A stretch of 64,000 bases of DNA from Roseomonas sp. (GTDB lineage: Bacteria; Pseudomonadota; Alphaproteobacteria; Acetobacterales; Acetobacteraceae). A program made the translations under genes and the position numbers. The stretch is from assembly GCA_020249505.1 (NCBI GenBank), contig JADCFN010000003.1:186001-250000 (forward strand), in the 5' to 3' direction. Below, piece by piece: positions 1 to 64,000 of this stretch (the first letter of the stretch is position 1; every line of letters starts with the position of its first letter). Below the pieces are notes generated by a model. The model saw only the letters and a list, made by a program, of their open reading frames with translations. It ran no database searches and was not told where the DNA came from.

Positions 1-840
1 CGGGATATGCTGGCCGTATGAGAGCCGCGCGGCTTCCGCTTCGGTGAGGGCCAGCGCCGGGATGTCGGCCAGCGCGGTCGTCACCGGCAGCAGAAGCGCC
101 GGGGAAGGGGGCGGCGTATCGCCGGAAACGGCAATCTTGTCCAGGGCCACGGCATCTTTTTCGTGAAAAGGCCCAACACGCATGCGGCGCAGCGCCGTAA
201 TGTGCCCAACCGAACCACAGGCCCGCGCGATATCGCGCGCCAGGCTCCGCATATAAACGCCCTTGCCGGATTCAACGAAAAACACGGCGGTATCGGCATC
301 GGGCCGTTCAATCAGTTCAAACCGATCAACCCTAGCCGGGCGCGGCGCCAATTCCGGAATCTCGCCCGCGCGCGCCAGATCATAGGCACGTTCGCCAGCG
401 ACTTTAATGGCCGAGAATATGGGCGGCACCTGCATGATATCGCCGATGAATTGCGGCAGCGCGGCTTGGATGGTCGCGTCATCGGGCCGCGCATCTGACG
501 TGGCGATCACCTTGCCATCGGCATCATCGGAATCCCGCGCTTCGCCGAATTTCAGCGTGAAGCGATAGGTCTTTGTGCCATCCATCACGTAGGGCACGGT
601 CTTCGTCGCCGCGCCAAAGGCAATCGGCAGCACGCCGGTCGCCAGCGGATCAAGCGTGCCACCATGGCCGCATTTCTGCGCATTGAAGCCGCGCTTGCAG
701 AGCGTGACGACATCGGTCGAACCGACCCCCGTTGGCTTGTCAATGATCAGCCAACCATCGAGTGCGATCCCCTTCGGCTTCTTGTGCTGGCGATGCTTGC
801 CGCGCGGTGGGCCGGGGCGTCTTTCGCGAGCCTCGCTCAT
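1..840 (-). CDS. truB: tRNA pseudouridine(55) synthase TruB (3' part beyond window start)
   Basis: Reverse-strand translation gives ...[48 protein letters not shown]..., the TruB signature; located downstream of rbfA/infB; ATG at 838-840. Confidence 0.93.
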
Positions 841-1301
841 GCCTTGTCATCCTCATCGGGCTTGGCTTGCAAATCACGCTGCACTTCGGGCCGGCGCATC
901 ACTTCATCTATATGCATCGCGTAATCCAAGGCCGTGTCGGGCTGGAAATGCAGATCAGGCGCGAATTTCAGCCGCACGCTATGGGAAACCTCCCGCCGCA
1001 GGAAGGAACTCACGCGCCTGAGCCCCGCCAATTCTTCCTTGGTGATTTCCCGCCCGAGTGCCGCGACAAAGGCGGTCATGTGCTTCAAATCCGGTGAGGC
1101 GCGCACTTCCGTCACGGTGATATGCAGGCCCTGCAAGGCGGGGTCGCGGAATTCCTCACGCGCAAAAACGGCGGAAAGCGCATGGCGCACTTCTTCCGCC
1201 ACGCGCAATTGCCGCTGGGAAGGGCCTTCCGCCCGGCCTTGATGCTGATGCTTGCTCATAGGTGTCTTCCTTGCCTGGGCCGCACAGCCCAGGCTTGCCA
1301 A
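837..1301 (-). CDS. rbfA: 30S ribosome-binding factor RbfA
   Basis: [56 protein letters not shown]; position between infB and truB. Confidence 0.95.
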
Positions 1302-1326
1302 GCAGACGGGAAGGCTTAGGGCCTGA

Positions 1327-4300
1327 TCAGCCCGCTACCGTCTCCGTCTCATAGCATTCGATCTGATCGCCAACGCGTATATCATCGTAGTTTGCGAAGG
1401 ACATGCCGCATTCCAGGCCATTGCCCACTTCGCGCACATCATCCTTGAAGCGGCGCAGCGTGGACAATTCGCCCTGATGGATCACGACACCATCGCGCAG
1501 CAACCGCACGCCGGCACCGCGCTTGACCTGGCCTTCCGTGATACGGCAGCCGGCAACCTTGCCGATGCGCTTGACTTCGAAGACCTGCAAAATCTGCGCA
1601 TAGCCCAGGAACTTCTCGCGCTGCACGGGCGCCAACTTGCCCTTGACCAGCTTTTCAATGTCATCGGCGACTTCGTAGATGATGGAGTAGTAGCGAATCT
1701 CCACCCCTTCGCGGGTCGCCAGGTCACGCGCCTGGGATGTGGCGCGCACATTGAAGGCAACGATCACCGCATCCGATGCCTTGGCCAACTGGATATCAGA
1801 TTCAGTGATCTGACCCACGGCGCTATGCAGCACGCGCACGCGCACTTCTTCATTGCCAAGCTTGCCGAGCGTGACACCAATGGCTTCCGAGCTACCCTGC
1901 ACATCGGCCTTCACCACAACGGCAACTTCCTTCTGCTCACCCGCCTGGATGCGGGCCAGCATATCGGTCAGGCTGCCACGGCCAGCGCCGGCAGAGGCAG
2001 TGGCTTTTTCGCGCAGCTTGCGCTGACGGAATTCGGAAATCTCCCGCGCGCGGGCTTCGTTTTCAACGGCGATGAAATTCTCGCCCGCCGTCGGCACGCC
2101 AGAAAGGCCGAGGATTTCAACCGGCAAGGAAGGCCCGGCATCCTTCAATTGGCGGCCCTTGTCATCCAACATCGCACGCACGCGGCCCCATTCGGCGCCG
2201 GCCACGACAATGTCGCCCTGCTTCAGCGTACCCTTTTGCACCAGCACGGTCGCCACGGGGCCACGCCCGCGGTCGAGCTTGCTTTCAATCACGGTGCCTT
2301 CCGCAGCACGGTCCGGATTGGCGCGCAGATCCAGGATTTCCGCCTGCAGCGAAATCGCTTCCAGCAGTTTATCCAGATTGATCTTCTGGGTTGCGGAAAC
2401 CTCGATTTCCTGGGTTTCGCCGCCCAGGCTTTCCACCACGATTTCGTGTTGCAGCAATTCCTGCTTTACGCGTTCGGGCTTCACGCCGGGCTTGTCGATC
2501 TTATTGACCGCGACAATCAGCGGCACCTTGGCCGCCCGTGCATGGCGAATGGCTTCTACCGTCTGTGGCATCACGCCATCATCGGCGGCCACCACCAGCA
2601 CCACCATATCCGTCACCGATGCACCACGTGCGCGCATGGCGGTGAAGGCTTCATGGCCAGGTGTGTCAATGAAGGTCACACGATCACCAGCCGGCACCGT
2701 AATCTGATAGGCGCCGATATGCTGCGTAATCCCGCCCGCTTCATGCGCGACCACATCGGTCTTGCGCAAAGCATCCAAAAGGCTCGTTTTGCCGTGATCC
2801 ACATGGCCCATGATGGTGACCACGGGCGGACGCGGCAGCAATTCGGTATCAGCGTCTTGCGCGCCTTCCAGGCCGATTTCAACATCGGATTCGCTCACGC
2901 GCTTCACGCGATGGCCGAATTCCTGCACCACCAATTCGGCGGTATCGGCATCAATGCTTTGCGTGAGTGTGGCCATCACGCCCATGCGGAAGAGTGACTT
3001 CACCACTTCCCCGCCGCGCGCGGCCATACGATTGGCCAATTCCTGCACAGTGATGCTTTCCGGCACCACCACTTCGCGCACCACGCGTTCCGTACCGGAA
3101 CGCAGCCGCGCCAATTCCTGCTGGCGCCTTTCACGTTCACGCGCCCGCCGGACAGAGGCGATGGAACGCGTGCGTTCATCCTCACCTTCCAACGCGGCGG
3201 CAACATCAATGCGGCCTTCGCGGCGGCGGTCAGCGCCGGGCGGCGATTTCTTGACCGGTGCGGGTGCCAGCCGCTTGGCCGGACCAGGCGCCGCACCGGG
3301 GCGACGCAGCGCAGGCCGGCGCGGCCCATCCTCATCATCATCTGAAGGCGCACGCGCCTTGAGCGTGAGTTTGACGGGCGGTTCTGAGGGCGTGGTCGGC
3401 TTGCGCGCGGGCGCACCAGCCGGCCCGCGACTGGGTGCTGCGGCAGGTGCTACGGCTTGCGGCGGGGGCGCGGGGCGACGTGCGGCTTCCACAGCGGCGC
3501 GGGCTTCTTCTTCAGCGCGGCGCGCGGCGTCTTCCTTGGCGCGGGCTTCTTCTTCCACGCGGCGCGCGGCTTCTTCCGCGGCGGAGCGCACCATCAGCGC
3601 CTGGCGTTCGCGTTCCTCACGCTGGCGCTGGGCTTCATTGCGACGGTTTTCTTCCAGCACGCGCTGGCGCGTGGCGAGTTCTGACTGCGTCAGTGGCCGA
3701 CCCGTGCTGGTGGTGCGGGCGCCTTGGCCCCCGGCACCCTGGCGGCCCCCGCCACCTGCGCCGGGACGCCCTGATGCAGCGCCGGCCCGCGCCGAAGGGG
3801 GCGGCGCCATGGCCACACGGGTTGCACTTGGCGCCGGCGCCGGTGCCGGGGCAGCTGCCGCAGGTGCTGCTGCCGGCGCTGGCGCTGCGGCCACCGGTGC
3901 GGGTTCAGGGGTAGGCGCAGGTATTGGCGCCTCTGGGGCAACGGCTGGTGGCGGCGCTGCCGGCGCTGCGGGCGCTGCCACGGCTGGGCTTGGCGCTGGT
4001 GCCGCAACGGGTGCCACCGCTGGCGCGGGTGCTGCCGGGGCAGCGGGTGCCTTGGCAGCAGGTGCCGCCGCTGGGGGTGGCGCAGCAGGCGTTGCCGCTG
4101 GCGCGGCGGTCGCCGGGCCAAGTGCGCGCGCGGCGGGAACACCGATTCCAGGCCGTACCGGGCTTGGCGCCACGGCGCGTTTCTTCACCACCTCAACCTG
4201 TACGGTCTTGGATCGGCCATGGCTGAAGGATTGGCGGACGCTGCCCGCATCCACCGTCTTGCCAAGCTCGAGGCGTCCGCCGGGCCGAAGGCTCAGCCTG

Positions 4301-4335
4301 CTTTTACCCGCGTCCTGCTCGTTCTGGTCACTCAT
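1327..4335 (-). CDS. infB: Translation initiation factor IF-2
   Basis: 1002 aa; [23 protein letters not shown]-domain, IF2_N, long Ala/Pro-rich N-terminal linker. Confidence 0.98.
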
Positions 4336-4393
4336 TCGCCGCTTCGAACCCGATCTCTGTTACGCATGGAGCCGCCGAAACATCCGGCAACCC

Positions 4394-5011
4394 TTAGGAT
4401 TTAGCCACTTCCAACGAGCCAAGGCCCGAAAGCCTGCTCGCCTCGGACCGGATGGCTTCCGCCAAACGGCCCGGCGCAACCGCCACATGAACAATGTGGT
4501 CACGCCCAAAAACACGCCCCAATTCGGCGGCCGTCAACGGCATCACTGCCGCAATACCCCCGCCCGAGAGGCGTTCACGCTCTGCCGGGCTACCATCACT
4601 GGCCTGCACCAACAGGGCAATACGATCAGCGCTACGCCATTCCCGCGCCGCCTGCCAGCCCGCCACCGCCTGCCCTGCCCGGCGTGCAAGCCCCAGCAGA
4701 TCAGCAATCCTGGAACGGAGGCCCTGTTGCAGCAACGCCGGAAGACCGGGCGGAACAACCACAGGACCGCGCGCTGCGCGCGTGAAAGCCCCCCGGCTGA
4801 TGGCGCTTTCTAGCACATCGCCCCGCGCGCTCAACCACATTCCCCGCCCGGGCAGCCTTTCGGCCAGATCCGGCACGATTTCCCGCCCCGGCCCAAGCAC
4901 AAAACGGATCATTTCCGCCTTGGGCAGGCTTTCGCGGGTTAAAATGCAGCGGCGAAGTGGGCCCTTTTCGGGCTCATCTTCCTCCGGCGGCAGGGCAGAG
5001 GCTTCGCTCAG
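4394..5011 (-). CDS. YlxR (DUF448) family RNA-binding/nucleoid-associated protein; true start uncertain
   Basis: Frame contains PLRRCILTRESLPKAEMIRFVLGPGREIVPDLAERLPGRGMWLSA (YlxR signature). The conserved PLRRC motif lies upstream of the first ATG of the ORF track (4912). No ATG/GTG/TTG occurs in frame between the nusA stop and the motif; a CTG is present at 5009-5011. Confidence 0.85.
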   Translation of the reverse strand: MSEASALPPEEDEPEKGPLRRCILTRESLPKAEMIRFVLGPGREIVPDLAERLPGRGMWLSARGDVLESAISRGAFTRAARGPVVVPPGLPALLQQGLRSRIADLLGLARRAGQAVAGWQAAREWRSADRIALLVQASDGSPAERERLSGGGIAAVMPLTAAELGRVFGRDHIVHVAVAPGRLAEAIRSEASRLSGLGSLEVAKS

Positions 5012-5020
5012 GGCCGTGAC

Positions 5021-6544
5021 TCATGCCTCATCGCCGAGCCAACCGGCACGACGACGCGCTTCCATCACGATGGCATTGGCCGTTTCCTCATCCACCGCTT
5101 CGGCGCCGAGGATTTCAACCAATTCATCCCCGGCGAGATCAGCCAGATCTTCGAGCGATTTCACGCCCTTTTCGCCGAGCGTCACCATCATGGCCGGCGT
5201 GAAGCCGCCCACTTCGATCAGCACATCATCCACGCCAAGATCGCGGCGCTTTTCATCCATTTCGGCATCTCGCTTTTCGATGAAGGCTTCGGCGCGGCGC
5301 TTCAATTCGGCGGCCACACTTTCGTCAAAGCCTTCGATTTCGGCCAATTCCTCATCCGGTGCCTGCACAATGTCTTCGATGGAACCGAAGCCTTCCTGCA
5401 CCAGAAGCCCGGCGATCACATCATCCACATCGAGCGCTTCCACAAACAGCCCGGTGCGGCGGCGGAATTCTTCCTGGCGACGCTCACTTTCCTCGGCCTC
5501 CGTCAGGATATCCACATCATAGCGCGTGAGCTGAGAGGCAAGCCGCACATTCTGCCCGCGACGCCCGATGGCGAGGCTCAGCTGATCATCCGGCACCACC
5601 ACTTCCACGCGGCGACCTTCATCATCCAGCACCACCTTGCTGACTTCAGCAGGGGCGAGCGCATTCACGATGAAGGTGGGCTGATCGGGCGACCAGGGGA
5701 TGATATCAATCTTCTCACCCTGCAGTTCCGCAACCACCGCCTGCACGCGCGAACCGCGCATACCAACGCAGGCACCGACGGGGTCAATGGAGCTGTCGCG
5801 GCTGATCACCGCCATCTTGGCGCGGCTGCCGGGATCACGCGCCACTGCCTTGATTTCGATGATGCCATCATAAATCTCCGGCACTTCCTGCGCGAAAAGC
5901 TTCGCCAGGAACCCGGGATGGGTGCGGGACAGAAAAATCTGCGGCCCGCGCGGTTCTTCGCGCACATCATAGATATAGGCGCGCACGCGATCCCCATTGC
6001 GGAAGGCTTCGCGCGGGATGGTTTCATCGCGGCGCAGCAGCGCTTCGGCGCGGCCCAGATCCACCATCAGATTGCCGTATTCAGTGCGCTTGACCGTGCC
6101 ATTGATGATTTCACCAACGCGGTCCTTATATTCTTCGAATTGCTTGCGGCGTTCCACTTCACGCACGCGCTGGACAATCACCTGCTTCGCGGTTTGCGCG
6201 GCGATGCGGCCAAAATCAATCGGCGGCAGCGGGTCCACGATGAACTCACCAAGCTGAATGCCTGGCTTGATTTTTTGCGCGATACGCAAAGGGATTTGCG
6301 TCGCTTCGCTTTCAACGGGTTCGGCTTCCACCACTTCGGTAAAGCGTTCCAGCTTCACGCGGCCATCCTTGCGGTCAATGGTGGCGCGGATATCCTTCTC
6401 AAGCCCGTATTTGGCGCGGCCAGCCTTCTGGATCGCCTGTTCCATGGCTTCCAGCACTTCCTCACGCTCGATCATTTTCTCGCGCGCGACGGCATCAGCC
6501 ACTTGCAGCAATTCCGGACGGGCAATGGCGATATCAACGGCCAT
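5021..6544 (-). CDS. nusA: Transcription termination/antitermination factor NusA
   Basis: 507 aa with S1/KH architecture (DPVGACVGMRGSRVQAVVAELQGEKIDIIPWS; LAIGRRGQNVRLASQLT). Confidence 0.98.
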   Translation of the reverse strand: MAVDIAIARPELLQVADAVAREKMIEREEVLEAMEQAIQKAGRAKYGLEKDIRATIDRKDGRVKLERFTEVVEAEPVESEATQIPLRIAQKIKPGIQLGEFIVDPLPPIDFGRIAAQTAKQVIVQRVREVERRKQFEEYKDRVGEIINGTVKRTEYGNLMVDLGRAEALLRRDETIPREAFRNGDRVRAYIYDVREEPRGPQIFLSRTHPGFLAKLFAQEVPEIYDGIIEIKAVARDPGSRAKMAVISRDSSIDPVGACVGMRGSRVQAVVAELQGEKIDIIPWSPDQPTFIVNALAPAEVSKVVLDDEGRRVEVVVPDDQLSLAIGRRGQNVRLASQLTRYDVDILTEAEESERRQEEFRRRTGLFVEALDVDDVIAGLLVQEGFGSIEDIVQAPDEELAEIEGFDESVAAELKRRAEAFIEKRDAEMDEKRRDLGVDDVLIEVGGFTPAMMVTLGEKGVKSLEDLADLAGDELVEILGAEAVDEETANAIVMEARRRAGWLGDEA

Positions 6545-6558
6545 GGCGCATTCTCCTG

Positions 6559-7092
6559 TTAATGGGTCATCGTGGTTGGGGCAGCGGCTTTCGCCGTCGC
6601 CGCGATCAGTTCATCGGTCAGCACCAGCTTGGCGCGGCGGATATTGCCGCGCGGCAGCGCCAATTCAGTACCATCATCCAGCTTGAGCCGTGCTTCGGCG
6701 TCATCCGCGCCAAGTGCGATACCGCGAAAACGCTTGCGGCCATCCATAGGGATGGAAAGCTCCACCGTCGCCACATGGCCGGCGAAACGGTTCCAATCCT
6801 TGGTCCGCGTCAGCGGGCGATCAATGCCGGCAGAGGATACTTCCAGCATCCATTCGCCCTTGATCGGGTCCGCAACATCAAGCACGGCGCCCACGGCATG
6901 GCTGATGGTTTCGCAATCTTCCACGGTGAAGGGCGCTTCATCCGCGCGGTCTGCCATGATTTGCACCACCGGGCGTTCCTTGCCGGAAACCTGCACGCGC
7001 ACGAGTTCATAGCCAAGCTGTGTCAGGCTGGGCAGAATCGCTTCCGCGATGCGGGCTTCAAGCCCTTCATGATGGGGTAGATCAGGCTGCAA
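6559..7092 (-). CDS. rimP: Ribosome maturation factor RimP (probable TTG start)
   Basis: [85 protein letters not shown]; gene order with nusA. The only in-frame candidate starts close to the domain are TTG codons at about 7092. Confidence 0.92.
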
Positions 7093-7125
7093 AAACAAAA
7101 AAAGGCGGCCTCTTTCAAGGCCACC
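7091..7125 (-). terminator. Intrinsic terminator/attenuator-like hairpin immediately before rimP
   Basis: Minus strand: GGTGGCCT-TGAAAG-AGGCCGCC followed by TTTTTTTGTTTTT (8-bp stem with one G.U, then a U-tract). Confidence 0.8.
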
Positions 7126-7246
7126 CCCCTTAAACTCGGATGGTGTCAGTGAAAGGTTTGTAGCTCTGGCGCGGCCAAAAGGCAAGGGCCGAACAAAATC
7201 TGGGAAAATAGGCGCAGGTCCCCATATGGCGACCAGGAACAAGCGC

Positions 7247-7852
7247 ATGACCCTAACGCCGCCCCCAAAGCTGATCCCCCGTCGCGCCCTGGCCGGTGCA
7301 GTGCTGCCATTGCTTGGCCTGGCGCCCCGGCCTGCTGAGGCTGCGCGAGTTTTTCGCTTCGATCATACCCAGGGAAGGCTGGAATTCATCGCGCGGCATT
7401 TGATGGTGCTGACCTCAACAGGGCAGTTTTCGCGCTTCGCCTGTGAATTGGTCCTGGATCCTGACCGGCCCGAGACCGCGCGTGTCGCGGTTCAGGTCGA
7501 AACAGCTTCCATCGCCCATGCCTATCCGGGGGCAGCGGATTTATTGCGCTCGCCCGCCTATTTCGATGCTGAACGTTGGCCGATGGCGCGTTTTTCCGGC
7601 CGCGCCAAGCCGGGTGGGCGGATTGAGGCTTTTGAACTGGCCGGCCCCTTGGAAATGCGTGGCGTCACGCAGCCGGTTACCATGCAAGCAAAGCTTTCGG
7701 GTCGGCGACGCGATCCGGCAACGGGGGCCGAGATTGTGGCGTGCACCGCGCGTGGGGAGATCAGTCGCTCGGCCTTCGGCATGACCGCCGATACTTTGGC
7801 AACCGCGGATCGTGTACAATTGGCGGTCTCGGTTAGTCTGGTTATTGGGTAA
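7247..7852 (+). CDS. YceI family protein
   Basis: [40 protein letters not shown]...[17 protein letters not shown]...[12 protein letters not shown]; alternative start at 7226. Confidence 0.85.
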
Positions 7853-8405
7853 AGTCTTGTCGGTTGATGCGCCCCCGGCATGGTCGGTTGCGCAGCGACG
7901 CCTGCATTGGGCCATGGCCGCGCTGGTTTTTTTGAACTTCTTGCTGGCGCTGGTGATGGTGGCGCTGCCGCTTTCAGCACTTTTGGCGAAAATTCTGACC
8001 TACCAGCTCCATAAAAGCATAGGCCTTTTGCTGATTCCGCTTTGGGCTTGGCGACTTTGGCTTCTGGCGCGGCGTGGTCGGCCCGCTTCTGTTACGCTGC
8101 CAGGCTGGCAGCAGGGGGCGGCACGATTAGGCCAGGGGTTGCTTTATGCGTTGCTGATTGCCGTGCCCCTGCTGGGGTTCTTGAGCGCGGCCGCAGCCCC
8201 GATTGCCGTGGAGACCGTGTTCTTCCTGATCCTGCCCATTCCACACCCCTTCCCGCCGGATCAAGCGCTGTATGATTTATTGCGCCCTTTGCATCAGGGC
8301 GCGGCTTGGGGCTTGGTTGGACTTGCCTTGGGCCACGGGGCGCTGACGATCCATCATCATCGGCGCGGGCTGCCGATTTTACGGCGGATGTGGCGTAGTG
8401 GTTGA
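7812..8405 (+). CDS. Cytochrome b561-like membrane protein
   Basis: Four hydrophobic segments, WSVAQRRLHWAMAALVFLNF and LHKSIGLLLIPLWAWRL heme-ligand-type His; next to YceI, a common pairing. Confidence 0.8.
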   Translation: MYNWRSRLVWLLGKVLSVDAPPAWSVAQRRLHWAMAALVFLNFLLALVMVALPLSALLAKILTYQLHKSIGLLLIPLWAWRLWLLARRGRPASVTLPGWQQGAARLGQGLLYALLIAVPLLGFLSAAAAPIAVETVFFLILPIPHPFPPDQALYDLLRPLHQGAAWGLVGLALGHGALTIHHHRRGLPILRRMWRSG

Positions 8406-8473
8406 GCCGCGGTCATTCGAACCGCGCCTTATCCGACGAAATGGCTCTATCAGCGCTTAGCGCTAAACAAGGA

Positions 8474-8977
8474 TCAGGCCGCGTCTTCGCGGCGTTCCTT
8501 CTCGCGCGGCTTTACATAGGCAACCGCAGCATGTTCGGCGCAATAGGGCTTGCCGGACATGGGATCGCCCTCACAGAAGCGGAATTCCGGGGTGCCGGGC
8601 TCCCCAATCGGCCAGCAGCAGGTGCGCGATCCACCAAGGCGCGGGCGGGGCGGCGCTTGGTTGCGCACGGCAGCCGGGGGCGGGGCAACCAGCACCACAG
8701 GGGCGGCTTGCGGGGGCGGGGCCTGCGGGCGCATCACCGGGGCGCTAGGCATAGGGCGCGCCACAGGTGCCTGACGGGGCGGGCGGGGGCTAGGCGTGGT
8801 GCGCCGCTCCTGCGGGTCACGCCGGATCGGGCTTGGCCGGGAAGAAAGGTTCAGCCGATGCGCCTTGCCCACCACGGCATTTTTTGAAATCCCCATGCGG
8901 CGACCAATTTCTGCGGTCGAAAGACCCTCGGCCCAGAAGGCGCGCAGCCTCTCAATCGCTTCTTGCGTCCAATCCAT
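8474..8977 (-). CDS. gcrA: GcrA-type cell cycle regulator
   Basis: N-terminus MDWTQEAIERLRAFWAEGLSTAEIGRRMGISKNAVVGKAHRLNLSSRPSPI is characteristic; CCWPIGEPGTPEFRFC C-terminus. Confidence 0.95.
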   Translation of the reverse strand: MDWTQEAIERLRAFWAEGLSTAEIGRRMGISKNAVVGKAHRLNLSSRPSPIRRDPQERRTTPSPRPPRQAPVARPMPSAPVMRPQAPPPQAAPVVLVAPPPAAVRNQAPPRPRLGGSRTCCWPIGEPGTPEFRFCEGDPMSGKPYCAEHAAVAYVKPREKERREDAA

Positions 8978-9176
8978 GAAGGAACCCCCCTATGATCTCC
9001 CCAACACAAGATACGGTAGGGAAAAGGGCCTGGACACACAAGTTCTATGTGCAGCGGCTTTGCAAAAATCTGTGGAAAACACCGTATAAAACCTTGCCAG
9101 ATGCGTTTTGGCGGCGTCCGATGGGCCATGGCGATGAATTTTTCAGCGGTGACACGACCGGTTCGGCGGCTTTCCC

Positions 9177-10493
9177 GTGAATAGCGGCGCGCAGAGGCTG
9201 CGCCGGATCCTGACCCTTGCGGCGCCGACTACCCTTTTGGCGGCGACGCAAATCATCGCGCAATTGATTGAACCCTGGCTGGCCGCGCGGCAGGGCCAGG
9301 CGGCTTTGGCGGGCTGGGCGGTGGTGCTGCCCTTCACCCTGCTGCTGTCCCAAATGTCGGCCGGCGCCATGGGGGGCGGCGTGGTTTCGGCCATTGCCCG
9401 CGCCTTGGGCGGCGGGAAGCGGGATGAGGCGGCGGCGCTGGCGGCCCATGCGCTGATCATCGCCTGTGCCGGTGCGGCGCTGTTCGCGCTGCCCTTTCTG
9501 CTGGCCCCGCGCGCGATCTTGGGCTTGATCGGTGGCGCGGGGGCGGCCGAGGCCGGCGCGGCCTATGCCGCCTGGACCTTTGGTGCCGGCGCGCTGCCGG
9601 CCTGGCTGACCAATACATTGGCGTCCATCCTACGCGGTGGCGGGCGGCATGCCTTGGCGGCGCGCGGCGTAGTGGGCGGCTGGGTGATCTTTCCGCCGCT
9701 CGCCTGGGTCTTCATGGAACCGCTGGGCCTTGGCCTGCCCGGCGCCGGCATGGCCTTCGCGCTCAGCATGAGTGCTTCCGCGCTGATCATGGCGCTTGTG
9801 GTGCTGCGTGGCGGTGCCGGGTTTGTGCCGGATTTCCGAGCGCCGCTCAGGCGGGCGCTGTTCGGGCGCATCCTGGCGGTGGGGCTGATTGCCTGCGTCA
9901 TGGCGACGCTCGCCAATCTCGCGACCATTCTGGTGACGGCGCGCATCGCAGCACACGGGCCGGCGGCCATTGCCGCCTATGGCATTTCCGCGCGCATGGA
10001 ATTCCTGATGATCCCGCTTGCCTTTGGCATAGGCTCCGCACTCACGGCCCTGGTCGGGCGGGCGGTTGGCGCGGGGGATTGGGAGGAGGCGCGGCGCATC
10101 GCCTGGACGGGTGGCGCTTTGGCCTTTGCGGTGACAGGCGTGATCGGCTTTGGCATTGCGCTTTTTCCCGCCCAGGTGGCGGCGGCCTTTGCCAGTGACG
10201 CGGCGGTGGCGGCGATTGCGACCGACGCGCTGGCGATTATCGGCTGGGCCTTGCCGGGTTTTGGCCTGGGCATGGCGCTTTATTTTGCGGCCATGGGCGC
10301 GGGGCGGATGCGCTGGCCGGTGCTGGCGGCCGTCACGCGTGTGGGGCTTGCCGTGCTGGGGGGTGCCTTGCTGATGGATGCGGCGGGGCTTGGGCTGACG
10401 GGGCAATTCATTGCCGTGGCGCTTGGCATTACTGCTTACGGGCTGATTTGTGCGCTCGCCGTGCGGCCTGGGGTTTGGCCGGGAAGAATCTAA
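9177..10493 (+). CDS. MATE family efflux transporter (GTG start)
   Basis: 438 aa polytopic; TLAAPTTLLAATQIIAQLIEPWLAARQGQAALAGWAVVLPF... Confidence 0.85.
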   Translation: MNSGAQRLRRILTLAAPTTLLAATQIIAQLIEPWLAARQGQAALAGWAVVLPFTLLLSQMSAGAMGGGVVSAIARALGGGKRDEAAALAAHALIIACAGAALFALPFLLAPRAILGLIGGAGAAEAGAAYAAWTFGAGALPAWLTNTLASILRGGGRHALAARGVVGGWVIFPPLAWVFMEPLGLGLPGAGMAFALSMSASALIMALVVLRGGAGFVPDFRAPLRRALFGRILAVGLIACVMATLANLATILVTARIAAHGPAAIAAYGISARMEFLMIPLAFGIGSALTALVGRAVGAGDWEEARRIAWTGGALAFAVTGVIGFGIALFPAQVAAAFASDAAVAAIATDALAIIGWALPGFGLGMALYFAAMGAGRMRWPVLAAVTRVGLAVLGGALLMDAAGLGLTGQFIAVALGITAYGLICALAVRPGVWPGRI

Positions 10494-10537
10494 CCGCCCC
10501 TTCACGCGCGGGGCGCTGCGCGCTACCTCTCCGGCCT

Positions 10538-10642
10538 TAGAGCAGATCGCGTTCAGATGGAATCTTCTGAACGCGTGAAGATGCTCGAAAAACACAGCTC
10601 TGGAGCGGGTTGCGTGAACCCATGTGAACGCAACATGCTCTA
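10538..10642 (+). repeat. Cloverleaf-like palindromic intergenic element upstream of alaS
   Basis: Outer inverted repeat TAGAGCA (10538-10544)/TGCTCTA (10636-10642); perfect 10-bp hairpin CGCGTTCAGA (10548-10557)/TCTGAACGCG (10566-10575); GTTGCGT (10609-10615)/ACGCAAC (10628-10634). Confidence 0.75.
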
Positions 10643-10668
10643 GAAAACGCGGACCCGATGGGCGAAAC

Positions 10669-13317
10669 ATGACCAGCAGCAATGATATCCGTGCGACCTT
10701 CCTGGATTACTTCCGTCGCAATGGCCATGAGGTGGTGGAAAGCAGCCCGCTGGTGCCGCGCAATGATCCGACACTGATGTTCGCCAATTCCGGCATGGTG
10801 CAGTTCAAGAATGTCTTCACCGGCCAGGAAAAGCGCCCCTATACCCGCGCCACCACGGCCCAAAAATCCGTCCGCGCCGGGGGCAAGCATAATGACCTTG
10901 ATAATGTCGGATATACCGCGCGGCATCATACGTTTTTCGAAATGCTCGGCAATTTCTCCTTCGGGGATTACTTCAAGGAACAGGCCATCCCCTATGCCTG
11001 GGAATTGCTGACCAAGGATTTCGCGCTGCCGAAGGACCGGCTGCTGGTCACGGTCTATTCCGAGGATGATGATGCCGCCGCCATTTGGAAAAAGGTTGCA
11101 GGGCTGACGGATGATCGCATTATCCGCATCCCGACATCGGATAATTTCTGGCGCATGGGCGATACCGGTCCCTGCGGCCCCTGTTCCGAGATTTTCTTTG
11201 ACCATGGCGACAAGATTTTCGGCGGCCCACCTGGCAGCGCCGATCAGGATGGTGATCGCTTCATCGAAATCTGGAACCTGGTTTTCATGCAGTTCCTGGA
11301 AGAACCTGCAGGGGTGCGCAACCCGCTGCCGCGGCCTTCCATTGATACCGGCATGGGGTTGGAACGCTTCGCCGCCATCCTGCAAGGTAAGCACGATAAT
11401 TACGACACGGACACGCTGCGCGCGATTATTCTGGCGAGTGCGGAAGCCACCAGCCAGGACCCTGATGGGCCGTTCCGGTCCAGCCACCGCGTGGTGGCCG
11501 ACCATTTGCGTGCCGGCGCCTTTCTGCTTGCCGATGGCGTGCTGCCTTCCAATGAAGGCCGCGGCTATGTGCTGCGCCGCATCCTGCGCCGCGCCATGCG
11601 CCACGCCCATATGATGGGATCGCGTGAGCCCTTAATGTATCGCATCCTGCCTTCGCTGATCCGGCAAATGGGCACGGCCTATCCGGAATTGGTGCGCGCT
11701 GAGGGGCTGATTGCTGAGACGCTGCGGCTTGAGGAAACGCGCTTTAGGTCCCTGCTGGAACGTGGCCTCCATTTGCTGGCGGAGGAGACCGGCAAGCTTG
11801 GGTCGAAGCAGACCTTGCCCGGTGAGATTGCCTTCCGGCTTTACGATACTTTCGGCTTCCCCTTGGACCTGACGCAGGATGCTTTGCGCGGTGAAGGCCG
11901 CGCGGTGGATGTGGAAGGCTTCAATGCCGCGATGGCGGAACAAAAGCGCCGCGCCCGCGCTGCCTGGGCCGGCAGCGGGGAAGCGGCGACTGAAAGCCTC
12001 TGGTTCGATGTGCAGGAAAAGATCGGCGCCAGCGAATTCCTAGGCTATTCCACTGAAGTCGCGGAAGGTGAGATCACCGCGCTGGTGGTGGATGGCAAGG
12101 TGGTGGACCATGCCGCCGTTGGCACCGAAGTGGCGGTGCTGCTGAATCAGACGCCGTTCTATGCCGAAAGCGGCGGCCAGGTCGGCGATACGGGCGTGAT
12201 TGTCGCGGGCGATGCCTGCGGCATCGAAATCCGTGACACGCAAAAGAAGCTCGGCAATCTTTTCGTGCATCTGGGCAGGGTTGTGCATGGCGAAGCCAAG
12301 CCCGGCATGGCCATCAGTGCGACGGTGGATCATGCGCGCCGGTCCAATATCCGCGCGCATCACTCGGCCACGCATTTGTTGCATGAGGCGTTGCGCCGCC
12401 GGCTTGGCACGCATGTCGCGCAGAAGGGCAGCTTGAATGCACCGGATAGGCTGCGTTTTGATGTCTCCCACAACAAGCCTATGGAAGCCGAAGAACTCGC
12501 CTGGGTGGAAGCCGAGGTGAATGCCCGCATTCGCGAAAATGCTGAGGTGATCACGCGGTTGATGACGCCAGAAGCCGCGGTGGAAGCCGGCGCCATGGCG
12601 TTGTTTGGTGAAAAATACGGCGAAGAAGTGCGCGTGGTCGGTATGGGACATGACCCGGCGGCGACCGACAAGCATGGCGTCTATTCTTTGGAACTTTGCG
12701 GCGGCACGCATGTGCGGCGCACCGGCGATATCGGCCTGTTCAAGATTATTGCCGAGGGCGCCGTCAGTGCCGGCGTGCGGCGCGTGGAAGCCGTCACGGG
12801 TGATGCGGCGCTGTCTTACATCAATGAAATGGAAGAAAGCCTGACGGCGGCGGCGGCTGTCTTGAAGGTGCAGCCGGGCGAATTGGCCGGGCGTATCGCC
12901 GCACTTGTCGAAGAACGCCGCAAGCTGGAACGCGATGTGGCGGAGCTGCGCAAGAAGCTCGCGACCGGTGGCGGCGGGGAGGAGATTGAGGAAGTGGCGG
13001 GGCTGCGGCTTTCGCTGCGTGACCTTGGCGAAGTGCCACCGCGCGACTTGAAGGGCTTGGCCGAGGCCATTCTGAAGGGCGGCAGCGCTGATGTTGTTGC
13101 ACTGATCAGCACGGCTGAAGGCAAGGCGAGTATCGTCGTTGCCGTTGCTGAAGCCGCCAAGGGCCGCGCCGATGCGGTGGCGCTGGTGCGCGCGGCCTCG
13201 GCCGCTGTGGGCGGCAAGGGCGGCGGCGGACGGCCCGATATGGCGCAGGCTGGCGGGCCGGATGCAGCCAATGCGGCAGAAGCGTTGGCGGCGGTGAAGG
13301 CTGCCTTGGTGGGGTAG
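10669..13317 (+). CDS. alaS: Alanyl-tRNA synthetase
   Basis: [82 protein letters not shown]; start set at 10669 rather than 10624. Confidence 0.98.
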
Positions 13318-13343
13318 GTGTTCGCGCCCTGGCCCTTCGCGCC

Positions 13344-13943
13344 ATGAGTGATCTTCGGATCGGCATTGACCTGTCGCATGCTGAACGCAACGCGATTGCG
13401 GTGAGGGAAATGCTAATCGCGCTTCGCACAAAATACGCGCTTGGCCTTTACGAATATTGCAAGGAGGTCAGCATAGCGCCGGGGGTGCTTCCCTACAGCC
13501 ACCCGGTGATCAGGCTGAATACTGCCTTGTTCACCGAAACTGCTTTGCTGGCCAGCTATATCCACGAGCAGATGCATTGGTATGTGACCTGGTATTCCCA
13601 TAAGCATACCGACCAGTGGCGTGTGGTGTGGGCAGCACTCGAACAACGCTATCCTAATCCGCCCATCGGGCGCGACGAAGGCGCTGATACGCTTGCCTCA
13701 ACCCATCTGCACCTGATCGTGAATTGGCTGGAGATTGAGGCGCTCAGCAGCCTTATTGGCGCGGAAGCCGCGCGGGCGCATGTCGCGAACCTGCATTACT
13801 ACCGCTGGATTTATGCCAGCGTCCTACGGGACTGGCGGGCGTTAGGGGAGATTTATGCTTCCCATCAGCTGGTGCCGATCCTCCCTGCCCATGAAATGAG
13901 CCCAGAGGATCTTGCCCTTGCAGCACGGCTTGACGAAGCCTGA
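13344..13943 (+). CDS. Hypothetical protein with HEXXH motif (putative metallopeptidase-like)
   Basis: 199 aa ORF after alaS; YIHEQMHWYVTWYSHKHTDQW contains HEQMH. Confidence 0.6.
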   Translation: MSDLRIGIDLSHAERNAIAVREMLIALRTKYALGLYEYCKEVSIAPGVLPYSHPVIRLNTALFTETALLASYIHEQMHWYVTWYSHKHTDQWRVVWAALEQRYPNPPIGRDEGADTLASTHLHLIVNWLEIEALSSLIGAEAARAHVANLHYYRWIYASVLRDWRALGEIYASHQLVPILPAHEMSPEDLALAARLDEA

Positions 13944-13959
13944 GAAAGGCGAAGGCGCC

Positions 13960-14262
13960 TCACATTTCACAAAGCGTCAGCGTGCGGCCTTCGATCAGCG
14001 CCGCATAGGCATCACGCACCTTGGCGAGCCGCGGGTTCTTGGTGTGCACATCTACTGCCGCACGATCCTGATAGACCTCACACAGCATGATGCGGCTTTT
14101 GTCATGCGCGCCATCCTTGTCGAGCGGTTGCAGCACATCAAAGCGCTCACAGCCGGGCTCTTCTTGCAGCGTCAGGCGGGCATGCTCACGGATGATGGCA
14201 TCAAAGGCCGCGTGCTGGCCTTCCTTGATTTTGAATTCGACGGCGATGGCGATTTTGGGCAT
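13960..14262 (-). CDS. Putative quinol monooxygenase (ABM domain, YgiN-like)
   Basis: IAVEFKIKEGQHAAFDAIIREHARLTLQEEPGCERFDVLQP. Confidence 0.85.
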   Translation of the reverse strand: MPKIAIAVEFKIKEGQHAAFDAIIREHARLTLQEEPGCERFDVLQPLDKDGAHDKSRIMLCEVYQDRAAVDVHTKNPRLAKVRDAYAALIEGRTLTLCEM

Positions 14263-14375
14263 GGGGTTTCCTCATCTACAGAACGTCGCGCCTGGCTTTG
14301 TAGCGATGCGATCACCGCAAGCGAGAACCAATGGCGCAGATCACACATTAGTCTGAGCCATTTTGGACGATCACG

Positions 14376-14936
14376 CTAGCGCTTCATGCCTGCCAAATGC
14401 GCCACGCAGCGGGTGAAGCCCGTCAGGTCAAGCCAATGCGCTGCTTCTGCAACCGGATTCACCACAAGAATACCACCCGCCGCAGCAATGCCGCCATCAA
14501 GCATGAGGTTATCGGTCAGCCCGAAATCCTCCACCTCCATGCCATCGGCATCTTCCCAGGCACCATTGGCGCGCCGATGCACCGCACCGCGCAAAGCCGC
14601 CAGACTGCGCATGGTGAAATTCCCCGCCGCATTGCTATAGCCCAGCACCGGCCGGCCAAGGGCGCGCATGAAGCCAAGCTCATACGCCGTGCCAGGATCA
14701 GCCGAGGCACCGCGAAAGGGCGTCAGGTTCGCAATCAGCGCATCACAGCCATGGATATGGGCTTCATTACCGAGGTAAATCCGCATCCAGTCCGTGTCAG
14801 CTTGCGGTGCCTCGGGCGCTGGGTCGGTCGGGAAAACGCCGATCATTCCATGCGCGGCGCAAATGGCTTTCTTGGCCGCCGCAATGGCGTCTCGGTCCGC
14901 CAGAAAAACCTCCGGTCCCGCCAGATATACCCGCAT
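14376..14936 (-). CDS. Nucleoside 2-deoxyribosyltransferase family protein
   Basis: MRVYLAGPEVFLADRDAIAAAKKAICAAHGMIGVFPTD...DALIANLTPFRGASADPGTAYELGFMRALGRPVLGYSN. Confidence 0.9.
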   Translation of the reverse strand: MRVYLAGPEVFLADRDAIAAAKKAICAAHGMIGVFPTDPAPEAPQADTDWMRIYLGNEAHIHGCDALIANLTPFRGASADPGTAYELGFMRALGRPVLGYSNAAGNFTMRSLAALRGAVHRRANGAWEDADGMEVEDFGLTDNLMLDGGIAAAGGILVVNPVAEAAHWLDLTGFTRCVAHLAGMKR

Positions 14937-14981
14937 CGCCCCGCCTTGCCTGTCATGGCCTTCCCATGCGCAGATAGGGCC

Positions 14982-15815
14982 ATGGATGCCGAACGGGAAT
15001 ACAATAATCGGGCCCGCGTGCCCGAAAGCGCGGAAATCATCGCCGGCTGGGCGCGCGATGCCGCTGCCTTCCGCGCGAGTGGCGTGCGGGCAGAGCTTGA
15101 CTTGGCCTATGGTGAGGGCGCGCGAGAGAAGCTCGACCTGTTTTTGCCCCCACATGCCGAAGCCGCGCCCACCGCGCTTTTCATCCATGGCGGCTATTGG
15201 CAGGCGCTCGATCGGTCCTTTGTCAGCCATTTTGCGCGCGGCCTGCTGGGCCAGGGGGTGGCGGTGGCGGTGCCATCCTATGATCTCTGCCCCGCCGTGA
15301 CGCTGGGCGAAATTGCCGAGCAAATGCGCCGCGCGGCGGCCTTTCTGCATCGGCGGCGCGGCGGGCGGTTGCTGGCGGCGGGGCATTCTGCCGGGGGGCA
15401 GTTGGCCGCCCTGCTGCTCGCGACCGATTGGCCCGCCTCTCAGCCCGGCCTGCCGGCCGGGATGGTCGGGGCCGCGCTACCCGTCTCGGGCGTCTTCGAA
15501 TTGGGGCCGTTGAAGGGCACCAGCATCGCCAAGGCGCTGAACCTGACGGGGCAGGACATCGCGACCCTTTCGCCACGCCTGCTGCCGCCGCCGGCCTTTG
15601 AGGCGATGCATGTCGTCGTCGGCGGGGCGGAAAGCGATGAATTCATCCGCCAAAGCCGCGACTTCGCCACACATTGGGGCGGCAGTTTTGAAGCCCTGCC
15701 CGGCGCCAATCACTTCACCGTGCTGGACCCCTTCACGGACCCAGCCCATCCCTTGATGATTCGTGCTGGCAAAATGGCGCACCGCCTTGCCTTGCGCCCA
15801 GGCTTCGCGCAGTAA
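14982..15815 (+). CDS. Alpha/beta hydrolase, KynB/arylformamidase-like
   Basis: LFIHGGYWQALDRSFVSHFARGLLGQGVAVAVPSYDLCP...GHSAGGQLAALLL. Confidence 0.85.
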   Translation: MDAEREYNNRARVPESAEIIAGWARDAAAFRASGVRAELDLAYGEGAREKLDLFLPPHAEAAPTALFIHGGYWQALDRSFVSHFARGLLGQGVAVAVPSYDLCPAVTLGEIAEQMRRAAAFLHRRRGGRLLAAGHSAGGQLAALLLATDWPASQPGLPAGMVGAALPVSGVFELGPLKGTSIAKALNLTGQDIATLSPRLLPPPAFEAMHVVVGGAESDEFIRQSRDFATHWGGSFEALPGANHFTVLDPFTDPAHPLMIRAGKMAHRLALRPGFAQ

Positions 15816-15850
15816 GAAGAAAGAGGCATTTCAACCGGGGAGGCTTAACA

Positions 15851-17032
15851 ATGAGCTCGTTTTCACGTCGTACCGCCATGGGCGGAGCCTTGGGGCTGCT
15901 GGCAGCGCCCGCCATTCTGCATGCGCAACCCGCAGGCGGGGTGAAGATCGGCTTGGTTGCCGTGCAAACGGGTCCGCAGGCCGCGCTGGGCACGCAATTG
16001 CGCGATGGCTTCCTGATGGGGCTCCGGCATCTGAATGGCCGGCTGGGCGGGCTGACCGCCGAGACAGTCATGATCGATGATGAATTGCGCCCCGATGTCG
16101 CGGTGACCAAGGTGCGCACCGCGCTTGAACGCGACCGCTGCGATTTCATCGTGGGCGTGGTGTTTTCCAATATCCTGCAAGCCATCATGCGACCAGTGAC
16201 GGAATCCAATACCTTCCTGATCAGCACCAATGCCGGGCCTTCCACCTTTGCCGGGCGTGGCTGCAATCCTTTCTTCTTCGCCACTTCCTACAATAATGAT
16301 CAGGTGCATGCCGTGATCGGCCAGGTCTGCGAAGACCAAGGCTATCGGCGCGTCTTTGTGCTGGTGCCGAATTACCAGGCCGGGCGCGATGCGGTGGCCG
16401 GCTTCAAATCCCGCTTCAAGGGCGAAGTGGTAGATGAGGTTTATGTGCCACTCACGCAGCTTGATTTCGCCGCAGAGCTTGCGAAGATTGCTGCCGCGCG
16501 GCCGGATGCGATTTTCACCTTCATGCCGGGTGGGCTTGGTGTGAATCTGGTGCGGCAATATCGCCAGGCGGGGCTGGCGCATATCCCCTTCCTGTCCACC
16601 TTTACGGTGGATGAGGCGGTGCTGCCCGCGCAGCAGGATGCGGCCATTGGTTTCTTCTCGGGGTCGAATTGGGCGCCAAATATGGACAATGCGGCCAATC
16701 GCCGTTTCGTGAGTGATTTCGAAGCGGCCTTCAATTACGTGCCGGCGAGCTATGCTGCGCAGGCCTATGATGGCGCGATGCTGCTTGATTCCGCAATTCG
16801 TCGCGCGGGTGGCAGGCTTGCGGATAAGGATGCGCTCCGCGCTGGGTTGCGCGCGGCTGATTTCACTTCCGTGCGTGGCAATTTCAAGATCGGCGCGAAT
16901 CACTTCCCGGTGCAGGATTTTTGGCTGACGCGCGTTGCCAAGCGCCCGGATGGCAAGTTCCAGACCGAGATCGTGCGCAAGGTGCTTGAGAATAACGTGG
17001 ACCCTTGGGCTGCCGAATGCCGCATGCGCTAA
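15851..17032 (+). CDS. ABC transporter substrate-binding protein (branched-chain amino acid/amide type)
   Basis: Signal peptide, VKIGLVAVQTGPQAALGTQLRDGFLMGLRHLNGRLGG; followed by LivH/M/G/F homologues. Confidence 0.92.
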   Translation: MSSFSRRTAMGGALGLLAAPAILHAQPAGGVKIGLVAVQTGPQAALGTQLRDGFLMGLRHLNGRLGGLTAETVMIDDELRPDVAVTKVRTALERDRCDFIVGVVFSNILQAIMRPVTESNTFLISTNAGPSTFAGRGCNPFFFATSYNNDQVHAVIGQVCEDQGYRRVFVLVPNYQAGRDAVAGFKSRFKGEVVDEVYVPLTQLDFAAELAKIAAARPDAIFTFMPGGLGVNLVRQYRQAGLAHIPFLSTFTVDEAVLPAQQDAAIGFFSGSNWAPNMDNAANRRFVSDFEAAFNYVPASYAAQAYDGAMLLDSAIRRAGGRLADKDALRAGLRAADFTSVRGNFKIGANHFPVQDFWLTRVAKRPDGKFQTEIVRKVLENNVDPWAAECRMR

Positions 17033-17039
17033 AACACTT

Positions 17040-17963
17040 GTGAGCATCGAGCTTTTCCTGGTGCAGGCCTTGAATGGCCTGCAGCTTGGCATTCTGCTTT
17101 TCCTGGTGGCGGCGGGGCTCACGCTGGTATTCGGCGTGATGGATTTCATCAACCTGGCCCATGGGGTGCAGTACATGCTGGGGGCTTACCTCGGCGCCGT
17201 GCTGGCCGCGGCGACGGGTTCCTTCTGGCTTGGGCTTTTGCTGGCGCTGCCAGCGGCCTTGGCCTTTGGACTGCTGCTGGAAGTGCTGATCTTCCGACAT
17301 CTCTATGATCGCGATCATTTGTCGCAGGTGCTGGCGACCTTTGGCGTGATCCTGTTTCTCAATCAGGCGGTGAAGGCAATTTGGGGGGCGGCGCCGTTGC
17401 AAGTGCCCGTACCCGCGCTGCTTGAAGGCGGCGTGGTGCTGATGCCGGGGCTGCAATATCCGCTTTATCGTATTGCGGTGCTGGGCGCCGGGCTTGCTAC
17501 CGCGCTTGGCCTTTGGTTTTTGGTGGAGCGCACGCGCCTTGGCATGTTGGTGCGTGCGGGGGCGAGCAATGCGCCGATGGTATCGGCGCTTGGCGTGGAT
17601 ATTCGCCGGCTCTTTATGCTGGTTTTTGCCTTTGGCGCCATGTTGGCAGGCTTCGCTGGCGTATTGGCGGGGCCGATTTTTTCGGTGGAACCCGGCATGG
17701 GGGATCATGTCCTGATCCTCGCTTTTGTGGTGATTGTGATTGGCGGCATCGGTTCCATTCGTGGCGCCTTTATCGCCGCGCTGATTGTTGGGTTGACGGA
17801 TACTCTCGGCAAATCGCTGATGCCTGATTTGATGCGGCTGTTTCTGGACCCGTCTGCTGCGCGCCAAACCGGCGCGGCGCTGGCTTCCATGCTGGTCTAT
17901 ATCGCCATGGCGGCGATCCTGGCCTTCCGCCCGCGCGGGCTTTTCCCAGCCAGGAGTGGTTAG
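17040..17963 (+). CDS. Branched-chain amino acid ABC transporter permease (LivH-like; GTG start)
   Basis: FLVQALNGLQLGILLFLVAAGLTLVFGVMDFINLAHG. Confidence 0.93.
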   Translation: MSIELFLVQALNGLQLGILLFLVAAGLTLVFGVMDFINLAHGVQYMLGAYLGAVLAAATGSFWLGLLLALPAALAFGLLLEVLIFRHLYDRDHLSQVLATFGVILFLNQAVKAIWGAAPLQVPVPALLEGGVVLMPGLQYPLYRIAVLGAGLATALGLWFLVERTRLGMLVRAGASNAPMVSALGVDIRRLFMLVFAFGAMLAGFAGVLAGPIFSVEPGMGDHVLILAFVVIVIGGIGSIRGAFIAALIVGLTDTLGKSLMPDLMRLFLDPSAARQTGAALASMLVYIAMAAILAFRPRGLFPARSG

Positions 17964-17964
17964 C

Positions 17965-18900
17965 ATGCCGCGCCTGCGGCTTGATGTGGCGCTGACGCTG
18001 CTGGTGCTGGCCGTACTCGCGCTCGCGCCCTTCATTGGTCTTGGCGCCAACCATTACCTGACCATGTTTGCGCGCATGATGATTTTGGCCGCGGCCGCCG
18101 TTTCGCTTTCCTTCCTGGTAGGCGGCGCAGGATTGGCAAGCCTTGGCCATGCGGCGGCGCTGGGTGTGGGCGCTTATGCCGTTGCCATTCTGGATGCGCA
18201 TCGGCTGACCGATATCACCATTGTGTTGCCGGTCGCGATTGCCGCCGCCGCGCTGTTTTCCCTGCTGACGGGTGCGATTGCGATCCGGACTGAAGGCGTG
18301 AACTTCATCATGATCACGCTCGCCTTCGGGCAGATGGCGTTCTTCACCGCATCGTCGCTTGCGGCCTATGGTGGGGATGATGGCTATACGATGTATGACC
18401 GGACCGAAATTTTCGGCTCTCGACTGATGGAGAACCGGCTTTTCTTTCATTACCTCTGCCTCGGTTTTCTGGTGTTTTGCTGGGGGCTTTGCGCCATGCT
18501 CTTGGCTTCGCGCTTCGGGCGCGTGCTGCGCGCGGCCCAGGAAAATCCGCTGCGCGCCCAGGCGGTGGGTTTTGCGCCTTATCCGTATCGGCTTTTGGCC
18601 TATGTCATTGCGGGGACGCTGGCGGGGCTGGCGGGCGTACTTTTCGCCAATGCAACGGAATTCGTCGCCCCCGCTTACATGAGTTGGCAGCGTTCCGGTG
18701 AGTTGATTTTCATGGTGATCCTGGGCGGGCTTGGTCGGCTTTCCGGCGCCATCCTTGGCGCTGTGCTGTTTGTGCTGCTGGAGACCTGGCTGCCCAGCCT
18801 GACCACGCATTGGAAAATGATCTTTGGCCCGCTGCTAATTTTGGCGGTACTGTTCATGCGCGGCGGGCTGATTGGTTTTCTGGGGACGCGCCGTGGCTGA
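17965..18900 (+). CDS. Branched-chain amino acid ABC transporter permease (LivM-like)
   Basis: SFLVGGAGLASLGHAAALGVGAYAVAIL; AAQENPLRAQAVGFAPYPYRLLAYVIAGTLAGLAGVLFA. Confidence 0.93.
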   Translation: MPRLRLDVALTLLVLAVLALAPFIGLGANHYLTMFARMMILAAAAVSLSFLVGGAGLASLGHAAALGVGAYAVAILDAHRLTDITIVLPVAIAAAALFSLLTGAIAIRTEGVNFIMITLAFGQMAFFTASSLAAYGGDDGYTMYDRTEIFGSRLMENRLFFHYLCLGFLVFCWGLCAMLLASRFGRVLRAAQENPLRAQAVGFAPYPYRLLAYVIAGTLAGLAGVLFANATEFVAPAYMSWQRSGELIFMVILGGLGRLSGAILGAVLFVLLETWLPSLTTHWKMIFGPLLILAVLFMRGGLIGFLGTRRG

Positions 18901-19651
18901 CGCGTTGCTCAGCGTCCAGGGCTTGCGCAAGCATTATGGCGGGCTTGCGGTGACGAATGATGTCAGCCTGGAAGTGCAGCCTGGTGAAATCCACGCGCTA
19001 ATCGGCCCAAATGGCGCGGGCAAGACAACGCTGATCCACCAAATCACCGGCACTGTTGCGCCGGATGCCGGGCGCGTTGTTTTTGCGGGGGCGGACATCA
19101 CGCGCCTTTCCTTCCCGCGCCGCGTGCATGCGGGCCTCGCGCGCAGTTTTCAGATCACCAGCATTATCGCTGGCTTTTCCGTGCTGGAAAATGTCGCCCT
19201 GGCCATGCAGGCGAAAAGTGGTTCTTCCTTCCGTTTCTTTCGCGCTGCAGCTTCGGAAAACGCGCTGAATGAGGCAGCGCGTGAAGCCCTGGCCGAGGTA
19301 GGGCTCATGGATCGCGCGGCGATCATGGCGGGCGCGCTCAGCCACGGCGAAAAACGCGCACTGGAGATCGCGATTGCACTCGCCACCCAGCCGCGGCTTC
19401 TTTTGCTTGATGAACCCTTGGCTGGGGCAGGGCCGGAGGAAACCGAACGCCTGATCACGCTGCTGCGGCGCCTGAAGTCGCGCTACGCCATTCTGCTGGT
19501 GGAACATGACATGCAGGCGGTCTTTGCGCTCGCGGATCGGATTTCGGTGCTCGCCGAAGGTCGCATCATCGCGAGCGGCGGCACCGCCGAAATTCGTGCC
19601 AGCGCCGAAGTGCGCGCAGCCTATCTTGGCGAAGAAGAAGTGCCATGCTGA
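18893..19651 (+). CDS. ABC transporter ATP-binding protein (LivG-like; GTG start)
   Basis: Walker A GPNGAGKTT, LSHGEKRALEIAIAL, overlaps livM stop. Confidence 0.93.
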   Translation: MADALLSVQGLRKHYGGLAVTNDVSLEVQPGEIHALIGPNGAGKTTLIHQITGTVAPDAGRVVFAGADITRLSFPRRVHAGLARSFQITSIIAGFSVLENVALAMQAKSGSSFRFFRAAASENALNEAAREALAEVGLMDRAAIMAGALSHGEKRALEIAIALATQPRLLLLDEPLAGAGPEETERLITLLRRLKSRYAILLVEHDMQAVFALADRISVLAEGRIIASGGTAEIRASAEVRAAYLGEEEVPC

Positions 19652-20346
19652 CGCTTGAAGGTGTGGTCGCCGGCTATGGCGAAAGCCAGGTGCTGAACGG
19701 CATCGGCTTTGGCGTGGGTGCGGCACAGGTGGTGACACTGCTTGGGCGCAATGGCATGGGCAAGACCACCACGGTGCGCGCCATCATGGGGCTGATCCGC
19801 CCAAGTGCTGGGCATATCCGTTTTAATGGTCAGGATATTTCCGGCGACCCACCCTATCGCATCGCCCAGCGTGGCATTGGGCTGGTGCCAGAAGGACGCC
19901 AGATTTTCCCGACCCTGAGCGTCGAGGAAAACCTTATCGCCACCGCCGCCAATCGCACGGGCGGTACGCCGCGCTGGGATTTGCCGGCGATCTATGCGTT
20001 GTTTCCGCGCCTAGCCGAAAGGCGCCGCCAATCGGGCGCCAAGCTTTCGGGTGGGGAGCAGCAAATGCTCGCGATCGGACGCGCCTTGATGACCAATCCG
20101 CGCTTGTTGGTGCTGGATGAGGCGACTGAGGGTCTGGCACCGCTGATCCGCGCAGAAATCTGGCAGGTCTTGGCGAAGCTCCGCGCCGAAGGCCAAGCGA
20201 TCCTGTTGATTGACAAGAATCTGGCCGCGGTGATGGGCTTGGCCGATTGGCATGTAGTTATCGAAAAAGGCCGGGTGGTCTGGCAGGGCGATAGTGCGGC
20301 ACTCACCGCCGCGCCAGAGGTCCGCGATACCTATTTGCATGTCTGA
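19645..20346 (+). CDS. ABC transporter ATP-binding protein (LivF-like)
   Basis: Walker A GRNGMGKTTTVRAIMGL, LSGGEQQMLAIGRALM; overlaps livG stop. Confidence 0.93.
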   Translation: MLTLEGVVAGYGESQVLNGIGFGVGAAQVVTLLGRNGMGKTTTVRAIMGLIRPSAGHIRFNGQDISGDPPYRIAQRGIGLVPEGRQIFPTLSVEENLIATAANRTGGTPRWDLPAIYALFPRLAERRRQSGAKLSGGEQQMLAIGRALMTNPRLLVLDEATEGLAPLIRAEIWQVLAKLRAEGQAILLIDKNLAAVMGLADWHVVIEKGRVVWQGDSAALTAAPEVRDTYLHV

Positions 20347-20377
20347 CATACGCTGATTGATGGGCCGAGGCGCGCGC

Positions 20378-21160
20378 TCAGGGCTTTCGTTTGCGCGCCT
20401 TTTGTTCAGCACGGAAGGCCCCCATCATGCGCTTCGGTTCATCCGTTTTCCAGGATGCAGCAAAGGCGGTGATGCCGGCGGCAATCGCCTCACTGATCGG
20501 GCGATCTTCCCATTGCCGTATCAGCGCCTTTTGTGCGCGAATGGCTTCAGGCCCGGCGGAAAGCAGATTAGTGACCCAGGCTTCAATGCGCGCATCAATA
20601 CGTTCGCGATGCGCGACTTCTTCCAATAGCCCCCAGTTGAGCGCATCAGCGGCCGAGATGGTTTCAGCCAGCAACAACAAGCGCCTGGTGCGGCCCCAGC
20701 CGATCAAGCCTGGCAATAATGCCGCTTCCACTACGGAAGGAATGCCAACGCGCACTTCCGGCATGCCAAATTTCGCATCCCGCACGGCGATGCGCATATC
20801 GCAAGCGGCCGCCACTTCCAGTCCAGCGCCAAGGCACCAGCCATTGATGCGCGCTATCACCGGCACGGGGAGGTCGCGGATGGCAGTGCAAATGCCATGG
20901 ATGCGGCGGATGAAAGCCTCCGCCTCGGCAGGGGATTCCAAAGCAGCCATGGCGCCAATATCTGCGCCACCGATGAAGGCGCGTTCGCCTTCGCCGGTCA
21001 GCACCGCCGCCCGCAAGCCGGGGCGCGTTGCAAGATCACGCAGCGCCGCAATCGCCTCATCCAATAGTGCTGGGTTCAGCGTGTTCAGCTTGGCATCATG
21101 CGCGACTGTAAGGCGCGCGATACCGCGCGCATCAATGCTGACATCGAAACGCCCAGTCAT
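20378..21160 (-). CDS. Enoyl-CoA hydratase/isomerase family protein
   Basis: AVLTGEGERAFIGGADIGAMAAL; INGWCLGAGLEVAAACDMRIAV. Confidence 0.92.
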   Translation of the reverse strand: MTGRFDVSIDARGIARLTVAHDAKLNTLNPALLDEAIAALRDLATRPGLRAAVLTGEGERAFIGGADIGAMAALESPAEAEAFIRRIHGICTAIRDLPVPVIARINGWCLGAGLEVAAACDMRIAVRDAKFGMPEVRVGIPSVVEAALLPGLIGWGRTRRLLLLAETISAADALNWGLLEEVAHRERIDARIEAWVTNLLSAGPEAIRAQKALIRQWEDRPISEAIAAGITAFAASWKTDEPKRMMGAFRAEQKARKRKP

Positions 21161-22179
21161 GCGGATTGGCCTGGCAGTGTCACGGCAATGCGGCCCACGG
21201 GCTTGCCATTGCTGTCCGCGATATCGCCTTCCACCGCATCCACCAGCGCTGCCGTAGCGGCAGCATCAAGCAACCCCAACCGGCCGAGCAATGCCGCGAA
21301 AATCCCCATCTTGGCGCGCGATGCACCATCGGCGAGTTTCACCGCAATCCCCAAACCCTGATCCGGCACGAAGCCCACCACAAAACCCTCGGCACCACCC
21401 TTTAGCAGCACACGGCCATTGGTGGCGCGCACAATACGGCTGGTCGCCTGATCGCGCCCCGAAAGATGGTCCGGATATTTGGCAATGGCAGCCTGCAACC
21501 TTTCAATAGCCGCGCGCCGTCCAGGGCTTGCCACCTTGCGTGCTGCCCAACGTGCGGCGGCCTGCGCCATGGCTTCCATGGAAAGCGCCAAGGCCGGCAA
21601 ACCACAACCATCCACACCGGCCTGCAAACGGCCTGCATCACCACCGAGCAACTCAGACAGGATTTCCAGATAAAGCTTCTGTGTCGGATGCGCGGGATCA
21701 TCATAGCCAGCCACCGGCGCACCAAGCTTCTGCGCTACACTCAGAAACCCGCAATGCTTGCCGGAGCAATTGTGATAGATGCGGGACCGATCGCCGCCCG
21801 CGCGATAAATCTTCGCCTGATCCGCCGCCGCGCGCGGCATATCTGGCCCACAGACCAGCGCCGCTTCAGAAAGCCCCATACGCGACAGCCAATCGCGTAC
21901 CAAGGCCACCTGAAAATCCTCGGCACTATGGGATGCGCAGGAAAGGGCGAGGTGTTCTTCGCTCAATCCCAGCGCATCAGCGGCACCGGTTTCCACCAGC
22001 GCCACCGCCTGATAGGGCTTCAATGAGGATCGCGGGAAGGTGACGAAGGCAGGATCACCCATCGCCAACACCTGGCGACCTTCACTATCCATCACCGCGG
22101 CAACGCCGTGATGAATGCTCTCCACCGCTGGGCCACGATAGATTTCTGCCAGTTGCACAAAAGGGCTTTGCATCGTCAC
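21157..22179 (-). CDS. Type II-like L-asparaginase (Rhizobium etli AnsA-like family)
   Basis: VESIHHGVAAVMDSEGRQVLAMGDPAFVTFPRSSLKPYQAVALVETGAADA; NCSGKHCGFLSVAQKLG. Confidence 0.88.
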   Translation of the reverse strand: MTMQSPFVQLAEIYRGPAVESIHHGVAAVMDSEGRQVLAMGDPAFVTFPRSSLKPYQAVALVETGAADALGLSEEHLALSCASHSAEDFQVALVRDWLSRMGLSEAALVCGPDMPRAAADQAKIYRAGGDRSRIYHNCSGKHCGFLSVAQKLGAPVAGYDDPAHPTQKLYLEILSELLGGDAGRLQAGVDGCGLPALALSMEAMAQAAARWAARKVASPGRRAAIERLQAAIAKYPDHLSGRDQATSRIVRATNGRVLLKGGAEGFVVGFVPDQGLGIAVKLADGASRAKMGIFAALLGRLGLLDAAATAALVDAVEGDIADSNGKPVGRIAVTLPGQSA

Positions 22180-22203
22180 TACCTTGCCACGACCACGCGT
22201 GAT

Positions 22204-23214
22204 CTAGAAATCTTCCAGCACAACCTTGCCGATCATGCCGCCGCTTTCAATCAGCGCATGCGCTTGCGTCAGATTGGCCGCATTTATCTTGCCCAGATTG
22301 CGTGTCATGGTGCCGCGCATCCGCCCGGCTTCGATCAGCCCCGCAACCTCATTCAACAGCCGATGCTGTTCGATCATGTCGGGCGTATTGAACAGGGGCC
22401 GCGTGAACATCAGTTCCCAATGGATCGAAACCGATTTGCGCATCACATCGCGCGCATCCACCGGCGCCTGACTTTCAATCAGCACGATGCGGCCTTGCGG
22501 CGCGACCGCTTCCACCATCGCGGCCCAATTCTTCGCAGTAGTATTGGCGGAATAGATGTAATTGGCGCCGCGCAGGCCAAGCGCCTTCATTTGCGCGGCG
22601 ATATCACCGTGATGATCCACCACGTGATGCGCGCCCAAATCACGGCACCATTGCACGCTTTCTGCCCGAGAAGCAGTCGCCACCACCGTCAGCCCGGTTA
22701 GCGCGCGCGCCATTTGGATCACCATGGAACCAACGCCGCCCGCACCCGCAATCACCAGCAAAACCTGCCCCTGGCCGCCGCCTTGCGGCACGCCCAGGCG
22801 ATCAAACAAGCCTTCCCAGGCGGTAATCGCCGTCAGCGGCACGGCGGCGGCTTCGGGGAAGGTCAGGTTGCGTGGCTTCCGCCCAACAATGCGTTCATCC
22901 ACCAGATGCAATTCAGCATTGGTACCGGGGCGATTGATCACGCCGGCGTAAAAAACCTCATCACCGGGGCGAAATAGCGTGCAATCAGGTCCCACAGCAC
23001 GCACCACGCCGGCGCCATCAAAGCCCAGGATGCGCGGCGCCTCACCTGGGTCATCGCGGCGGCGCACCTTGGTATCAACGGGGTTCACCGACACCGCGTG
23101 GATTTCCACCAGCATATCGCGCCCGCTTGGCGCGGCGGGGGCCGCGATGTCCAGATCAATCAGCGCATCCGCCTGATCAATCGGCAGGCATTTCCGGTAT
23201 CCAACGGCTTTCAT
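22204..23214 (-). CDS. Zinc-binding alcohol dehydrogenase family / quinone oxidoreductase-like protein
   Basis: VSVNPVDTKVRRRDDPGEAPRILGFDGAGVVRAVGPDCTLFRPGDEVFYAG; VIAGAGGVGSMVIQMARALTGLTVVATASR. Confidence 0.88.
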   Translation of the reverse strand: MKAVGYRKCLPIDQADALIDLDIAAPAAPSGRDMLVEIHAVSVNPVDTKVRRRDDPGEAPRILGFDGAGVVRAVGPDCTLFRPGDEVFYAGVINRPGTNAELHLVDERIVGRKPRNLTFPEAAAVPLTAITAWEGLFDRLGVPQGGGQGQVLLVIAGAGGVGSMVIQMARALTGLTVVATASRAESVQWCRDLGAHHVVDHHGDIAAQMKALGLRGANYIYSANTTAKNWAAMVEAVAPQGRIVLIESQAPVDARDVMRKSVSIHWELMFTRPLFNTPDMIEQHRLLNEVAGLIEAGRMRGTMTRNLGKINAANLTQAHALIESGGMIGKVVLEDF

Positions 23215-23238
23215 GGCAATCCTCGATCCTTGTTCTTC

Positions 23239-23958
23239 TCAGCCCACACGCAGTAATGCCGGGCCTTCTTCGCGTAGCCAGGTCTCCGCCTCATCACGAT
23301 GCGGGGCCAGCGCTGCCACATGCGCCCAGAAGCGCGGAGAATGGTTCAGCTCACGCAGATGCGCGACCTCATGCGCGACAACATAATCCAGCACCGCATC
23401 CGGCGCCATGACCAGGCGCCAGGAAAAGGCGAGCGTGCCATCCGGCGCGCAAGACCCCCAGCGGCTTTGCGTGTCCTTCACGCGAATGGCCTTGATGGCG
23501 ACGCCGAGCTTTTCCGCATGCGTCGCAGCCAAAGGCAGGATACGCCGTTTTGCCTCGACACGCAGAAAATCGCGCAAGCGCCGGGGCAGGAATTCCATCG
23601 CACCTGTTACGATGATCGCGCCATTTTCCACGAAGGCGCCACCGCGCCGCGCTGGATCATGCAGCACGGGATGCGGCACGCCGCCCAAAGGCACTGCGGC
23701 CCCATGCGCTAAGGAAATGCTCGGCGCCAGGGCCTTGATGCGCTTCAGCACCCAGGCGGCATGCGCCGTCAGAAGCTCCAGCCCCGCGCGGCGGCTTGCG
23801 CGCATGGGCAATGTCACCACCACATCACCGGCGCGGGGATCGATGCGCAAACTGACCGAACGGGCACGTTCTGAACGCCGCCAACGCACCGGGCAAAGCT
23901 CCGGCGGCCCCAGCAAGCCAGGGCGAAGCGGCACCATTTCCGAATCGGGCAGAGACAT
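23239..23958 (-). CDS. M48-type metallopeptidase (YgjP/DUF45)
   Basis: RWGSCAPDGTLAFSWRLVMAPDAVLDYVVAHEVAHLRELNHSPRFWAHV. Confidence 0.92.
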   Translation of the reverse strand: MSLPDSEMVPLRPGLLGPPELCPVRWRRSERARSVSLRIDPRAGDVVVTLPMRASRRAGLELLTAHAAWVLKRIKALAPSISLAHGAAVPLGGVPHPVLHDPARRGGAFVENGAIIVTGAMEFLPRRLRDFLRVEAKRRILPLAATHAEKLGVAIKAIRVKDTQSRWGSCAPDGTLAFSWRLVMAPDAVLDYVVAHEVAHLRELNHSPRFWAHVAALAPHRDEAETWLREEGPALLRVG

Positions 23959-24033
23959 CGGCGCACCATGCCGTCAAGCGGGTGCTTTTTTCAACCGCTT
24001 GACACTCAGGCGCTTTCGCGCGCGAGTGTCGCC

Positions 24034-24924
24034 ATGCGTTTCGCGCTCAACGCCGTTTTGCCGCTGTTATTGCTTGGCACCATTTGGGGTGCCACGCCGA
24101 TTTTCGTGAAGACATTGGGCGGCATGGGTTGGCCGCCCTTGATGATCGCACTCGGCGCTTCCGGTTTCAGCACCATCACCTTGCTCGCTGTGTGCTTCGC
24201 GCGGCGCGAAATCCCCGCACTCCGGCGGCCCTATCTGATCCATTACGGTGTTTCTGGGCTGACCGGGCTTGTTCTGTCTAACCTATTTGGCTTCACAAGT
24301 TTGCAGCATATTCCAGCCGGATTCTTCTCTCTGCTGATCCCGCTTTCGCCCATGCTGACGGTGCTTGGCGCCATGCTGCTCAGGATGGAAAAAGTATCCT
24401 GGCGGCGCATTGGCGGCAGTATCTTGGGGCTGGTCGGCATTGGCATTGCCATGGCACCAGGCGCCGCTTTGCCGGACCCGGAGGCACTGCCCTGGGCATT
24501 GCTCGCGGCCTGCACGCCGGTTTGGTATGCGGTGGCGAATATCGCCGGCGTAAAGCTTGCCCCGCGCGGTGCGGCGCCCTTGGCGCTGGCGGCGGGCACC
24601 TGCGCTGCGGCAGCGCTGATCATGGCGGTGATTGCCTTTTCAACCGGGCAGATACGCGCTGTGGATATTGCCGGGTTGCCCATTACCATGACGCAAGGCG
24701 TACTGCTTGCTTTGGCCTATCTGATCTATTTCCGATCACTCGCGACGCAAGGCGGCGTGGTGACATCTCAAGTGGGCTATATCGTCACCATTACTGGCCT
24801 GATCTGGGGTTTTGCGATTTTTGGTGAGGTGCCGGGCTGGCTCACCATCCCGGCTGCTGCCTTGGTCTTTATCGGCCTTGCGATGGTGACGCTACCTTCG
24901 AAGCCTAGCCGATCAAATGCTTGA
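24034..24924 (+). CDS. DMT/EamA family transporter
   Basis: TIWGATPIFVKTLGGMGWPPLMIAL; polytopic. Confidence 0.85.
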   Translation: MRFALNAVLPLLLLGTIWGATPIFVKTLGGMGWPPLMIALGASGFSTITLLAVCFARREIPALRRPYLIHYGVSGLTGLVLSNLFGFTSLQHIPAGFFSLLIPLSPMLTVLGAMLLRMEKVSWRRIGGSILGLVGIGIAMAPGAALPDPEALPWALLAACTPVWYAVANIAGVKLAPRGAAPLALAAGTCAAAALIMAVIAFSTGQIRAVDIAGLPITMTQGVLLALAYLIYFRSLATQGGVVTSQVGYIVTITGLIWGFAIFGEVPGWLTIPAAALVFIGLAMVTLPSKPSRSNA

Positions 24925-25219
24925 GTTCGGTTTCCACGAAGGATAGCGGCGCGGTGCCGCCGTTGACGACATTATGCTCAACCCCTGCGGCGCGCCCGTA
25001 AGCGACACCGGCTTTGAGATCGGCCGGTAGCGTCTCACCGCCCGGCAGTTCAACGAACAAAGTCCCATCCGTCACCGGCACCACCACATAAGCCATGCCA
25101 TGGCGATGCCAGCCGGTTTCCGCGCCAGGTTCAAAATCCCAGCGCGTGACACGTACATTGGCATCATCAAGCTGAATGGTCGCGACCGCTGGCGGGCGGC
25201 AGCGCAGCGGTTCCTTCAT
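24905..25219 (-). CDS. Cupin domain protein
   Basis: WDFEPGAETGWHRHGMAYVVVPVTDGTLFVELPGGE. Confidence 0.8.
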   Translation of the reverse strand: MKEPLRCRPPAVATIQLDDANVRVTRWDFEPGAETGWHRHGMAYVVVPVTDGTLFVELPGGETLPADLKAGVAYGRAAGVEHNVVNGGTAPLSFVETELKHLIG

Positions 25220-25223
25220 GGTA

Positions 25224-26162
25224 CTATTCCGCTGCCTTGGCGGGCGAAAGACCGGGCAGAGGCAGCGCACCCGCCGCACCCCAAGCCGCCCAAACCGCTT
25301 CTGCCTGTGCGGCATTCAGCGGCAGATGCGGCGGGCGAATGGTGCGCCAACCGGCATCACCCGTGCTGCGCGCAATGATCTCACGGAGCCCCGGAATCAG
25401 CGGCACGGAAGTCGCGGCCTTGCGCGTCGCGTTCAAGACAGTCTGCGCCGCATCAGCCTCAGCACCTGTGCGCTTGGCATAGACAATGCCGCCCCAATGG
25501 CTGTTGCCGTTGGAAGCTGCGGTGATGCAGCCCGCGCCACCTTCGGCCAGGATCTTCTGCAGGAATTCATCGCTACCCGAATAAACTTCAAACCCATCCT
25601 TGGCGAAGGCCTGCACCATGGCCTGCATATTGGCGTAATCGCCCGATGAATCCTTGACCCCCTTGATGGTGCCTGGGAAAGCCTTGATCAGGCGTTCCAG
25701 CAGCGAAAGGCTGAAGGGCACCGCCGATTGCTGCGGGAAGTGATAGAGATACACTTTCACCCCACCACCAATGCGGTTCAGCGCTTCTGAGAAATAGGCG
25801 AACAACCCATCATCAGAAGGACCCTTGTAGTAGAAGGGCGGCAGCATCAGCACGCCGGGGCAGCCGGCATCGCGTGCATGCTTGGTCAGTTCCACACTAT
25901 CCATCAGGCTGGCGCAGCCCGTGCCCGGCATCATGCGTGCCGCCGGAATGCCGCGCGCAATCAACCCTTCCAGAATGGCCTTGCGTTCATGCAGGCCGAA
26001 GGAATTTGCCTCACCGGTCGTGCCCAGCACGCCAAGCCCGGTGCAGCCATTGGCCAGCAGCCATTTGGCATGCGCCGCCATGCGATCCAGATCGGGGGTC
26101 AGGTCGGGCTTCATCGCCGTCAGCACGGCAGCGTTCACGCCGCCATAAATCGCGTCCTTCAT
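25224..26162 (-). CDS. Dihydrodipicolinate synthase/N-acetylneuraminate lyase family protein
   Basis: AAHAKWLLANGCTGLGVLGTTGEANSFGLHERKAILEG; YLYHFPQQSAVPFS; IKGVKDSSGD. Confidence 0.88.
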   Translation of the reverse strand: MKDAIYGGVNAAVLTAMKPDLTPDLDRMAAHAKWLLANGCTGLGVLGTTGEANSFGLHERKAILEGLIARGIPAARMMPGTGCASLMDSVELTKHARDAGCPGVLMLPPFYYKGPSDDGLFAYFSEALNRIGGGVKVYLYHFPQQSAVPFSLSLLERLIKAFPGTIKGVKDSSGDYANMQAMVQAFAKDGFEVYSGSDEFLQKILAEGGAGCITAASNGNSHWGGIVYAKRTGAEADAAQTVLNATRKAATSVPLIPGLREIIARSTGDAGWRTIRPPHLPLNAAQAEAVWAAWGAAGALPLPGLSPAKAAE

Positions 26163-26242
26163 CGGGGCATCCTTCGCAAAACTTGTGGGGGCTTCGTCGC
26201 GCGGAACGCGCGCTCCGTCAATCAAGCAGACAGCGCGCCCCG

Positions 26243-26713
26243 TCAATCAGGCGCTTTTGTCTTCCGCGGCATCATCCCCGGCCAGCGCACCACATGATCT
26301 TCCAAAGCCCCCGCCCCGCGTTCATCAATGGCGCGCCCGCGCACGGAAACGCCGGCGCGATGCACGCTCTCCGGATCGCCCGAGACCAGCGGGTGCCACC
26401 AGGCCAAATCCCGCCCCTCGGCCACCATACGATAGGCGCAGCTTGGCGGCAGCCAATCAATGGCCGCGAGCTTCTTGGGGGTGAGTTTCACGCAATCCGG
26501 CACGCGCTTCTTGCGCCCGGCATAGTCAGAACATTGGCAGCTATGCAAATCCAATAACCGGCACGCCACTTCCGTATAGGCCAGCGCATCGGTTTCCTCA
26601 TCGCGCAGCTTATGCAGACAGCAGCGCCCGCAACCATCACACAGGCTTTCCCATTCTGCCCGAGACATCTCGGCCAGCGTCTTGCTTTTCCAGAAAGGCG
26701 CTTTGTCAGTCAC
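26243..26713 (-). CDS. YcgN/UPF0260 family cysteine cluster protein
   Basis: [56 protein letters not shown]. Confidence 0.93.
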
Positions 26714-26740
26714 GCCGTGGTGCAGGAGAGAAGAAGCCCC

Positions 26741-27550
26741 TCAACGCCGATTTGCCGGCGGCGGCGCCAGGTTTTCTGTCTGCACACGGCCCGTCGCTAC
26801 ACTGCCCGAGGTGGTCCCACCGGATGGCGCGGGCGCGGCAGAATTGCCAGCGCCACTGGCGGGCGCGCCAAGGCGCATAAGTGCGCCGCGCAGCGGGTCA
26901 CTGCCGGGGTTATGCAGTTCCATCGCTACCACCACCTGCCGCGCGCTCGCCTCTCGTCCGAAATAGGCGCGCATGGCTGAGCTATTGGCGGAAAGCACTG
27001 CCCCATCCAGCGTGATGCCGGCGAAAAGCCCACGGCTGCGCCCGATGGTAACAATATCGGCGCCCACCGCTGCGGTCGTCGCGCCCTGGATGCTGCGCCC
27101 GAGGGTCGCGAAAGCAAGCCCTGCCTCGGCGCCGAATTTAAATTGGCTGTCCAGAACGGCGTTCAGCCCGCGTTCGGTCATAATGAGCGAAATCACCTGC
27201 GCATCCTGCAACCCGGCCTGCAGACCGAAACTGCCGCCGACCAGGCTATAGAAGGCGGGGGAGGACCAGGAACCACCACCACCGCGCGCGGCGAGAACGC
27301 ATTCGCCAAACTCACCGCCGATAAAAAAGCCGGCGCGGAAGACGCGCGGGCAGATCAATACCCCCTTGGCATTGCGGAGCAACGCCCGCGCATCGCCGGT
27401 ATTATCCGCCGGCCCCATGATTTCCTGCAGCGTGAGCGTGGCGCGGTCCACCAATGCCTGTTCTTCGGCCTGGGCGCGGGCGCTGCCAGAAAAGCCAAAC
27501 AAGGCAAGGAGTAAGGCGCTAAAAAGCATGATAGGGCGCATGAAAAACAT
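26741..27550 (-). CDS. SYLF/Ysc84-domain lipid-binding protein
   Basis: Signal peptide then NAKGVLICPRVFRAGFFIGGEFGECVLAARGGGGSWSSPAFYSLVGGSFGLQAGLQDAQVISLIMTERGL. Confidence 0.88.
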   Translation of the reverse strand: MFFMRPIMLFSALLLALFGFSGSARAQAEEQALVDRATLTLQEIMGPADNTGDARALLRNAKGVLICPRVFRAGFFIGGEFGECVLAARGGGGSWSSPAFYSLVGGSFGLQAGLQDAQVISLIMTERGLNAVLDSQFKFGAEAGLAFATLGRSIQGATTAAVGADIVTIGRSRGLFAGITLDGAVLSANSSAMRAYFGREASARQVVVAMELHNPGSDPLRGALMRLGAPASGAGNSAAPAPSGGTTSGSVATGRVQTENLAPPPANRR

Positions 27551-27624
27551 TTCCCAACCCGTTGTTTCAATAGACTCTATACCAAGGATTCGCGTCGGGG
27601 GAAGGGTTTCTTCAGGACCCGCAA

Positions 27625-28263
27625 TCAAACCTCTGCCGCTGGCGGGGTCCAGGGTTCCTCATTGACCGATGCCACGCGCCAATCGAGCCCATGTTTTTCA
27701 ATGCGCGTCAGGGACAAGTTCTTGATGCTGAAGATCAAAGCCTGATCGGGCGAGAGCCCCATGGCATGGGCAAGGGCTGCGCGGATGGACCCGCCATGGG
27801 CCACAATCACAATATCCTGGCCTTCCAAAAGCGTCGCCAGGCGTTCCAGCACGGCGGCGACGCGTGCCTGCACTTCGCGGAAACTCTCACCGCCTGGCGG
27901 GTGTTCTTCCCCAGCATGGGGCCAAAAGGGATGCGCCGGGCGCGTCAGCAGCGCGGGCAGTGCCTCATGCGGGATGCCCTGCCACTCGCCCAGGTGCTGC
28001 TCGGCGAAATCGGGCTCTGCGTCCAAATCCGCTTCCGGGTAGCCCGCCGCAAAAACCGCCGCTGCCGTAGCGCGGGTGCGCGACAGGTTGGTGACAAACC
28101 AGCGCGCCGGTTGCGGCAGGCGATGCGCCAACCAGCGATAGGATGCGGCTTCTTCCTGCAACGCCAGATCGCACAGCCCCACATCCATGCTGCCATAAAG
28201 CACCGCGCGGGCGGATGGTTCCACCAGCGCGTGGCGGACCAGGAAAAATCGCGTTGGTGTCAC
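27625..28263 (-). CDS. Histidine phosphatase family protein
   Basis: FFLVRHALVEPS; NLSRTRATAAAV; FAEQHLGEWQG; VIVAHGGSIRAAL. Confidence 0.88.
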   Translation of the reverse strand: MTPTRFFLVRHALVEPSARAVLYGSMDVGLCDLALQEEAASYRWLAHRLPQPARWFVTNLSRTRATAAAVFAAGYPEADLDAEPDFAEQHLGEWQGIPHEALPALLTRPAHPFWPHAGEEHPPGGESFREVQARVAAVLERLATLLEGQDIVIVAHGGSIRAALAHAMGLSPDQALIFSIKNLSLTRIEKHGLDWRVASVNEEPWTPPAAEV

Positions 28264-28673
28264 GCCGGCGCATCCAGCGCATGCGCCATCAGATCATCCA
28301 GCGTGCAGATTTGCAGCGCCGCTTCATGCGTTGCTTCCAACAATACGGGCGGGGCGAAGCCCGCGCGGCGCGCTTCTTCCCAACGCGCGGCGCAAAGGCA
28401 CCAGCGATCCCCCGGCGAAAGCCCTGCAAAACCATATTCCGGGCGCGGCGTGGAAAGATCATTCCCCGCCGCCTTGCTGAAGTTCAGAAATTCGGCGCTG
28501 ACGTCGGCACAAACCACATGCAGCCCGATATCCTCAGGCCCCGTATTGCAGCAGCCGTCTCGAAAAAACCCTGTCAGCGGCGCCACCGAACACGGCAGCA
28601 AAGCCCCGCCCAGCACATTGCGCTTGCCGGCCTGATTTGAGGCCGGCTTCAGCCAATCGAAACTGCCACTCAT
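28260..28673 (-). CDS. DUF2237 family protein
   Basis: [83 protein letters not shown]. Confidence 0.9.
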
Positions 28674-30265
28674 GCCGCGGCGCGAATGGCGGCTGCCTTC
28701 ACATCCTCACCCACTGCATCTGCATAGGTGGCGAAATTCGCCTCAAACCGCGCCACCAAATCACGCGCCGTGCGATCATAAGCGGCCTTATCGGCCCAAG
28801 TATCGCGCGGGTTGAGCATTTCGCTCGGCACGCCGGGCAGCGCCTTCGGCACCATCAGGCCGAAGAAGGGATCGCGTTGGAATTCAACGCGGGCCAAGCT
28901 GCCATCAAGCGCGGCACGCAGCAGCGCGCGCGTGACACGGATGGGCATGCGGCTGCCGGTGCCGTAACCACCGCCGGTCCAGCCGGTATTCACCAGCCAG
29001 CAATCGGCGCCATGCCGCGCCATCAGCTCCGCCAACATCTTGCCATAGACTTCCGGCCGACGTGGCAGGAAGGGCGCGCCGAAGCAGGTGGAGAACGTCG
29101 CCTGAGGTTCCTTGCCCAGGCCCTTTTCGGTGCCCGCGACCCGCGCGGTATAGCCCGACAGGAAGTGATACATGGCCTGCGCCGGGGAGAGCTTGGCGAT
29201 TGGCGGCAACACGCCGAAAGCATCCGCCGTCAGCATCACCACATTGCGCGGCAGGCCAGCAGCGCCGCTTTCCACGATGTTCGGAATATAGGGCAGTGGA
29301 TAGCAGGACCGCGTATTTTCCGTGAGCTTGCCATCATTCAGGTCAAGCCGGCCGGCTTCATCAGCGATCACATTTTCCAGCACCGTGCCGAAACGATGTG
29401 ATGCGTCCCAGATTTGCGGCTCGGCCTCACGGCTGAGTTTAATCACCTTGGCGTAGCAGCCGCCTTCGAAATTGAAGACGCCGGCATCGGACCAGCCATG
29501 TTCATCATCGCCAATCAAATTGCGTTCCGGGTCAGAAGACAGCGTGGTCTTGCCCGTACCGGAAAGCCCGAAGAACAGCGCGACATCGCCCTTGTCGCCA
29601 ATATTGGCGCTGCAATGCATGGGCAGCACGCCCTTGGCGGGCAGCAGCCAATTCATGACGGTGAAAATGCTTTTCTTGATTTCCCCGGCATAGGATGTGC
29701 CAGCGATCACAATAGTTTTCGCGGCAAAGGAAAGCGCAATCACGGTTTCAGAACGGCAGCCATCCAGCGCCGGGTCAGCCTGAAATTCCGGTGCGTGCAG
29801 AATGGTGAAATCGGGCTGGAACCCCGCCAATTCGGCTGGCGCCGGGCGGATGAACATATTGCGCGCAAACAGCGCATGCCATGCATTGGTGGTGACCAGG
29901 CGCACGCGCACGCGATGCGCGGGATCGGCCCCGGCATAAAGATCCTGCGTGAAAAGCTCGGGCTTCGCACCAAGCCAACCGCGTACGCGGGCGGCAAGGT
30001 CAGAAAAGCGTTCCGGCGCCATGGGCTGATTGATTTTGCCCCACCAGATATCGGCGCGCACATCGGGGTCTTCCACCACGAACTTGTCTTGCACGGAACG
30101 GCCGGTATGGGTGCCGGTCACGGCAATAAAGGCGCCATCGGCGGAAAGCCGGCCTTCATTGCGGCGGAGCGCCTGCGCAATCAGCGCGGGCGGGGTGAGA
30201 TTCGCGTGAATGGTTTCAGCCCCGGTCACGCCAGTACCGGCCAAAGCTTGTGCAGCAACATTCAT
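28670..30265 (-). CDS. pckA: Phosphoenolpyruvate carboxykinase (ATP)
   Basis: [72 protein letters not shown]. Confidence 0.97.
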
Positions 30266-30292
30266 TTAAAGGACACCCCTCCAACCAACCTT

Positions 30293-30330
30293 CGATAGCG
30301 CCGCTCAGGCGGCTTACGCGCGCTCTATCG
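30293..30330 (-). promoter_or_regulatory. Structured hairpin in the pckA 5' leader
   Basis: Minus strand CGATAG-AGCGCGCGTAA-GCCGC-CTGA-GCGGC-G-CTATCG: nested perfect stems (GCCGC/GCGGC inside CGATAG/CTATCG), about 27 nt upstream of the pckA ATG. Confidence 0.5.
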
Positions 30331-30365
30331 GGGCTGGTCGCGGCAGAATTGCGGCAGGCTCAGGC

Positions 30366-31106
30366 TTAGGCTGGGGCTTGCCCGGCCAGGGCCGCCCGCC
30401 CTTCCCGCGCTGCGCGAATCAGCGCCATACGCACGGCATCCGCATCGCCCAACGGGGCGGGGAAGGCAAGACGGCGGGATGCCTCGCCATCCGAAATATC
30501 GCAGCCATCGGGGTCCACCGTCACCAGGCGCCAGGGGCCTGGGGAGCCGCCCAATAGCCCGGTCGCAATCGCCGCCACCGCATCGGGGTGGTCTTCATTC
30601 ACATGGGCGATGATCTCGGCCTCGGCTGCCGCCACGGCCGCAACGGCGGCTTCATCGGGCGCCAGCGCGCTGGCCTTGAGCCGGACCGCCCGGGCAAAGC
30701 CCCCCACCAACAGGGCGCCGCCAATCGTCACGCGCCAGAGCGCGAAATCGCCGAAATCCGCGTAAAGCGCCGCGTAAGGGTGCACGGCCAGCCAGCGCGC
30801 CTTGAGTGCTGCCACCTGATCCGCCGGCACAAGCTCCGCGATCCCGGTCACCGTCACGCGGGGCGCGGTTTGTGGGTTGGGGCCGGTCGGCGCGCCGGTG
30901 ATCAGCAGGGCGCAGCGCGGATCCGCCTGCAAATGGCGCGTGTGTTCGGATAGCGAGGAGAGCAACACCAGCGGCGAAAGATCCGGCGCGCTGGCCGGCG
31001 TGACCAGGCTGGCGAAGGGCTGGCCGGCCTGGCCTGTCGCAAGGCTTGCCGCCCGCCCGGCGCGGATCAGCCGCCGCGCTTCCATTATGGCATCATACTG
31101 TTCCAT
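30366..31106 (-). CDS. Pyridoxamine 5'-phosphate oxidase-like / HugZ-family protein
   Basis: [63 protein letters not shown]-terminal [10 protein letters not shown] (DUF2470-like). Confidence 0.85.
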
Positions 31107-31201
31107 CGCCCTTCTCCGGCCTGCCTACTGCCACAATTAGCTCGCACTATATCCATCGTCGCGGCAAAAGGATGTCACGGCCGCGTCAGAGGTGCACAGC
31201 A

Positions 31202-31903
31202 ATGCCGCAAACCATCGCCCTTGTGGATGATGACCGCAATATCCTCACTTCTGTGTCCATGACCCTGGAACAGGAAGGCTATCAGGTGCGCACCTATACG
31301 GATGGGGAAAGCGCGCTGCAGGGCCTGCTGGCCAAGCCGGCCGATCTGGCGGTGCTGGACATCAAAATGCCGCGCATGGATGGCATGGAATTGCTCCAGC
31401 GGCTCCGCCAGCGCAGCAATATGCCGGTGGTGTTTCTGACTTCCAAGGATGAGGAGGTGGATGAGCTGATGGGGCTGCGCCTTGGTGCCGATGATTACAT
31501 CACCAAGCCCTTTTCGCAGCGCTTGTTGCTGGAACGCATCCGCGCCTTGCTGCGCCGGAATGAAGGTGCGCGGGCAGAAGGTTCGGGCGCGCCGCCCGGC
31601 GGCGTGCTGGGGCGCGGTGACCTGATGCTGGATGAGACGAAGCACACCTGCCTGTGGAAGGGCAAACAGGTGCAATTGACCGTCACGGAATTCCTGCTGG
31701 TGAAGGCACTCGCGCTGCGCCCGGGGATGGTGAAGAACCGCGACCAGCTGATTGATGCCGCTTATGGCGAAAACATCTATGTGGATGACCGCACGATTGA
31801 CAGCCATGTGAAGCGCATCCGCCGCAAATTCCGCCATACGGATGGGGATTTCGACCAGATCGAAACCCTTTACGGCATCGGCTATCGTTATAAGGAGAAT
31901 TGA
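31202..31903 (+). CDS. chvI: Two-component response regulator, ChvI-type (OmpR/PhoB family)
   Basis: [36 protein letters not shown]...[24 protein letters not shown]-terminal winged helix ending [20 protein letters not shown]; close to pckA. Confidence 0.9.
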
Positions 31904-31905
31904 GG
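31841..31905 (+). repeat. Proximal copy of a 65-bp direct repeat (3' end of intact chvI)
   Basis: 59/65 identical to 34138-34202; all six mismatches are synonymous in the chvI frame. Confidence 0.9.
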
Positions 31906-31957
31906 GGTTCTCCCCTCAAAAAATGGCGATTACGCACTTCCCAAACACGAGCCCGAA

Positions 31958-32254
31958 TCAGAGCCCAAGTTCGGCCTTCAACTGCTTCACGCGCTGAGCA
32001 AGCCTGTTGATTTTCCGCTCCCGGGCTGGACTCACATTATCCTCGTCGCTGGATAGCTGGCGCAGGGCAGCCACCTCCGATTCGGCTCGCGCAAGCTCGG
32101 CGACCTTGTTCTGATCCATGCTCTGGGCTCCCCCGTGGCCGGGCTTGTGCCGCGCGACTGCCGCCAGCTTCTCGCGGAACGCGGCCTCGGACTCGTCTGC
32201 GCCGATGTCACGGGCGACCTCCTCGAACCTATCACTCTGTTCCGCCGGTGTCAT
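31958..32254 (-). CDS. Small hypothetical protein, C-terminal coiled-coil-like
   Basis: MTPAEQSDRFEEVARDIGADESEAAFREKLAAVARHKP...KINRLAQRVKQLKAELGL; overlaps the 3' end of the PIN gene. Confidence 0.65.
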   Translation of the reverse strand: MTPAEQSDRFEEVARDIGADESEAAFREKLAAVARHKPGHGGAQSMDQNKVAELARAESEVAALRQLSSDEDNVSPARERKINRLAQRVKQLKAELGL

Positions 32255-32762
32255 TATCGCTCCCTTCAAACAACGGCCCTATAGGCACACTCTGCGAAGG
32301 TCGACATATCTTTAACAGGTTGCCATCACCCCCGATGATTGTATTGTCTAAAGCAAGAATCTTGTCATCAAACGTGTGCAACTCAGATACTCTTGCTCTC
32401 TGCGCGGACGCCAGATGAACAGCATCGGGGGGCTTGAGCCTCACTAGGCCTGTGGCTTGCATAGACTGCGCCCTTCGTCCAATAGCAAGGTCGACCGGCA
32501 CGATCAAAATATAGCTTTTCTCGAAAAAAGCGGGTAGGTTATCAATTGGGCTAGAAACGACCTTTGGGCTTCTGCAGACCTCAGCAAGGGTAAATGCCGA
32601 TGTCACAATTTCATATTTCCCACTCTGAGCCCCCTCAAGAATATTGAGGCACATGCTATAACGGTTTTCCATCCCGCCGTCCTTAACGGGGACGGCCTTC
32701 TCTTCTGCGATGAATGCGATCCATGCGCAGGAGTCCCAGTAGACGCGCCGCGCCTTAGCCAT
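32232..32762 (-). CDS. PIN-domain protein (VapC-like toxin candidate)
   Basis: VYWDSCAWIAFI...SAFTLAEVCR...LKPPDAVHLASAQRARVSELHTFDDKIL: spacing of acidic residues as in PIN nucleases. Confidence 0.82.
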   Translation of the reverse strand: MAKARRVYWDSCAWIAFIAEEKAVPVKDGGMENRYSMCLNILEGAQSGKYEIVTSAFTLAEVCRSPKVVSSPIDNLPAFFEKSYILIVPVDLAIGRRAQSMQATGLVRLKPPDAVHLASAQRARVSELHTFDDKILALDNTIIGGDGNLLKICRPSQSVPIGPLFEGSDNDTGGTE

Positions 32763-33615
32763 CGCTTCTCAGCGCCTCCAAATACTCAGATGCTTCCAAG
32801 CCATTGGTGAAGCCGGGCGATACAATAGCCGCGAAGCTAGGCAACTCACTGTCATCTGCAAACACATGAACCCCGTCTACCTCGACGGAACCAATGTCTT
32901 CCAAATCCTTATAGTTAACAACCCCGTAGACGGTGATTCGCATACCCTTCAAGACTTCGCCGATTTCATAGTGACCAATTCTGTCTAGTGCGCTGCCAAC
33001 GGCAATACACTTGACCATTTGCCCGTCCAGCCGGGATCGAAGCCACAACACTGGCCGCTGGTACCCGTCGAGTTCTACCCGCGTTATCGTGCCTTCAATA
33101 GAACCGAGTTCTTTATGTGGAACTGGCTGCGGTGCGCGAAACATTTGGATAGCAGAAATAGAAGTGCCGACGGTCTGTTTAGTAATTTCAATTGGCGGTG
33201 CTGCTACATAATTGGAGAAGTCTATGGCAGTTTGGGCTAAGCCATTGGTAATTCGGTCATAAACCTTCTCAACCTTTTCAACAAGCGCATCGGAGAAATA
33301 CGCCGGGCGACCCCGTCCCGTAGACAGTGCCTGAAAACCCTGCGCAGCGGAAGTCACGACCTGTTCAGCCCTGCGATCAATATTCATCGCGTGAGATTTG
33401 GGAAACGGAGTAATTTCAAAAGACAATGGGGAATTGCGAGTCACGTTCGTGACGCGCCAGACGATTTCCTTCTTTCCATCGTCCGCCATAGCCTCTTCGA
33501 CACCCTTCAGCACCCCAACGAAATCTTGGATCTGAGCCAGCAGGTCTTCGACCGTGGGAGCGTCTTCGCCGTCCACGTCATTGCCTTTGACCGTAATCCT
33601 AATGGGTTTTGCCAA
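32755..33615 (-). CDS. Hypothetical protein, 286 aa, 8-nt overlap with the downstream PIN gene
   Basis: Clean ORF MAKPIRITVKGNDVDGEDAPTVEDLLAQIQDFVGVLKGVEEAM...; stop overlaps start of PIN ORF. Confidence 0.75.
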   Translation of the reverse strand: MAKPIRITVKGNDVDGEDAPTVEDLLAQIQDFVGVLKGVEEAMADDGKKEIVWRVTNVTRNSPLSFEITPFPKSHAMNIDRRAEQVVTSAAQGFQALSTGRGRPAYFSDALVEKVEKVYDRITNGLAQTAIDFSNYVAAPPIEITKQTVGTSISAIQMFRAPQPVPHKELGSIEGTITRVELDGYQRPVLWLRSRLDGQMVKCIAVGSALDRIGHYEIGEVLKGMRITVYGVVNYKDLEDIGSVEVDGVHVFADDSELPSFAAIVSPGFTNGLEASEYLEALRSDG

Positions 33616-33728
33616 CTTCAGCGCCTCCGGCGCAGATTCTACAATCCGAACGAGCCCCGGTAAAGCAGTCTTTTCCCTGCCCCCCCGTTAAGTGCCAGAC
33701 CGGCGTGGGCCGCGTCGCTCGGCCCCAC

Positions 33729-34000
33729 CCATCCGATGGCTTTAGCGAAAGCCGTACACCGCATACCCTGCTTGCAACGGCAGAGAGCGGGCATGGGGTC
33801 ACCATCATTCCGTCGCCCCCTCGAACCGACCGATACCAGCTGCAGGTTGTCGCGCTCACTTATCAAGGCGATGCGCTACCAGAACGTGCAGCGATCTATT
33901 GGGACAGGGGCAGACCTTTGCCGCGCTATGCGGTGGCCTTCTGCGGCATGTTCGGCGCGTGTTTGCAGTGGGTCTTCTCGATATCACGCCCGAACAAGGC
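33729..34000 (+). pseudogene. Remnant of a LysR-type regulator C-terminal domain
   Basis: Frame reads DGFSESRTPHTLLATAESGHGVTIIPSPPRTDRYQLQVVALTYQGDALPERAAIYWDRGRPLPRYAVAFCGMFGACLQWVFSISRP, resembling a LysR effector-domain C-terminus with no HTH upstream. Confidence 0.55.
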
Positions 34001-34113
34001 AGACAGATCACTGCAGCGAGGAAGCCGTTTGCCAGGGAAAAGGAAAGATGCGTCGCAGGCGCGATTATCTTGCACGGCTTTGACGCTCATCACCTGATAA
34101 AAAGCTCCGCAAA

Positions 34114-34200
34114 GTCCGCCGGAAGTTCTGCCAAACAGATGGGGATTTCGACCAGATCGAGACGCTTTATGGCATTGGGTATCGCTATAAGGAGAATTGA
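34114..34200 (+). pseudogene. Truncated duplicate of the chvI 3' end
   Basis: In frame: [29 protein letters not shown], matching the ChvI C-terminus [30 protein letters not shown]. Confidence 0.88.
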
Positions 34201-34223
34201 GGCGCGACATCGCCGCGCCTTTT
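34201..34223 (+). terminator. Putative intrinsic terminator after the distal chvI 3' copy
   Basis: GGCGCG-ACATCGC-CGCGCC-TTTT directly after the duplicated stop codon; convergent with apaG. Confidence 0.6.
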
Positions 34224-34224
34224 C

Positions 34225-34638
34225 CTAATGCAACCGCGCCGAAGGCAGATGCGGGCTGTCCAGGCTGAAATCGGGAATGGCGACATCAAACGCCTCACCC
34301 GTTTCGCGCACCACCATGTGATAGGCGCCGCGCATGAAGCCCGATGGTGTGCCTAAAGGCGTGCCAGAGGTATATTCAAACCGCCCGCCCGGTTCCAGGA
34401 TGGGCTGTTCACCGACCACGCCCGCCCCTTGCACCTGTTGTGTGCGCCCGGTGCCATCCATGATCTGCCAGGTGCGGCGGATAAGCTGCACCGTTTCTGG
34501 GCCCAGATTGGCGATTTCCACCTGATAGGCCCAGACGAATTGAGCGCTCTCAGGCATGGATTGCTCAGCCAGATAAAAGGCGCGCACCGCCACCCTTATC
34601 CCCCGCGTCGTCGCGATGAATGAATCACCTTTAGTCAT
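34225..34638 (-). CDS. apaG: Co2+/Mg2+ efflux protein ApaG
   Basis: FVWAYQVEIANLGPETVQLIRRTWQIMDGTGRTQQVQGAGVVGEQPILEPGGRFEYTSGTPLGTPSGFMRGAYHM. Confidence 0.95.
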   Translation of the reverse strand: MTKGDSFIATTRGIRVAVRAFYLAEQSMPESAQFVWAYQVEIANLGPETVQLIRRTWQIMDGTGRTQQVQGAGVVGEQPILEPGGRFEYTSGTPLGTPSGFMRGAYHMVVRETGEAFDVAIPDFSLDSPHLPSARLH

Positions 34639-34707
34639 TTTTGCCTTCCTCGCCGCCAATTCAGCACAGCAATCGGGCTCTTTGTAAAGTTTTTTATGAG
34701 CTTGCCC

Positions 34708-35910
34708 TCATGAAGCCGCAGCATCCAATGCTTCGGCCAAATCGTCAATCAGGTCGGCCACATCCTCAAGCCCCACGGAAAGCCGCACCGTGCCATCGGT
34801 AATGCCAAGCTTGGCGCGTTCCTCAGCACCCACCCGCATATGGGTGGTGGTGGCGGGGTGGGTCGCCATGGATTTCGCATCGCCCAGGTTATTGGCGATA
34901 TCAATCAGCTTCAGCGCATCCATGAAGCGGAAGCAGGCTTCCTTGCCGCCCTTGATGTCGAAACTCACCAAGGTGCCGCCGGCCGACATTTGCGCCATGG
35001 CGAGCTTCTGCTGCGGATGATCCGCGCGGAAGGGATAGAGCACGCGCGCAACCTCCGCCCGTTCCGCCAGCATATCGGCAATGGCGGAAGCGCTGCGGCA
35101 CATGGCGGGGATGCGCAGATGCAGCGTCTCCAACCCCTTCAGGATCACCCAGGCATTGAAGGCGCTGATGGAAGGGCCAGTATTGCGGATGAAGGGCTGC
35201 AAAACCTCATCCACCCATTTCTTCGATCCCATAACGCAGCCGCCCAGCACGCGGCCCTGCCCGTCAAAATGCTTGGTCGCGGAATAAACAACGATATCCG
35301 CGCCGAAGCTCATGGGCTTTTGCAGCAAGGGGGTGGCGAAGACATTATCCACCACCACCAAAGCGCCAGCCTGATGCGCCAGATCACACACGGCGCGGAG
35401 ATCCACAATTTCCAGCATGGGGTTGGAGGGCGTTTCCAGCAGCACCATGGTTGCCGGGCGCGACAGGGCCGCGCGCCATTGCGCCAGATCACTGCCATCC
35501 ACGAATTCGGTTTCCACGCCATAGCGCGGCAGCAGGGTTGAGACGATCCAATGGCAGGAACCAAACAGCGCGCGGGAAGCCACCACGCGGTCGCCGGCTT
35601 TCAGATGGGACAACATCGCCGAATGCACCGCCGCCATGCCGGTCGCCGTCGCGCGGCAGGCTTCCGCCCCTTCCAGGGCCGCCAAGCGCGCTTCCAACAT
35701 GCTGACGGTCGGGTTGCCGAAGCGCGAATATTGGTAATGCACTTCCGTGCCGGCGAAAGTCGCCTCCGCCTGGGCCGCGCTGTCATAGACAAAGCCCGAG
35801 GTCAAATACATCGCTTCCGCCAGCTCATCGAAGTTGGAGCGCATGAGCCCGCCGCGGACAAGCTGCGTCGCGGGGCGAAGGGGGCGGGTAGGGCGAGATT
35901 TTTTCGGCAC
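34708..35910 (-). CDS. metZ: O-succinylhomoserine sulfhydrylase (GTG start)
   Basis: PATQLVRGGLMRSNFDELAEAMYLTSGFVYDSAAQAEATF; PLP site YSATKHFDGQGRVLGG; probable SAM-responsive leader upstream. Confidence 0.92.
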   Translation of the reverse strand: MPKKSRPTRPLRPATQLVRGGLMRSNFDELAEAMYLTSGFVYDSAAQAEATFAGTEVHYQYSRFGNPTVSMLEARLAALEGAEACRATATGMAAVHSAMLSHLKAGDRVVASRALFGSCHWIVSTLLPRYGVETEFVDGSDLAQWRAALSRPATMVLLETPSNPMLEIVDLRAVCDLAHQAGALVVVDNVFATPLLQKPMSFGADIVVYSATKHFDGQGRVLGGCVMGSKKWVDEVLQPFIRNTGPSISAFNAWVILKGLETLHLRIPAMCRSASAIADMLAERAEVARVLYPFRADHPQQKLAMAQMSAGGTLVSFDIKGGKEACFRFMDALKLIDIANNLGDAKSMATHPATTTHMRVGAEERAKLGITDGTVRLSVGLEDVADLIDDLAEALDAAAS

Positions 35911-35922
35911 GGCTGGAACCTC

Positions 35923-35964
35923 TCACACAATGATGGCGTCCAGCCCCTGCCGGGAACGAGGCAT
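35923..35964 (-). CDS. Possible 13-aa leader ORF (MPRSRQGLDAIIV) upstream of and in frame with metZ
   Basis: ATG CCT CGT TCC CGG CAG GGG CTG GAC GCC ATC ATT GTG TGA; stop lies 4 codons before the metZ GTG. Confidence 0.35.
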   Translation of the reverse strand: MPRSRQGLDAIIV

Positions 35965-35967
35965 GAT

Positions 35968-36061
35968 AACCCCGCGGCCCTTTAGCGCGTTTGTTTTCGC
36001 GGATGTCGCCACCCACGCCCTTTCGGAACCTCGCCGCAAGAAGACCGGACAAATCGCGAGG
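35968..36061 (-). promoter_or_regulatory. Putative SAM-II-type riboswitch upstream of metZ
   Basis: Minus strand CCTCGC-GATTTGTCCGGTCTTCTTGCG-GCGAGG...AAAACAAACGCGCTAAAGGGCCGCGGGG: P1 (36056-36061/36029-36034), GATTTG...CTTGCgGC core and conserved AAAC..GCTAAA tail; metZ is a typical target. Confidence 0.72.
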
Positions 36062-36178
36062 ATCAGTTTCGCAACCGATAATTGAGTCATAAGGCGTGAT
36101 GCGCCCGCAGGTCAAGAATGCAGGATGGCTTGCATCGCAGCCGCGCCCATGGGTTCATCCGATCCGGAGGAAATCATC

Positions 36179-37234
36179 ATGGCCAATACCCGCGTCACCC
36201 TGATTGTCGGCGCCAGCGGCGCGGCTGCCAGCCGCGTGATGGAAGCCGCGCAAGGCGATCCTGGCTTCACGCCGATTGGCCTGACCAGGCGAGACCCTGG
36301 CATGGGCATTCCCTGGATCACCGCCGATCTCTGGGATGGGCCGGCGCTGACGCGCGCCATCGCCGCGCGGCCGGATATTAGCCATATTGTCTATGCGTCC
36401 CGCGCGCCGCATGGCGAAACCGGCGTTGAAGATGTGCCCGGCAATGTCACCATGCTGCGCAATCTGCTGGATGCGGCGGAGGCATCGCTACCGCGCTTTC
36501 AGCATCTGCACATGATCCATGGCGGGAAATGGTACGGGCTGCATATCGGCCCGTTCCGCACCCCGGCGCGGGAAGATGACCCACGGCATTTGCCGCCCAA
36601 TTTTTATTACGACCAGCAGGATATGGTGGCCGAACGCCAGCGCGGCAAAGCCTGGTCCTGGTCCGCGAGCCGGCCCAATTTCGTGCTGGATGTCGCACCT
36701 GGCCGGGCGCGCAACATGGTCTCGACCCTTGGCGCCTATGCCGCGATCTGCCGCGAATTGGGCGTGCCTTTCGATTTTCCCGGCAAGCCCGGCGCCTTCA
36801 CGGCGCTGCATGAGGTCTCGGACGCCAACTTGCTGGCTGAGGCCATTTTGTGGATGCTGGGCGAACCCCGCGCCGCCAATTGTGCCTTTAATGTCACGAA
36901 TGGCGATGCCTTCCGCTGGTGCGACATGTGGCCCCATCTGGCCGGGTTGTTCGGTGTGGCGGCGGGCGGGGCGCGCACCATGTCCATGGCGCGTTGGATG
37001 GCCGACAAAGCGCCGGTTTGGGAGCGCATACGTGACCGCCACGGCCTGATCCTGCCGATTGAACAAGTGGCTAGCTGGGAATTCGCGGATTTCGCGCTGA
37101 ACATGGATTACGATGTGCTGGCTTCCATGACCGCGGCGCGGCAGGCGGGCTTTACCGGTTTCCGGGATAGCTGGGCCATGTTCGCCGACCAGATCGAAGG
37201 CTATCGCGCGGCCCGGGTGCTGCCGCCGCGCTGA
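36179..37234 (+). CDS. NAD-dependent epimerase/SDR family protein (PRISE-like)
   Basis: TLIVGASGAAASRVMEAAQGD...; HLHMIHGGKWYGLHIGPFRTPAREDDPRHLPPNFYYDQQDMV. Confidence 0.85.
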   Translation: MANTRVTLIVGASGAAASRVMEAAQGDPGFTPIGLTRRDPGMGIPWITADLWDGPALTRAIAARPDISHIVYASRAPHGETGVEDVPGNVTMLRNLLDAAEASLPRFQHLHMIHGGKWYGLHIGPFRTPAREDDPRHLPPNFYYDQQDMVAERQRGKAWSWSASRPNFVLDVAPGRARNMVSTLGAYAAICRELGVPFDFPGKPGAFTALHEVSDANLLAEAILWMLGEPRAANCAFNVTNGDAFRWCDMWPHLAGLFGVAAGGARTMSMARWMADKAPVWERIRDRHGLILPIEQVASWEFADFALNMDYDVLASMTAARQAGFTGFRDSWAMFADQIEGYRAARVLPPR

Positions 37235-37373
37235 AAATAAAGGGGGGTTGTGGCCCCTTCCTGCCTTGACCCTGCCACACCCCCCTGCAATACGCCCCCC
37301 GCCCAGGGTGTTCCGGGGCAGAGCATCGTCGGGCTAAACCGGCGAATCCCGCGACAAGAGGCCGAACCACGCC

Positions 37374-38561
37374 ATGCGCGATACGGGCGAATATCTTTTC
37401 ACTTCGGAATCCGTTTCCGAAGGCCATCCGGACAAGGTGGCGGACCGCATTTCCGATACGGTGCTGGACGCATTCCTGACCGCCGATCCCTATGCCCGCG
37501 TCGCTTGCGAAACGCTGGTCACCACCAATCGCGTGGTGCTGGCGGGCGAAGTGCGCGGCCCCGCTGAAATCACGCCGGAATATCTGATCCATCTGGCACG
37601 GCTCGCGATCCATGACATTGGGTATGAGCAGGAAGGCTTTCATTGGCAGCATGCCGATATCGCCTGCCATTTGCATGCCCAGTCGGCGCATATCGCCCAG
37701 GGCGTGGATGCCGCCGGCAATAAGGATGAAGGCGCGGGCGACCAGGGCATCATGTTCGGTTATGCGTGCCGCGAAACGCCGGAACTCATGCCGGCGCCGC
37801 TGTATTACGCGCATGAAATTCTGCGCCATGTCAGCACACTCCGCCGCGCCAAGGATAAAGCCGTGGCCGGGCTGCTGCCGGATGCGAAAAGCCAGGTGAC
37901 GTTGCGTTATGTGGATGGCAAGCCGGTTGGCGCGACCTCCATCGTTGTCTCCACCCAGCATGAGGAATCGCTGGAACAGGCAGACATCAAGCGCCTGCTG
38001 CGCCCGATTGTGGAATCCGTACTGCCCAAGGGCTGGATGTGCCCGGATAGCGAATTCTACGTGAATCCCACCGGCACCTTCATCATTGGCGGCCCGGATG
38101 GCGATTGCGGCCTGACCGGGCGCAAGATCATCGTGGATACCTATGGCGGCGCGGCGCCCCATGGTGGTGGCGCATTCTCCGGCAAGGACCCGACGAAGGT
38201 GGACCGTTCCGCTGCCTATGCCGCGCGTTATGTCGCGAAGAATGTCGTCGCGTCTGGCCTTGCGGATAAGTGCACCATCCAGGTCAGCTACGCGATTGGC
38301 GTTTCCAAGCCTCTGTCGGTCTATTTCGACCTGCATGGCACGGGCAAGGATGTGGATGAGGCGAAGTTGGCGAAGGTGATTGACGGCATGGTCAATCTCT
38401 CCCCGCGCGGCATTCGTGAGCATCTGAAGCTGAACCGCCCGATCTATGTGCCGACCAGCGCCTATGGCCATTTCGGCCGCGTGCCGGATACCGCCAGGGG
38501 CACCTTCACCTGGGAAATGACCGATCTGGCGGATGAGCTGCGGCGCGCTTTCGGGCGTTGA
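37374..38561 (+). CDS. metK: S-adenosylmethionine synthetase
   Basis: [58 protein letters not shown]. Confidence 0.98.
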
Positions 38562-38584
38562 GGCGCTGATCGGATGAGCTTCGG

Positions 38585-38618
38585 GGCGGCGGGTGAGAGC
38601 CTGCCGCCTTTTTCTTTT
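38585..38618 (+). terminator. Intrinsic terminator downstream of metK
   Basis: GGCGGCGGG-TGAGAG-CCTGCCGCC-TTTTTCTTTT. Confidence 0.8.
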
Positions 38619-38629
38619 CAGGGCAGTGC

Positions 38630-39340
38630 ATGACGGCTGATCGTCCCCCCTTGGCTGATGGTGTGCCTGACCGGCTCTATGGCCGGCGTCGCGGCCATCC
38701 CTTGCGTCCGCGCCAGCAGCGTCTGTTGGAAGAAACCCTGCCACGCCTTCGACTAACCCAGGCACAAGCGGCTGATCCGCGTGCAGCCTTTGGGATGGGT
38801 GATGTGCCGGTCTGGCTGGAAGTGGGGTTTGGTGGGGGCGAACACACGTTCGATCAAATCGCGGCGCATCCTGAGGTTGCCTATATCGCCTCAGAAGTAT
38901 TCGAGAACGGGCTTTGCGCTTTGCTCACGCGGCTCGTGCCGGAAGGGTCGGAAGCAACCGGCGCTTTGCCGCGCAATTTAAGGCTCTGGCCGCAGGATGC
39001 GCGGCATTTGCTGCGCGCTTTGCCGGAAGCCAGTCTGGATCGCCTGTTCCTGATGTTCCCCGACCCCTGGCCCAAGGCGCGGCACGCCAAAAGGCGCTTT
39101 GTGCATCCGGAATTGCTGCCCATGGTGGCGCGCGCCATGAAGCCAGGCGGGGTTTGGCGCATCGCCTCTGACGATCCGACCTATCAGGCCTGGGTGAGGG
39201 ACTGCATGGGCGCGCAGAATTTCTTCGCCTTGAAAAGCCTTGCCGAGGTGCGTCCCGCCGGCTGGCCACCAACGCGCTATGAAGCCAAGGCGCTGCGCGA
39301 GGGCCGCCAACCGCTTTATTGGGAATGGGTCAGGCGCTGA
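38630..39340 (+). CDS. trmB: tRNA (guanine-N7)-methyltransferase
   Basis: LYGRRRGHPLRPRQQRLLEETLPRL; WLEVGFGGGEH; LMFPDPWPKARHAKRRFVHPELL. Confidence 0.96.
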   Translation: MTADRPPLADGVPDRLYGRRRGHPLRPRQQRLLEETLPRLRLTQAQAADPRAAFGMGDVPVWLEVGFGGGEHTFDQIAAHPEVAYIASEVFENGLCALLTRLVPEGSEATGALPRNLRLWPQDARHLLRALPEASLDRLFLMFPDPWPKARHAKRRFVHPELLPMVARAMKPGGVWRIASDDPTYQAWVRDCMGAQNFFALKSLAEVRPAGWPPTRYEAKALREGRQPLYWEWVRR

Positions 39341-39379
39341 TGTAATGGGTTGGGTTGGCGCAGGCCGCCGATATGCTCC

Positions 39380-39712
39380 TCACCCAACACCCAATAATTC
39401 CACCTCAAAAATCAGCGTCGCATTGGGCGGAATGACGCCACCTGCGCCGCGCGCGCCATAGCCAAGCTCCGGCGGGATAATCAGCGTGCGCTGCCCGCCC
39501 ACCTTCATCCCCGCAAAACCCTGATCCCAGCCGCCAATGACATGGCCAGCGCCGAGCATGAATGAAAAAGGCTCAGCCCGGTCGCGAGAACTATCAAATT
39601 TGCGGCCCTTGTTTTCGGGTGCGGCGCCATCAAACAGCCAGCCCGTGTAATGCACCGTGATATGCTGCCCTGGTGTGGCTTCGGCCCCGGTGCCGAGTTT
39701 CGTGTCAATCAT
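39380..39712 (-). CDS. FKBP-type peptidyl-prolyl cis-trans isomerase
   Basis: [73 protein letters not shown]. Confidence 0.95.
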
Positions 39713-39796
39713 GGTTTTCTCCTGTTCATCGTCTCACAAAAAGCAAGGCCCGGAAGCCGAAGCCTCCGGGCCTGATAACCAGTGTCGAAAGGCGGT

Positions 39797-42037
39797 TTAT
39801 TCGGCCGCCTGATCCAGCTTTTCCAGAACCCGCGGCGGCGACATGGGCAGCGCGTAGAAGCGCTTATGCGTCGCGCGATACATCGCGTTGGAAATCGCCG
39901 CCAGCGGCGGCACTAGCGGCACTTCACCAACGCCCCGCACGCCTTGCGGGTGCTTCGGATTGGGGATTTCCAGCATCACCGCATCCAGCATCGGAAGGTC
40001 AGAACAGACCGGCATGCGGTAATCAAGGAAGGCGGGGTTATCCACCTGGCCCTTGGCGTTGTAGATATATTCTTCGTTCAGCGCCCAGCCGATGCCCTGC
40101 GCCGCACCGCCCTGCATCTGGCCTTCAACATAGGCCGGATGCACCGCGCGACCGACATCCTGGAAGGACGTATAGCGCAGCACCTTCACGGTACCGAGTT
40201 CCGGGTCCACTTCCACATCGCAGATATGCGTCGCGAAACCGCCTTCGGCGCCGGTCGTGTTCAACTGCACGCCAGCGCCGATCGGCCCGCCGGTTTCCGT
40301 TGCCTTGGCGGCGATTTCCTTCAGGCTCAGCGGCGGGAATTGCCCCGCATTGGCGCCCGCGGGGCGCGCTTCACCATTATCCCAAATCACCGCTTCGGGA
40401 TCGATCTTCCAGATCTTCGCCGCGCGTTCCTTGAGCTGCGTGATGACCTTTTCGGATGATTGCGTCACCACCATCGCGGAAGCGAACAGCACACGGCTGC
40501 CGCCGGTCAGGTTGGAATAGCCAATCGTCGCGGTATCGCCGATCAGCACCGAAACGCGCTTGTAATCAATGCCAAGCAATTCCGCAGTGATATTGGCGAT
40601 GGACGCACGCGAACCACCGATATCCGGATGCCCGGTGGTGACAACCACATTGCCATCTTCCGTGATGTTCACCTGCGCGGAAGATTCACCGCCGGCGTTG
40701 AACCAGAAGCCGCTTGCCACGCCGCGACCCTGATTGGGGCCAAGCGGCGCGCTGTAATGCGGATGCGCCATGGCGGCTTCGATGGTTTCCTTGAAGCCGA
40801 TGCGCGGATAAACCGGGCCATGCGCGGCCTTGGTGCCTTCCTGCGCAGCGTTTTTCAGGCGGAGCGCCAGCGGGTCCATGCCAAGCTTTTCGGCCACTTC
40901 ATCCAGCACGCATTCCACGCCGTAAGCGCCAATCGGCGCACCCGGCGCGCGATAGGCCGCAACTTTTGAGCGGTTGGACACCACATCAAAGCCCAGCGAA
41001 TGCACATTCGGGATGTTATAGGGCGCGAAGGCGCAACCCGCCGCACCGCGAATGGGCGAACCGGGCAGCGCACCTGCTTGCAGGTAGAAAGTGCCCTGCG
41101 CGGCGACGATGGTGCCATCCTTCTTCGCGCCAATCTTGACGGTGCTGAAGGAGCCCGAGGTCGGGCCCGTTGCGCGCATCACTTCTTCGCGCGTCATCAC
41201 CATCTTCACCGGACGGCCGGATTTCTTGGCGAGCAGCAGCGCCACCGGTTCCAGATAGACAATCGTCTTGCCGCCAAAGCCGCCACCGATTTCCGCCGGA
41301 ATGGCGCGGATATCGCTTTGCGGCAGGCCCGTCAGGTAGGAACACATCGCGCGGACCATGAATTGGCCCTGGCTAGAGCTCCAGACTGTCGCCTTGCCAT
41401 CAGCAACACTGACAAGGCAGGCATGGGTTTCGATATAACCCTGATGGACGGGCGCGGTGCGGAAGCTGCGTTCCACAACCACTTCGGCTTCCGCAAAACC
41501 GGCATCCACATCGCCAAGCTTGTGTTCCAGCTTGCCCGCGATGTTTGAAGGCTTGCCATCAAACTTGATGAAATCATGCAGGATCGGCGCATCGGGCTTG
41601 ATCGCATCTTCCGCGTCAATCACCCAAGGCAGAACCTCATATTCCACTTCGATCAGCTTCAGCGCCTCGGCCGCCACCTTTTCGGAAATCGCGGCAATGG
41701 CGGCAATCGGGTGGCCATGGAACAGCGCCTTTTCGCGCGCCATGATGTTGCGGCACATCCAGCGCATATCCTGAATGCCGAGCATCACGGATTTGTCGAG
41801 CGGGAAATCCACCACATCCTTATGCGTCACCACGGCCTTTACGCCGGGATGCGCTTCTGCCTTCGCGGTATTGATGGAAATGATGCGCGCATGCGGATGT
41901 GGGCTGCGCAGCACCTTGCCCCAGATCATGCCGGGCATATTGGTATCGGCGGCATAGGCAGCGCGGCCCGTCACCTTTTCCGCTCCATCGGGACGGATCG
42001 TGCTTTTGCCGATCCATTTGTTGGACATATCGTTCAT
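39797..42037 (-). CDS. Xanthine dehydrogenase family molybdopterin-binding subunit
   Basis: 746 aa; GRAAYAADTNMPGMIWGKVLRSPHPHARI; EIGGGFGGKTIVYLEPVALLLAKKSGRPVKMVMTREEVM. Confidence 0.93.
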   Translation of the reverse strand: MNDMSNKWIGKSTIRPDGAEKVTGRAAYAADTNMPGMIWGKVLRSPHPHARIISINTAKAEAHPGVKAVVTHKDVVDFPLDKSVMLGIQDMRWMCRNIMAREKALFHGHPIAAIAAISEKVAAEALKLIEVEYEVLPWVIDAEDAIKPDAPILHDFIKFDGKPSNIAGKLEHKLGDVDAGFAEAEVVVERSFRTAPVHQGYIETHACLVSVADGKATVWSSSQGQFMVRAMCSYLTGLPQSDIRAIPAEIGGGFGGKTIVYLEPVALLLAKKSGRPVKMVMTREEVMRATGPTSGSFSTVKIGAKKDGTIVAAQGTFYLQAGALPGSPIRGAAGCAFAPYNIPNVHSLGFDVVSNRSKVAAYRAPGAPIGAYGVECVLDEVAEKLGMDPLALRLKNAAQEGTKAAHGPVYPRIGFKETIEAAMAHPHYSAPLGPNQGRGVASGFWFNAGGESSAQVNITEDGNVVVTTGHPDIGGSRASIANITAELLGIDYKRVSVLIGDTATIGYSNLTGGSRVLFASAMVVTQSSEKVITQLKERAAKIWKIDPEAVIWDNGEARPAGANAGQFPPLSLKEIAAKATETGGPIGAGVQLNTTGAEGGFATHICDVEVDPELGTVKVLRYTSFQDVGRAVHPAYVEGQMQGGAAQGIGWALNEEYIYNAKGQVDNPAFLDYRMPVCSDLPMLDAVMLEIPNPKHPQGVRGVGEVPLVPPLAAISNAMYRATHKRFYALPMSPPRVLEKLDQAAE

Positions 42038-42516
42038 CAGGCGGCCCCCCTCATTTCAGCGGCGGTTTCAAGCACGGCGCGAACAATCTTGTCGTAACCT
42101 GTGCAGCGGCACAGGTTGCCAGCCAGGCCGAAGCGCACTTCGGTTTCGGTTGGATCAGGGTTTTTTTCCAGCAGGGATTTCGCGGCAATCAACACGCCCG
42201 GCGTGCAGATGCCGCATTGCAGCGCGGCCATTTCCAGGAATTTGCGTTGCAGCGGGTGGAGATCACCGCCCTGCGACATGCCTTCAATGGTGCCGAGTGA
42301 CTTGCCTTCGGATTCCACCGCCAGCATCAGGCAAGCGCAAACCAGTCGGCCATCCACGGTGATGGAACAGGCGCCGCAATCGCCGGTGCCGCAGCCTTCC
42401 TTGGCGCCGGTCAGGCCAAGCGGGCCGCGCAGCGCATCCAGCATGCTGTCATGCGCGTCGCAGAGGAACTCCATCGGTTCCCCGTTAATGGTCGTAGAAA
42501 CATGCATCTTAGACAT
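42037..42516 (-). CDS. (2Fe-2S)-binding subunit of molybdenum hydroxylase
   Basis: GAKEGCGTGDCGACSITVDGRLVCACLMLA; QCGICTPGVLIAAKSLL; GNLCRCTGYDKIV. Confidence 0.95.
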   Translation of the reverse strand: MSKMHVSTTINGEPMEFLCDAHDSMLDALRGPLGLTGAKEGCGTGDCGACSITVDGRLVCACLMLAVESEGKSLGTIEGMSQGGDLHPLQRKFLEMAALQCGICTPGVLIAAKSLLEKNPDPTETEVRFGLAGNLCRCTGYDKIVRAVLETAAEMRGAA

Positions 42517-42519
42517 TGT

Positions 42520-43389
42520 TCAGCTCCGGCTGGCGCGTTCGGCGGCGATGGCAACGGCGCGCTTCAAGAGCACGCCGGCAACCTTGGTGCGATAGGCAAT
42601 GGTGCCGCGCTTGTCATTGATGGGGCGGCAGGCGGCGCTGCAAGCCGCAGCAGCGGCAGCCACCGCAGCGGGTTCAAGCCTGGTGCCGACCAGCGCCTTG
42701 GCGGCGTCTTCCACCAGCATCACAACCGGCGCCACAGCGCCAAGCCCCACGCGGGCGGCCGTGCAAACACCATCCTTCATGGTCAGGCTGACGCCACAGC
42801 CGACAACCGCGATATCCATTTCCGTGCGCGGAATCATGCGGAGATACGCATCGCCCGAACCGGCAGGGCGCGCGGGCAGGGTGAAGCTCACCAGGATTTC
42901 ACCGGGCGCAAGGTTGGTTTTGCCCGGGCCGGCGGGGAAGGCTTCCACCGGCATTTGCCGGCGGCCATTCGGCCCCTGGATGGTGACCACCGCGCCGGCA
43001 GCGATCATGGCCGGCACGCTATCGCCGGCGGGGGAGCCATTGCAGAGATTGCCCCCCGGAGAGGCCCGACCCTGCACCTGCTTTGACCCGATCAGGTTCA
43101 CCGCTTCCAGCACACCCGGCCAAGCCGTGCCAAAGCGCGGATGGTCGGAAAGAGAGGCCGCAGACACAGCCGCACCCACGGTGAAACTGCCATCGGCATT
43201 TTCCGTAATGCGGTTCATTTCGCCAATTTTCTTGATATCAACAATCAAGCCCGGGCTTGCGATACCGGCGCGCATCTGCACCAGCAGATCCGTCCCACCG
43301 GCCAGAATCCGCGCAGCCCCCTGGGCCGCGGCGAAGGCGCTGACCGCTTCATCAAGCGTCTGCGGCGCCAAATATCGAGTATCCGTCAT
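42520..43389 (-). CDS. FAD-binding subunit of molybdenum hydroxylase
   Basis: ARILAGGTDLLVQMRAGIASPGLIVDIKKI; GNLCNGSPAGDSVPAM. Confidence 0.93.
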   Translation of the reverse strand: MTDTRYLAPQTLDEAVSAFAAAQGAARILAGGTDLLVQMRAGIASPGLIVDIKKIGEMNRITENADGSFTVGAAVSAASLSDHPRFGTAWPGVLEAVNLIGSKQVQGRASPGGNLCNGSPAGDSVPAMIAAGAVVTIQGPNGRRQMPVEAFPAGPGKTNLAPGEILVSFTLPARPAGSGDAYLRMIPRTEMDIAVVGCGVSLTMKDGVCTAARVGLGAVAPVVMLVEDAAKALVGTRLEPAAVAAAAAACSAACRPINDKRGTIAYRTKVAGVLLKRAVAIAAERASRS

Positions 43390-43588
43390 GAGCGTTCCTG
43401 TCGTCCTTGCCTTGCCTGTGACACCCCGGCTGAGGGGGTGCCTCTTCCTCAGGGATTTACCTTGGGACAAGGCTATAGCGGCGCGCAAGATCGGCATAGC
43501 CCCCGGCGGTTATTCAGGCGTGATTCGCGCGTTTCGGGCTTTACCGTGCGGTTCATGCTACACGATGCTTGGCGATAGGGAGGACAAC

Positions 43589-44557
43589 ATGACCAAGCAT
43601 CTTTTGGGCCGCCGCACGGCCCTGATCACCGGTGCAGCGCTTTTGGCGGCGCCGCGCCTGGCCCGCGCCGCCTGGCCGGAACGGCCCGTGCGCATCATTG
43701 TGGCCTTCCCGCCCGGCAGTTCCACGGATGTGGTGGCCCGCGCTTTGGCGATGAGGCTGGAGACCCTGTTGGGCCACGCGGTGCCGGTGGAGAATCGCGG
43801 CGGCGCCGGGGGCAATATTGGCACCCAGGCGGTGAAGGGCGCCACTGATGGCCATACGCTGCTGATGCACAGCACGGCTTTTTGCGTGAATCCATCGCTC
43901 TATCGTGCGGCGGGCTATGGGCTGGATGATTTCGCGACCATCGCCGTGGTGGCGACCGCGCCCAATGCGTTTTTCGTCCATCCAACCGTCCCGGCGCGCA
44001 ACCTGACCGAGCTATTGGCCCATATGCGGGCCAATCCCGGCATGGCCTATGCCCATTCCGGCACCGGCACCACGCCGCATCTGGGGGCGGAATTGCTGTT
44101 CCGCACCTTGGCGAAGGTGGAAGCAACCCCCGTTGCCTTCGGCCCTGCCCAGGCCGCGACCGCGGTGCTGGCCAATCAGGCACCCATCGGCAGCACCAGC
44201 CTGCCGCCGGCCTTGCCGTTGATCCGCGAAGGCCGGGTGCGCCCGATTGCCGTCGCGGGGGCAGAGCGTGACCCGACGCTGCCTGACGTGCCGACAGTGG
44301 CAGAACAGGGCTTTCCAGGCTTTGCCGCTTCCACCTGGTTCGGGCTTTTCGCCCCGGCGCGGCAATCATCCGATTCCTTGGCGCGGCTTGCTGCCGAGGT
44401 GCCGCGCGCCATGGCGGATCCGGAATTGAAGGCGCGGCTGGCGGCGCTGTCACTGACCGATCCTGGCCTTTCCGGCGCGGCGGCAGCCGATTTCGTGCGG
44501 CGCGAGGCGCAGATCTGGGCCGAAGTGGTGCGCAGTTCCGGCGCGACTGCGGATTAA
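43589..44557 (+). CDS. Tripartite tricarboxylate transporter substrate-binding protein (Bug/TctC family)
   Basis: Tat/Sec signal; WPERPVRIIVAFPPGSSTDVVARALAMRLETLLGHAVPVENRGGAGGNIGTQAV. Confidence 0.93.
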   Translation: MTKHLLGRRTALITGAALLAAPRLARAAWPERPVRIIVAFPPGSSTDVVARALAMRLETLLGHAVPVENRGGAGGNIGTQAVKGATDGHTLLMHSTAFCVNPSLYRAAGYGLDDFATIAVVATAPNAFFVHPTVPARNLTELLAHMRANPGMAYAHSGTGTTPHLGAELLFRTLAKVEATPVAFGPAQAATAVLANQAPIGSTSLPPALPLIREGRVRPIAVAGAERDPTLPDVPTVAEQGFPGFAASTWFGLFAPARQSSDSLARLAAEVPRAMADPELKARLAALSLTDPGLSGAAAADFVRREAQIWAEVVRSSGATAD

Positions 44558-44572
44558 GGGTGAGGTAGCGCT

Positions 44573-44609
44573 TAAAAAAAGCCCGCCTTCTAGGGCGGGC
44601 TTTTCTTGA
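44573..44609. terminator. Bidirectional intrinsic terminator
   Basis: AAAAAAAGCCCGCC-TTCTA-GGGCGGGCTTTTCTT between the convergent Bug and MCP genes. Confidence 0.85.
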
Positions 44610-44624
44610 GACACTTCAGGCAAA

Positions 44625-46925
44625 TCAGGCCGCGCGCTTAACCCCCTGCGCGGCGGAACTGATCGCGCCACGCACCGCTGCGATCAGGCGATCCACAGCG
44701 GCGACGCTTTCCGCATTCTGCGCAAAGGCAAGACCGATGCGCCCGCCTTCCGCCAGCACCACGCGCGCTGACAAGGCAGCGCCCGCACCAGGCAGGGCAA
44801 GCTCCACCATCGTGCCAGTCTTGAAGGCGCCATCGCCATGCAGGCTTGCACCATCACGCGCCATTTCGATCAAGGCGGCCTGTTGAGCCGTACCGCCCTT
44901 GGCCGCGATCAGCATCGGTGTGCCGACGCCATTCACCCTTTCCCAATCGGTACGCATGCCAACCAGGAAGTCATCCACCTGCTCACCCAGGCGGCCCGTG
45001 ACATCGGCCACGGTCTCGGCAGCGGTTTTCACCGTGCCGCTGGAAGCACGCGCGCCTTCAGCAACTTCCGAGACTTCACGCATTGCGGTAGCCGCTTCGT
45101 CGTTCTGCTTCGCGACTGATTGCACGCTGGCCGAGATATCACGCGTCACCGCATCCTGTTCTTCAACCGCAGCGGCAATCGCGCCCGCCACACCATTCAC
45201 GCGCTGAATGGCATTGGCCACGTCCTGCACCGCACCCACCGCATCGCCGGTCGCGGCCTGAATGGCGCTGATTTGTGCGCTGATCTGTTCCGTCGCGCGG
45301 GCGGTTTGCGACGCCAGCGTTTTCACCTCGGATGCCACCACCGCGAAGCCCTTGCCGGCATCGCCGGCACGCGCCGCTTCAATCGTGGCATTCAAGGCCA
45401 GAAGATTGGTCTGGCCGGCAATGTCGGTGATCAACCGTACCACATCACCAATCTGATCAGCCGATTCAGCGAGGCCGCGCACCGTGGCGCCGGTAGCATG
45501 GGCGCGTTCAACCGCATCCTGCGCTGCCCGCGCCGCTTCCGCGACCTGACGAGAGATTTCGGTGACTGACGCGGTCATTTCCTCAGTCGCGGCGGCAACT
45601 GCGGCGAGGTTGCTGGAATTTTGCTGGGCGCCTTCTGCCGTATCGGCCACGCGATTGCGCGTCTGTTCCGTGGCCGAGGACATGGAGACCGACGCTTCAC
45701 GCATGCCGCCGGCAGAATCGCGCAGCCGATCCATGATGGAAGCGACCGAGCCACCAAATTCCTGCGTCAGGCTTTCCACCATGGCCTGGCGCCGATCCCG
45801 CGCCGCGCGCTCAATGGCAGCAGCGGCTTCAAAGGCGGCATTGGCTTCGGCCTGTTCGCGGAATCTTTCGAGTGCTTCGGCCATGGTGCCGACCTCATCA
45901 CTACGGCCACGGTCGGGGATTTCCAGCGCGGTATCACCCTTGGCCAAACGGCCCATGGCACCGGCCATGTCGCTCAATGGATTCGCGATGCGCCGCGCCG
46001 CAAACAGCGCCACCGGAATGGTGATGCCAAGAACCGCAAGCGCGGCAAAGCCAATGATGGAAAGTACCTTGTCCATCGCCGCATCGAAAGCAGCGCGCGG
46101 CAGGGCAATCATCATGGCGCCGGCGGCATTGCCGCTCAAATCCCGGAGCGGCTGAACGGCCAGCACATGTGCGCCACGGCCAGGCAGGACAAGCTCCAAG
46201 CCAGTCATCGTCTGGCCTTCACGCTGCGCTGTCACCACCGCTTCGGGTAGGGCTTCAATAGTGAGCCCTTCAACGGTGGAGGTCACCAGCCGGCCAGCGC
46301 CGAACAGCGCCGCCTCACCGCCCACAACCTTGCCGAGTTCTGCAACCACCGCTGGCGTCAGGCGCGTTGCGACCTTGAGCGTGCCGATGATCTGGCCGGA
46401 TTGATCCTTGACGGGCAGCGCCGCGCCAGTGGCGAATTGACCGGAGGAGGGTGAAACCTCGCTCCCCAGCATGGCATTGCCCTTGAGTGCGGCAGCCACA
46501 TCCGGCAGGCGGGATTTGTCATCCCCAACGCGGTTCGGATCATGCCCGCGCATGATGACGCGCCCGCTTGTATTGGTGACTTCCAGAACGGAGACAGTCG
46601 GGTCCACTGCGCGCATGGCGGCAAAACTTGGCACCAGGATCTGCCGGAGCCGCGCCGCATCCCCAGCAGCGAGGGCCGCGATCAAATCAGGGCGTTGCGC
46701 GAAACTTGCCGTATACCCGGCCATGCGTTGCGCGGCATCCTGCAAATCACGCTCGGCAAGGCCAATGGCGCGGGTTAGCGCCTGCTGCATCTGGGCCTGA
46801 TGATCATTCTTGACTGCCCAGAAGGCACCGAAGGCCGCGAGTAGGGCCGCGAAAATCGCAGGCACCAGCGCCAGCATGAGCAAGCGGGGGCGCAACCCCG
46901 CAAAACGACGCGCAGCAATAGCCAT
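44625..46925 (-). CDS. Methyl-accepting chemotaxis protein (Cache-type sensor, HAMP, MA domain)
   Basis: [51 protein letters not shown]-terminal TM plus periplasmic domain. Confidence 0.95.
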
Positions 46926-47021
46926 GGCATTTCCTCCAACGAAAGATGCGCTAGTCTCGCCGGAGGTGATGAAAAAAAAGTTTCAGGTTTGTGACGTGAA
47001 CCAAGATTGCACAAATTTTAG

Positions 47022-48368
47022 CTAAATCGCCGCTTCGCGCAGCATCATGCGTGCATCGCCATGCCAAATCTTATCAAATCGTTGAAGCCAACGATCCGCC
47101 TGGGTTTCGCCGCTGGCTAAAATTGCATCAAGCGGGTCAAGAAATAGCCCCTCATCCAGCCCGCGCGCATTCAGCCCATCACGTGCAATCGCCAGCACAT
47201 CGCGGCCAACATCGCGCAAGCTCCGGCCCTGAATGGTCGCGGTCAGGCCCTCACGCGGCACGGCTTCACGCAGCGCGCGGATTTCAGCGACAGTCCAGCC
47301 CCGCGTCAGCGCACGGGCGGCTTTCTGCGCGGCATCATCATAGATCAGCCCCACCCAGAAGGCCGGCAGCGCATTCAGCATGGAAGGCGCGCCCGCATCC
47401 GCGCCGCGCATTTCAAGAAAGCGCTTCAACCGCACATCGGTGAACACGGTCGTTACATGATCCGCCCAATCGCCCATGGTGGCGTCTTGGCCCGTCAGCT
47501 TTTCCGCACGCCCTTCCAAGAAGGCACGGAAGCTCTGCCCCGCCGCATCCAGCCATTGGCCATCGCGCATGATGAAATACATGGGGACATCCAGCACCCA
47601 TTCGGCAAAGCGTTCAAAGCCAAAGCCATCTTCGAACACCACAGCGGGAATGCCGGTGCGGTCAGGGTCCGTATCCGTCCAGACCCGGGCGCGCAGGCTG
47701 CGATATCCGTTCTTCTTGCCCTCAGAAATCGGTGAATTGGCAAATAGGGCGGTCGCCAGCGGTTGCAGCGCGAGGGACACGCGCAGCTTTTCCACCATAT
47801 CCGCTTCATCGCCGAAATCGAGGTTCACCTGCACCGTGCAGGTGCGCAGCATCATATCAAGGCCCATGGCGCCGACACGCGGCATGTATTGGCGCATGAT
47901 GGCGTAGCGGCCTTTCGGCATCCAGGGCATGTCTTCGCGCTTGGCCAGCGGATGAAAGCCAATCGGCGCAAAGCCCAGGCCCAAGGGCGCGGCGACTTCG
48001 CGCACCTCATCCAAATGCTGGAACAGCTCGGCAGAAACTTCATGAAGATTGGGCAAGGCCGCGCCGGAGAGTTCGAATTGACCACCCGGTTCCAGGCTGA
48101 CGGAAGCCGCACCGCGCTTCAGGCCAATCGGGTTGCCACGATCCAGGATGGGTTCCCAGCCCTTCGCCATCAGCCCTTCCAGCATGGCCCGGATGCCCTG
48201 GGGTTCGTAGGGCGGCGGCGCGTAATCACTCAGGCGGAAACCAAATTTTTCATGCTCGGTCCCGATGCGCCAGGCGGATTTGGGCTTGCAGCCGGCAGCG
48301 AACCATTCCGCCATTTGGCGGGTGGAGGTGATGGGCGTGGGATCGGACTCGCCGGGATTGGACATCAA
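47022..48368 (-). CDS. gshA: Glutamate-cysteine ligase (plant/alphaproteobacterial type)
   Basis: WRIGTEHEKFGFRL; VSLEPGGQFELSGA; RYAIMRQYMPRVGAMGLDMMLRTCTVQVNLDFGDEADM. Confidence 0.95.
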   Translation of the reverse strand: MMSNPGESDPTPITSTRQMAEWFAAGCKPKSAWRIGTEHEKFGFRLSDYAPPPYEPQGIRAMLEGLMAKGWEPILDRGNPIGLKRGAASVSLEPGGQFELSGAALPNLHEVSAELFQHLDEVREVAAPLGLGFAPIGFHPLAKREDMPWMPKGRYAIMRQYMPRVGAMGLDMMLRTCTVQVNLDFGDEADMVEKLRVSLALQPLATALFANSPISEGKKNGYRSLRARVWTDTDPDRTGIPAVVFEDGFGFERFAEWVLDVPMYFIMRDGQWLDAAGQSFRAFLEGRAEKLTGQDATMGDWADHVTTVFTDVRLKRFLEMRGADAGAPSMLNALPAFWVGLIYDDAAQKAARALTRGWTVAEIRALREAVPREGLTATIQGRSLRDVGRDVLAIARDGLNARGLDEGLFLDPLDAILASGETQADRWLQRFDKIWHGDARMMLREAAI

Positions 48369-48407
48369 AACCTTCCAGGGGCGCCGCCGGGACGGCGCGA
48401 AACAGTA

Positions 48408-49127
48408 TCAGGACCAGTCACCCGCCAGGGCGGCGAGGACCGCAAGCCCCGCAACCGCCGCCGTTTCCGCCCGCAGGATGCGGGGGCCAAGGCCGATGGT
48501 CTTAACAAAGGCGCAGCTTCGGGCGGCGTCAAGTTCAGCGCGATCAAAGCCACCTTCCGGGCCGATCAATAGCGCAAGCGGCAGGCGCTGCCCAGCAAGG
48601 GCTTGTGGCAGGGCGGGCGCGCTGCTGCGCTCGGCCGCCATGAAGATCGGCGTGCCGTCCCAGGCACTGAGCGCCGCGTGTAACGGCATGGCGGCATGGA
48701 TCACGGGCAGGCTGAGCCTTTCGCATTGCTCCGCCGCGCCGCGGGCAATGGCAGTGAGCCGCGCCTGGTTCACCCGATCCGCGACCGATCGGCGCGTGAT
48801 CACAGGATGAATGGCAGCAACGCCAAGTTCGGTCGCCTTTTCCACCAGCCATTCCATGGCATCGCGCTTGAGTGCCGCGACCATCAGACGGAGATCAGGT
48901 TCCGGTGCTGGCGCGCGGCTTTGCGTTTCCAGCAGGATGCGGCAGCGATCCTTGCGCAGCGCCGTGATCCGGCCCGCCCATTCGCCATCCCGCGCATTGA
49001 AAACCGCCACGGCATCGCCCACGCCACGGCGCAGCACGGCGCCCAGATGATGCGCCTGGCCGGGTTCAGCCTCGATCTCAAGGCCGGCGGCGAGCTGGGT
49101 TTCAAGATGAAGGCGCGGGGTGGACAT
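48408..49127 (-). CDS. rsmE: 16S rRNA m3U1498 methyltransferase RsmE
   Basis: HHLGAVLRRGVGDAVAVFNARDGEWAGRI; LALLIGPEGGFDRAELDAARSCAFVKTIGLGPRILRAETAA. Confidence 0.93.
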   Translation of the reverse strand: MSTPRLHLETQLAAGLEIEAEPGQAHHLGAVLRRGVGDAVAVFNARDGEWAGRITALRKDRCRILLETQSRAPAPEPDLRLMVAALKRDAMEWLVEKATELGVAAIHPVITRRSVADRVNQARLTAIARGAAEQCERLSLPVIHAAMPLHAALSAWDGTPIFMAAERSSAPALPQALAGQRLPLALLIGPEGGFDRAELDAARSCAFVKTIGLGPRILRAETAAVAGLAVLAALAGDWS

Positions 49128-49155
49128 GGCGGGGTTCCATGCCCCTTATAGCCCC

Positions 49156-50055
49156 ATGAGTGGCCATACCGATATCCGCACCAGTGGTTGGGTGGCGCGC
49201 CTGCCGCAGGCATGGCGCCCCTATGCGCTGCTGATGCGCCTCGATCGGCCCATCGGGTCCTGGCTGCTGTTTCTGCCGGGGCTTTGGGCCTTTGCCATGG
49301 TGGCGCCGGATTGGCGCCAGGGGCTGTGGCTGACCGCCTTGTTTGGCCTGGGTGCGGTGCTGATGCGCGGCGCGGGTTGCGTGGTGAATGATCTATGGGA
49401 TCGGGATTTGGACCGGCAGGTGGAACGCACGGCGGGGCGGCCGCTTGCTTCCGGGGCGCTACGGGCTCGGCATGCTTTGGTGTTTTTGGCGCTGGTGCTG
49501 GCGGCGGCGTTGTTGATCCTGCTGCAATTGAACCGCGCGGCGCAGATGCTTGGGGTGGCGTCCTTGGTGCCGGTGGTGCTTTACCCGCTGGCGAAGCGCG
49601 TGACAGATTGGCCGCAAGCGGTGCTTGGGGTGATTTTTTCCTGGGCGGCGCCCATGGGTTATGCGGCGGTGACAGGCGGGCTTGATGCGGCGGCATTCGC
49701 GCTTTGGGCCGCGGGGTTCTTCTGGATTTTGGGCTATGACACGATCTATGCGCATCAGGATCGGGAAGATGATGCGCTGGTGGGCATTCGTTCCTCCGCG
49801 CTGCGCTTGGGTGATAAGACGCGGCCTTTCCTGATCCTTTGCTACGGGCTGGCCATGGCGTTGCTGGCTTTGGCCGGGTGGCTGGCGGGGCTGGCGCCTT
49901 GGTATTTGCTGGGGCTCGCGCTTCCGGGCGCCATGTTGGCGCGGCAGGTGATGCAGCTTGATATCGCCGATCCGGCGCTGTGCTTGCGCCTATTCAAGGC
50001 CAATCGAGATGTGGGGCTCGCGATTGCCGCGGCCTTTCTGCTGGGCCGGCTGTGA
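49156..50055 (+). CDS. ubiA: 4-hydroxybenzoate octaprenyltransferase
   Basis: LLMRLDRPIGSWLLFLPGLWAFAMV; MRGAGCVVNDLWDRDLDRQVERTAGRPLASG; YDTIYAHQDREDDALVGIRSSALRLG. Confidence 0.95.
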   Translation: MSGHTDIRTSGWVARLPQAWRPYALLMRLDRPIGSWLLFLPGLWAFAMVAPDWRQGLWLTALFGLGAVLMRGAGCVVNDLWDRDLDRQVERTAGRPLASGALRARHALVFLALVLAAALLILLQLNRAAQMLGVASLVPVVLYPLAKRVTDWPQAVLGVIFSWAAPMGYAAVTGGLDAAAFALWAAGFFWILGYDTIYAHQDREDDALVGIRSSALRLGDKTRPFLILCYGLAMALLALAGWLAGLAPWYLLGLALPGAMLARQVMQLDIADPALCLRLFKANRDVGLAIAAAFLLGRL

Positions 50056-50693
50056 CAGCCGAGGAATTTGTCGCGGCACAAACGGTGGTGTCTCGCGCGC
50101 CCTTGGTGCCGGAAATCGCGCTGCATTTGGCGACTGAAATCACACCGATCTGGCAGGCCACCGAAGCTTGGCTTGCCGAACAAAATATTGAACCGCCCTT
50201 CTGGGCCTTTGCCTGGCCAGGTGGGCAAGCCTTGGCGCGGGCGGTGCTGGATGATCCGAAGCTGGTGGCCGGCAAGCGCGTACTGGATTTCGCTGCTGGC
50301 TGCGGCATTGCCGCCATTGCGGCCGCGCAAGCCGGTGCGGTGATGGTGGAAGCGGCTGAGATTGACCCGCTGGCGCTGGCCGCCGTGCGGCTGAATGCGG
50401 CGCTGAACGGCGTTGCGGTAGCAACCCCGCCGGGCGATGTGGTGGGCGCACCCTGCCGCTGGGATGTAATTTTCGCGGGCGATGTCTGCTACGAAGCGCC
50501 GATGACCGCGCATATCCTGCCCTGGCTCCGCGGTCTGGTGGCGGCGGGGGCGGATGTGCTGATCGCCGATCCGGGCCGCGCCTATTTGCCGAAAGCCGGG
50601 CTTGATCCCATCGCACGCTATAGCGTGCCGACGACGCGCGAATTGGAAGATCGTGAGGTGCGTGAAGTGACGATCCACCGCTTGCGCGCGTGA
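50052..50693 (+). CDS. Class I SAM methyltransferase (ETFB-lysine/nicotinamide N-methyltransferase-like; GTG start)
   Basis: PPFWAFAWPGGQALARAVLDDPKLVAGKRVLDFAAGCGIAAIAAAQAGA; overlaps ubiA stop. Confidence 0.85.
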   Translation: MTAEEFVAAQTVVSRAPLVPEIALHLATEITPIWQATEAWLAEQNIEPPFWAFAWPGGQALARAVLDDPKLVAGKRVLDFAAGCGIAAIAAAQAGAVMVEAAEIDPLALAAVRLNAALNGVAVATPPGDVVGAPCRWDVIFAGDVCYEAPMTAHILPWLRGLVAAGADVLIADPGRAYLPKAGLDPIARYSVPTTRELEDREVREVTIHRLRA

Positions 50694-50753
50694 TGCGCTT
50701 GCGGTGTGCGCCGCGATCAGTGCAGGCTTGTTCCAACATTAAGGAGGAACCCC

Positions 50754-51629
50754 ATGGCCGCTTACGCCCACCCCGACGCGATTGTCAGCACCGCATGGCT
50801 TGCGGCCAATCTGGGTGACCCCAATCTCCGCATCTTCGATTGCACCACCTATCTTTTGTATGAATCCGGCACTGGCCGGCCTTATCGCATCGAAAGCGGG
50901 CGGGCTGATTACGATGCCGGCCATATCCCCGGCGCCGGGTTTCTTGATCTGCAGGGTGAGCTTTCCGATCGTTCAAGCCGCTTCAACTTCACCATGCCAG
51001 CACCCGATGATCTGGCAGCGCGGCTGGCAGCGCTCGGCATTGGGGATGGCACGCGTGTGGTGCTGTATTCGCGCAAGACCCCGCAATGGGCGACGCGGGT
51101 TTGGTGGATGATGCGCGCGATTGGCTTTGACAATGCCGCGATATTGGATGGCGGGATTGACGCCTGGGTGGCAGAAGGCCGCGCGATTGCCACCGCTGAG
51201 ACGCGTTACGCCCCCGCAACGCTACGCGCCAAGCCGCGGCCTGGCCTGTTTGTTGGGCGGGATGAAATGCTGGCCGCGATTGGTGATGGCGGCAAATGTT
51301 CCATCAATGCGCTGGCGCCCGATCTGCATAGCGGGGAAAACCCGCGCTATGGCCGACCAGGGCGCATTCCTGGCAGCGTCAATCTACCGGCGGCATCCTT
51401 GTTTGAAGCGGGCAGCTTCAAGCTGAAGGCACCGGATCAGGTGGCAGCGGCCTTTGCTGCGATTGGCGCGGATAAGGCCAAGCGCAAGCTAATCTATTGC
51501 GGTGGCGGCATTGCCGCGACCCTTGATGCCTTTCTGCTGCATCAGCTGGGGCATGAGGATATCGCGGTTTATGACGCCTCCATGAATGAATGGGCGAAGG
51601 ATGACAGCCTGCCGATGGAGGTGGGGTAA
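50754..51629 (+). CDS. sseA: 3-mercaptopyruvate/thiosulfate sulfurtransferase
   Basis: Two rhodanese domains; IESGRADYDAGHIPGAGFLDL; LIYCGGGIAATLDAFLLHQLGHEDIAVYDASMNEWAKD. Confidence 0.9.
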   Translation: MAAYAHPDAIVSTAWLAANLGDPNLRIFDCTTYLLYESGTGRPYRIESGRADYDAGHIPGAGFLDLQGELSDRSSRFNFTMPAPDDLAARLAALGIGDGTRVVLYSRKTPQWATRVWWMMRAIGFDNAAILDGGIDAWVAEGRAIATAETRYAPATLRAKPRPGLFVGRDEMLAAIGDGGKCSINALAPDLHSGENPRYGRPGRIPGSVNLPAASLFEAGSFKLKAPDQVAAAFAAIGADKAKRKLIYCGGGIAATLDAFLLHQLGHEDIAVYDASMNEWAKDDSLPMEVG

Positions 51630-51631
51630 GG

Positions 51632-52891
51632 CTACCGCGTCGCCTGCTTCAAAAATCGCAGCAGCGCCGCCAAATCCTCTGCATTATCCACGCGCTGCAC
51701 CGGCATTTTCGTCCCCGGCGTCACTACATCGGGGCCGCGCGTGAAAAGATCGCCGATGGTGGTCGCATTCCAAATGATATCACCGCGCGCCAGGCGTTCC
51801 GAATAAATATAGCCCGGCAGGGAGCCCATGCGGCGGCCGAAAATGCCATGCAGATGCGGCCCGGCCATGGGGCCGGCATCGGGCGTCAGCGCATGGCAGG
51901 CGCTACAGGCGCGAAAGACTTGCGCGCCATGCGCATCCAGCCCCGGTGGCAGGTCAGTGGTGGCGGGGGCAGCGATGGGGCCGATGGCGCGGCCGCTCAG
52001 CGCATTCCAGCGGCGTACTTGCCGATCCGCGCCGCCGGTCCATAGCAGCCGCCCATCGGGGGCGAAGGCCACGGACCAAACCGGCAGGCCCGGGCCTTCC
52101 AGCGTGTGCATCAGGCGCGCTGTCTCCACGCCCCAGATCGTCACACTCCCACCAAGGGACGCAACCGCCAGGCGCGCGCCGGCGGCATCAAGGCTGAGTG
52201 CCACGATGGGCCGCGCGCCCGCTTCCATTTCGCGCATGGCGCCATTGGGCGCGATCAGGCGCAGCACGCCATCCACGCCGCCGGCCGCGAGGCCGCCATC
52301 AGGCAGGGCAGCAAGAGCATTCAGCGGCAGGCCGACTTCGGCGATGATTCGGTTGCTGCCATTGGCGGACCACAGGCGGATGGTGCCGTCGAAGCCAGCA
52401 CTCACCAGCGTGCCATCGGGGCGGAAGGCGACGGCGTTCACATTGCCGCGATGGCCTTCCAGGATTTGCGCGCTACCATCGGCAAGGTTCCAAAGCCGCA
52501 CGGAGCCATCCCAGGCGGCCGAGGCCAAAAACCCATCGCGCGCCGCAAGCCCGGCGATCTGCCCCGTATGCCCTTCCAGGATTTGCGCGGGCGCCACGCC
52601 AAGCCCCGGCGCCCAAAGCGCGATGCGCCCGCCTTCGCCGGCGCTGGCGATCCGCCCATCGGGCAGAAGGGCCAGCGCATTGACGCTGCCGCGATGCCAG
52701 CGCGCCACCGCGCGTGCTTGGCCCGCGCTTGCGTCCCAAAGAATGACAGCGTGATCGAAACCGGCAGATACAATGTGCTGCCCATCCGGCAGGGGCAAAA
52801 CGGCGCGGACGGGGCCTCCATGGCCAGAAAGGTCCTGCGCCAGCGCGGGCGCGGCGAGGAGCAGGAAGACCCAAAAAAGCCACCGCATCAC
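51632..52891 (-). CDS. WD40-repeat protein fused to a C-terminal c-type cytochrome domain
   Basis: Signal peptide, repeated GH...V..V.F.PDG..LVSAG.DG.IRLW units, then FRACSACHALTPDAGPMAGPHLHGIFGR...GTKMPVQRV. Confidence 0.88.
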   Translation of the reverse strand: MMRWLFWVFLLLAAPALAQDLSGHGGPVRAVLPLPDGQHIVSAGFDHAVILWDASAGQARAVARWHRGSVNALALLPDGRIASAGEGGRIALWAPGLGVAPAQILEGHTGQIAGLAARDGFLASAAWDGSVRLWNLADGSAQILEGHRGNVNAVAFRPDGTLVSAGFDGTIRLWSANGSNRIIAEVGLPLNALAALPDGGLAAGGVDGVLRLIAPNGAMREMEAGARPIVALSLDAAGARLAVASLGGSVTIWGVETARLMHTLEGPGLPVWSVAFAPDGRLLWTGGADRQVRRWNALSGRAIGPIAAPATTDLPPGLDAHGAQVFRACSACHALTPDAGPMAGPHLHGIFGRRMGSLPGYIYSERLARGDIIWNATTIGDLFTRGPDVVTPGTKMPVQRVDNAEDLAALLRFLKQATR

Positions 52892-53637
52892 ATCACCACG
52901 CCGCCGCTGACATGGATGGATTGCCCGGTGATGTAGCCTGCGCCAGGGGAGGCAAGAAAGGCGATGGTCGCTGCGACATCATCGGGCGTACCAAGGCGCC
53001 TGAGGGGGATGCGCGCAGTAATTTCTTCCCATTGTGCGGCGGAAAGTGCTGCGTGGGCGCCGGGGTCTTTCCGCGTATAGCCAGGCACCACCGCATTCAC
53101 CGTGACTGTCGGCGCCCATTCAATGGCGAGGGCGCGCACCAGCGCCTCAACGGCGGCCTTGGCGGCGGCCGAGGCCGGGAAGGTCGTGACATCATTGCGG
53201 AAAAGATGCGCGACGAAGGAGGAAACCGCGATCAGGCGTGGGTCCTCACCAGCGGCCAGATGCGGCGCGGCGGCGCGGGCCAGGCGCAATAGGCTGAAGG
53301 TGATCGCCTCATGGCTTTTGGCGAAGCCGGCATCGGTCAGTGCGGCGATTTGGGTGCGATCAGCAAAGCCGGCATTGGCGACCAGCACATCAAGTCCGCC
53401 GAGTGCGGCGACGCTTTCCGCCACCAGCCGCGCTGGGGCTTCGGCTTCGGTGAAATCGCCGAAGGCTTCCGCAACTTCCGCGCCCTTTTCTCGCGCGGTG
53501 GCGGCAACGCGCGCCAGGGCTTCGTGATTGGCCCTGGTGTGCAGCATCAGCGCCACGTCGGGGCCAGCGAAGGCGCGGGCCGTCGCCGCACCTATGCCGC
53601 TCGCTGCCCCGGTGATCAGAATACGTCTTGCCGCCAT
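52888..53637 (-). CDS. SDR family oxidoreductase
   Basis: RRILITGAASGIGAATARAFAG; SAAAKAAVEALVRALAIEWAPTVTVNAVVPGYTRKD (lacks the usual YxxxK Tyr). Confidence 0.88.
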   Translation of the reverse strand: MAARRILITGAASGIGAATARAFAGPDVALMLHTRANHEALARVAATAREKGAEVAEAFGDFTEAEAPARLVAESVAALGGLDVLVANAGFADRTQIAALTDAGFAKSHEAITFSLLRLARAAAPHLAAGEDPRLIAVSSFVAHLFRNDVTTFPASAAAKAAVEALVRALAIEWAPTVTVNAVVPGYTRKDPGAHAALSAAQWEEITARIPLRRLGTPDDVAATIAFLASPGAGYITGQSIHVSGGVVM

Positions 53638-53747
53638 GGTCCCGCGCCTTTCCTGTTTGGGGGCAGGATAAGCCAGCGCGGCGGCATTGCCAGCCCCGCC
53701 CGCGCGCCCCATCCTGCCCCGCAATCAATCATCCAAGGGAATGCCAG

Positions 53748-54758
53748 ATGACATTGACCGTGCTTGAACCGGAAGGGCTCTATCCCGAGACGGATTTGGA
53801 ACAGCGCATCATGGGGCCAGGCGTGCGCATCCTGCAGGGGGCATGTAAGGCATCCCTCGCGGAATTGCCGGATGAGCTCTGCCAGCAGGCGGAAGGGCTC
53901 ATGACGCTGCGCATGGCTGTCCCCGCCGATCAGATTGCGCGTTTCCCAAAGCTCAAGGTCGTGATCCGCATGGGCGTTGGGTATGACCGGGTGGATCGCG
54001 CGGCCTGCGCGGCGCGCGGCATCAAGGTCTGCAACGTGCCGGATTACGGCACGCAGGAAGTGGCGGAATTCGCGGTGCTGATGGCGCTTGGGCTGCGGCG
54101 GGGCTTGACGCTGTATCATGATACGCAGCGCGGCCCGAACCCGGCGAAATGGGCGGTGATGCCGCACCCCGCCGTGCGCCGGCAGGATGTGCAGACCTTC
54201 GGCATATTGGGCCTTGGGCGCATCGGCACGGCCGCTGCCTTGCGCGCCAAGGCGCTGGGCTATCGCGTGGTGTTTTACGATCCGGCGTTGCCCAATGGGT
54301 CAGACCGCGCGATTGGCGTCACACGTTGCCGCACCATGGATGAAATGCTCGCGCAAGCCGATGTGCTTTCCATCCATTGCCCGCTGACCCGTAAAACGCG
54401 GGGTTTGATTGGGGAGCGTGAATTGCGCCTGCTGCCGAAGGATGCCGTGGTGGTGAATACGGCGCGCGGCCCCATTCTGGATATTGATGCATTGGAGCGT
54501 GTGTTGCGCGATGGGCATGTCGCGGCGGCAGGGCTTGATGTGATCCCGGTGGAACCGCCGGTGGAGCCCGTGCCATCGCTCCTGCAAGCCTATCGCAACA
54601 AGGAAGAATGGCTGGCGGGGCGGCTGATCATCACGCCGCATATCGCCTTCCACACGCCGCAAGCCTGGGATGATATTCGCCTGAAAAGTGCTGAGACCAT
54701 GCGCGACGTTCTGGTGGAAGGCTTGAACACCAATGTCATCCCGCCTGACTCCGATTAA
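53748..54758 (+). CDS. D-isomer-specific 2-hydroxyacid dehydrogenase (C-terminal-binding-protein-like)
   Basis: VRRQDVQTFGILGLGRIGTAAALRAKALGYRVVFYDP; NTARGPILDIDALERVL. Confidence 0.9.
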   Translation: MTLTVLEPEGLYPETDLEQRIMGPGVRILQGACKASLAELPDELCQQAEGLMTLRMAVPADQIARFPKLKVVIRMGVGYDRVDRAACAARGIKVCNVPDYGTQEVAEFAVLMALGLRRGLTLYHDTQRGPNPAKWAVMPHPAVRRQDVQTFGILGLGRIGTAAALRAKALGYRVVFYDPALPNGSDRAIGVTRCRTMDEMLAQADVLSIHCPLTRKTRGLIGERELRLLPKDAVVVNTARGPILDIDALERVLRDGHVAAAGLDVIPVEPPVEPVPSLLQAYRNKEEWLAGRLIITPHIAFHTPQAWDDIRLKSAETMRDVLVEGLNTNVIPPDSD

Positions 54759-54822
54759 TTGGGCGGGCTGATTTCCGGGCGGGCCAGGGCTATATGGTTC
54801 GGCAAAAGACAGGGGGTTTCCG

Positions 54823-55866
54823 ATGAATAGACGCACCATGCTGGCCGCGCCCTTGGCCGCGCCATTGCTCGCCGCCGCCACCGCCGCCCAGGCCCAGGCG
54901 GCGCTGGTGACCGAGGAATTCATGATCCCCGCCGGTGATGCGGGGATTGAACTGTTCCTGCGCAACAAGCGCCCGGAAAACCCGACGGCCTTCTCCCCCG
55001 CGCGGACAGTGCTGTTCGTGCATGATGCGACCTATCCGGCGCATACGGCGTTTGATCTGCCGCTCGGTGGCTTGTCCTGGATGGATTACATCGCGGGGCA
55101 GGGGTTTGATGTTTGGTGCCTGGATATTCGCGGCTATGGCCGCAGCACCCGTCCCCCGGAAATGAGCCAACCGCCAGAGGCCAATCCGCCCATCGTGCGG
55201 GGCGATACGGCGGTGAAGGATATTGCCACCGCAGCCGCCTTCATTCGCGAAAGGCGGAATGTGGCGAAGCTGGTGCATATCGGCTGGTCCTGGGGCAGCA
55301 CGCTGATGGGCCGCTTCGCCGCCGATAACCCCGCTTTGGTGGAGCGCCTGGTGCTATTCGCGCCGCCCTGGCTGCGCGATGGGCCGAGCCTCGCTGCCGG
55401 CCCCGCCGCCGCGACCCTTGGCGCCTATCGTACCGTGACGCAGGCGCAGGCGCGTGAACGCTGGATGACGGGCGTGCCGGAAGGCAAACGCGCCGGCCTG
55501 ATCCCGCCCGGCTGGTTTGAACATTGGGCCGGCGTGACCTGGGCGACCGATCCGGAAGGCATGCGGCGCAACCCGCAGACGCTGCGCGCGCCGAATGGTG
55601 TGCTGCTGGATAGCCGCGAATATGGCCAGGCAGGCCGGCCCTTTTGGGACCCCGCCAAGGTCACGGCACCTACGCTTTTGGTGGTGGCGGAATGGGACCG
55701 CGATACACCGCCCAGCATGGCGCTTGCGATCTTCCCGTTGCTGACGGATAGCCCCGGCAAGCGTCTGGTGGTGCTGGGGGAAGGCACGCATACGATCCTG
55801 ATGGAACGCAATCGCGGCGCACTGTTTCAGGCGGTGCAGGGCTTCCTGGCGGAAGCTTCTGCCTGA
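54823..55866 (+). CDS. Alpha/beta hydrolase with signal peptide
   Basis: VLFVHDATYPAHTAFDLP...FDVWCLDIRGYGRSTRP...HIGWSWGSTLMGRFAADNP. Confidence 0.85.
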   Translation: MNRRTMLAAPLAAPLLAAATAAQAQAALVTEEFMIPAGDAGIELFLRNKRPENPTAFSPARTVLFVHDATYPAHTAFDLPLGGLSWMDYIAGQGFDVWCLDIRGYGRSTRPPEMSQPPEANPPIVRGDTAVKDIATAAAFIRERRNVAKLVHIGWSWGSTLMGRFAADNPALVERLVLFAPPWLRDGPSLAAGPAAATLGAYRTVTQAQARERWMTGVPEGKRAGLIPPGWFEHWAGVTWATDPEGMRRNPQTLRAPNGVLLDSREYGQAGRPFWDPAKVTAPTLLVVAEWDRDTPPSMALAIFPLLTDSPGKRLVVLGEGTHTILMERNRGALFQAVQGFLAEASA

Positions 55867-55925
55867 CCCCGCGTTTTGCCCCGCACCATGCTAAATCCTG
55901 TTTGAACGAATCGGAGAGCTACCCC

Positions 55926-56936
55926 ATGTCCAAACCCACCCCCTCGTCCGGCCTGGTGGTTGATCGCAACCTCGCGCTTGAACTGGTGCGCGTGACGGAA
56001 GCCGCGGCACTCGCAGCCTCCCGCTGGATTGGCCGGGGCGACAAGAACGCCGCCGATGGCGCCGCGGTGGAAGCCATGCGCAAGGCCTTTGATACAGTCG
56101 CCATCACCGGCACGGTCGTGATCGGCGAAGGCGAGATGGATGAGGCGCCGATGCTTTATATCGGCGAAAAGGTCGGGCTTTACGCCAAGGCCGGCGGCGG
56201 TCCGGAAGTGGATATTGCGGTGGACCCGCTGGAGGGTACGTCCATCACCGCCAAGGGCGGGCCGAATGCGATTGCGACTGTGGCGCTGGCGGAAAAGGGC
56301 GGCTTTTTGCATGCGCCGGATATCTATATGGACAAGCTCGCGGTCGGGCCTGGCCTGCCGGACGGCATTGTGGATCTGGATGCGAAGCCCGAGGAAAACC
56401 TCCGCGAATTGGCGCGCGCCAAGAAATGCGAGATTGGCGATTTGATGGTCTGCACGCTGGATCGTGACCGGCATAAGGAAATGATCCGCGCCTGCCGCGC
56501 GGCTGGTGCGCGCATCATGCTGCTGGGCGATGGTGATGTCTCCGGCGTTATTGCCGTCAGCCAGCCGGAAGCGGGCGTGGATATCTATATGGGCTCGGGC
56601 GGCGCGCCTGAAGGTGTGTTGGCTGCGGCGGCGCTGCGCTGCATTGGTGGGCAGATGCAAGGCCGGCTGATGTTCGAAAATGAGGAACAGATCGCGCGTG
56701 CGCTTTCCATGCGCATCACCGATCCCCACCGCAAATACAGTGTCGAGGAAATGGCCAAGGGCGATGTGATGTTCGCGGCCACGGGCGTGACAAGCGGCGC
56801 CATGTTGCGCGGTGTGCGGCGTTTTGCGGGTGGTGCTTACACGCATTCCATCGTCATGCGGTCCAAATCCGGCACGGTGCGCTATGTGGAAGGGCATCAT
56901 AATTTCGCGCGCAAGCCCAGCGCCTTCATCGCTTGA
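55926..56936 (+). CDS. glpX: Class II fructose-1,6-bisphosphatase
   Basis: ALAASRWIGRGDKNAADGAAVEAMRKAFDTVAITGTVVIGEGEMDEAPMLYIGEKVG; AVDPLEGTSITAKGGPNAIA. Confidence 0.95.
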   Translation: MSKPTPSSGLVVDRNLALELVRVTEAAALAASRWIGRGDKNAADGAAVEAMRKAFDTVAITGTVVIGEGEMDEAPMLYIGEKVGLYAKAGGGPEVDIAVDPLEGTSITAKGGPNAIATVALAEKGGFLHAPDIYMDKLAVGPGLPDGIVDLDAKPEENLRELARAKKCEIGDLMVCTLDRDRHKEMIRACRAAGARIMLLGDGDVSGVIAVSQPEAGVDIYMGSGGAPEGVLAAAALRCIGGQMQGRLMFENEEQIARALSMRITDPHRKYSVEEMAKGDVMFAATGVTSGAMLRGVRRFAGGAYTHSIVMRSKSGTVRYVEGHHNFARKPSAFIA

Positions 56937-56954
56937 TCAGGGCGCGCCTATTTC

Positions 56955-58736
56955 ATGGATGATAGCGCGCTGACAGGACCCGTATTGGGTGTCACGCGCA
57001 GCCTGACAGGGCGAAGCTGGCAGTGGCGCGCAGGCGATGCGCGGATCGGCCTTGGCATCGCGCAACGGCTTGAATTGCCGGAGATGCTGGGGCGCTTGCT
57101 CGCGGCGCGCGGCATTGGTCTTGATGATGCGGCGGATTTTCTGGAGCCGAAGCTGCGCGCGCTGATGCCAGATCCGTCGCGGTTGGCGGATATGGAAGCG
57201 GCGGCGGATCGCATTGCGGTTGCGGTGCGGAGCGGCGAACATGTCGCGGTATTCGGCGATTATGATGTGGATGGCGCCTGCGCTGGCGCGCTGATGACAC
57301 GCTTTCTGCGTGATCTTGGCTGCCAAGTCACACCTTACGTGCCGGATCGCATCAAGGAAGGCTATGGGCCGAATGCGCCGGCGATTGAAGCCCTTTGCGA
57401 TGCCGGCGCTTCACTGATCATTTGCGTGGATTGCGGCATTGCGGCGGGTGCCGCCCTGGCTGCGGCAGATGGCCGTGCTGATGTTGTGGTGCTGGATCAC
57501 CACAAGGCCGAGGGCGCGCTGCCAGCGGTGCTCGCTGTGGTCAATCCCAATCGGTTGGATTGCCCATCGGGCTTGCAGCATATCTGCGCGGCGGCGGTGG
57601 CGTTTCTGGCGGCAACGGCAAGTTTGCGCGTGTTGCGTCGCGCTGGATGGTTCACGCGCCGGAAGGAACCTGATTTGCTTGCGCTGCTGGATATCGTCGC
57701 GCTGGCGACGGTGTGTGATGTCATGCCGCTTACGGGGTTTAATCGCGCCCTGGTGGCGCAGGGGTTGAAGGTATTGGCCAAGCGCGGGCGGATTGGGCTG
57801 GCGGCGCTGTTGGATGTTGCCGGGCAGAAGGATATGCCAAGCGCGCATACGCTTGGCTTCATGCTCGGGCCGCGCATCAATGCCTCTGGCCGTATTGCGG
57901 AAGCGGATTTGGGCTTGCGCCTTTTGCTTTCGGAAGATGCGATTGAAGCGCGCGCCATGGCGGAAAAATTGGATGAGGTGAATAAGCGCCGGCAGGAAGT
58001 GGAAGGCGATATGCTGGGCACGGCGATGGCGATGGCGGAAGCGCAGGTCAAGGCGGGCCATGCCGTGCTGCTGATTGCGGCAGAGGGTTGGCACCCCGGC
58101 GTGGTTGGTATTGTCGCAGGCCGCGTCAAGGAAAAATTCAATCGCCCCGCCTGTGTCGCTGGCATTACGGGAGGCCTCGCCAAGGGCTCAGGCCGATCCG
58201 TCACGGGCATTGATCTTGGCACCGCGATCATCGCCGCGCGAGAGATGGGCTTGCTTGAGACCGGCGGCGGGCATCCGATGGCAGCAGGATTTTCCTATAA
58301 TGCCGCGAAAGGCGAAGCCTTCCACGCCTTTTTGGAAGAACGGCTTGCCCATGCCGCACGGCTGCCGAGTGCGGCGGATTTATTGGTGGAAGGTGCGCTG
58401 ACGGTCGCCGCCGCCACCACGGCCTTGGCCAAGGATATCACGCGCCTGGCGCCCTTTGGCGCCGGCAATGAAGAACCCATCTTCGCCCTGTCGCGCGCAC
58501 GTGTGGTGAAAGCGGATCGCATCGGTAAGGAAGGCGCTACAATCCGCGCCTTTGTGGAAGGCGAAGGCGGCGGGCGGCTGAAGACAATCTGCTTCCGCGC
58601 CAAGGAAGGCCCGCTCGCTGAAGCTTTGCTCTCGCCTGACCGTACGCCCTTGCATCTCTGTGGTCATTTGCGCGCGGAAAGCTGGAACGGTGATGTGAGC
58701 GTCGGGTTTCAGATTGTGGATGCGGCGCGGGTCTAA
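56955..58736 (+). CDS. recJ: Single-stranded-DNA-specific exonuclease RecJ
   Basis: VAVFGDYDVDGACAGALMTRFL; VVVLDHHKAEGALPAVLAVVNPNRLD; LGPRINASGRI; GGGHPMAAGFS. Confidence 0.96.
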   Translation: MDDSALTGPVLGVTRSLTGRSWQWRAGDARIGLGIAQRLELPEMLGRLLAARGIGLDDAADFLEPKLRALMPDPSRLADMEAAADRIAVAVRSGEHVAVFGDYDVDGACAGALMTRFLRDLGCQVTPYVPDRIKEGYGPNAPAIEALCDAGASLIICVDCGIAAGAALAAADGRADVVVLDHHKAEGALPAVLAVVNPNRLDCPSGLQHICAAAVAFLAATASLRVLRRAGWFTRRKEPDLLALLDIVALATVCDVMPLTGFNRALVAQGLKVLAKRGRIGLAALLDVAGQKDMPSAHTLGFMLGPRINASGRIAEADLGLRLLLSEDAIEARAMAEKLDEVNKRRQEVEGDMLGTAMAMAEAQVKAGHAVLLIAAEGWHPGVVGIVAGRVKEKFNRPACVAGITGGLAKGSGRSVTGIDLGTAIIAAREMGLLETGGGHPMAAGFSYNAAKGEAFHAFLEERLAHAARLPSAADLLVEGALTVAAATTALAKDITRLAPFGAGNEEPIFALSRARVVKADRIGKEGATIRAFVEGEGGGRLKTICFRAKEGPLAEALLSPDRTPLHLCGHLRAESWNGDVSVGFQIVDAARV

Positions 58737-58747
58737 CGCGGCGTGTG

Positions 58748-59824
58748 TCAATGCTGCGGCCAGGCAATCGGCGGCACGCGCGTCAGCGGTATCTGCGCCA
58801 CGCTCACCACCCCATTTTGCAGCGCGATGGGAATTTCCGCGACGGGCGGGCCACCATCTTGCGGCCGGCGCGTCAGCAGCCCAACGGCGAATTTCGTGCC
58901 ATCCAGTGCGCGCCGCTGAATAAGACCGGACCGCGCGAGCGAATCCAGCGCGGCGTTGGGATTTGTCACGGAAAGCGTCCCCCCCAAGGCTGGTTGCAAA
59001 GCGGGGTCGAGCCGCGCGGAAAGCCTGACGCCGGCATCCAAATCCCCCCAGGCCAGGCGCAATTGGCTGACATCCAGCTTGCCATCCGAAGCGCGCCAGG
59101 CATTCAATTGTTCCCGCAGGCTCGGCAGCGGCAACACGTTGCCATAAAGCGCGCCGTTGAATTCAAGCCGGGCGAGCCTTGGGCCGAGGCCGGCAAGCGC
59201 TGGTGTGCGAAGCCAGGCTTGCGGCAGGGAAGCGTCTTCGGCCGCGAATTGCAGCGTCAGCGCCGCTTCGGCCGAGCGAGTCCAATTCGCATCCATGCCG
59301 AGCTGCTGCACGCTCAGCACGCCATCGGGGGTTTGCGCCACCATGCCTTGCAGCAGCGCATTGGCCCGGCGCGGCGGCTGGCCCATTTCAAGCGGCAGCA
59401 ACGCCTTGAAGCTGGTCGCGGTGAAGGGGATTTGCGTGGTGCCGATGCGCAGCGCCTGTTGGCCTGTTGCTTCCAGGTGCAGCGCACCGGGCAAGGGAAG
59501 GGGGGTGGTCAGTGTCAGCGCCTCAGCCGCCCAGCCCAGGCCCTGGCCGGAGGCCTCATCACCTGGGCTTTCGATGGAAAGGCGCGGGATGGAAAGCCGC
59601 GCGGCAAAGGGCCAACCGCTGCGTTCCGGCGTTTCGTGGCGGATGCTCCAGCCCTGGGCGCGGTGCTTGATCACCCAATCGCTGAAGCCTTCCGCCAGCG
59701 CACCAGTGCTCCAGCGCCAAAGCAGGCTTTGGCCAGCCACCAGCGCAGCGAGCAAGACCAGCGCGCCGAACAGAAAACGCCCAAGCAAGGGCGCGCGCGG
59801 GGGTTTGGATGGCTTGGCGTTCAT
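58748..59824 (-). CDS. DUF2125 domain-containing protein
   Basis: N-terminal TM anchor, HETPERSGWPFAARLSIPRLSIESPG...; next to recJ. Confidence 0.75.
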   Translation of the reverse strand: MNAKPSKPPRAPLLGRFLFGALVLLAALVAGQSLLWRWSTGALAEGFSDWVIKHRAQGWSIRHETPERSGWPFAARLSIPRLSIESPGDEASGQGLGWAAEALTLTTPLPLPGALHLEATGQQALRIGTTQIPFTATSFKALLPLEMGQPPRRANALLQGMVAQTPDGVLSVQQLGMDANWTRSAEAALTLQFAAEDASLPQAWLRTPALAGLGPRLARLEFNGALYGNVLPLPSLREQLNAWRASDGKLDVSQLRLAWGDLDAGVRLSARLDPALQPALGGTLSVTNPNAALDSLARSGLIQRRALDGTKFAVGLLTRRPQDGGPPVAEIPIALQNGVVSVAQIPLTRVPPIAWPQH

Positions 59825-59862
59825 GCTGCGCGCCGATATAGCGGGATTTGGATGCGCCCGCC

Positions 59863-60426
59863 ATGACAACCGATATCGCAGCACTCCTCGCCCCTGATGG
59901 GGATTTTTATGTCTTTGCCTATGGTTCGCTGATCTGGCGGCCAGGCTTTGACCATGCCGCGCGCCATCCGGCGCTGCTGCGCGGCTTTCACCGGCGCTTT
60001 TGTCTTTGGAGCCACCGGTATCGCGGCACGCCGGAACGCCCAGGGCTGGTTTTGGGCTTGGATCGCGGCGGCGCCTGCCGCGGTGCCGTGTTTCGCGTGC
60101 CAGGCCGCGCGGCGGCGGAGACGCTGGCCTATCTGGATGCGCGCGAATTGCCGGATGGGGGAGAGGTTGTCTATCGCCGCTGTCTTTTGCCGTTGACACT
60201 GCTGGATCATGGGCGACGCGTGCCGGCCATAGCCTATGTCGCGAACCGTGCCTGCCGGCTTTATTGCGGCAAGCAACCGGCCGAGGTTTTGGCGCGCGCC
60301 ATTGATACGGGCCATGGGCAGATGGGATCGAACCGGGATTATCTGTTCAATACGCTCGATCATTTGGGCGAAATGGGCGTGCGTGATCGTGGGTTGGAGG
60401 CAATTGCGGCGCTGGTTCGCCGTTAG
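59863..60426 (+). CDS. Gamma-glutamylcyclotransferase, ChaC family
   Basis: FYVFAYGSLIWRPGFDHAARHPALLRGFHRRFCLWSHRYRGTPERPGLVLGLDRGGACRG. Confidence 0.93.
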   Translation: MTTDIAALLAPDGDFYVFAYGSLIWRPGFDHAARHPALLRGFHRRFCLWSHRYRGTPERPGLVLGLDRGGACRGAVFRVPGRAAAETLAYLDARELPDGGEVVYRRCLLPLTLLDHGRRVPAIAYVANRACRLYCGKQPAEVLARAIDTGHGQMGSNRDYLFNTLDHLGEMGVRDRGLEAIAALVRR

Positions 60427-60491
60427 CGCGCCCTGTAGCCTGATCCGTGGAAATGGATCAGGCTGATTCGGAACTAGGGAAGGACAGGATC

Positions 60492-60830
60492 ATGGCCCTG
60501 CAACGCATGGTACTTGAAATTGGCATGGGCACCGATATTCGCGGCGCGGATTACACCAAGGCAGCGGTGCGGGCACTTCGCGATGCCCTTTGGCATAATT
60601 CACTCACCATCGGTGCCGCCGTTGGTCAGGATGTGGATGCCATGCAGGTTGAAGTGCTGATCGGCGTGCCGAAGCCCGATCTGGTGGATAAGGACCAGGT
60701 GCTTGCCATTCTGCCGCATGGCACCGGCACGGTGACGCTGGTGGAAGGTGGGCTCGAGATTCCGAATGATGAGGGCACCAATAGCACCGTGATCGCCAAT
60801 TGCTGCGCCATTGTGCGGCTGGATGTGTGA
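60492..60830 (+). CDS. Lin0512 family protein (copy 1)
   Basis: MALQRMVLEIGMGTDIRGADYTKAAVRALRDALWHNSLT...MQVEVLIGVPKPDLVDKDQVLAILPHG. Confidence 0.85.
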   Translation: MALQRMVLEIGMGTDIRGADYTKAAVRALRDALWHNSLTIGAAVGQDVDAMQVEVLIGVPKPDLVDKDQVLAILPHGTGTVTLVEGGLEIPNDEGTNSTVIANCCAIVRLDV

Positions 60831-60842
60831 GGGAGACCGATA

Positions 60843-61184
60843 ATGGCCTTGAAGCGCATCATCCTGGAAATGGGCAGCGGCAATGATTTGCACGGCGGGG
60901 ATTACACCAAGGCCGCTTTGCGCGCGGTGCAGGATGCTTTGCACCATTCATCATTGGCGTTCATTCGCACGCTTGGGCTTGATATCAAGACCATGCAGGT
61001 GGAAGTGACCATCGGCGTGCAGCAGCCTGATAAGGTGGATATCGAAGCGGTGCGGAAATCCCTGCCCTATGGCGTGGTCACCGCGCGCGCGGTCAAGGGT
61101 GGCTTGGATGTTCCGGAAGAAGGCCGGCATGACAAGGCCGTGATCGCCTCAGCCGCCATTGCCGTGCGCTTTGATCTGCCCTGA
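60843..61184 (+). CDS. Lin0512 family protein (copy 2, tandem paralogue)
   Basis: MALKRIILEMGSGNDLHGGDYTKAALRAVQDALHHSSLA...MQVEVTIGVQQPDKVDIEAVRKSLPYG. Confidence 0.85.
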   Translation: MALKRIILEMGSGNDLHGGDYTKAALRAVQDALHHSSLAFIRTLGLDIKTMQVEVTIGVQQPDKVDIEAVRKSLPYGVVTARAVKGGLDVPEEGRHDKAVIASAAIAVRFDLP

Positions 61185-61194
61185 GGCAGGCGCC

Positions 61195-61788
61195 TTAGGT
61201 GATGCCGACTTCCAGCATTTTCACAACCTCTCGCACGTTGGGGCGAAGCGCTTCGGGCAGCGCCTCCAGATAGCCGCCAAGGCTCAAAATCGCAAAACCA
61301 TGCACCAGGGACCAGGCCGCCATGGCCGCCTTGGTCGCGGAAGGCTCATCCATCGCCACGCGCTGAACCGCGGCGACGCATTCAACCACCACGGCAAAGG
61401 CCGCTTCGGCGGCGTGGCGGAAGCGCTCATATTCCGCGAAGCGTCTTTCCCGCCCGAACATGAGTTGGAAAAGGGCCGGGTCTTGCTGTGCGAAATGGAC
61501 ATAGGCCTCTCCGGTGGCGCGCAGCCTTTCAATGGCATTAGCGGCGCCACGCTCGGCCACCGCGCCGAGCATATGCGCGCGCAAGGCGTCAAAGCCCTCA
61601 GCGGCCAATTCCATGAGCAGGGCTTCCTTGCTTTCGAAATGGCGATAGGTGGCATTGACGCTGACGCCAACGCGCGCCGCCAGATCCCGCAGGCTGAGCG
61701 TTGCCTCGGCCCCTTCGGCGAGGCGCGCGCGGGCTGCCGCCAATAGGGCCGCCCGCAAATTCCCGTGATGATAGGGTTTTTTCATCAT
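61195..61788 (-). CDS. TetR/AcrR family transcriptional regulator
   Basis: HHGNLRAALLAAARARLAEGAEATLSLRDLAARVGVSVNATYRHFESKEALLMELAAEG. Confidence 0.93.
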   Translation of the reverse strand: MMKKPYHHGNLRAALLAAARARLAEGAEATLSLRDLAARVGVSVNATYRHFESKEALLMELAAEGFDALRAHMLGAVAERGAANAIERLRATGEAYVHFAQQDPALFQLMFGRERRFAEYERFRHAAEAAFAVVVECVAAVQRVAMDEPSATKAAMAAWSLVHGFAILSLGGYLEALPEALRPNVREVVKMLEVGIT

Positions 61789-61805
61789 TCACTCCGCCAG
61801 CGTGC

Positions 61806-61871
61806 ATTCTAATTTTTGATGTTGACAATGTCCACTCTGAGCGCCTATCCATATGTGTGCATTGCACACAT
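61806..61871. promoter_or_regulatory. Divergent promoters with adjoining -35 boxes plus 19-bp operator palindrome
   Basis: Minus: TGGACA-17 nt-TAGAAT (61834..61806). Plus: TTGACA (61822)-18 nt-TATCCA. Palindrome ATGTGTGCA-T-TGCACACAT at 61853-61871. Confidence 0.65.
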
Positions 61872-61904
61872 GTGCTGATCCGAATGCGGGAAACGGGATT
61901 GCCG

Positions 61905-62360
61905 ATGCCTCTCACCCTCGATCTGCTGCTGGCGGTACTGCACCATTTGGGCGTTCTGATCTTGGTCGGCTGCCTGGCTGCGGAACTTGCCGTGCTATCC
62001 CTGCGGACCGCCGGTCACGGGGCCGAAATCTTGGCGCGCATTGATCTTGCTTATGGCCTGAGCGCTGGGGCAGCGCTCAGCTTCGGGCTTGCGCGGGTTT
62101 TTTGGGGTGCGCGCGGAAGCGGTTTTTACCTGGAAAACCCCGTTTTTTGGCTGAAGCTCGGGCTATTCCTGCTGATTGCGCTGGTCTCCATCCGGCCAAC
62201 CATGACCTTCATCCGCTGGCGCCGTTTGGCGCGGGCGGGGATCGGCGCACCGCCGGCCATTGAAATCGCAACGACGCGCCGCTGGGTACTGCTTCAGGCC
62301 GGGCTTTTGATCGCCCTGCCGATCTTCGCCGCCCTCATGGCGCGCGGCATCGGGCTTTGA
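61905..62360 (+). CDS. DUF2214/CopD-like small membrane protein
   Basis: LLLAVLHHLGVLILVGCLAAELAVLSL...YGLSAGAALSFGLARVFWGARGSGFYLENPVFWLKLGLFLLIALVSIRPTMTFIRW. Confidence 0.8.
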   Translation: MPLTLDLLLAVLHHLGVLILVGCLAAELAVLSLRTAGHGAEILARIDLAYGLSAGAALSFGLARVFWGARGSGFYLENPVFWLKLGLFLLIALVSIRPTMTFIRWRRLARAGIGAPPAIEIATTRRWVLLQAGLLIALPIFAALMARGIGL

Positions 62361-62408
62361 TGACGGCCATCTCGCAACCCCTGCGCGCCCCCCCGGAAAG
62401 GAGCATTC

Positions 62409-63197
62409 ATGAAACGACAAGTGGCGGTCATCACAGGCGCCTCATCAGGTATCGGGGCCGGCTTGGCGGAAGCGCTGGCGGCGCGTGGGGCGCAGGTGGT
62501 CTTGGTGGCGCGATCCGCGCCGCGGCTTGAAGAACTGGCCGCGCGCCTCAGGCACGCCGGCGGCATTGCGCATGTGCTGCCGATGGACCTTACCGAAGAT
62601 GGCGCTGCCCAAAAGCTGCATGCAGCGGTGCGCACCCTGGACCTGCCGGTTGATACGCTGATCAATAATGCCGGCACCGGCTATTACGGCCCCTTCGAAA
62701 GCGAGCCCATCGAACGTCTGACCCAAACCTTGCAACTGAATATCGTCGCACTGGCGGAGGTGACGCGGCTATTCGTGCCTGAATTATTGTTGCGGAAAGG
62801 GACCATCCTCAATATCGCTTCAACGGCTGCCTTCCAGCCCACCCCCTTCATGAGCAGCTATGGCGCGACCAAGGCATTTGTCCTGTCCTTCTCGGAAGCC
62901 TTATGGGCCGAATATCGCCATCGTGGCTTGCGTGTTGCGGCGGTTTGCCCAGGTCCGGTCGAGACACCCTTCATCAATGCCATGGGCGCTGATGTACGCC
63001 GGACATCAATTTTCCGAAACCCAATGACGATTGAAGCAGCGGTCGGGGCCTGCCTGAAGGCGCTCGATGCTTCCGGTCCGTCCAGGATTGTGGGAACCAT
63101 GAATTGGTTTTCGGCGCAGATGGTCCGGCTTTCCCCACGGATGTTCACGGCCTTGCTAAGCGCTGCGATGCTGAAGCAAGGCGGCAAAAATCAATGA
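62409..63197 (+). CDS. SDR family oxidoreductase
   Basis: VAVITGASSGIGAGLAEALAARGAQVVLVARSAPRLEELAA; NNAGTGYYGPFE; SSYGATKAFVLSFSEAL. Confidence 0.93.
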   Translation: MKRQVAVITGASSGIGAGLAEALAARGAQVVLVARSAPRLEELAARLRHAGGIAHVLPMDLTEDGAAQKLHAAVRTLDLPVDTLINNAGTGYYGPFESEPIERLTQTLQLNIVALAEVTRLFVPELLLRKGTILNIASTAAFQPTPFMSSYGATKAFVLSFSEALWAEYRHRGLRVAAVCPGPVETPFINAMGADVRRTSIFRNPMTIEAAVGACLKALDASGPSRIVGTMNWFSAQMVRLSPRMFTALLSAAMLKQGGKNQ

Positions 63198-63235
63198 TCA
63201 AATCAATGATCAACAACAAGAAAGGAAGCATCGCC

Positions 63236-63688
63236 ATGACAACCCCGCACCATATCTCGCTACTGCTTGCCTGCGCCATGATCGGCATCGCCGCCACGGC
63301 ATCCGCCTCATCCGGCGGCAGGATTGAAGCTGCGGTCTCGGGCGTTTCGAATGCGCAAGGCATGGTGGGCTGCGCGTTATTCTCCTCAGCGGCCGGATTT
63401 CCGCTGGAATCGGACAAGCCCAGCGTCAGGATTCTGCGCGTGACACCGGCAGCCGGCGCGGCGCTGTGCATCTTTGATAACGTGCCGCCAGGAACCTATG
63501 CCATCGCCGTGGTGCATGACACCAATGGCAATGGGCGAGCCGATACGAATTTTCTCGGTATGCCGACCGAAGGCGTTGGCGTCAGCAATAATGTGATGCC
63601 CAGAATGTCGGCACCAACCTTTGACGCCAATAAATTCAGCGTCGCCGCAGGGCATGTCACCAGGCTTGCCATTACCTTGCGCTATTGA
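63236..63688 (+). CDS. DUF2141 domain-containing secreted protein
   Basis: Signal peptide; GMVGCALFSSAAGFPLES...NVPPGTYAIAVVHDTNGNGRADTNFLGMPTEGVGVSNN. Confidence 0.88.
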   Translation: MTTPHHISLLLACAMIGIAATASASSGGRIEAAVSGVSNAQGMVGCALFSSAAGFPLESDKPSVRILRVTPAAGAALCIFDNVPPGTYAIAVVHDTNGNGRADTNFLGMPTEGVGVSNNVMPRMSAPTFDANKFSVAAGHVTRLAITLRY

Positions 63689-63730
63689 TCGATTTATCGA
63701 GCCAAGCAATCTCGCTTGGCGGGGAAATGC

Positions 63731-64000
63731 TCAAACCGGCAGGCTTGCCACCGCGATCAAGCCGCCCTCTGGCCGGTTTTGCAGCACCACATCGCCACCA
63801 TGCCCGCGCAGGATATTGCGCGCGATGGTGAGCCCAAGCCCCGTGCCGCCGGTTTCGCGGTTGCGGCTTGCTTCAAGGCGCCGGAAGGGGGTGAAAACCG
63901 CTTCCAGCTCTGCTTCTGGAATGCCGGGGCCTTCATCGGCGACCATCAGCCGCACCAGGCCCGCATTTTCCTGTGTTAGGTGCAGGCGCGCCGCACCACC
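63731..64000 (-). CDS. Sensor histidine kinase (C-terminal HATPase part; extends beyond window)
   Basis: MVADEGPGIPEAELEAVFTPFRRLEASRNRETGGTGLGLTIARNILRGHGGDVVLQNRPEGGLIAVASLPV. Confidence 0.92.
   Translation of the reverse strand, partial: GGAARLHLTQENAGLVRLMVADEGPGIPEAELEAVFTPFRRLEASRNRETGGTGLGLTIARNILRGHGGDVVLQNRPEGGLIAVASLPV

Follow-up and report, generated by a model that had tools for sequence, protein, structure and literature searches.

A PIN-domain nuclease and a large partner with a predicted OB-fold: a putative toxin-antitoxin-type pair carried by IS1595 transposons and phages

Introduction

Few groups of toxins are as numerous as those with a PIN domain, and most of the partners known for them are small antitoxins that bind DNA. 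A trio of overlapping minus-strand reading frames in a Roseomonas sp. genome raises the question of whether a PIN-domain nuclease can be paired with a protein of quite another kind. The trio occupies positions 31958-33615 of a 64,000-nucleotide stretch of contig JADCFN010000003.1 (assembly GCA_020249505.1), hereafter the window. Here we ask which of the three genes belong together, how the cassette came to reside where it does, and what it may do.

Results

A PIN-domain nuclease gene overlaps the genes on either side

In the order of transcription, the three frames encode a 286-aa protein that we treat as a putative antitoxin (32755-33615, TTG start), a 176-aa PIN-domain nuclease and putative toxin (32232-32762, ATG start), and a small charged protein of 98 aa (31958-32254, from an ATG at 32254; 103 aa if a TTG at 32269 is used). 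The first and second overlap by 8 nt (32755-32762) and the second and third by 23 nt (32232-32254), as the first-pass annotation of this locus had reported. We do not regard the three ORFs as products of chance, because 21 other loci show the same gene order and the PIN gene has a dN/dS of 0.03 against its nearest relative, L003 (17 synonymous and 2 non-synonymous differences). The G+C content is 0.513 for the 286-aa gene, 0.516 for the PIN gene and 0.643 for the small gene, versus 0.627 for the 64-kb window; the earlier description of the cassette as less GC-rich than its surroundings thus holds for the first two genes and fails for the third.

The PIN assignment itself, originally made from the sequence alone, is confirmed by a match to the Pfam family PF01850 that exceeds the curated cut-off (38 bits, E 2.5e-9). 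Residues D10, E61, D113, T130 and D132 are invariant among 18 homologues. These include all four catalytic acids (D10/E61/D113/D132), on whose conservation the first-pass annotation had made its toxin reading depend.

The partner is a large protein with a predicted OB-fold

Searches of Pfam, NCBIfam, PADLOC and PHROGs matched the 286-aa protein to no family, which leaves it without a match to any known family outside toxin-antitoxin systems, an identity that had been raised as a possible objection. The reported absence of AbrB, RHH and HTH motifs also stands, as no RHH, AbrB, Phd, HTH or MerR match was detected. A search of solved structures with a profile of 12 partner homologues returned nothing. 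BPL_C, tRNA_anti-like and DUF6309 were rejected as identities for the partner, the matches to these Pfam families being sub-threshold and scattered over single members.

An AlphaFold2 model built from six sequences (pLDDT 72.9) was used in place of a discarded two-sequence model (pLDDT 44). It comprises an alpha/beta N-terminal half and a C-terminal five-strand barrel, which in the model and by Foldseek comparison is an OB-fold spanning about residues 167-251. Foldseek matches of the barrel include lysyl-tRNA synthetase (where we assume that the match is to the anticodon-binding OB domain), TiaS and mycobacterial SSB, and, among phage proteins, tRNA_anti-like and SSB proteins. Over the whole length, the matches are three phage proteins, with low whole-chain TM-scores to a fold model of moderate quality (pLDDT 73). 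The most conserved partner residues include W53, G171, E174, G175, C203 and G231. The tail (residues 255-286; consensus in the long forms DPxFTxGLxxxEYLxxLR) is also conserved, yet it is modeled with low confidence or as disordered. We speculate that it is a segment that folds on PIN, which would fit its conservation despite the modeled disorder. In size the partner greatly exceeds the usual antitoxins, it lacks a recognized DNA-binding antitoxin domain, and it could instead be an activator or an enzyme.

One of the three whole-length phage matches is labeled DUF6575 (PF20215). The Foldseek alignment to this protein covers the 286-aa model from end to end (E 9.5e-9), but with a TM-score of 0.38, and PF20215 is not matched at E<=1 by the window protein or at E<=0.1 by 12 members of its family. 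No PIN gene was seen beside two genomic DUF6575 proteins in the short flanking stretches examined. Lacking support in sequence and a PIN neighbor, DUF6575 was set aside as the partner's family.

Partner and PIN genes occur together and co-diverge

Our searches yielded 22 non-redundant pair loci, comprising the window and 21 further loci from Alphaproteobacteria, other Pseudomonadota, phages and a plasmid. A scan of species genomes identified two MAGs, one of Tabrizicola (L002), at 69% identity, and one of 'Roseomonas' (L003), which has the pair at the same chvI site and reaches 96% across the portion that it retains. A translated search located a relative with 24% identity on the Methylobacterium oryzae plasmid pMOC1. 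Whole-genome profile searches contributed nine more loci in the class (10/395 genomes, the source genome included), and a broader profile added three more genomes along with a second, diverged pair in the source genome. Five IMG/VR contigs, of which two represent a single element, carry the pair, as does the Pseudomonas phage vB_PaeS_AV001 (L070) in a phage collection; viral scans with L004-type and L042-type alignments returned nothing.

At 22/22 loci, the next same-strand gene after the 286-aa family encodes a PIN protein of the same subfamily. Co-occurrence of the two families, named earlier as a point to check, is thereby upheld, with the 286-aa family never found without PIN. The converse search, begun from PIN in 98 genomes (E<=1e-12), gave five matches, all at places already known beside a partner. 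The two genes overlap by 8 nt in 7 of 18 measured loci and by 4, 7, 11 or 17 nt in ten; L052, with a 2-nt gap, is the only one of the 18 that lacks an overlap. Partner and PIN co-diverge, as judged from the correlation of their identity/distance matrices across 18 loci (r=0.937, Mantel p=0.0001).

At three loci, the PIN gene is broken by a frameshift (L016, L039) or an in-frame stop (L020) while the partner ORF remains open, and the reverse case, a broken partner with an intact PIN gene, was not seen among the pair loci. A PIN protein that does harm on its own would be expected to leave such a pattern. It suggests such harm from three cases, some of which could be explained by errors in draft or MAG sequence.

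The second pair of the source genome (L042:4845-6171; G000:C21:118658-119846) is strongly diverged and stands alone between dnaE and mazG, genes that we named from their sequences. No IS1595 remnant was found there.

Pair loci are associated with IS1595-family transposases

An intact IS1595-family transposase gene (PF12762, E 2e-33 for L004) lies directly upstream of the pair in L004, L019, L021 and L053, and truncated remnants of one occupy this position in L050, L041, L002 and L014. In L021, 41-bp terminal inverted repeats enclose the transposase, partner, PIN and small ORF. L053 has a phage terminase gene as its neighbor, and L002 interrupts an MmeI-type restriction gene.

The window copy retains, of a DDE IS1595 transposase, only a weak C-terminal remnant of 24 residues (33654-33725, minus strand), detected as a profile match to transposase positions 280-303. 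This match is weak when taken alone (E 0.46 when every window ORF is searched, 0.013 with upstream stretches only); the full-length transposases of L004, L019, L021 and L053 end at the same position. On the other side of the cassette, a matrix derived from the ends of four relatives highlights a candidate right terminal inverted repeat, GGCGATTACGCACTTCCCAAACA (31925-31947, plus strand), which is suggestive only; it ranks fourth among 127,956 positions and falls at the expected place. The left end was not found in the window. At the chvI 3' end, the window copy thus has the look of a decayed transposon of IS1595 type from which the transposase has been lost. A pseudogene fragment of a LysR-type regulator (33736-33990, plus strand; substrate domain, PF03466, E 8.7e-5, which falls short of the curated cut-off) abuts the transposase remnant within the insertion.

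Upstream of the 286-aa gene we noted a candidate sigma-70-type promoter, TTTACC, 17 nt, TAGAAT (33636-33664, minus strand), which overlaps the last transposase codons. TTTACC-N17-TAGAAT (or TAAAAT) is found in the corresponding position in the window and in L002, L014, L049 and L050, and close variants are present in L021, L022, L039, L052 and L053. The pattern TTTAC-N18-TARAAT occurs once on the minus strand of the 64-kb window, at this site. A tRNA or other RNA element was dismissed as the source of the conserved upstream stretch, since ARAGORN and Rfam were negative and the stretch fits a promoter that overlaps the 3' end of the transposase gene.

The window cassette lies at a variable site beside chvI

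The cassette sits between an intact chvI and apaG. A displaced duplicate of the chvI 3' end (34115-34200, plus strand; 86 bp, 87% identical) marks the far edge of the insertion, and in a congener (G049) chvI and apaG are about 26 bp apart. These two observations support the earlier interpretation of a chvI-targeted insertion; no integrase gene was seen in the window cassette. Elsewhere in the genus, the chvI-apaG gap (31903-34226 in the window; L043, L045, L046, L047) is variable, being empty, filled by a GNAT-like gene or occupied by the pair cassette. The acetyltransferase-like gene, assigned to GNAT by eye, is found in G125 and G064. In two cases the cassette is accompanied by a duplicated chvI 3' end (86 and 121 bp). 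This arrangement fits the repeated use of the chvI 3' end as an insertion target.

The small third gene most likely belongs to the transposon

For the small ORF, searches of Pfam, NCBIfam and PADLOC gave no family match that passes the cut-off, and PHROGs gave none. Its residues 1-39 correspond to a family of small ORFs found downstream of IS1595 transposases; the remaining C-terminal stretch is absent from other members and constitutes a local extension. By profile, this family follows PIN in 10/22 pair loci and is absent from 12, and in L002 the ORF is frameshifted. The same profile, run against 118 genomes of the class, also gave convincing matches at four sites that lack the pair; at three of these sites the ORF directly follows an IS1595 transposase (L064, L066, L067). 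Because its family follows IS1595 transposases where no pair is present, the small ORF is most likely a resident gene of IS1595-type transposons that is separate from the pair. The first-pass annotation had counted the small protein among the components of a possible toxin-antitoxin module. Our data do not support this, given that its family occurs after IS1595 transposases without the pair and is missing at roughly half of the pair loci, and that its G+C content differs. Nor does a SecB-like chaperone, the third gene of toxin-antitoxin-chaperone systems, describe an ORF that has no family match and occurs without the pair. The three pair-free members (L064:4328-4528, L066:3939-4109, L067:3386-3757) represent an undescribed family of small charged proteins encoded 3' of IS1595 transposases, perhaps accessory factors of transposition.

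Phage and defense context

In vB_PaeS_AV001, the pair lies beside the phage's S24-peptidase repressor gene. The position beside a temperate-phage repressor is a usual place for superinfection-exclusion genes. On a viral contig, the L049 pair adjoins a PARIS pair (AriA, E 2.5e-33; AriB, E 9.6e-20). Genomic context of this kind suggests a possible role of the pair in phage defense, although most pair loci are without defense neighbors, and PADLOC models recognize no family among the three window proteins and their diverged relatives.

Two further observations concern these elements. Gene 055 of vB_PaeS_AV001 (L070:4785-5318) is labeled 'repressor protein', yet it encodes a PIN domain (PF01850, E 2.1e-8), and the label is likely a misannotation. 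The AriA/AriB genes of L049 (PARIS-like, 7025-9486) lie near a tyrosine integrase as well as the partner-PIN pair.

Discussion

We think it fairly likely that the partner and PIN genes form a two-gene toxin-antitoxin-type pair with an antitoxin of a new family, carried by IS1595 transposons and phages. The atypical, PIN-based toxin-antitoxin module envisaged by the first-pass annotation gains support from the PIN neighbor at 22/22 loci, the partner's lack of a known family and the invariant catalytic acids. An upstream partner is the arrangement of most type II systems (PMC7157771). As in VapBC, a PIN toxin with four acidic residues has an upstream partner gene in an overlapping frame and a mobile distribution, and the pair probably works like VapBC. 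Its partner, at about 250-290 aa and with an OB-fold, is unlike the small DNA-binding antitoxin of VapBC. Because that antitoxin is the defining feature of VapBC and our tests did not find it here, we do not file the pair under that name. Among the PIN partners given in parts of PMC2701414 and PMC10440598, there is no OB-fold partner of this kind.

Toxin-antitoxin pairs also reside in the transposition module of Tn3 transposons, where PIN is paired with RHH_6, Phd or AbrB (PMC7157771). The pairs described here are similarly carried beside the transposition genes of a DDE transposon, PIN toxins included, but the carrier belongs to the IS1595 family, the partner family is new and no resolvase was seen. 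IS1595-type elements with passenger genes have precedents in the tIS elements tISCpe8 (lincomycin resistance) and MTnSag1, both mobilizable (PMC5704250). Within the openly accessible literature, we found no report of IS1595 elements with VapC or toxin-antitoxin passengers. An earlier description of the partner-PIN pair was likewise not found in a search that mostly covered sources outside subscription journals.

In the mechanism we propose for a toxin-antitoxin pair, the PIN protein would be a metal-dependent RNase toxin. The OB-fold protein would be translated first from a shared message, coupled to PIN via the overlapping start and stop, and would bind and restrain PIN, probably through its conserved C-terminal tail. 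Its OB domain may contact RNA, single-stranded DNA or the operon's own promoter or leader. Were the OB protein lost or diverted, PIN would cleave RNA and growth would stop. Since the module is a passenger of IS1595-family transposons and temperate phages, its likely benefit would be stabilization of the element, phage exclusion or both.

The main rival to this interpretation is a sensor-effector anti-phage system, in which the OB protein would sense phage nucleic acid or SSB and activate PIN in an abortive infection, acting as an activator or licensing subunit and not as a classical antitoxin. OB folds bind nucleic acid, and the repressor-side location in AV001, the PARIS neighbor of L049 and the insertion of L002 inside a restriction gene would all suit such a system. 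So would the full-length fold match to a DUF6575 phage protein, one DUF6575 protein being among the anti-phage hits of a screen (PMC9519451). However, the DUF6575 link is a low-scoring fold match with no counterpart in sequence, no PADLOC model matches and defense neighbors are absent at most loci; we regard a sensor-effector system as possible but rather unlikely.

The remaining explanations concern the transposon itself. The pair might limit IS1595 transposase expression or mRNA, as has been proposed for Tn3 toxin-antitoxin pairs (PMC7157771). In favor of this are its placement between the transposase and the small resident ORF and a candidate promoter lying over the last transposase codons. 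Against this, pairs persist without a transposase, for example between dnaE and mazG (L042), in phage L070 and in L015, L016 and L017, and common ancestry alone may account for the upstream similarity; we consider a regulator of transposition improbable. Even less credible is a true three-gene toxin-antitoxin operon with the small protein as a required chaperone or adaptor. One small-ORF family does follow PIN at 10 of the 22 loci, and in the window it overlaps PIN, but it also follows IS1595 transposases without a pair in L064, L066 and L067, is missing from 12 pairs, is frameshifted in L002, and in the window has a G+C content of 0.643 against 0.51 for the pair.

A further reading can be put forward tentatively, as a conjecture that we consider rather unlikely. 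The pair would be the first described member of a system in which a nucleic-acid-binding OB-fold protein is both restrainer and sensor for a PIN RNase, with PIN freed through titration of the OB domain by phage or foreign single-stranded nucleic acid, and with IS1595 transposons and temperate phages as the means of spread. The pair is about 1.4 kb long and is found both in alphaproteobacteria and in a phage of Pseudomonas, which makes toxicity and phage protection directly testable in laboratory strains. If the toxin-antitoxin reading is true, an unannotated protein family gains a testable role, IS1595 transposons join the mobile elements that carry toxin-antitoxin modules, and a large OB-fold partner exclusive to one PIN subfamily would represent a new way to control a PIN RNase.
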